The notes beneath the pieces are model-generated. The model made no database searches and was not told the DNA's origin. It was given only the letters and a program-made list of their open reading frames with translations. 25,134 nt of DNA. Source: a virus. This document shows, in pieces, positions 1 to 25,134 of this stretch. The stretch is taken from the IMG/VR virus record IMGVR_UViG_3300040770_000556, positions 1-25,134 of that record; one strand, given 5' to 3'. Made by a program: the position numbers and the translations under genes. Numbering within the stretch: position 1 is the stretch's first letter; the number at the start of each line of letters is the position of its first letter.

Positions 1-228
1 CAAATGGAACAAGACGAAGCCAGCAATACTCAAACAAATCAAAGCAGTTCAAATAGCAATACATTGGATATAGCTGTTGTTAATGCATTGAATAGAAACT
101 CAGCTATTCTTGAGAAAATTGAGGATGATGGCATCCCTGCATATTTAGAAAACAATATCAAAAACGCTAAAAAAATTAGGGATAAAATCAAAGAAGTAAA
201 CAAACTAGAAACTAACGCAAAATTATAA
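1..228 (+). CDS. C-terminal end of a phage tail-region protein (5' partial)
   Basis: The reading frame is open from the first base: the codon before the ATG at 4 is CAA, in frame. This is therefore either the tail of a longer protein cut by the window edge or a 74-aa protein starting at 4. The visible part is polar, rich in Asn, Gln and Ser at the start, and becomes a Lys/Glu-rich helix toward the end (around residues 45-70, probably coiled coil). It ends 2 nt before the next tail gene, so it is in the same operon. A tape-measure or other tail-protein C-terminus would fit the position, but no family motif is visible, so the product is inferred from neighbours only. Confidence 0.5.
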   Translation, partial: QMEQDEASNTQTNQSSSNSNTLDIAVVNALNRNSAILEKIEDDGIPAYLENNIKNAKKIRDKIKEVNKLETNAKL

Positions 229-230
229 AA

Positions 231-2216
231 ATGGCTAACTCTAAAATAATTATAGACTTTGTTCAAGTCCCAGATGCTAACTCGGTTTTGCAGTTTTCAG
301 AGAGCCTTTTAGGCTTAAATCTAAATGCAATTTTTAAAAATGCCAGAGCTATTCTAGGCGAAGTATTACTGCCGCAGTCAAATAGTTTATACTACACAAT
401 GACTATTGATATCAATGCTGATGTATCAAATATAGATGTTGAATTTACTCCTCAAGGCGGCAACACAACAAGAGTTGCTTTGAGTAACTTAAATTTTTTA
501 GAAGATAATTTAAACGGGACACGTACTTACCAGGTAACATCCACTACTCCCGTTCTTTTAGTTGATGTAACGACCTCGAATTATATAAATTGGCCAGAAG
601 GTTCATTTATATCTGCACCAGGATATACAGGTTATGTTTCTGAAAATTATAATACGGCATTCAATGAAGATTATAATACTGGCTTAGATTTTACAACCAC
701 ATTTACCACAGGAGATGAGGGTAGCGGTATAGGAACCGTAACTATTGATGCTAATTATGCAAATGCTTTCTTTGCATTAGTTTCAAACACCTCTTTTGCA
801 ACAGTAACTATTATCAATGAGGAGCCAATTACTCCACCTGATCCTACTAATTCTGTTACTCCTTTAGTATTAAATTTTGATTTAGTGACAGCTATTATTC
901 CTGCTCCTTCTCAAAATATTATAATTAATACCATGGAACAATGGGATATTATATCCCTGCTCCCTACTTGGTTACAATTATCAGCAATAAGTGGTTCAGG
1001 AAACGCAACAGTTGAAGTAACTCCAGTAAATTATACTGATTTAGCAGCAGGAAATTATAACGCAACTTTTGATGTCGTTATTGGCTCGCTAATATTTACT
1101 GTTACTGTAAACTTAACCGTTACTAATTTCTTTGAAAACCCATTCTCTGCTGGCAAATTATATTTTTCTCAAGAACTCGATTATTTAAAATTTAAGTCTG
1201 ATACTGCTGGCACTTATGTTGCTATTGCTATTGAAATAAAAGTATTTAAGATCAATACCTATGAGCCAATAATTTACAATAGACCATACAAATTTCCTTT
1301 GTTTCAGGGTAAAGGCGAGTTTCACGTGGGTAGTATTGTTCACGGCTTATTTGAGGAGATTCAAGAGCTAGCTGATTTTGTGCCAAATTTTAAAAGTAAT
1401 TACTCAAAAACACAATATAGACCTGCAGAGATCAGTATTACTTTTGAAGAGAAGCCATTTGGAGCAAATGTTCCAGGACTAGTTTCTGGTGTAATTCCAA
1501 TGTTTAAAATGGCCAAAGGATTTAAGCCTTTCATGACCGAAAATCAACTAGCATTACTAACAGTAGCACAGCAGGAAATTACTAGAATTACTCCTCAATC
1601 ATTCGTTGGGACATCATTTGTCTATTTTGGTACACCTAGAGTTATTGTCAAAAAAAACAATGCAGTTATCGATGATTTTGAAATTGAAGAAGCGGATGCT
1701 GATCGTGTAATTTTTTCTTATTTCCGTTTTTTAGATAATCTTAAACCAGGAGATAGTTTAGAGATTATAGTAATCAATGGATTAGAAACTCGCTCACAAC
1801 GGTATTTAGTTTTTAAAAATGGCTTAGAATCTACCTACTTCTTTTTTGAAAACAACAACGGAGTTCTAGAGCCTTTTGAGTTGTCAGGAAGAAGAAGGAT
1901 TTCGTCTCCAATAAAACACATCACAACAACTAAGTTTAAGAAACTGAACAGTTTTAACTCAAAAGTAAAGGCAGAGATTACCCAGACAATGATCATAAAT
2001 ACGGGTCAATTAAGTAAGAACGATCATCGGGTTCTGACTGCACTTATCGCCAGTGATAAAGTATGGTGTTCACTAGATAACCCCGAAGGTCCATATTTTA
2101 GAGTTGATGCTACAACAAACAGAATCGATAATCAAGACACTTCAGGAAGTGAAGAAGATTTCAATATTGAATTTAACATCTTAGAAAACGCCAATGCTAG
2201 TATTTATCCACGCTAA
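231..2216 (+). CDS. Large phage tail/baseplate protein with BACON/Ig-like region
   Basis: A 661-aa protein, mostly predicted beta. Residues 1-200 are rich in Thr, Asn and Val, as in phage tail or adhesin domains. After a Pro-rich linker (about 203-210, ITPPDPTNSVTP), residues 210-305 resemble a BACON/Ig-like repeat: a short strand, a central W-L motif (LPTWLQLSAISGSGN), then alternating Val/Thr strands. The remaining 350 residues form a separate domain with no motif I recognise. It sits between a tail-gene end and a second large tail protein, overlapping the latter by 23 nt. BACON-like and Ig-like domains are common on Bacteroidota phage tails, where they are thought to bind host surface glycans. 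A receptor-binding or distal tail role is inference; assignment to the tail module is fairly safe. Confidence 0.6.
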   Translation: MANSKIIIDFVQVPDANSVLQFSESLLGLNLNAIFKNARAILGEVLLPQSNSLYYTMTIDINADVSNIDVEFTPQGGNTTRVALSNLNFLEDNLNGTRTYQVTSTTPVLLVDVTTSNYINWPEGSFISAPGYTGYVSENYNTAFNEDYNTGLDFTTTFTTGDEGSGIGTVTIDANYANAFFALVSNTSFATVTIINEEPITPPDPTNSVTPLVLNFDLVTAIIPAPSQNIIINTMEQWDIISLLPTWLQLSAISGSGNATVEVTPVNYTDLAAGNYNATFDVVIGSLIFTVTVNLTVTNFFENPFSAGKLYFSQELDYLKFKSDTAGTYVAIAIEIKVFKINTYEPIIYNRPYKFPLFQGKGEFHVGSIVHGLFEEIQELADFVPNFKSNYSKTQYRPAEISITFEEKPFGANVPGLVSGVIPMFKMAKGFKPFMTENQLALLTVAQQEITRITPQSFVGTSFVYFGTPRVIVKKNNAVIDDFEIEEADADRVIFSYFRFLDNLKPGDSLEIIVINGLETRSQRYLVFKNGLESTYFFFENNNGVLEPFELSGRRRISSPIKHITTTKFKKLNSFNSKVKAEITQTMIINTGQLSKNDHRVLTALIASDKVWCSLDNPEGPYFRVDATTNRIDNQDTSGSEEDFNIEFNILENANASIYPR

Positions 2217-4107
2217 TTTCAAATTAGATCTAACTTATCTAAGCGTTACTTTTACCGAAATAAATCAATGGTTCAAGGACGATTTCTCAACAGAAACATC
2301 TATCCCTTTTGATTTATATTTAGACTCTGAACTTTCAAAGAATAGTGGTTTTCAAGCACATTATAATGCGAATCAAAACCAAACCATTTTTAGTGGTTAT
2401 CTCGATAACGATGGCGAATTAAAAGCAGCGGTTTTACAGTTTTTAAGTATAAAAGGCAGTTTTATAAGTGCGATCATAAAAGCAGGAACAGACAACTTCC
2501 CTAGTTTTGATAAAAAGCTATCTGAGTTAAATTTAGAAGTTAAAGCCGTTGATAATATTATCACTGATGCTATTGCGGTAATATCAAAAGGATATCCCGA
2601 GACAAACTATAACTTCCCGATGGTTCATACGGACAAATACGATCCTTCTAATCAAGAGTGGCATGGATTTGAAAAAACAATAAATAAGTATGTTGCAGGA
2701 GCGTTTTTGACTAATACACTCGATTTGCAATCTAATATTGATTCCATTCGTAATATCATGCAGCCACTTCCTTATTTAATGCACATTATCAAAACAGGTG
2801 TAAATGATGCGGGATTTACTCTCGCAGGAGATATATTGACAGATGCTGATTTGCAACAAGCTTTACCATTTAGAGACGGGGAGTATTACATTCAAACTGC
2901 AAAGCAGGAATTGCCATTGGCATATAAAAACAATCAATATGATGCATTAGAATTTGAAAATAATTCCTTTCAGTACGTTCGTTTTGAAAAACAATTGACA
3001 ATTGATAAAAAAGGAGATTATTTGCTTTTTGGTTCAATTTACAGTTTAGTTTACTCCGCAAGGAAAAATCCAGCATTTTTAAATAAAAGATATAGATGTT
3101 CCTCTTTACAAATAGATGTGGTAAAAATAAGCGGAGGTGTAACAACTCCATTGTTTAATTTTTTACAATATCGTGAAGGTGCCGGAACTCAAAATTTAAA
3201 CATAGAAATAAAAGAAAACGCAATTGATGTCCCTGTTACCTTTGAAGCTGGAGACATTATAAAGATTATAAAAATTGAACCAAAAAGGGACTACACACCA
3301 TCGATCACACCAGATTATCCTGAAGCGATATCTTTAAAATTAATCCCGATACGTTTTAGAAATCAAGATGGATCTCCTATTATTTCTACTTTAAATCTAA
3401 ATGAGATAGATCTTAAAAAAGTGGTGCCAGATATGACTTTTAGAGATTTGATAATGATCATTAAAAACTGGAAAAACTATGAGTTTATTCCAGTTGATAA
3501 TGTGATCTACATGAATAGAATTACACCAAAGTTAAACAGGGCGTCTGCTGTAGATTTTGCTGATTTTGATATTGAGGAACCAGAGCGCCTCTTTCATGAG
3601 GACCGCCAGTTTGAATTGGCCTTTACTGATGGGAAATCAAGTGAAACGTATCAATACGATTCAGTTTTGGTTTCAAAAGACAGTGTTATTGTGAATAATT
3701 ATACGGTAAAAGATACGGTAAGTCAAATAAAAATAGATGCGCTACCGCTTCCTGTAATTACACGAGATAGTATTAATACAGCATTAAGTTATGAAGATGC
3801 ATCAGCAAAACTTCGTGTTGTTTTTATGAAGCCAATGCTTGAGGGCAGTACTCCTACATCATACTGGAATGAAAATGTTTTAATTCCAGCAGTTTATGAA
3901 AATGATTTTAAGCAATGGTTAGATTTTAGAATAAATTCAATTGCGTGGCGGTGGGATTTTATAATATCTGTCGAAAAATTTAGAGAGATCAGCATTCAAA
4001 CCTTAATCTATGCCTATTCGAATTATCATGTTTTATCCGAAATAGAAAAGGAGCGTATAAATAGTATGTTTTGGCGAATAAATGCTAAAACAGAAAGTTT
4101 GTTATAA
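2194..4107 (+). CDS. Large phage tail/baseplate protein, family unrecognised
   Basis: A 637-aa protein starting at an ATG that lies 23 nt inside the preceding tail gene, in another frame, which suggests translational coupling. It has many aromatic residues and alternating strand-like segments. The first 60 residues resemble tail proteins that begin with a beta-sandwich. Residues 390-430 (LNEIDLKKVVPDMTFRDLIM) look like a helical insertion typical of baseplate or tail-hub proteins. No enzymatic motif is visible. It is the last gene of the rightward late operon and its stop codon is followed within 4 nt by a strong terminator. The earliest start used here is the only ATG near the upstream stop. 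The function as a structural tail protein is inferred from size, composition and position. Confidence 0.55.
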   Translation: MLVFIHANFKLDLTYLSVTFTEINQWFKDDFSTETSIPFDLYLDSELSKNSGFQAHYNANQNQTIFSGYLDNDGELKAAVLQFLSIKGSFISAIIKAGTDNFPSFDKKLSELNLEVKAVDNIITDAIAVISKGYPETNYNFPMVHTDKYDPSNQEWHGFEKTINKYVAGAFLTNTLDLQSNIDSIRNIMQPLPYLMHIIKTGVNDAGFTLAGDILTDADLQQALPFRDGEYYIQTAKQELPLAYKNNQYDALEFENNSFQYVRFEKQLTIDKKGDYLLFGSIYSLVYSARKNPAFLNKRYRCSSLQIDVVKISGGVTTPLFNFLQYREGAGTQNLNIEIKENAIDVPVTFEAGDIIKIIKIEPKRDYTPSITPDYPEAISLKLIPIRFRNQDGSPIISTLNLNEIDLKKVVPDMTFRDLIMIIKNWKNYEFIPVDNVIYMNRITPKLNRASAVDFADFDIEEPERLFHEDRQFELAFTDGKSSETYQYDSVLVSKDSVIVNNYTVKDTVSQIKIDALPLPVITRDSINTALSYEDASAKLRVVFMKPMLEGSTPTSYWNENVLIPAVYENDFKQWLDFRINSIAWRWDFIISVEKFREISIQTLIYAYSNYHVLSEIEKERINSMFWRINAKTESLL

Positions 4108-4110
4108 AAG

Positions 4111-4136
4111 AAAACCGCTAGTCTAGCGGTTTTTTT
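4111..4136. terminator. Bidirectional rho-independent terminator
   Basis: Perfect 10 bp stem AAAACCGCTA / TAGCGGTTTT with a GTC loop, followed by seven T on the plus strand. On the minus strand the complementary A-runs give a U-tract as well. It separates the plus-strand tail operon from the convergent integrase gene, whose stop codon (4118-4120) lies inside the left arm. It probably stops both transcripts. Confidence 0.9.
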
Positions 4137-5329
4137 GTTAGTATTGAATTCATGTTATGAATTTGTTTGTCTGTAATACTTTCTACAATGTGAGAGTAAA
4201 TCATTGTTTGTTTGATATCAGAATGACCAAGTAATTTTTGTAGGTGCTCGATTCTACCTTCGCAAATTAGAAAATTAGTGGCAAAGGTGTGTCTTGCGAC
4301 ATGAAAAGTTACCTTTTTTTTAATTCCGACAATTTTGGCAATAACTTTTAATTCTTGATTTATATGTTGATCAGTAAAACTCCCCTCAAAAAGTCTCTCT
4401 TTGCCTATGAATGATAATGCCGATTCATTTAATTGTATTCTTTGAATTTTGCCCGTTTTTTTTGTAAAAAATATCAAAGTATCTCCTACTATATTTTCAG
4501 GACTGATCCTGGTAATATCTGAAATTCTTAAACCTGTAAAACAAGAAAATAGAAACCTTGCTAAAATTGCTTTTAAGCTACTGTTTATAAAAGGAGACTT
4601 GTAATATTCATTAAGATTAAATATTTCGTCTGAGGTTAAAAAAGCACGATTACTGCTTACGCGAATACTCTGAATATTCTTGTAGTTAAGATTGGTAACA
4701 ATACCTTTATCGTTTGCTATATGCAGATACTTTTTAAAATTCTTAACCATAGTTTGAATTGTGTGTGGCTCGTGCTTTTCTACTTTTTTAAAGTGATTGA
4801 TCATTTTGTTAAACCAATCATCTGTGATCTCATAAAATAAAATTGACTCCTGGTACTTTTTTACTTTTCGTAAGGTTGACATTTGTTGATTCCATGTTGA
4901 TAGCTCTTTTATTAATTTTTGATTATCCATTTCTAATTCCCAAAATTTAATAAAATCAATTCTTGACGTTGGGTTTTGGTATTCGTACATCAACTTTTCT
5001 AATGTCAATACTTCGCCTCCAAGTCGGTATGCTATCTCTATCTTGTTGATATCTCCTAATGCTTTTTCTATAATTAAGTTGTAATCCTTAGAATATGCAT
5101 ATTTCAATTTTACTCTTTGCTTTTTTTTGTCAAAATCGGAAGGTGCTGATGATATGTGCAGCGGAAGCCTTTTTCTTTTACCATTAAGAAATATTTGCAT
5201 AAAAAGGGCACAAGTGCCATCTGCGCGAATGTAATCGTCTTTGATCACTATTTTCGCTGTTAACTTCCCACTAAAATTCATTGGGTAGTTTTGTGGGAAG
5301 TAAAGTGTACTTTGATGTGTATTTAACAT
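4118..5329 (-). CDS. int: Tyrosine site-specific recombinase (phage integrase)
   Basis: A 403-aa integrase of the type common in Bacteroidota phages and conjugative elements. Residues about 20-60 form the arm-type DNA-binding domain (KIVIKDDYIRADGTCALFMQ), 120-215 a SAM-like core-binding domain, and 225-395 the catalytic domain. All catalytic residues are visible: R268 in FTGLRIS, a Lys in the 290-294 beta-hairpin (TKKTGK), H343 and R346 in HVARH, H369 in LLGH, and Y378 in TMIYSH. It would cut and rejoin DNA at attP/attB with its partner host factors. The start is uncertain: M1 (5329) gives an unusual 16-residue leader, whereas M17 at 5281 gives MNFSGKLTAK, closer to the usual start. That second start codon lies within one copy of an 18-19 bp direct repeat, which suggests autoregulation or arm binding over its own start. 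No integron-integrase patch is apparent. Confidence 0.95.
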   Translation of the reverse strand: MLNTHQSTLYFPQNYPMNFSGKLTAKIVIKDDYIRADGTCALFMQIFLNGKRKRLPLHISSAPSDFDKKKQRVKLKYAYSKDYNLIIEKALGDINKIEIAYRLGGEVLTLEKLMYEYQNPTSRIDFIKFWELEMDNQKLIKELSTWNQQMSTLRKVKKYQESILFYEITDDWFNKMINHFKKVEKHEPHTIQTMVKNFKKYLHIANDKGIVTNLNYKNIQSIRVSSNRAFLTSDEIFNLNEYYKSPFINSSLKAILARFLFSCFTGLRISDITRISPENIVGDTLIFFTKKTGKIQRIQLNESALSFIGKERLFEGSFTDQHINQELKVIAKIVGIKKKVTFHVARHTFATNFLICEGRIEHLQKLLGHSDIKQTMIYSHIVESITDKQIHNMNSILTKKPLD

Positions 5330-5504
5330 ACGTAAGTTTTTTTAAGGTTACCCGTAAACTGCTAAAGGCGTGAGTAATACACCTATTTGGTGTATTACTC
5401 ACGCCTATGTTAAAACGGTTTTGTGGCCGAGACAGGGTCTCTTTAAATCTCTGTATGTCTTGTAAAATAGGCATTCTTCTATTTTGTTGGGTAGTTTGTG
5501 GGAA
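5281..5504. other. Candidate attP region with integrase arm-type repeats
   Basis: Two same-orientation copies of TTGGGTAGTTT(TG)TGGGAA lie at 5281-5299 and 5487-5504, differing by one base insertion and about 206 bp apart. Between them are an 18 bp perfect inverted repeat (5366-5406) and, read on the minus strand from 5441 to 5423, GAGACCCTGTCTCGGCCAC. The latter looks like the 3' end of a tRNA (T-stem half plus acceptor strand), the usual core for tyrosine integrases. Repeated arm sites flanking a core beside int are standard attP organisation. The core identification is inference. The GAGAC/GTCTC self-complementarity of the same bases is a possible alternative explanation. Confidence 0.45.
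5366..5406. repeat. 18 bp perfect inverted repeat upstream of integrase
   Basis: AGGCGTGAGTAATACACC at 5366-5383 is exactly complementary to GGTGTATTACTCACGCCT at 5389-5406, with a 5-nt TATTT loop. It has no U-tract, so it is unlikely to be an ordinary terminator. It lies about 37 nt upstream of the first integrase ATG, within the likely leader. It could be a dimeric operator, an excisionase/integrase site or an mRNA hairpin limiting integrase expression. Confidence 0.85.
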
Positions 5505-5510
5505 CTTCTA

Positions 5511-5885
5511 TTATTTACACGTCACTTTTTTAATCTCAACAAGTATTTCGTCAAGTTTTTTATATAGGTCCTCTTGACCTATTTTTTTTTGATATTTAGT
5601 CTCTGGTTCTTTGATTATAGAGCTATAACTATCTGCTTCTCCTATAAACATGTTGGAATCGGTGTCTTTTAAAAGCCAGTTTAAATTGAGGTTTGGAAAA
5701 ATCTCCATTAATCTAAGTGTAATTTTATTTCCCACAACTTGTGCTCCTCTAGTGTATGCATTCCACTGATTGTAATTCAAGTCAAAATCCTTGCAAAACA
5801 TTGCTGTATATGACTTCTCTGGATAATCTTTATCCTTTCCATAGCTTGAAATAAGACTCTTTATTTTGGCTCCATCTATATACAT
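5511..5885 (-). CDS. Small helix-turn-helix phage repressor (CI-like)
   Basis: A 124-aa protein transcribed divergently from the early operon, directly behind the integrase: the classical position of the lysogeny repressor. Residues 1-80 resemble the N-terminal domain of Bacteroidota phage repressors. There is a first helix (GAKIKSLISSYG), a helix-turn-helix-like stretch around 25-50 (AMFCKDFDLNYNQWNAYTRG), and a helix ending in FPNLNLNWLLKDTDSNMF, a phrase typical of these regulators (the IFPNLNLNWLLTG-like motif). The C-terminal 35 residues form a Lys/Glu-rich helix, probably for oligomerisation. No S24 peptidase domain is present, so RecA-stimulated self-cleavage as in lambda CI is not expected. 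It probably represses the promoter at 5919-5949. Confidence 0.7.
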   Translation of the reverse strand: MYIDGAKIKSLISSYGKDKDYPEKSYTAMFCKDFDLNYNQWNAYTRGAQVVGNKITLRLMEIFPNLNLNWLLKDTDSNMFIGEADSYSSIIKEPETKYQKKIGQEDLYKKLDEILVEIKKVTCK

Positions 5886-5918
5886 AAAATAATATTTTTA
5901 GAAATACACATAAATCTA

Positions 5919-5949
5919 CTTGTTTTATACAAAAATGTATGTATATTTG
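5919..5949 (+). promoter_or_regulatory. Early promoter with possible operator dyad
   Basis: Bacteroidota-type promoter: CTTG (5919-5922), 19 nt, then TATATTTG (5942-5949), with the early gene ATG 30 nt downstream. A 5 bp dyad ATACA/TGTAT (5927-5931, 5936-5940) lies between the boxes and could bind the divergently encoded repressor. The match to the TTTG-N19-21-TAnnTTTG consensus is direct; the operator is inference. Confidence 0.65.
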
Positions 5950-5979
5950 CTAAACCAATATTAATCAAATAATACACTA

Positions 5980-6288
5980 ATGATAAACAAAGATAATACT
6001 TTCTTAGAGAAAGAAAACAATGGAATCACCCCAGAGGCGGTGAATGAGGCTCTTGATAGCCTTCCTAGCAATTATGTGAAACAAGCACAGATTGTTTTAG
6101 AACAATGGAAAGAAAGTGGGATCATCACTAAAACTTACTCAAAAGTTTATATCTCACGTGTGAAAACGGCAGACAAAGGAGCATTCAATGAAGATATCAT
6201 GAATGCACTTGTTGAAGTTGGAACTAAAAATAAAGAAATCAAAGAAAAGTACGGACGTATAACAAAAAAAGCCTCTCCATCTAATTAA
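5980..6288 (+). CDS. First early-operon protein, unknown function
   Basis: A 102-aa protein, the first gene divergent from the repressor, which is the Cro/early-regulator position. It is polar and helical: residues 18-50 (TPEAVNEALDSLPSNYVKQA) and 60-95 contain two amphipathic helices, and the second half is Lys-rich (NKEIKEKYGRITKKASPSN). This suggests a nucleic-acid-binding role, but no recognisable HTH triplet is visible. A short inverted repeat AAAGCCT/AGGCTTT (6268-6274, 6297-6303) spans its stop codon and might act as a weak attenuator before the next gene. I do not recognise the family. Confidence 0.6.
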   Translation: MINKDNTFLEKENNGITPEAVNEALDSLPSNYVKQAQIVLEQWKESGIITKTYSKVYISRVKTADKGAFNEDIMNALVEVGTKNKEIKEKYGRITKKASPSN

Positions 6289-6306
6289 AGATATCAAGGC
6301 TTTCTT

Positions 6307-6325
6307 AAACATTTAGCGATGACAA
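6307..6325 (+). repeat. Duplicated translation-start leader, copy 1
   Basis: AAACATTTAGCGATGACAA, covering the start codon at 6319, recurs exactly at 11091-11109 around the start codon at 11103. An identical 12 nt leader plus the first two codons before two unrelated genes suggests either a shared translation enhancer or a recombination joint. Confidence 0.8.
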
Positions 6326-6894
6326 ATATACAAATTCCCTCTGGTATTATTGACGAAAACATTGAGTTGTTTTCTACAACAGGTAAAATGATGGCCCTCC
6401 ACAACGGTGCCGTTAAAAACCTTTTTGACCTTCCCTTAAAATTCATGGAAACTCTTGAATGGGAAATGCACAAAAATCCTTCAACAATTATTGCACTAAA
6501 ATTAGCTGGATTTAAAACAAGAGAACAGCAACTAGAAAAATTTTCTGAGTGTCGTTTTGGCGGTTTTGACCTAACAGCTGATTTTAAAGATGGCAAACTT
6601 TCGGATACGGAGTATCACGAATGTGGCTTTAGAGGCGAATGCCCAATGGAAGGAATTGTTTGCGGATTTTTCAGGGTAAAAGGGCACATCATAACACCTT
6701 TTGATATTCACATGATCAAGCTTTTATCTACTGAAGACACGCTACCTGTAATTGCTGAAAAAATGCAAGTATGCATGAACACCTTCGAAATTAAAAAGAA
6801 GTTGCTTTATGAAAAACTAGGTGTCTTATCTCGCGCACGATTGGTAGCTATCTGCTACGAGTTGCAAATCTTAATGCTAAAGCCATGTTCTTAA
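6319..6894 (+). CDS. LuxR-type HTH regulator with Cys cluster
   Basis: A 191-aa early protein. The N-terminal 75 residues are helical. Residues 78-115 hold four Cys (C78, C102, C108, C115) in the segment YHECGFRGECPMEGIVC, a possible metal site. Residues 125-185 look like a LuxR/GerE-type helix-turn-helix: TPFDIHMIKLLSTEDTLPVI, then a recognition-helix-like KLLYEKLGVLSRARLVAICY, which is the characteristic K...L..KL.V.(S/T)R..LV.. ending of that fold. It probably controls phage or host transcription. It shares a 19 nt leader with the gene at 11103. Its last four codons overlap the following small gene. Regulator assignment is moderately strong; the target is unknown. Confidence 0.6.
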   Translation: MTNIQIPSGIIDENIELFSTTGKMMALHNGAVKNLFDLPLKFMETLEWEMHKNPSTIIALKLAGFKTREQQLEKFSECRFGGFDLTADFKDGKLSDTEYHECGFRGECPMEGIVCGFFRVKGHIITPFDIHMIKLLSTEDTLPVIAEKMQVCMNTFEIKKKLLYEKLGVLSRARLVAICYELQILMLKPCS

Positions 6895-7043
6895 ATATCC
6901 CAAAAACAAAACAAGCCGCTATTCTTTGCATCAAAATCCAAGAGATTGACATGTCAGATGAATACACTGACGGTGATAAAGCTCAAATGATGGCTTTTTA
7001 TCGAAAAAAACTAAAAAATATACAGCCAAAAAGAAAATTTTAA
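6885..7043 (+). CDS. Small early protein (52 aa), unknown
   Basis: ATG at 6885 lies within the end of the HTH gene (10 nt overlap, different frame), giving a 52-aa protein that runs to TAA at 7041-7043. Its sequence starts MFLNIPKTKQAAI and ends in a basic helix (FYRKKLKNIQPKRKF). It fills an otherwise empty 170 nt gap in a tightly packed operon, and the overlap is typical of translational coupling. The basic C-terminus suggests nucleic-acid contact, but nothing is recognised. Confidence 0.5.
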   Translation: MFLNIPKTKQAAILCIKIQEIDMSDEYTDGDKAQMMAFYRKKLKNIQPKRKF

Positions 7044-7064
7044 AAGTTCTAAAACTATTCAAAG

Positions 7065-7352
7065 ATGATAAAAATAGACCTGATTAACCGCATTGAACTT
7101 ATTGAAGCTCAAATTGAAAATGTTAAACATTCTGGACACTTTACAGAAAAAGAAATCGACACAAATATATATCCACTAGAAATGGAACTAGAGTCATTAA
7201 AGACACAATTTGATGTTTTTGGGATGACTTATGATCAATATGTTGAAGGCAAAGAAGTACACGAACACTGTTTTTCTCAAATGAAATTTATTTCGCCTGC
7301 TTTGGTAAACACTTGGAACACATTAGGAATGAATCAAATAGCTAGAGGATAA
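7065..7352 (+). CDS. Small early protein with coiled coil, unknown
   Basis: A 95-aa protein directly upstream of the primase-helicase (2 nt gap). Residues 1-50 form a heptad-like helix (INRIELIEAQIENVKHSG, then IYPLEMELESLKTQF), probably a coiled coil. The C-terminal part is neutral with a conserved-looking HEHCFSQMKF. Similar small proteins precede replication genes in Flavobacterium phages, where their role is unknown. A replication accessory role is inferred only from position. Confidence 0.55.
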   Translation: MIKIDLINRIELIEAQIENVKHSGHFTEKEIDTNIYPLEMELESLKTQFDVFGMTYDQYVEGKEVHEHCFSQMKFISPALVNTWNTLGMNQIARG

Positions 7353-7354
7353 TT

Positions 7355-10300
7355 ATGAAATTTATAAAACAATCCTCTATTGATAATTTAATTGACGAAG
7401 CACGCATTGACGTTGTTATTGGAGCCACTGAAGAGCTAAAAAAGAAAGGTGTTCACTATTTCTGCTTCTCTCCTTTTACGGGCGAAAAAGGAACTCCTTC
7501 TTTATGCGTGCATGTTGTAAAGAACTTTTTTTATGACAACTCAGCGGGTTTTGGTGGGAACTCCGTGCAGTTCATCATGAAAAAATACCCAACGATGAAC
7601 TTCTTTGAAGCTGTCGAGAAAGTAGCTGAGATCACAGGAATAGTACTCGAGTACGAAGAGCAAAGCGAAGATGCAAAGAAAATTCATGACGAAATATTGT
7701 CCATGAAAAAGATCGTTCAATTTTGCTCTGATCAATACCAAAAGAAATTCAACAGCTTACAAGCAGATGATTGGGCAAAACAAATGATGCTCACTGATCG
7801 CGGTTTCTCTCCAGAGATATTGCAAGAATTTATGATTGGCTTTGCTCCTGATGAAAGAAGCTTTGTTTCTACTCCACTAATCAATAACGCTCACTTTGAA
7901 ATATCAAAAACGCTGGGCTTTTTGAACACAAAAGATGGTGCTAACTATGATTTTTTTAGAAATAGAATCATGTTTCCTATTCATAATGAAAAAGGAGATA
8001 TCATAGGTTTTGGAGGCAGGAGAAGCAATGCTCCAGAAGAAGCAAACTACGCAAAGTACATGAACTCTAAGGAAAGTAAATTGTATCTGAAAGAGAAAGT
8101 GTTGTACGGTTTATGGCAAGCCAAAAAGAGAATAGCGTCCTCTGGGAAAGCGATATTATTAGAAGGTTACACTGATGTAATGGCTTTGCACCAGGCAAAT
8201 GCAGGAAACGCCATCGCCACCTGTGGGACTTCATTAACTGAGGGACATGCTAAATTATTGCACCGCTTTTGTAAGCATGTGATCTTATTTCGTGATGGTG
8301 ACAAAGCGGGATTAAGAGCAGTACACCGTGACATTGATATTTGTTTACGCTTTGGTTTTAAGGTTGAAGTGGTGATTTGTCCTGATGGAGAAGATCCTGA
8401 TAGCTTATCAAAACAATGTGATGTAAATGATTTTATTGAAAAAAACCGTGAGGACGCCATACTTTGGAAAGCTAAATTTTTGCAGGAAGAAGCAAAGAAT
8501 CCCGAGCTCGAATCATTAGAGCAAACACTGCGTGAGGAATTAGACAAAAACATTGTAGAGTTAAAATACAGGCTAGCAACTGAAGAGGAGCTAAAAGCAC
8601 TATCTATTCATGAACGGAAATTTAAGAAAAAAGAGAATGACGAAATTTTCAGGTCTATTGCTGAGCAGGAAAAGGAACTAAAACAAGAGCTTGCTGATTT
8701 ACCAAAATATGATCCTGCACTGGTTGCCAACTCTGTGGAGAGCATGGCCAACACGCTGCACCTTATCCCTAACAAAATAGAGCAATCTACTTATGTAAAA
8801 ATGGTTGCTAAAATACTAGGGCAAAAACCGCTAGTAATTACAGGAATCATAGCATCAAATGAGGAAAATGAAGCTAGAGCCAAAAAAGGAAAAGCACAGG
8901 AAGCCGACAAAAAAGAGTTTGAAATATTAGGATTACCGGAAGGAGCTGATAAGGATCAATTTTTAACGGACCGCTTTTGTGAGATAGGAAATGTGTATTG
9001 GTTTAAGCGTGAAAACTCTTTTGTTTTAGGTACAAATTTTAGAATCACACCGCTTTTTCATGTGGAAGGACGTGCTGAAAACAAACGACTTTGTGAAGTA
9101 ATAAACAACAAAGGGCATAAGAGACTGATTGATTTTGACTCTACTGATTTAATCAATTTCACCAAAATAAAAGAGCGCCTTATCATGGAAGGGGAATTTT
9201 ATTTTGAACCAGGAGCGCGAAATGAGGATTTCCTTTATATCTCTAAAAAATTATTGAAAGATTTTATTACCGCTTCTGAGTTGAAAATATTAGGACTTCA
9301 ACGACAAGGTTTCTATGCCTTTGCTGATGGCGTTTACAATGACAATAGTTTCCACAAAGTCAATAAATATGGTGTTGTAAATGTAGAAGGATTAGAACAT
9401 GTAGAAAGCGAATATAGATCTGATATTAAGCATTTCTACTCCCCATCCCACTCAGAGATTTACAAAGCAGCCAATGAAGGCGATGATCCATTCGAAAATG
9501 ATAGACACTTTATTCACAAAGTAGCGACAGTATCACTAGATCAATGGGCATCACAGATGGTTACTGTTTTTGGAGACAAAGGAAAGTTTGGAGTTGCATT
9601 TTGTTTGGCTGCCAATTTTAGGGATCTATTTATAAAGCATTACAACTTCTTTCCCTTATTTGGAGGCTTTGGCCAAAAAGACAGCGGAAAGTCGGGATTT
9701 GGTTCTTGCCTTCAGGCTTTCTTTTATCACAACTTAAATCCATTGGAGCTGAACACTTCTACACTTGTAGGTTTGTCCAGAAGGTTAACCAGAGTAAAGA
9801 ATTCGATTGTTTTTTGTGATGAGATGCGCGATGATATTGACGAGGCCATGCACCAGACACTTAAAGGAACCTGGAACGGAATAGGTCGTGAAAAAGGAAA
9901 AGGATTTGAGAGTAACAGGACCACGGTTGACAAAATAAACTCAGCGGTGTATTATTCCGGTCAATATTTACCCACTCGTGATGATGGTGCATTGCCTTCT
10001 CGGTCTATCATAACCAATTTTGAAAACAAAGAGTTCACATCCCAAGAAAAAGAGCAATACAACAAATTGATCTCTTGGAACAAAGAAGGGATCTCCTCCT
10101 TTATCCTGGACACAATAAAGCACCGTGATTATTTTACCAATAACATGACAAGGATCTATGCTGAAACAGGTAAGGAAATGAAAGCCGCTTTGAAAGAGCA
10201 GGAATACCAAAACAGGGTTTTTGACAATTACATTGTGCTATTGGTTACTGTAAAAATGCTACAAGACAAATTCAACTTTCCTTTTACGTATGATCAATAT

Positions 10301-10792
10301 TTCAATATTACTAAAGAGGCCATTGTTGAAAACTCAGAAACGATTGCAGACTCCGATGGATTAGCCGCTTTCTGGCGAATTGTAGAATACTTGGCTGATC
10401 CGGCACAGCATTCTATAAAGAAAGATGTTGATTTTATTATTGAAAGGGCATCAAGTTTTGACTACATCCCAAAACGAGGAGAAAAAGCCACTTATACTAA
10501 CAAAGACCGAGACAAAATTATTTTTATAAACTTCTCAAAAGTACACCAGGATTACCACAAAGAGGTATCCAAACGTCAAGGTGAGGAAGTGATAGGAGCT
10601 ACGACAATAAGGAATTATTTAAAATCTAAGAAATACTTCATTGGCTTATTTGGAAGCAAGAGAATGGGGGATAAATGCCCAAGCGGATATGCTTTTAATT
10701 ACTCGATGATGCAGCGATTGGGAATATTGAGTCTAGATGATATCAACGACACTCAGATAGATATTGAAATGCCAGATGACTTAAAATTTTAA
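7355..10792 (+). CDS. Phage primase-helicase (DnaG TOPRIM fused to P-loop ATPase)
   Basis: A 1145-aa replication protein. Residues 33-75 correspond to the CHC2 zinc ribbon of DnaG, but the metal ligands are gone (YFCFSPFTGEKGTPSL where CPFH is expected, and YDNSAGFGGNS where CxxC is expected). Residues 120-260 match the DnaG catalytic N-subdomain (NRIMFPIHNEKGDIIGFGGR at about 203-222). The TOPRIM domain at 265-350 keeps its acidic residues: E270 in EGYTD, and D314 and D316 in DGDKAG. A charged helical linker (370-450) follows. The C-terminal half has a Walker A (GGFGQKDSGKS, K779) and a Walker B (FCDE, D822/E823), indicating a helicase ATPase. It would unwind DNA and lay RNA primers at the phage fork. 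It dominates the early operon, 2 nt from both neighbours. How it recognises template without zinc ligands is unclear. Confidence 0.88.
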   Translation: MKFIKQSSIDNLIDEARIDVVIGATEELKKKGVHYFCFSPFTGEKGTPSLCVHVVKNFFYDNSAGFGGNSVQFIMKKYPTMNFFEAVEKVAEITGIVLEYEEQSEDAKKIHDEILSMKKIVQFCSDQYQKKFNSLQADDWAKQMMLTDRGFSPEILQEFMIGFAPDERSFVSTPLINNAHFEISKTLGFLNTKDGANYDFFRNRIMFPIHNEKGDIIGFGGRRSNAPEEANYAKYMNSKESKLYLKEKVLYGLWQAKKRIASSGKAILLEGYTDVMALHQANAGNAIATCGTSLTEGHAKLLHRFCKHVILFRDGDKAGLRAVHRDIDICLRFGFKVEVVICPDGEDPDSLSKQCDVNDFIEKNREDAILWKAKFLQEEAKNPELESLEQTLREELDKNIVELKYRLATEEELKALSIHERKFKKKENDEIFRSIAEQEKELKQELADLPKYDPALVANSVESMANTLHLIPNKIEQSTYVKMVAKILGQKPLVITGIIASNEENEARAKKGKAQEADKKEFEILGLPEGADKDQFLTDRFCEIGNVYWFKRENSFVLGTNFRITPLFHVEGRAENKRLCEVINNKGHKRLIDFDSTDLINFTKIKERLIMEGEFYFEPGARNEDFLYISKKLLKDFITASELKILGLQRQGFYAFADGVYNDNSFHKVNKYGVVNVEGLEHVESEYRSDIKHFYSPSHSEIYKAANEGDDPFENDRHFIHKVATVSLDQWASQMVTVFGDKGKFGVAFCLAANFRDLFIKHYNFFPLFGGFGQKDSGKSGFGSCLQAFFYHNLNPLELNTSTLVGLSRRLTRVKNSIVFCDEMRDDIDEAMHQTLKGTWNGIGREKGKGFESNRTTVDKINSAVYYSGQYLPTRDDGALPSRSIITNFENKEFTSQEKEQYNKLISWNKEGISSFILDTIKHRDYFTNNMTRIYAETGKEMKAALKEQEYQNRVFDNYIVLLVTVKMLQDKFNFPFTYDQYFNITKEAIVENSETIADSDGLAAFWRIVEYLADPAQHSIKKDVDFIIERASSFDYIPKRGEKATYTNKDRDKIIFINFSKVHQDYHKEVSKRQGEEVIGATTIRNYLKSKKYFIGLFGSKRMGDKCPSGYAFNYSMMQRLGILSLDDINDTQIDIEMPDDLKF

Positions 10793-10794
10793 TT

Positions 10795-11088
10795 ATGGAC
10801 GCAAAAGAGTTTTATAAATATTCCAAGCCTTGTATTGATGCTCAGATTACTATTTATCCAAAGCCATCCAATACAGGCAAATATAAAATAGTGATTAACA
10901 CCCGTGGGAGAGAAAAGGTAGGTGATGAAATTTATCAAACTGACTCCTATATAAAATCAGAGACAATCCGAACGCCATCAGGAATGAAAGTAGTAAAAAT
11001 TCAAGTTCCTAGTGTTTATGATAAAATATTAGAATTATACAAAGCAATTTGCATTAAAAATAAATTTTTAGACCCAATTATTAATTAA
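10795..11088 (+). CDS. Small early protein downstream of primase, unknown
   Basis: A 97-aa protein 2 nt after the primase-helicase. Residues 12-75 are beta-rich and basic (IDAQITIYPKPSNTGKYKIV, then VKIQVPSVYDKI), and a C-terminal helix follows. It resembles a small alpha/beta nucleic-acid-associated protein, but no family motif is recognised. Tight spacing argues for co-translation with the primase. Confidence 0.55.
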   Translation: MDAKEFYKYSKPCIDAQITIYPKPSNTGKYKIVINTRGREKVGDEIYQTDSYIKSETIRTPSGMKVVKIQVPSVYDKILELYKAICIKNKFLDPIIN

Positions 11089-11090
11089 AC

Positions 11091-11109
11091 AAACATTTAG
11101 CGATGACAA
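11091..11109 (+). repeat. Duplicated translation-start leader, copy 2
   Basis: Exact second copy of the 19 nt AAACATTTAGCGATGACAA found at 6307-6325. The ATG within it (11103) starts the next gene. Confidence 0.8.
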
Positions 11110-11342
11110 CAACAATTAAAATTTTTAGACAAAAAGTTCAAAGTACCCAAGTGTACCAAGCACTTGGAACGGTACAAAAACAAATTATTAGCACTAGACA
11201 AAACATTGATGCCATAGGCAAAAGCCTTATGCTAATAGAAAAAGAAGGTGTAAAACGCTGGGAGGAAACTTCGCAAAACAGCAGGAACAACGCTGAGATC
11301 ATAAGAGAATTATACGCAAAAAGTTTAACCATAAATACATAA
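11103..11342 (+). CDS. Small helical early protein, unknown
   Basis: A 79-aa, almost fully helical protein (VYQALGTVQKQIISTRQNI, then IEKEGVKRWEETSQ). It has a heptad-like pattern, so a short coiled coil is likely. It starts within the second copy of the 19 nt leader and is followed 6 nt later by the DUF3127 gene. No homologous family is recognised from the sequence. Confidence 0.5.
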   Translation: MTTTIKIFRQKVQSTQVYQALGTVQKQIISTRQNIDAIGKSLMLIEKEGVKRWEETSQNSRNNAEIIRELYAKSLTINT

Positions 11343-11348
11343 ATAAAA

Positions 11349-11627
11349 ATGACAATTACAGCAATCATAAAAAGAAAATTTGACACCAAGACAGTAGGTA
11401 CAAATGGTTTTGAAACAAGAGAGGTACATGTAACTACTGAGGAACAATATCCTCAAATATTAGCAATTCAGTTTACACAAGGACGAGTTAGCCTGCTGGA
11501 TGGATTTGAAGCAGGCGACAAAGTAAAAATTGATCTTAACTTAAAAGGTCGCGAGTGGACAAATGCTCAAGGCGAATTAGTTGTTTTTAACACCATTGAA
11601 GGATGGCGAATTGTAGAAGTAAAGTAG
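11349..11627 (+). CDS. DUF3127 OB-fold single-stranded-DNA-binding-like protein
   Basis: A 92-aa protein matching the Bacteroidota DUF3127 family along its whole length. The signature is TVGTNGFETREVHVTTEEQY at about 16-35, followed by hydrophobic strands, DKVKIDLNLKGREW at about 58-71, and a terminal FNTIEGWRIVEV. The family is predicted to be a compact OB fold and is often linked to single-stranded DNA binding. Its place immediately after the primase and between small early genes fits a replication accessory that coats or handles ssDNA. Start and stop abut the neighbours (stop TAG directly before the next ATG). Family assignment is confident; the biochemical role is inference. Confidence 0.82.
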   Translation: MTITAIIKRKFDTKTVGTNGFETREVHVTTEEQYPQILAIQFTQGRVSLLDGFEAGDKVKIDLNLKGREWTNAQGELVVFNTIEGWRIVEVK

Positions 11628-11981
11628 ATGTACACCTTTACAGAAATAGAACAGATATATAGCAGTTGCAGCTCTAAAAAAGAGTTGCAGCTTGTTACAG
11701 AAGCCTTTAGTGAGGTAATGTTAGAGCGGGATATTTCCAGTAAGAAAATATTTTTTATTAGGAAAATGGAAAGAATCAAAAAAAGAGAATTAGAAAACTT
11801 AAAAAAAAAGATGATGAATAAAAAAACTTGTCCCGTATGTGGTTTAGTAAAACAAGCCTGCCTTCATAGTCAACACAATAGAGCCCTTAAAACTGATTTA
11901 AGGGTTACAAGAATATTATGGTTTTGCACCGGTTTCCTTCTTGCAATAGTAATAGTAATGGTAAACCTATCAATTCAATGA
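11628..11981 (+). CDS. Putative membrane protein with zinc-knuckle-like motif
   Basis: A 117-aa protein with three visible parts. Residues 1-60 are a charged helical segment ending in a very basic run (KMERIKKRELENLKKKMM). A Cys/His motif at 68-83 (CPVCGLVKQACLHSQH: C68, C71, C78, H80/H83) may bind zinc. A single transmembrane helix spans about 95-115 (ILWFCTGFLLAIVIVMV). An alternative start at M62 would give a 56-aa zinc-motif membrane protein, so two coding units may have fused. It begins directly at the DUF3127 stop and ends in an ATGA overlap with the secreted protein that follows. Function unknown. Confidence 0.5.
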   Translation: MYTFTEIEQIYSSCSSKKELQLVTEAFSEVMLERDISSKKIFFIRKMERIKKRELENLKKKMMNKKTCPVCGLVKQACLHSQHNRALKTDLRVTRILWFCTGFLLAIVIVMVNLSIQ

Positions 11982-12457
11982 AAGCATTATTTATAGCATT
12001 GTTCCCAATGATGATGATGGCGCAAGGCTTTCATGTAAAAGATTCAGAAGATTTCACGCTTTCTGTAATTACTGATCCTAGAGCTTCATTTAAAGAAGGT
12101 GGTTTGTTTATAGGTGCTGAGATTGAATATTCAGGAGCTGTATACACGAGGGTAGGTATTTCAAACTTTGCAGTACTGAAGGATGGATATACGGAGTTGA
12201 TTGGAGGAATTGGAGTGAACTTCTCCAGTGGTTACTTTGACACGGTTCGATATTATACCGGTATAAGACTAGGAGTAATAAAAAGACAAGCAGGAAATGC
12301 CACCGCTGGATTAGAAGCAGGAATTGATTTTAAAATTACTGACAATCTTTTTATAGGAATGCGAGCCACTTATGACTATCGATCCGACTTTAAGTTTTAT
12401 GATTACCCAAACGAAATGCGAGGCAGTGGCTATTTAAGAATAGGAACTAAATTTTAA
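11978..12457 (+). CDS. Secreted beta-barrel-like outer-membrane protein
   Basis: A 159-aa protein starting at 11978 (ATGA overlap with the upstream stop). A longer in-frame start at 11918 would be an N-terminal extension lacking a signal sequence. Residues 1-16 (MKALFIALFPMMMMAQ) form a signal peptide ending in the AQ typical of Bacteroidota. The rest alternates polar and hydrophobic residues with Gly turns (ELIGGIGVNFSSGYFDTVRY; LGVIKRQAGNATAGLEAGI) and ends in a YLRIGTKF strand, as in small outer-membrane barrels. A surface protein at the end of a phage early operon could alter a host receptor (superinfection exclusion), which is inference. No named family is recognised. Confidence 0.6.
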   Translation: MKALFIALFPMMMMAQGFHVKDSEDFTLSVITDPRASFKEGGLFIGAEIEYSGAVYTRVGISNFAVLKDGYTELIGGIGVNFSSGYFDTVRYYTGIRLGVIKRQAGNATAGLEAGIDFKITDNLFIGMRATYDYRSDFKFYDYPNEMRGSGYLRIGTKF

Positions 12458-12473
12458 GAAAAAATAAGAAAAT

Positions 12474-12677
12474 ATGAAAACAATTTATTTTCAACCTAAA
12501 GGAATTAAGCCTCAATATTGTGAGATAGGTATGATTTTAGAAATGGACCCCGAGTACATCCAATATTTAGATGAGCCTTGCAAAATAGCAATTAGTGAGG
12601 TTAAAATCATTGACAAAGAAAACGTAACGTATAATAAAAAAAATAGGTTGTATTATGTTAAGACCGATGCTCAGTAA
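12474..12677 (+). CDS. Small ORF of cassette 1, unknown
   Basis: A 67-aa protein (MKTIYFQPKGIKPQYCEIGM...), beta-rich with a Cys and several aromatic residues. No family is recognised. It ends one base before a 130 nt imperfect palindrome with attC-like ends. Together they look like one mobile gene cassette. It lacks an attC-like palindrome upstream, so it would be the first of the array. Confidence 0.5.
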   Translation: MKTIYFQPKGIKPQYCEIGMILEMDPEYIQYLDEPCKIAISEVKIIDKENVTYNKKNRLYYVKTDAQ

Positions 12678-12678
12678 T

Positions 12679-12817
12679 CTTGCTGATAACGGAAGGTTGC
12701 TTGGCATCTGTTGCCGATAACGTGAACGTGAATCGAAGAAATAAACATCAAAATTACCAGCGAATTTTCCGCTGAAAAACTAAACGGCAATAGTGCCAAA
12801 CAACTGTTATAAGCAGG
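12679..12817 (+). repeat. attC-like imperfect palindrome A
   Basis: The left arm (12679-12715) begins CTTGCTGATAACGG and runs to GGCATCTGTTGCC. The right arm (12786-12817) is GGCAATAGTGCC then AACTGTTATAAGCAGG. The arms are complementary over most positions with several unpaired bases. AAC (12688-12690) and GTT (12806-12808) sit 121 nt apart end to end, as the core triplets of R'' and R' would. A small inner hairpin CAGCG/CGCTG lies in the loop. It starts 1 nt after the preceding stop and ends 7 nt before the next ATG. Confidence 0.55.
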
Positions 12818-12824
12818 TTTAATT

Positions 12825-13118
12825 ATGATACTAAACGGACTAGCAAAATTAAAATTTTTAAAATGGTTTTCTAAAGAAAAATGGATGACAGGTTTTGAAG
12901 ATAAAGACCCAATAATACAAATATTTTTAATCAATGAATGGTTTGGAACGGTTGGGTACAAAATATCAATTATTTCAAGGTATATTAAAGATGATTTCGG
13001 ATATATTGTTTCAACAAACGAAGGAGAGTTTTATAAATATGGAATTAAAACGAGAATTGAAGCTGATAATTTAGCAATAGAACGAGCAACCGAAGATTAT
13101 AACGAACGTAACTCGTAA
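12825..13118 (+). CDS. ORF of cassette 2, unknown
   Basis: A 97-aa protein. Residues 1-20 form a basic hydrophobic helix (LAKLKFLKWFSKEKW). The remainder is mixed alpha/beta with many aromatics (IFLINEWFGTVGYKISIISR) and a polar acidic C-terminal helix (ADNLAIERATEDYNERNS). No family is recognised. It is flanked on both sides by attC-like palindromes A and B, so it would be a complete cassette (about 12807-13251 by the G^TT rule). Confidence 0.55.
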   Translation: MILNGLAKLKFLKWFSKEKWMTGFEDKDPIIQIFLINEWFGTVGYKISIISRYIKDDFGYIVSTNEGEFYKYGIKTRIEADNLAIERATEDYNERNS

Positions 13119-13120
13119 AC

Positions 13121-13256
13121 TTGCTTATAACGGCGGATAATTGTATTAGTAGCGTGCCGAAATCACTAATAAATACTGAAACAAAACCAGTTGTTAAGTA
13201 ATCCTTAACAACTCAAATAATCACTAATAAAGCTATTGATACAATTATATGTTAAC
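13121..13256 (+). repeat. attC-like imperfect palindrome B
   Basis: It begins TTGCTTATAACGGCGG, almost the same as the start of palindrome A, 3 nt after a stop codon. A 17 bp arm pair (13137-13153 and 13232-13248; 15 Watson-Crick plus two G/T pairs) encloses a 10 bp perfect hairpin AGTTGTTAAG/CTTAACAACT (13189-13213, loop TAATC) and a 13 nt direct repeat AATCACTAATAAA (13161, 13219). AAC (13129-13131) and GTT (13251-13253) span 125 nt. Confidence 0.55.
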
Positions 13257-13278
13257 AATAGTACTTACACACAAAATT

Positions 13279-13500
13279 ATGACAACAGATACTTACATCA
13301 ACGAAAACAAGACATCCACTTTTAAAAAAGGAGACACAGTAGTAATGCACTCTTGCGGTGAAGCGAATTTTTACAAAGGTAAAATATGGAAGTGCCAAAC
13401 AGATAGTTATTTAGATAGAGGGAAGCAAGAGGTTGTTTTTATTGAAGGATTTAGCGGTTGCTTTTCTGCTAAATATCTTCAACGAGTACATACGTCATAG
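13279..13500 (+). CDS. ORF of cassette 3, unknown KOW/SH3-like
   Basis: A 74-aa protein. The start at 13279 (MTTDTYINENKT) is preferred over an in-frame ATG at 13249, because that ATG falls within palindrome B. Residues 15-35 (FKKGDTVVMHSC) resemble an SH3/KOW-type opening strand, followed by YKGKIWKCQTDSYL and EVVFIEGFSGCFSAKYLQRV, a pattern seen in many short uncharacterised Bacteroidota proteins that probably form a small barrel. Three or four Cys are present. It is flanked by palindromes B and C. Function unknown. Confidence 0.5.
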   Translation: MTTDTYINENKTSTFKKGDTVVMHSCGEANFYKGKIWKCQTDSYLDRGKQEVVFIEGFSGCFSAKYLQRVHTS

Positions 13501-13590
13501 TATTATTGTTAACGGAAACGGCTATCATAAGGCAGCCTACGTACAAAATACTTTTCGGCTGCTTGATGATAACCGATGTTATATTCTCGT
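13501..13590 (+). repeat. attC-like imperfect palindrome C
   Basis: Directly after a stop codon. TGTTAACGG leads into CGGCTATCATAAGGCAGCC (13519-13537), complementary with a few unpaired bases to GGCTGCTTGATGATAACCG (13557-13575), followed by ATGTTATA. AAC (13511-13513) and GTT (13578-13580) span 70 nt, close to the short end of attC sizes. The next start codon is about 40 nt downstream. Confidence 0.55.
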
Positions 13591-13620
13591 TGCTTTTTTA
13601 ACACTATTAAATTAAATAAA

Positions 13621-14007
13621 ATGATAACAAAAAAAATATTAGAGCAAATGCAATCTCAATTAGAGATTATGGATAATCATAGAAAATATTATGAGAATCA
13701 ACAAATAACTTCCATTTTAAAATACTTTGGCATTCCTGAAAATAAATCTGAAAATATTAAAAGCATATCTGATTATTTGGAATTTGATATTATTTCAATC
13801 TTTACGCCAAGTTCTGTATTTGAAACTATTGATTTTTCTAAATTATTTCTTCCTGAAAAAATAAAATTCATATCAAATTATAACAATGGGAATTGGATTA
13901 TTATGGGACAAAATAGAAAAGATATGAAGTCTATTACAATAGAATTTGATAGTAATGAAAATCATAGGTTATATTCTTTTGGGCGTTCCAACAGCAATGG
14001 AATATAA
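13621..14007 (+). CDS. ORF of cassette 4, unknown
   Basis: A 128-aa protein. The ATG at 13621 is preferred because an earlier in-frame ATG at 13576 lies within palindrome C. A Gln-rich N-terminal helix is followed by mixed alpha/beta, with a C-terminal strand-loop-strand (NYNNGNWIIMGQNRKDMKSI; YSFGRSNSNGI) resembling a small immunity or SMI1-type ending, though no family can be asserted. Its stop overlaps a TATAAC sequence, but no palindrome follows, so the array would end here or be degraded. Confidence 0.5.
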   Translation: MITKKILEQMQSQLEIMDNHRKYYENQQITSILKYFGIPENKSENIKSISDYLEFDIISIFTPSSVFETIDFSKLFLPEKIKFISNYNNGNWIIMGQNRKDMKSITIEFDSNENHRLYSFGRSNSNGI

Positions 14008-14041
14008 CTACTCAATAACATCAATATAAAATAGTATACCT

Positions 14042-14287
14042 ATGGAAACACCAATAAACAAAAGCAAAGTAGAATTAACCAAAGGTTTTATTTATGATAA
14101 ATACCAAGCGCGTGAGCTCTCTTGTGATGATTTAGTAGAAATTATTATACTGCTGTTTACATTGCTTAATTTCAAAACAATTAGCGAGTACGCTAAACAA
14201 GTTGGAAAAACATACAGCGGTGTAGAGAGGTACTGTAAGGACATAAAGCATGTCAATCAATTTAAGTTTGTAAAGGATAACGAATAA
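14042..14287 (+). CDS. Small protein with possible HTH, unknown
   Basis: An 81-aa protein. Residues 30-75 have a helix-turn-helix-like arrangement: DDLVEIIILLFTLLNFKTIS, then EYAKQVGKTYSGVERYCK, with a K-T-Y-S-G-V-E-R-Y recognition-helix candidate. This suggests a DNA-binding regulator or recombination adaptor. It starts 34 nt after the last cassette ORF and precedes a terminator by about 80 nt, so it may be the final gene of the early/cassette transcript. No family is recognised. Confidence 0.55.
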   Translation: METPINKSKVELTKGFIYDKYQARELSCDDLVEIIILLFTLLNFKTISEYAKQVGKTYSGVERYCKDIKHVNQFKFVKDNE

Positions 14288-14364
14288 TATAAGCCATGAA
14301 ATAGTCAACCACACCCAAAGCGGGTATTATAGAAAATTAGCTATTCTGCGAGATAGCCGCTTAT

Positions 14365-14402
14365 AAGCAATCAGTGAACAATAGTAGCTGGTTGCTTTTT
14401 TG
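14365..14402 (+). terminator. Rho-independent terminator
   Basis: AAGCAATCAG (14365-14374) pairs with CTGGTTGCTT (14388-14397) over 10 bp with one G/T pair and a 13 nt loop, and runs into a T-tract. It closes the plus-strand transcript before the gene-free stretch. Confidence 0.8.
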
Positions 14403-14522
14403 TTTGTAAAAACGCCAGCATCACGTAACAGCAAACAAATGCCGCTAACGGATGGTAATTAAAAATAACTACTCACAGTGGTAAATATAAAAAGGGTGCA
14501 GCACTGTGGTTCCATAGCTTCC

Positions 14523-14674
14523 CCCCCGCTCCCCCAAAGCGAATATTATCAACAAAATGTGGATCAGTGGAGTTGTTGATCAGTAAACCAACCTAATAAT
14601 TAGCGTAATGATCTAAATAGATAAAAAATAATTCTCAGAATTATTTTTTTTTGGAAATCCCCCGCACCCCCAAA
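14523..14674. repeat. Paired C-tract repeats
   Basis: CCCCCGCTCCCCCAAA at 14523-14538 and CCCCCGCACCCCCAAA at 14659-14674 differ at one base and are 136 bp apart. In so AT-rich a genome these are striking. The opposite strand carries four runs of five G in total. Confidence 0.8.
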
Positions 14675-14723
14675 ATTTAAAAAGTATGTCAAGAAGCGAG
14701 GATTTGAAAATCAGTAATAAAGC

Positions 14724-14921
14724 GTTCCACTGTTCCACTGTTCCACAAATTTTATATATTAGTATGTAAGTATATAAATATCAAATAGTTAAGATAAATT
14801 TTAGTTTGATTTTATTTGTGGAACATGTGGAACAGTTTTTTAGTGTTCCTACAAAATAAGTACTGTTCAACACGGTTTTAAAAGTTAAGTACTTGATTAT
14901 CAATATGTGGAACAGTGGAAC
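14724..14921. repeat. GTGGAAC/GTTCCAC iteron cluster
   Basis: Three GTTCCAC (14724, 14732, 14740; 8 bp period), two GTGGAAC (14818, 14827; 9 bp) and two GTGGAAC (14907, 14915; 8 bp), seven in all. The first and second blocks are mirror images, each bordered by an ATTTGTGGAACA-type sequence. The spacing is near one helical turn or less. The last block lies 30-50 bp upstream of a promoter, so the gene at 14992 may encode the binding protein. Confidence 0.85.
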
Positions 14922-14953
14922 AAAAAAAACAAAAAAATGTACATTAATCTATG

Positions 14954-14961
14954 TATATTTG
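14954..14961 (+). promoter_or_regulatory. Promoter -7 box TATATTTG
   Basis: TATATTTG, 30 nt upstream of the ATG at 14992, matches the Bacteroidota -7 element. There is no clear TTTG at the expected -33 position, so activation or a weak promoter is possible. A TACAT/ATGTA dyad with a 6 nt spacer overlaps the left side. Confidence 0.5.
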
Positions 14962-14991
14962 TTTTTTAAAAAATAACTAAATTATTTTTTT

Positions 14992-15426
14992 ATGAGTGAA
15001 AGAACAGCCGTTACAATAAATTTTCCTGTAAAGCCTCACGTTTACAAGTACTTACAAAATAAGGTAGGCGAAAAACTAGTAGTTACAAAGAGTGATTTCT
15101 TTGGGAGTATGGTTCTGGACATTCTCTCTAAGAATTACAGTGATTTGCAGGCCGTGAAAGATGATATTACTTTTCCGGTTGAAATTTCGCTACGGTACAT
15201 GGAAAAAATGGGAGTTTACATTGATAGCAAGATCATACGAAAGTTTAACACCAGGGTTGATGACGTTTTTAGAGAGGAAATGCGCACTTATGTTGGTTTA
15301 AATTTTACGGCGAACAAAATCCCAAAAGAAACGAGTTTGAAGCAATTTTGTTTCAATTATAACTTATCTGAGGATGATATAAAATTTGAAACTTTACTTA
15401 AGGATTTGCGACGTAACATCAAGTAA
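14992..15426 (+). CDS. Unknown DNA-binding-like protein downstream of iterons
   Basis: A 144-aa protein, first in the second plus-strand transcription unit. Residues 1-45 look like a phage-type beta-helix opening (TAVTINFPVKPHVYKYLQNK). The C-terminal 35 residues resemble a helix-turn-helix: ETSLKQFCFNYNLSEDDIKF, then LLKDLRRNIK. A small replication initiator, terminase-small-like or regulator role would suit the iterated GTGGAAC motifs just upstream, but this is inference; no family signature is certain. Its promoter has a 30 nt leader. Confidence 0.5.
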   Translation: MSERTAVTINFPVKPHVYKYLQNKVGEKLVVTKSDFFGSMVLDILSKNYSDLQAVKDDITFPVEISLRYMEKMGVYIDSKIIRKFNTRVDDVFREEMRTYVGLNFTANKIPKETSLKQFCFNYNLSEDDIKFETLLKDLRRNIK

Positions 15427-15510
15427 ATCAAGGGTACAATAAAAGTTTTTCCGATTTTGTCCCCCTGTTTTTAGCAATTTTGCACACTAATTTATTGATA
15501 TTTTGAAACT

Positions 15511-15960
15511 ATGATCAATGCACTTACTTCTGAAAATTACAAAGACATCACTAAAATTTCTATTTTGGATGCAAAGGTTGTTTTTTACCCATTAAAATAT
15601 GTTTTAGAAAAGCGAGATATTGCTTTTGATGAGGATTTGGCTATTATTATTAAGCTAATGCCCGAGGATTTAAAATATCCTGCATCCGTTAAAATGACTG
15701 ATGCTGGCGTTTTGCGTGACTATAAAATAGAAGTGGCCATAAATAACCAGCATCCCGAAACAATTGATCAGCTGGAAAACTTGGTAAATAGAAAAGTAAT
15801 TGTGGTCCTACACCACAATTTTGGAAAAATAATTATAGGTTGTAACGAGATGCCATTGGAGTATTTATTCAATGATGACAATACAACTAACCCACAAGGC
15901 GACAATGGCTTTACGGTTACATGCCGTGGAAACGCTTACTTTTTAAAGGTTTCACTGTAA
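15511..15960 (+). CDS. Unknown phage protein upstream of capsid protease
   Basis: A 149-aa protein, mainly beta, of the small-sandwich type (ISILDAKVVFYPLKYVLEKR; LENLVNRKVIVVLHHNFGKI). It has an acidic, Asn-rich loop near the end (FNDDNTTNPQGDNGF) and a final FTVTCRGNAYFLKVSL strand. It is followed 33 bp later by a long inverted repeat and then the S49 protease. Position suggests a head or neck component, but nothing in the sequence confirms it. Confidence 0.5.
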   Translation: MINALTSENYKDITKISILDAKVVFYPLKYVLEKRDIAFDEDLAIIIKLMPEDLKYPASVKMTDAGVLRDYKIEVAINNQHPETIDQLENLVNRKVIVVLHHNFGKIIIGCNEMPLEYLFNDDNTTNPQGDNGFTVTCRGNAYFLKVSL

Positions 15961-15992
15961 TTTGCTGTCCTTTTTAAAGGGGTAATATGGTG

Positions 15993-16033
15993 GTAAAATT
16001 GTATCGTTAATAATACTAACGATACAATTTTAC
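15993..16033. repeat. 17 bp perfect inverted repeat at protease start
   Basis: GTAAAATTGTATCGTTA (15993-16009) and TAACGATACAATTTTAC (16017-16033) with a 7 nt loop. It ends three bases before the apparent TTG start of the protease gene and has no U-tract. In mRNA it would form a hairpin beside the start codon. As DNA it could be a dimeric operator. Confidence 0.9.
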
Positions 16034-16036
16034 ATT

Positions 16037-17377
16037 TTGAGCGTAAAAAATCTACATTCTTTAATCAACGGAAAATGGTTTATTGATAAACCGTACGGCC
16101 ATTCTCTTTTGCCTTCCTTATTTTCAATATTGGAAGGCAAAGACATTTCTATTAAGTCTGGGGAACGGGAACCGGATATTTTTATTTCCTTAAAAAAATC
16201 AAAAACTGCTTTAGTCGCTGCTGCTGGATTTGACTCTGGTAGTAATGATAATGAGTATGTTGCTGTCATTAATTTGAAAGATCCTATCTACAAGTATAGT
16301 CAGGAATGCGGACCAACGGGTACAAAATCAAAAATGCAGTCCATGAAGTCCTATGCACAGGATCCAAACTGTATAGGAGTTGTTCTTGATATTGATTCAG
16401 GTGGTGGTCAGGTTTCTGGAACTCCTGAGTTTTATGATTACATCGCGTCATTCAAAAAGCCAGTTGTTGCTTATACTGATGGATTGATGTGTTCTGCTGC
16501 TTACTACATAGGCAGTGCAACCTCTCACATTATTGCCAATAAACGTGCTGATGCCATTGGGAGTATTGGTGTGATGGTTTCTTTTATTGATTTTTCAGGT
16601 ATTTATGAAAAACAAGGTGCTACACTAATCACAGAATATGCCACGCAATCTACTGAGAAGAACAAAGCTTTTGAAGAATTGCTCAAAGGAAATCCAGAAC
16701 TCTACATTAAAACCGAGCTAGATCCAATTGCTGAAGATTTTATTAATGATATCAAAGCAGTTCGTCCAGGTGTTGATGCATCTGTTTTTAAAGGAGGAAC
16801 ATGGAACGCTCAAGAGTCATTAGATAAAAAGCTAATTGACTCCATTGGTACTCTTCAAGATGCCGTGAACAAAGTTTTCGAGCTTTCAAGTACAGGAAAT
16901 TCAAATTCAAATAATAATTCAAATTTAAAAAAAGGAAATATGTCAAAAACGACTAAAAGCTTTCCTGCTATCCAATCATTAGTTGGGATTGAAGGAGAAG
17001 GTATAGCTACCATCTCTACAGTTCTAGGTAATAAAGGTGTGCAGCTTACGGAAGCACAACTAGAAGTGTTAGAAAACGCTCTAGTTGCAAATGAAGCGGC
17101 AGTTGCTGCTGCAAATGGTAAAGCGACCACAGCCGAAAGCGTTGTGACAGCTTTAGAAGTATCTGTTGATGCCGTGCTTACAACTGCGAAAGTAGCTGTT
17201 GTAGAAGGAGCAACAATTGAAACCAAAGTAAGTTCCCTAGGGACTGAAATTGCGAGACTTGGTGCAATACCAGGAGCAAAAATCACTAAGGCAAAAGCTG
17301 AGGGTGATTCATTTGAGGAAGAAGACAACATTGTGAATGCTAAGGATGCTCACAATGAATTTTATAACAAGGCTTAA
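16037..17377 (+). CDS. S49 (SppA-like) capsid maturation protease with scaffold domain
   Basis: A 446-aa protein. Residues 75-285 are the S49 peptidase fold: VLDIDSGGGQVSG (116-128) as the oxyanion region, catalytic Ser at S153 in MCSAAYYIGS, DAIGSIGVMVS (172-182), and Lys candidates at K208/K210. Residues 286-300 are an Asn/Ser linker (TGNSNSNNNSNLKKG). Residues 302-446 are helical and Ala-rich (TEAQLEVLENALVANEAAVA), like capsid scaffolding proteins. The start is TTG at 16037, directly after a 17 bp inverted repeat; no in-frame ATG precedes it. The protease would process scaffold and capsid during procapsid maturation. It is 10 bp from the capsid gene, as expected for a head module. Confidence 0.85.
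   Translation: MSVKNLHSLINGKWFIDKPYGHSLLPSLFSILEGKDISIKSGEREPDIFISLKKSKTALVAAAGFDSGSNDNEYVAVINLKDPIYKYSQECGPTGTKSKMQSMKSYAQDPNCIGVVLDIDSGGGQVSGTPEFYDYIASFKKPVVAYTDGLMCSAAYYIGSATSHIIANKRADAIGSIGVMVSFIDFSGIYEKQGATLITEYATQSTEKNKAFEELLKGNPELYIKTELDPIAEDFINDIKAVRPGVDASVFKGGTWNAQESLDKKLIDSIGTLQDAVNKVFELSSTGNSNSNNNSNLKKGNMSKTTKSFPAIQSLVGIEGEGIATISTVLGNKGVQLTEAQLEVLENALVANEAAVAAANGKATTAESVVTALEVSVDAVLTTAKVAVVEGATIETKVSSLGTEIARLGAIPGAKITKAKAEGDSFEEEDNIVNAKDAHNEFYNKA
16940..17377 (+). CDS. Nested scaffold start inside protease gene (Nu3-like)
   Basis: An in-frame ATG at 16940 (M302 of the protease) is preceded by AAAAAAAGGAAAT, one of the better ribosome-binding sequences in the window, and sits right after the flexible Asn/Ser linker. 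Translation from it gives a 145-aa Ala- and Glu-rich helical protein, MSKTTKSFPAIQSLVGIEGE onward, matching the scaffold domain alone. In lambda the C protease gene contains the nested scaffold gene Nu3 in the same way. Internal initiation is inferred; the linker and ribosome site are seen. Confidence 0.55.
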   Translation: MSKTTKSFPAIQSLVGIEGEGIATISTVLGNKGVQLTEAQLEVLENALVANEAAVAAANGKATTAESVVTALEVSVDAVLTTAKVAVVEGATIETKVSSLGTEIARLGAIPGAKITKAKAEGDSFEEEDNIVNAKDAHNEFYNKA

Positions 17378-17387
17378 TTTTTAAGAT

Positions 17388-18386
17388 ATGTCAGTAAACA
17401 TAGATCAGGTTTTAGAAGAAACTAAAAAGTTCGCAGCGCAAAACCCAACGGTTTTAAATGCAGCGGTAATGTCTAACGAAATTGTATTGAACAGATTCGC
17501 CAAATTGATCCCAAGAATTCGTGGAGAGTTTGCCTCTGTAAATTCAGTTATGGGACATGTTGTACAAGCATTCGCTCCTACATGGACTGAAACTGCAGAT
17601 GTACAGTTTAGAGGGAAGCAGTTGAAAAACTACCACCAAAAAGTAAATTTTGCTTTTACTCCAGCCGAAATTCTTGGTTCTTGGATTCAGCAAAAATACG
17701 ATGAAGGTGTTGAGTTGAAAGACAAAACAATCTCTAAGCACGTAATGACAATGCTTACAGCAAAAATCATTAGTGATGTGAATATTCTTTCAGTAAAAGG
17801 AATTTACAACGCAGCAACTCCTACTGTTTTTGGTGCGTCAATGGATGGTTTGAATAGAATCCACACTGCTTTGTTAGCCAACACAGATAATCCATGTTTC
17901 AAGATTGAAACAGATGCCATCACAGATTTGAACATCCTTGATGTTGTGCTTGACTTTGAAAAAGGAATTCCAGAGCAGTACAAGTCAGCGATCAAAGATC
18001 TTAAGATGAGTGTTACTAATGCTCAGAACTACAAATTGCTTTATGAAGATTTGTACGGTAAAAATACTGATTACAAAGGGGATAAAGGAATGCGTACTCG
18101 TTTAGGTGAGCGTACAATCATTGCGGTTCCTAACATGGCAAATGATAAGATCGTTGCTACCCTTGACGGTAACTTTGTGAGAATGATTGATGTGGTGGAA
18201 AATCCTGCAACAATCACTGATGTTCAAAAATTAGATTACAAAATCAAAGTTTTTGGAGAGTTCACGCTAGGTTACGACTATGCAGTGAATGAGTTAGTAT
18301 TAATGAATACTTCTGCAGTATTAGCAATTAAAGGTTTAGGAAACGCTGCCTTGAATGCATTGTACTACCCAGAAGAAAACCTTTAA
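17388..18386 (+). CDS. Major capsid protein (HK97-like, inferred)
   Basis: A 332-aa protein 10 bp after the protease/scaffold gene, the standard place for the major head protein. It starts with a helical segment (DQVLEETKKFAAQNPTVLNA), continues with a possible E-loop/beta region (QFRGKQLKNYHQKVNFAFTP), and ends in a P-domain-like region with basic, conserved-looking turns (KDLKMSVTNAQNYKLLYEDL; RTRLGERTIIAVP) and IKVFGEFTLGYDYAVNEL. Length and the protease/scaffold-capsid order fit an HK97-fold capsid protein. I cannot name a specific capsid family from sequence alone. Confidence 0.75.
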   Translation: MSVNIDQVLEETKKFAAQNPTVLNAAVMSNEIVLNRFAKLIPRIRGEFASVNSVMGHVVQAFAPTWTETADVQFRGKQLKNYHQKVNFAFTPAEILGSWIQQKYDEGVELKDKTISKHVMTMLTAKIISDVNILSVKGIYNAATPTVFGASMDGLNRIHTALLANTDNPCFKIETDAITDLNILDVVLDFEKGIPEQYKSAIKDLKMSVTNAQNYKLLYEDLYGKNTDYKGDKGMRTRLGERTIIAVPNMANDKIVATLDGNFVRMIDVVENPATITDVQKLDYKIKVFGEFTLGYDYAVNELVLMNTSAVLAIKGLGNAALNALYYPEENL

Positions 18387-18400
18387 TCCAATAGGAAACT

Positions 18401-18970
18401 ATGAGTGAGAACTTAAAAATAGCACAAGAGCTCGGTATTGAAAATGCCGAGGCTCTTACTGCTTCTCAATTGAAAAAAGCAATTGAAGGAGCGCAAGCCA
18501 AAGCCGAAAGATTGAGTGCCTTACAAACGGCTGCTGATGAATTAGGCATTGCGTCAGAAGGATTGTCTGAAGAAGAATTAAATACTGCTGTGGGAACTGC
18601 TTTAGATGAAAAGCTAGCTAAGGAATTAGCAGAGCAATCAGCTGCGGCATCAGAGGAAGTATTAGAAATTTTGTCTGAATACCTAGGTGTTGAGAATATT
18701 TCTAATTTATCAGTAGAGGAAGTAAAAGCAATATTAGAAGAGAAATCGACTGCAGCTGCTGCTGAAATCGAAACTGTAATCGAAGAAGAAGGCAAAACGG
18801 ATGAAAGCTTTACAGCTGAAAACGGAAAAGAATACGTGTTTACTCCAGATGCTCCTGCAGCGTTTAGATGCCTAGGTGTTGCAAAAACTCAAAAAGAGTG
18901 GATGCAAGACCAGGACTCTATGGAGTTATTGATTGCAGGAAATTTGTCATTTTTAACTTTAAAAAAATAA
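18401..18970 (+). CDS. Head-associated protein with three HeH/SAP-like repeats
   Basis: A 189-aa, acidic, Ala-rich protein. Three similar units are visible: KIAQELGIENAEALTASQLK (about 6-25), ADELGIASEGLSEEELNTAV (about 45-64) and SEYLGVENISNLSVEEVKAI (about 92-111). Each has the helix-(L/V)-turn-helix pattern of HeH/SAP-type small DNA-binding motifs, which occur in phage head-completion proteins. A C-terminal domain (AENGKEYVFTPDAPAAFRCL to the end) follows. It sits between capsid and tail genes with 14 bp and 3 bp spacing, consistent with a head-completion or head-decoration role. The repeat call is direct; the role is inferred. Confidence 0.6.
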   Translation: MSENLKIAQELGIENAEALTASQLKKAIEGAQAKAERLSALQTAADELGIASEGLSEEELNTAVGTALDEKLAKELAEQSAAASEEVLEILSEYLGVENISNLSVEEVKAILEEKSTAAAAEIETVIEEEGKTDESFTAENGKEYVFTPDAPAAFRCLGVAKTQKEWMQDQDSMELLIAGNLSFLTLKK

Positions 18971-18973
18971 GAT

Positions 18974-19534
18974 ATGGCATGTTTTGAGAATATTGCAATA
19001 GAAGATTTAGATGCTTGTATCAACAGTGAAGTGCAAGCTGGAGTATCAGAGGTAGGTGTGTATTATGGCGTTCATGCGCAAATTACCACTTTCCCAATGC
19101 CATTGAATGTAAATGATGTAGGATATGATTATGAAGCGGCAGTTGCAGTAACGGCTCCAATTGTGTTTACAGCAGGAAAAGGTTTCGGAAAAATTACAGT
19201 ACAATCTGATTCAGGAGAGGTGATGGTTGATGTTGTGGGTAACAAAGGAAACAAGAAAACAAAAAGTTCATTTGCTTTCTACATTCCTGGTAACAGCAAG
19301 AAATTGTTAGGGATGGTGCGCACGTTGAAAAATGTTCCAATGGTTTTTTGTGTATCTGAAAGAGATGGTCAAAAACGTTTGATTGGGGACAAATTCAATC
19401 CTGCTTACATGAGCGAAGTAAAAGGAACTACTGGTAAAGGTGGTGAGGACGACAAAGGAGTTCAATTTACAATTGAGAGCTATTGTATTCCTATCGTTTA
19501 TGAAAGCACGATTCAACTTCCGGTGGTAGTTTAA
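18974..19534 (+). CDS. Candidate tail tube / major tail protein
   Basis: A 186-aa beta-rich protein without enzymatic motifs: alternating Val/Gly strands (FTAGKGFGKITVQSDSGEVM), basic turns (NKGNKKTKSSFAFYIPGNSK) and a Gly/Asp loop (GTTGKGGEDDKGVQF) before a final strand pair. It follows the head genes and precedes a small helical gene, the position of the tail tube in long-tailed phages. Size fits a tube monomer. Its stop overlaps the next start by one base (TAATG), so the two are co-translated. Assignment rests on position and composition. Confidence 0.5.
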   Translation: MACFENIAIEDLDACINSEVQAGVSEVGVYYGVHAQITTFPMPLNVNDVGYDYEAAVAVTAPIVFTAGKGFGKITVQSDSGEVMVDVVGNKGNKKTKSSFAFYIPGNSKKLLGMVRTLKNVPMVFCVSERDGQKRLIGDKFNPAYMSEVKGTTGKGGEDDKGVQFTIESYCIPIVYESTIQLPVVV

Positions 19535-19839
19535 TGAAAAAGTATTTTGAAATAGTAAATCTAGCCATTCCTTGTGCTTTCGTATTAACGGATGGTGCAA
19601 GGTTTGATTTACGAACCGGAATCCCAAACAACTCACTTGAAGTATTCAAGACTGGATTTGCACATTTGGGATTAAAGCCTGGTGCGGAGGAACTTTTCAA
19701 AAAAGAAAAGATTAGCGATTTGATTTTATTAATTCAAAAAGCGAAACGCATCGAAGACGTTGAAATTTTGGCTTTGGCAAAACCTGATAGCGAGAAAGTT
19801 CAGGAAGTAGCAAAAGCGAAAATAGCCCAATTTAAATAA
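19534..19839 (+). CDS. Small helical protein after tail tube (tail-assembly chaperone position)
   Basis: A 101-aa protein overlapping the previous stop by one base. It has an N-terminal strand (YFEIVNLAIPCAFVLTDGAR), a central short helix pair and a Lys/Glu-rich C-terminal helix. Its location directly after the tail-tube candidate is where tail-assembly chaperones are coded. The usual chaperone frameshift is not evident: the next ORF is in the same frame but separated by several stop codons. No family is recognised. Confidence 0.5.
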   Translation: MKKYFEIVNLAIPCAFVLTDGARFDLRTGIPNNSLEVFKTGFAHLGLKPGAEELFKKEKISDLILLIQKAKRIEDVEILALAKPDSEKVQEVAKAKIAQFK

Positions 19840-19897
19840 AAAATATACCTAGAAAGGAGGTGTCGTAGTTTAATATTTTTTGGTTAGTTGATAGGTG

Positions 19898-19931
19898 AAA
19901 AGCTCCGGATATTATGTTCGGAGCTTTTTTT
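19898..19931 (+). terminator. Rho-independent terminator/attenuator before 19945 gene
   Basis: AAAAGCTCCG (19898-19907) pairs with CGGAGCTTTT (19919-19928), a 10 bp perfect stem with an 11 nt loop followed by more T. It ends the head/tail transcript or attenuates it 14 bp before the next start codon. Confidence 0.85.
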
Positions 19932-19944
19932 AAAAGTAGTTGAT

Positions 19945-20682
19945 ATGGATATTAAAAGTTGGTTTAGTTCTCAAGGTTCGTATGCTGATGGCTTAAAGCT
20001 TTACAGCCAATTGCCTAGTTGCAATGCTACTATTTTGAAAAGCTTTGCAAGAGAGAATAGTGCTAATTTTTTAAAGTTGAAATACGAGCTCAAGAAGGCT
20101 TCTTTATCATTGACCGACACAAATGCCGCTCAGTCAGTAAAAGTATCAACTGAGCCAAAGAAATCGATTAAACCAACCCATTTATTAAAGGAAATTATAA
20201 AACAATCAGCTGCGGTTTCTTTTGAAAAAGAAACAATGGCGATGTATCCAATGGAATTGCACTCTACCTACCGTCAGAGGGTGAGTGATTTTTATTTGGC
20301 ATGTGAGTTAAAATTCCAATTGAACTCTATTGCTGATGATGACGAAAACGATGCGCTTAACATTATTATTCAACTCGATGATCTGTGGACCAGGATTGAT
20401 CGTGCGTGGATGATTCTAGGTCACTGGAAAGACCACAACCGGATTATGCCTACTGAAAGTCACGAAGATTTCTCTCAGGTTTCTGGTAATAAATTAGTAA
20501 TGCTCAGAGATAACCTCCAGTCGAGTATTAGCAAACGGGAGAAAACTATAGAATCGATGCAGGAGCGTGTGAAATCGTCTCCAGAAGATCGTACTATTCT
20601 CAATTTGTTAAATCGAAAGCTTGAGCAGCTCGAGCAAAAGAAAATTGATTTAGAAACCATTAGAAAAAAATTGAAACAATAA
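19945..20682 (+). CDS. Unknown phage protein with coiled-coil C-terminus
   Basis: A 245-aa protein. The ATG at 19945 is chosen because a longer TTG-started version (19888) would translate through the terminator at 19898-19931. Residues 1-60 are helical (MDIKSWFSSQGSYADGLKLY). The middle (90-180) is rich in Trp and Tyr (LDDLWTRIDRAWMILGHWKD), and the last 60 residues form a Lys/Glu/Leu heptad helix (LNLLNRKLEQLEQKKIDLET), a coiled coil. It lies between two terminators and ends 1 nt before the second. A tail-assembly role is plausible from position, but no family is recognised. Confidence 0.5.
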   Translation: MDIKSWFSSQGSYADGLKLYSQLPSCNATILKSFARENSANFLKLKYELKKASLSLTDTNAAQSVKVSTEPKKSIKPTHLLKEIIKQSAAVSFEKETMAMYPMELHSTYRQRVSDFYLACELKFQLNSIADDDENDALNIIIQLDDLWTRIDRAWMILGHWKDHNRIMPTESHEDFSQVSGNKLVMLRDNLQSSISKREKTIESMQERVKSSPEDRTILNLLNRKLEQLEQKKIDLETIRKKLKQ

Positions 20683-20683
20683 A

Positions 20684-20708
20684 AAAATCAGCTAATCCAG
20701 CTGGTTTT
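20684..20708 (+). terminator. Rho-independent terminator
   Basis: AAAATCAGCT (20684-20693) and AGCTGGTTTT (20699-20708) form a 10 bp stem with one G/T pair and a 5 nt loop, followed by T. It begins one base after the upstream stop and isolates the next operon. Confidence 0.8.
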
Positions 20709-20748
20709 TTGCTGGCATGAAAATAAATTAAAAATAATTGTATTTAAA

Positions 20749-20781
20749 TTTGGTTCGTATATACGTTTTAGCGTATATTTG
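20749..20781 (+). promoter_or_regulatory. Promoter and operator of the ibr-like operon
   Basis: TTTG (20749-20752), 21 nt, TATATTTG (20774-20781): a close match to the Bacteroidota consensus, 51 nt before the ATG at 20833. A 7 bp perfect dyad ATATACG/CGTATAT (20759-20765, 20772-20778; 6 nt spacer) covers the -7 box, so binding there should block transcription. The XRE protein at the operon's end is a natural candidate binder (inference). Confidence 0.75.
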
Positions 20782-20832
20782 CTTATATAATTTAAACGTC
20801 CGGAGCAGGACAATAAAGTCTGCATTAAGATC

Positions 20833-21210
20833 ATGGAAAATTCAATAGCAAAAACAGAAAAAAGAACTAGTTGGGAAATCAATAGAGTAATTAGAAATAT
20901 TGATCATTCTTCGCTAACTCGTGAAGAAAATATTAGACCTATATCTTGGTTAACTCGATTCACTACTGAAAAAGAAAATTGGTTTAAGCAAGTTCATGTT
21001 GTAAAAGACAAAGCGTACCTCATGCTTATGTCTACAAAAACGGATAAAAAAGGAATGTATATTGTTGGTAGTTTAGAATATTCATTAGACAATCTTCCTT
21101 CTTTTATCAAAAGACATATCGATTTTGATTTACTTGAAAAATCAAAACAAACATCTGATTACAGAGTTTGGGGCACTTATTTTAAAGACGGTAAAATCAT
21201 TAAAAAATAA
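20833..21210 (+). CDS. First gene of the ibr-like operon, unknown
   Basis: A 125-aa protein with an N-terminal basic helix (KTEKRTSWEINRVIRNIDHS), a middle of aromatic-rich strands (FKQVHVVKDKAYLMLMSTKT; GMYIVGSLEYSLDNLP) and a basic C-terminus. It looks like a small alpha/beta protein. No family is recognised. It follows a strong promoter with a 51 nt leader and shares one base with the next gene (TAATG). Confidence 0.55.
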   Translation: MENSIAKTEKRTSWEINRVIRNIDHSSLTREENIRPISWLTRFTTEKENWFKQVHVVKDKAYLMLMSTKTDKKGMYIVGSLEYSLDNLPSFIKRHIDFDLLEKSKQTSDYRVWGTYFKDGKIIKK

Positions 21211-21533
21211 TGAAAAGTGTATGTTATTCAGTAAGGCTTTCGAGCCTTACTGCAATATCTGACAAATGCTATTTGGCTACTGCTTTTGATGGTAGCGAAG
21301 CATTAATTCCAAAAAGTCAGTTATTCGGGCAAGATTACAGTGTGAGTAAAAGTGACGCGTACTGGATTAGTAAATGGATTTTAGAACAAAAAGACATCCA
21401 ATATTCTTCTAAAAAAGAAGCTACATTTGATAGTGTCACTAGAAAAGAAGTGCCAAGCTGGACGATTACGAAACATGCTCCAGAAGAGATAAAACCAGTT
21501 GAAAATAATACCATTAATGATCTAAAGAAATGA
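21210..21533 (+). CDS. Second gene of the ibr-like operon, unknown
   Basis: A 107-aa protein overlapping the previous stop by one base and the helicase start by an ATGA. Residues 1-50 are strands (VCYSVRLSSLTAISDKCYLA) followed by LIPKSQLFGQDYSV. A Trp-containing helix (AYWISKWILEQKDI) follows at about 50-63. The Lys/Thr-rich C-terminus may be flexible. Its tight link to the helicase suggests a partner or loader; this is not proven. Confidence 0.5.
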   Translation: MKSVCYSVRLSSLTAISDKCYLATAFDGSEALIPKSQLFGQDYSVSKSDAYWISKWILEQKDIQYSSKKEATFDSVTRKEVPSWTITKHAPEEIKPVENNTINDLKK

Positions 21534-22753
21534 CAGCTAGTTTACCACAACAAATAGAAGTCAAAACAAAGCTGATGCCTAATAAGGTGGGAGCTTTATT
21601 TATGAAACCAGGAACGGCTAAAACTAGGCCAACTATTGAAATGGTGAATGCTGTTGAAGGAGTTGATTTGGTAGTTTGGGTTGGTCCACTCAGAAGCATC
21701 AAGCCAAAGGATGGTTTGCCAAGTATAATTGACGAGATCAATAAATGGGGAGGGTTTAATTGCCCGAATGTAGTATATATGGGAATTGAAACGATACAAG
21801 GTTCAGACCGTGCTTACTTGCAGTTGTATAAACAAATTTCCACGGCTTGGCGTTGTTTTTTGATTGTCGATGAAAGTATCAAGATGAAAAACTTTGAAGC
21901 CAAAAGAACGCAGCGAATGTTGACTCTTGGCGCAATGGTAGAATACAAATTGATTTTGAATGGTACTCCCATCACTAAAAATGTAATGGATATATGGAGC
22001 CAGATACATTTTCTTTCTCCTTTGATTCTTAGAATGGATTATGCCGAATTCAAGAATACCTTTTTGAAATATACCACAATCACCAAACATTTGTCTGGGA
22101 AAAAAAGTTATACTAAGGAATTCATTACAGGCGTGGAGAATATTCCATTCCTGTATTCTTTGATTGGAGAATATATTTTTGAATGTGATTTGAATTTAGA
22201 AATCAAACAGTATTGGAATAATTATAGCTACACGCTTTGCGATGAAACCAAGAAGGAGTATAATTATCTGAAAGAAAAGTATTTGGATGATAAAACATTG
22301 GAAGAAAAGAATAATAATATTTTCCTTGAAATGACTCAAAAAATGCAGCACACCTATTGCTGTACTGTGAATAAGTTTGAAGTTTTAGAAAAACACTTTG
22401 AAACTTGGCCAGAAGAAAAACATATTATCTTTTGCAAGTTCATAAGATCACAGGAAGAACTGAAAGAAGCTTTCCCAAAAGCACAGGTTTTGAGTTACCA
22501 AAAGGAATCCATGAGTTTGAACCTGCAGCATTATCCTTACACGATTTTTTGGGATAAGAACTTTGATTGGGGATTGCGAGAACAGGGAACATTTAGAAAC
22601 TATCGAACAGGAAACCTAGAAGATTGTTATTACTGGGATATGACTGGCGATGTAGGACTGGAAGCGTTGTTTGACAAAAACGTGAAAGCCAAAACAAGTA
22701 TGGTAGAGTATTTTAAAAAAGTAGGAAGAGAAAATTTAAAAGAGATATTATGA
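21530..22753 (+). CDS. Compact SNF2-type SF2 helicase/ATPase
   Basis: A 407-aa protein. Motif I is GTAKT (28-32) in FMKPGTAKTRPTIE, a deviation from GxGKT. Motif II is VDES (113-116) in FLIVDES, and motif III is LNGTPI (143-148), as in SNF2-family proteins. The middle contains an insertion with many charged residues, and the second RecA domain is short (HIIFCKFIRSQEELKEAF). A motif-VI-like segment REQGTFRNYRTGN sits around 350-370 (Q..xxR.YR.G). It should act as an ATP-driven DNA translocase. It lies within a translationally coupled operon (ATGA overlaps on both sides) ahead of the ParB/PAPS pair. Substrate and direction are unknown. Confidence 0.7.
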   Translation: MTASLPQQIEVKTKLMPNKVGALFMKPGTAKTRPTIEMVNAVEGVDLVVWVGPLRSIKPKDGLPSIIDEINKWGGFNCPNVVYMGIETIQGSDRAYLQLYKQISTAWRCFLIVDESIKMKNFEAKRTQRMLTLGAMVEYKLILNGTPITKNVMDIWSQIHFLSPLILRMDYAEFKNTFLKYTTITKHLSGKKSYTKEFITGVENIPFLYSLIGEYIFECDLNLEIKQYWNNYSYTLCDETKKEYNYLKEKYLDDKTLEEKNNNIFLEMTQKMQHTYCCTVNKFEVLEKHFETWPEEKHIIFCKFIRSQEELKEAFPKAQVLSYQKESMSLNLQHYPYTIFWDKNFDWGLREQGTFRNYRTGNLEDCYYWDMTGDVGLEALFDKNVKAKTSMVEYFKKVGRENLKEIL

Positions 22754-23298
22754 GTACAAAATTTAAGAGTCCGGTTTACAATGTTATAGCGGTGCCAATG
22801 GACAAAATAGAAGCCAACGATTACAACCCTAATCATGTGGCCAAAAGAGAAATGGATCTATTGTATCAAAGCATCAAATGCGATGGTTACACCATGCCAA
22901 TTGTTTGTTTTTATGACCAAAGTAGAGACAAATATGTTATCGTGGATGGATTTCACAGATACACAATTATGCTTCGTTACAAGAACATTTTTGAGCGTGA
23001 AAACGGAATGTTACCCGTATCAGTAATTGAAAAAGACATCAGTGATAGAATGGCATCCACCATTCGACACAACCGAGCGAGAGGAAAACACGAGGTGGAA
23101 CTACAAGCTTCACTAGTAGGAATGTTAAAATTAGGTTGGGACGAAATCAAGATTATGAAAGAGCTTGGAATGACTCTCGAGGAAGTGCAGCGATTAATTG
23201 GACTTAAAGGGATTGCCTCAGAAATACTAGGAGTTCCTTATTCAATTGAGCGCCAAATTAAAGAAGTGGAAGAAGATATTAATGATGAAATAGATTAA
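22750..23298 (+). CDS. ParB/Srx-type protein of the IbrB family
   Basis: A 182-aa protein. Residues 8-110 form a ParB/sulfiredoxin-like domain: MDKIEANDYNPNHVAKREMD, DGFHRYTI (66-73, the GEHR-like motif) and VSVIEKD. Residues 105-115 hold the HNRARGKH motif that marks IbrB-type proteins, followed by an LGM.LEEVQRL helical part. IbrA/IbrB are known from Enterobacteria as an adjacent pair that activates other prophage genes. The same adjacency appears here with a PAPS-reductase-like gene 2 bp downstream. The molecular activity of IbrB is not established. Whether this protein regulates, nicks or guides modification is inference. Confidence 0.8.
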   Translation: MSTKFKSPVYNVIAVPMDKIEANDYNPNHVAKREMDLLYQSIKCDGYTMPIVCFYDQSRDKYVIVDGFHRYTIMLRYKNIFERENGMLPVSVIEKDISDRMASTIRHNRARGKHEVELQASLVGMLKLGWDEIKIMKELGMTLEEVQRLIGLKGIASEILGVPYSIERQIKEVEEDINDEID

Positions 23299-23300
23299 TT

Positions 23301-24443
23301 ATGGCTAGAACGGTAGTAAGAGGAGTTGTTGATGTTCTGGAGGCAGTAAACAAGAGAATTTCATTTCTGTTTGATAATTATGATAATATCCAATTGGCTT
23401 TTTCTGGCGGAAAGGATAGTACGGTTTTGTTTCATTTGATCAATGAAGAAGCGAAAAAAAGAGATAGAAAGTTTATTCTTTACTTTCAAGATCAAGAAGC
23501 CGAATATCAAGGAACTGTTGATTTTGTAGAATGGGCAATGAGTCAGCCTAATGTGATTCCGCTGTGGTACCAAGTGCCTATCTTTATGACAAATGCAGCG
23601 AGCCATCAGCAATTGTTTCTTTGGGCGTGGGGAGAAAATGAGGAATGGGTAAGAGAGAAACACCCTATTGCGATTCATAGTATTGACAACAAATACCCTA
23701 AGCGATTTCACAAGTTCAATTTGTGGGCGGGTCAGAATTTAGAAAAAAAGAGGAAAGGAAAAAGTGTTTCCATTATTGGATTAAGAGCTGAGGAAAGTCC
23801 AGACAGGCGATTTGTAATGTTTGGAGAAGACAGTGAAATGTTTTGGCTTAGAAGAAAAAACACGCCACATAAAGCCTACCCCATAATTGACTGGAAATAC
23901 ACGGATGTTTGGAAATACTTGATTGAAAATAATTTCAAGTACAATAAAGTATATGACAAAATGTATATGCTTGGCGGGAACTTGAAGATGTTTCGGGTTT
24001 CTAATTTAGTCCACGAAAAGGCTTTTAGATGCCTTACGGACTTGCAAGAATTAGAGCCTGAAACCTATAATCAGTTAGAAAAAAGATTGAAAGGCGTGCA
24101 TACTGCTGCTATTTATGGCAAAGAAAACTTAATGTATTCCATTAAATCTTTGCCAGAAGCATTCAATACCTGGAAAGAGTACAAGGAGTTTTTATTGAAT
24201 TCCATTCATCCTGATTTAAAGCGAATATTTGAGTACCAATGGCTGAGATTGCAAAACATAGAGGATGAAGATTGTTTTAAGTACATGGTTAAAAGAATTT
24301 TACTTTGTGATTGGGAGGGAAATATCACGAGTAAAAAATGGACTTTTGGAGAAAATGTAAATTATACAAAAGAACAAATTCTTGAAAGGAATGGATTAAG
24401 AAAAACGGACGAAATAATCCAGAAGTGGATGCAAATTTTATAG
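23301..24443 (+). CDS. PAPS-reductase-like ATP-pyrophosphatase of the IbrA family
   Basis: A 380-aa protein. SGGKDST (35-41) is the PP-loop that activates substrate with ATP, GLRAEES (160-166) is a second family motif, and YPIIDWKYTDVWKYLIEN (about 193-210) is the typical segment of sulfotransfer/PAPS reductase enzymes. Residues 230-275 (FRVSNLVHEKAFRCLTDLQE, EPETYNQLEKRLKGV) resemble the DUF3440 C-terminal domain of IbrA. Known relatives also include DndC-type sulfur-transfer proteins. Catalytic residues appear intact, so it is probably active, with an unknown substrate: a sulfur/nucleotide reaction or regulation. It follows IbrB by 2 bp. Confidence 0.82.
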   Translation: MARTVVRGVVDVLEAVNKRISFLFDNYDNIQLAFSGGKDSTVLFHLINEEAKKRDRKFILYFQDQEAEYQGTVDFVEWAMSQPNVIPLWYQVPIFMTNAASHQQLFLWAWGENEEWVREKHPIAIHSIDNKYPKRFHKFNLWAGQNLEKKRKGKSVSIIGLRAEESPDRRFVMFGEDSEMFWLRRKNTPHKAYPIIDWKYTDVWKYLIENNFKYNKVYDKMYMLGGNLKMFRVSNLVHEKAFRCLTDLQELEPETYNQLEKRLKGVHTAAIYGKENLMYSIKSLPEAFNTWKEYKEFLLNSIHPDLKRIFEYQWLRLQNIEDEDCFKYMVKRILLCDWEGNITSKKWTFGENVNYTKEQILERNGLRKTDEIIQKWMQIL

Positions 24444-24446
24444 ATT

Positions 24447-24695
24447 ATGAAAGAACCTAAAAACATAGTAGAATCCATGTTTCTGGAAGAAAAAAGAAAC
24501 AAAGTAGCGAGTATAATTCAAACTGCCCGTGTGCAAAAAGGATGGACACAGCAGGAACTGGCCGACCGTATGGGATGCCAAGTTCAGACAATTAATAAAA
24601 TAGAAAATGCCAGGTATTCGCCTAATTGCGATATCTTGTATAGTTTGTTAGAATGTTTAGATCTAACTTTAAAAATTAATAACGAAAAATTATAA
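24447..24695 (+). CDS. XRE-family HTH regulator
   Basis: An 82-aa single-domain protein. Residues 22-75 are a clear Cro/CI-type HTH: IQTARVQKGWTQQELADRMG, then VQTINKIENARYSPNCDIL, with the Q..L(A).(M)G..Q.(I)..IE.G core. It starts 3 bp after ibrA and ends 2 bp before the next gene, so it should be co-transcribed. It may feed back on the dyad over the operon promoter. Its size and its adjacency to a small unknown gene also fit anti-CRISPR-associated (Aca) regulators, which is inference. Confidence 0.85.
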   Translation: MKEPKNIVESMFLEEKRNKVASIIQTARVQKGWTQQELADRMGCQVQTINKIENARYSPNCDILYSLLECLDLTLKINNEKL

Positions 24696-24697
24696 AT

Positions 24698-25075
24698 ATG
24701 AAAAAAAGAATTTTAGGATTAAAAATTGATACGAATAGAATCAGCTGGGCGATTGTCGAAGAAAACATTTCAGATCTACCTCAATTTCCGCATTCTGATT
24801 TGCAGTATGAAATTAAAGAAGACAAATACATTGTAGATTCATCCGATGATGAAGTTATTACTTTTAAAATTGCAAATTTTGAGAATGAAAAAGACAGGCA
24901 ACAATTCAAAAATGGAATATTAAATAAATACCGTAGTTTATTTGGTGCTGATAGTAAAGAAGAGACTGGATTGTGTTATATGATTTATTCTGATAATTTA
25001 TATTCCATTGATCACAAGAAATTACAAACACGAGCCATACACGCAATGGATTGGTTTATTGAAGTTATTAAATAA
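24698..25075 (+). CDS. Protein with Cas9-like RuvC-I N-terminus, no catalytic Asp
   Basis: A 125-aa protein starting MKKRILGLKIDTNRISWAIV and continuing EEN. Most positions of that stretch match the first residues of many type II-C Cas9 proteins (MKKILGLDLGTNSIGWALVEE): the shared positions are RILGL, I/L, T-N, I, W-A and V-E-E. The RuvC-I catalytic Asp is replaced by Lys (K9), and the conserved Gly two residues on is Asp. The rest of the protein, residues 25-125, has no Cas9 resemblance: acidic middle (KEDKYIVDSSDDEVITFKI), helix, and ending IHAMDWFIEVIK. Nuclease activity through this motif is not expected. It may be a mimic, a captured fragment or chance. It is the last gene before a strong terminator. 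Confidence 0.6.
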   Translation: MKKRILGLKIDTNRISWAIVEENISDLPQFPHSDLQYEIKEDKYIVDSSDDEVITFKIANFENEKDRQQFKNGILNKYRSLFGADSKEETGLCYMIYSDNLYSIDHKKLQTRAIHAMDWFIEVIK

Positions 25076-25078
25076 TAC

Positions 25079-25106
25079 AAAACCCGCTACTCCTAGCGGG
25101 TTTTTT
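25079..25106 (+). terminator. Rho-independent terminator ending the operon
   Basis: Perfect 11 bp stem AAAACCCGCTA / TAGCGGGTTTT with a CTCC loop and following T. It starts 3 bp after the last operon gene. The 28 bp beyond it to the window edge show no gene. Confidence 0.92.
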
Positions 25107-25134
25107 GTTTGTCCTTTTCTTACACTTGCCGTTT

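Follow-up and report, generated by a model that had tools for sequence, protein, structure and literature searches.

The locus examined here raises the question of what a run of small, co-directional ORFs separated by imperfect palindromes might represent in a phage genome. It lies in a linear virus contig of 25,134 bases from IMG/VR, which was analyzed whole (hereafter, the window) and which carries primase/helicase, phage-type integrase and other phage genes. A preliminary description had interpreted the run as an attC-like cassette array without an integrase (CALIN) in a phage, and for this contig that interpretation held. The ORF stops at 12677, 13118 and 13500 and the three AAC..GTT palindromes were confirmed, as were the shared openings, the unpaired bases in the arms and the differing loops, and with three sites in 0.9 kb the locus meets the CALIN criterion of two or more attC sites separated by less than 4 kb and without an integron integrase nearby. 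The identity of these sites as attC rests on structure and not on a published attC model. Here we propose that the block is likely (with a probability of about 0.8) the cassette array of a phage-borne integron-like system, recombination itself being untested. The features of the block are as follows.

12474..12677, + strand: ORF of 67 aa located 5' of the first hairpin, without Pfam or PHROG match
12688..12808, + strand: attC-like hairpin A, AAC to GTT, 121 nt, the 5' part of the attI-distal cassette; stem begins after 5 unpaired nt on the left and 1 on the right
12825..13118, + strand: cassette ORF 1, 97 aa, no family match; cassette unit 12688-13131
13129..13253, + strand: attC-like hairpin B, AAC to GTT, 125 nt
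13279..13500, + strand: cassette ORF 2, PHROG 32066 (E 4e-25); cassette unit 13129-13513
13511..13580, + strand: attC-like hairpin C, AAC to GTT, 70 nt
13621..14007, + strand: cassette ORF 3, 128 aa, no family match, with a 61% relative in locus L252; cassette unit 13511-14008
14006..14041, + strand: attI-side junction (AAC TACT...), at the place of the relatives' attI-like stretch (AAC followed by TACTATATGTAA)
14042..14287, + strand: ORF of 81 aa, occupying the place of the recombinase gene of the related phage L004

The window hairpins share their openings (AACGGAAG, AACGGCGG and AACGGAAA, the hairpins themselves all opening with AACGG), have unrelated loops, and leave 5 nt unpaired after AAC in the first arm and 1-2 nt before GTT in the second. 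Across the phage loci, the main cluster of hairpin lengths is at 121-129 nt and minor ones are near 46, 70 and 84 nt; the stems are more than 90% paired at most of their first eight positions with a nearly random base sequence. The hallmark of attC sites, imperfect palindromes that keep their AAC/GTT cores and their fold while diverging in sequence, is thus present. The canonical boxes are seldom met, RYYYAAC by 6 of 145 R'' boxes and GTTRRRY by 7 of 145 R' boxes. The suggestion in the preliminary description that a divergent attC class is involved was only partly upheld: GTTRRRY is indeed rare and the R arm exceeds 7 bp, but the asymmetry of the hairpins (5 against 1-2 unpaired nt) was discarded as the mark of a new class because arrays of true IntI integrases show it as well.

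A property that the preliminary description had missed is the complementarity between the two ends of each cassette, which constitutes a signature of integron cassettes. A generic repeat search identified GTTATAAGCAGGTTTA at 12806 as the reverse complement of TAAACTTGCTTATAAC ending at 13131 (12806-12821 and 13116-13131, cassette 1), and GTTAACAATAGTACT at 13251 as that of AGTATTATTGTTAAC ending at 13513 (13251-13265 and 13499-13513, cassette 2). Cassette 3 pairs GTTATATTC (13578-13586) with GAATATAAC (14000-14008), and since it ends at the AAC of 14006-14008 with its own complementary ends, the fourth ORF of the run, which had not been recognized as such, is also a cassette. The first ATG of cassette ORF 2 is at 13249; a start at 13279 is likelier, judging from the DNA of its relative in locus L245. 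The 67-aa ORF that precedes the array terminates in TTGCTGATAAC, which is cassette-end-like in form, and lacks a matching hairpin in front; it could be either a resident gene or a decayed distal cassette.

Our cassette chain builder selects for complementary ends, and the use of chain-selected ends as evidence of complementarity was accordingly dropped as circular. The analysis was redone with hairpins alone, detected without using the cassette ends, which removes this bias, and requiring complementarity in at least 6 of 7 bases at positions 4-10. Under these terms, complementary cassette ends are found in 66 of 83 neighbouring pairs, as opposed to 2 of 83 across the hairpin. Hence, the pairing belongs to the cassette and not to the flanks of the hairpin, and it fits the notion, inferred from sequence alone, that the functional site would form once the cassette is a circle. 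Phage cassette ends show ten pairs, a conserved mismatch at position 11 (on the coding strand, G at the 5' end and T at the 3' end) and then 3-4 further pairs; the window cassettes keep the T in three of three cases and the G in two of three. The position 11 mismatch reads as G.T on one strand and C.A on the other, a possible mark of the recombined strand.

Taken individually, such palindromes are weak evidence. Of 1,639 random AAC positions from the viral loci, 63 (about 4%) pass the one-cassette test, and single attC-like palindromes were for this reason abandoned as proof in favour of chains; single cassettes remain less certain than arrays. The window yields a chain of three linked cassettes with a score of 71, and in 300 dinucleotide shuffles no more than one cassette and no score above 22 were obtained. 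It could be argued that the hairpins are merely transcription terminators or attenuators between small phage genes, as suggested by their location between co-directional genes. This explanation appears very unlikely and is contradicted by the data: no terminator-like structure is found on the gene strand in 12400-14500, all five lying on the opposite strand, and terminators would leave the AAC/GTT cores, the end-to-end complementarity, the exact breakpoints and the associated recombinase unexplained. No Rfam match was found in 12001-14400. Elsewhere in the window, three stretches (5366-5406, 14623-14649 and 15993-16033) match their own reverse complement at 93-96%, as detected by blast against the near-identical copy L002; these are likely terminators or other palindromes and lie outside the array.

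Evidence that the block is made of exchangeable units comes from related phages. A search with the primase retrieved four close relatives, and the stretch at 11.9-14.5 kb is replaced in those that differ. The phage L004 (89% in the primase) carries an array of its own, composed of three cassettes with other genes and followed by a 267-aa tyrosine recombinase (17418-18221). In L003, one cassette ORF remains together with a recombinase remnant of 23 aa, and L005 has neither cassette array nor recombinase at the island. Two much more distant phages, L009 and L010, present a 44% identical recombinase, the attI-like site and six cassettes; since they were found through the primase, they are independent of the recombinase search.

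The clearest boundaries are those of a 1,012-bp cassette (93% identity) that occupies the fifth place from attI in L029 and the first in L048. Its homology starts at TAAC^GGATGG (the caret marks the boundary), which is the start of the hairpin, and stops at GATAAC^, beyond which L029 continues into the next hairpin and L048 into attI. Therefore, the unit is a hairpin plus the ORF behind it, and the assignment of each hairpin to the preceding ORF in the preliminary description is incorrect. The body of window cassette 2 is likewise 86% identical in L245 (4000-4265), bounded at GTT/AAC and with homology ending exactly at AAC, and its hairpin is not conserved there though the body is, an observation that we cannot explain. 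Both cases satisfy the integron feature of cassettes moving as units with core breakpoints. The fixed-block check on related phages upholds the CALIN reading, for the block is replaced and the shared cassettes break at AAC/GTT. Structure, cassette identity, breakpoints, linkage and orientation are thus established by sequence comparison. A different view would hold that a block of small genes is swapped by homologous recombination at short repeats, without site specificity, and gene replacement is indeed concentrated at this island in the phages concerned. This seems very unlikely, because the hairpins are unrelated outside 3-4 core bases and offer little homology at which to recombine, and because shared cassettes cease to be homologous at the core base.

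The preliminary description was also right that the window has no integrase of the integron type: no IntI exceeds the cut-off in it, the only match being to the C-terminal part of an unrelated phage integrase. What holds for the window does not hold for the system, for L004 and about 80 viral loci encode a related recombinase (the L004 enzyme has at least 80 relatives in viral contigs). At least one cassette is present in 40 of the 48 recombinase loci examined, for a total of 142, and five of the eight cassette-less loci have less than 1 kb of upstream DNA. The viral recombinase loci are surrounded by terminases, portals, head genes and primases. In the window, the place of the recombinase gene is taken by the 81-aa ORF, a relative of which (37% over 57 aa) is also found 3' of a cassette in L245 (4298-4519). 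These small related ORFs lie directly after arrays without a recombinase there and are possibly DNA-binding.

The recombinase itself is XerA-like. Its best family model is NF040815 (XerA), at 180 bits and below the cut-off of 220, and the IntI model TIGR02249 matches it in two stretches with 138 bits against a cut-off of 265. In the 14 genomes reached via relatives in chromosomes or MAGs, the IntI model aligns at best over its positions 2-179 and 237-315, and no IntI exceeds the cut-off in these same recombinase-bearing genomes. The part specific to IntI (profile positions 180-236) is missing, and the criterion of integron membership based on this domain is not met. The catalytic R, K, H-x-x-R, H and Y residues are conserved and the criterion of a compact tyrosine-recombinase fold is met. 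A maximum-likelihood tree of 90 sequences places IntI in one clade (100/100) and Xer in another, with the phage enzymes outside IntI and on one side of a branch with 86/51 support, a core of 26 rows reaching 99/96. The nearest solved sequences are XerA (4a8e, 5hxy) and then IntI4 (2a3v); in a Foldseek search with the AlphaFold model (pLDDT 88.5, pTM 0.67), XerA gave the best E-value and DNA-bound IntI4 the highest TM-score among the listed matches (0.75). The closest known enzymes by sequence are thus archaeal XerA and bacterial XerC-XerD (PDB 4a8e, 5hxy, 1a0p). Xer enzymes resolve chromosome dimers at dif and, to our knowledge, are not known to run cassette arrays. That the phage recombinase acts on the sites described here is an inference, with neither a recombination experiment nor reads of excised circles to support it.

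In most viral loci, an attI-like AAC followed by TACTATATGTA (stretch TACTATATGTAA) is located 52-53 nt before the recombinase ATG, and the sequence that precedes this AAC varies from contig to contig. A conserved stretch with variable DNA up to its AAC has the appearance of an insertion site, an interpretation that again derives from sequence alone. The integron feature of an attI beside the integrase gene, with arrays ending there, is hence met in the recombinase-bearing relatives. Scanning the viral contigs with the attI 16-mer produced 42 matches, 13 of them with a recombinase nearby and the rest apparently due to chance. The attI-side junction of the window has only TACT in common with this stretch and is a weak match, a weak remnant at best. 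This weak match, the absence of a recombinase from the window and the failure of the tree to group the recombinase with IntI are among the points that can be raised against our main reading.

Related enzymes are also found in bacterial chromosomes. The genome scan detected one close relative of the recombinase (79%) in a Flavobacterium MAG and many recombinases of about 40% identity, mostly in Bacteroidota. An array was detected in about 27 of 80 chromosomal loci, usually starting 40-160 bp after the recombinase stop, and these arrays (loci L101-L179) reach up to 12 cassettes, as in L141 (10957-20193) and L152 (10855-20074). Many other chromosomal contigs end shortly after the recombinase, as might be expected from assembly breaks at arrays. 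The Bacteroidota arrays (L141, L151, L152, L157 and others) share the hairpin type with those of phages, and their attI-like junctions and core resemble the phage one. Nonetheless, they follow the recombinase gene and their ORFs read away from recombinase and attI (101:9 in the 24 loci examined), whereas phage ORFs point towards attI (131:4) and do not meet the integron criterion of ORFs reading away from it. The direction is therefore reversed in phages relative to both attI and the hairpin asymmetry. A plausible reason, by inference, is that cassettes in phages have to become part of an operon whose transcription comes from outside the array.

These figures bear on a further alternative, according to which the locus is a plain CALIN: host integron cassettes captured via a host IntI or by illegitimate recombination, with no system owned by the phage. 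Several observations favour it. Virulent phages are known to carry attC sites, and in 2023 Qi et al. (PMC9892861) reported attC sites, CALINs and integron components in 21 phages, including Polaribacter phage P12002L, whose sites were found with tools built on known attC/IntI models and of which one of two tested recombined at attI1 under IntI1. The sites of P12002L, a phage without the recombinase, fit our detector, and the direction is reversed there too. In addition, true IntI is common, being present in 84 of the 296 sampled genomes of the phylum to which the Flavobacterium genome G009 belongs, where two true-IntI loci show the classical orientation and the same hairpin asymmetry. As general background, a survey of complete RefSeq genomes with IntegronFinder 2.0 listed one complete integron in Bacteroidetes proper (PMC9024848). 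Against a plain CALIN, the phage recombinases form one clade apart from IntI, each with an attI-like site at a fixed distance, the orientation is reversed in phages and not in hosts, and only a few of the phage cassette proteins have a relative among those of the chromosomal loci that were examined. On balance we regard this alternative as unlikely.

A phage-borne integron-like system is thus preferred, and its resemblance to class 1 and Vibrio chromosomal integrons is considerable. In both, a cassette is an ORF with an imperfect palindrome, the AAC/GTT cores are conserved, the breakpoints are compatible with G^TT, the cassette ends are complementary, the insertion site is fixed by the recombinase gene and the hairpin occupies the attI-distal end of the cassette. 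The phage system differs in its XerA-like recombinase without IntI profile positions 180-236, in an R arm of about 10 bp instead of 7 bp (with the conserved G/T at position 11 and 3-4 further pairs), in rarely meeting GTTRRRY, in ORFs that read towards attI, and in an array located 5' of the recombinase and co-directional with it. With the phage elements of PMC9892861 it shares attC-like arrays, methylase cargo and, in one instance, a phage of Flavobacteriia hosts, but we found there no description of a dedicated non-IntI recombinase that has an attI-like site of its own. The open-access literature that we searched holds no account of a dedicated non-IntI phage recombinase, of an attI-like site or of the reversed direction. 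The novelty of these three elements is provisional, because preprints and subscription papers were outside the search.

In the mechanism that we propose, each cassette is a discrete unit with self-pairing ends, an attC-like hairpin followed by one small ORF, and sequence comparison shows cassettes beside different neighbours, with breakpoints at AAC/GTT. In relatives, the array is closed by a fixed attI-like site immediately upstream of the XerA-like tyrosine recombinase. This enzyme may recognize the hairpin of a cassette in circular, probably single-stranded, form and insert the cassette at that site, or else join two hairpins and excise the cassette. The cassette ORFs, lying in the direction of the phage operon, would be expressed from an upstream phage promoter, and the predicted benefit is a supply of small genes that can be exchanged, many of them directed against host defences. 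The recombinase gene of the window would have been lost or replaced, in which case its cassettes are frozen or movable only in trans.

The cargo lends some substance to this payoff. Most of the 115 phage cassette ORFs have no Pfam match, and those that do include N6/N4 methylases (5), C5 methylases (3), Mom (2), PAPS-reductase-like proteins (2) and Acb2/Tad1 (1). The latter is a cassette ORF of L004 (17022-17315) that has a C-terminal match to the Acb2/Tad1 hairpin domain, with 31 bits against a cut-off of 27. Acb2/Tad1 proteins act against CBASS and Thoeris. Judging from family function, most of the Pfam-matched cargo would counter restriction or CBASS/Thoeris. PADLOC returned nothing on eight cassette or neighbouring ORFs, and no assignment could be made for the three cassette proteins of the window beyond PHROG 32066, a family of unknown function.

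Integrons are known as devices by which bacteria capture genes, and their integrase depends on an additional domain for acting on folded single-stranded sites. A bolder reading, towards which we lean by a narrow margin, is that a second integron lineage exists without IntI, in which XerA-like recombinases devoid of the domain specific to IntI use an attI of their own to capture attC-type cassettes in Bacteroidota chromosomes and many phages, the direction being reversed in phages so that genes join the operon and the arrays serve as an exchangeable counter-defence store. If this is true, the existence of a system whose recombinase does without that domain is relevant to the origin of integrons from Xer recombinases. 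Phages could then exchange anti-restriction and anti-CBASS genes site-specifically, some hypervariable phage loci would be explained, and the reading of cassettes would provide a search route for new counter-defence genes. Overall, these viruses appear to build up a collection of genes, several directed against host defences, in the way that bacteria use integrons to accumulate resistance genes. As a minor observation, the recombinase genes of L021 (5684-6484) and L022 (369-1169), located beside an array, are both interrupted at codon 28 by an identical in-frame stop, and such a broken gene might constitute a second case of an array losing its enzyme.
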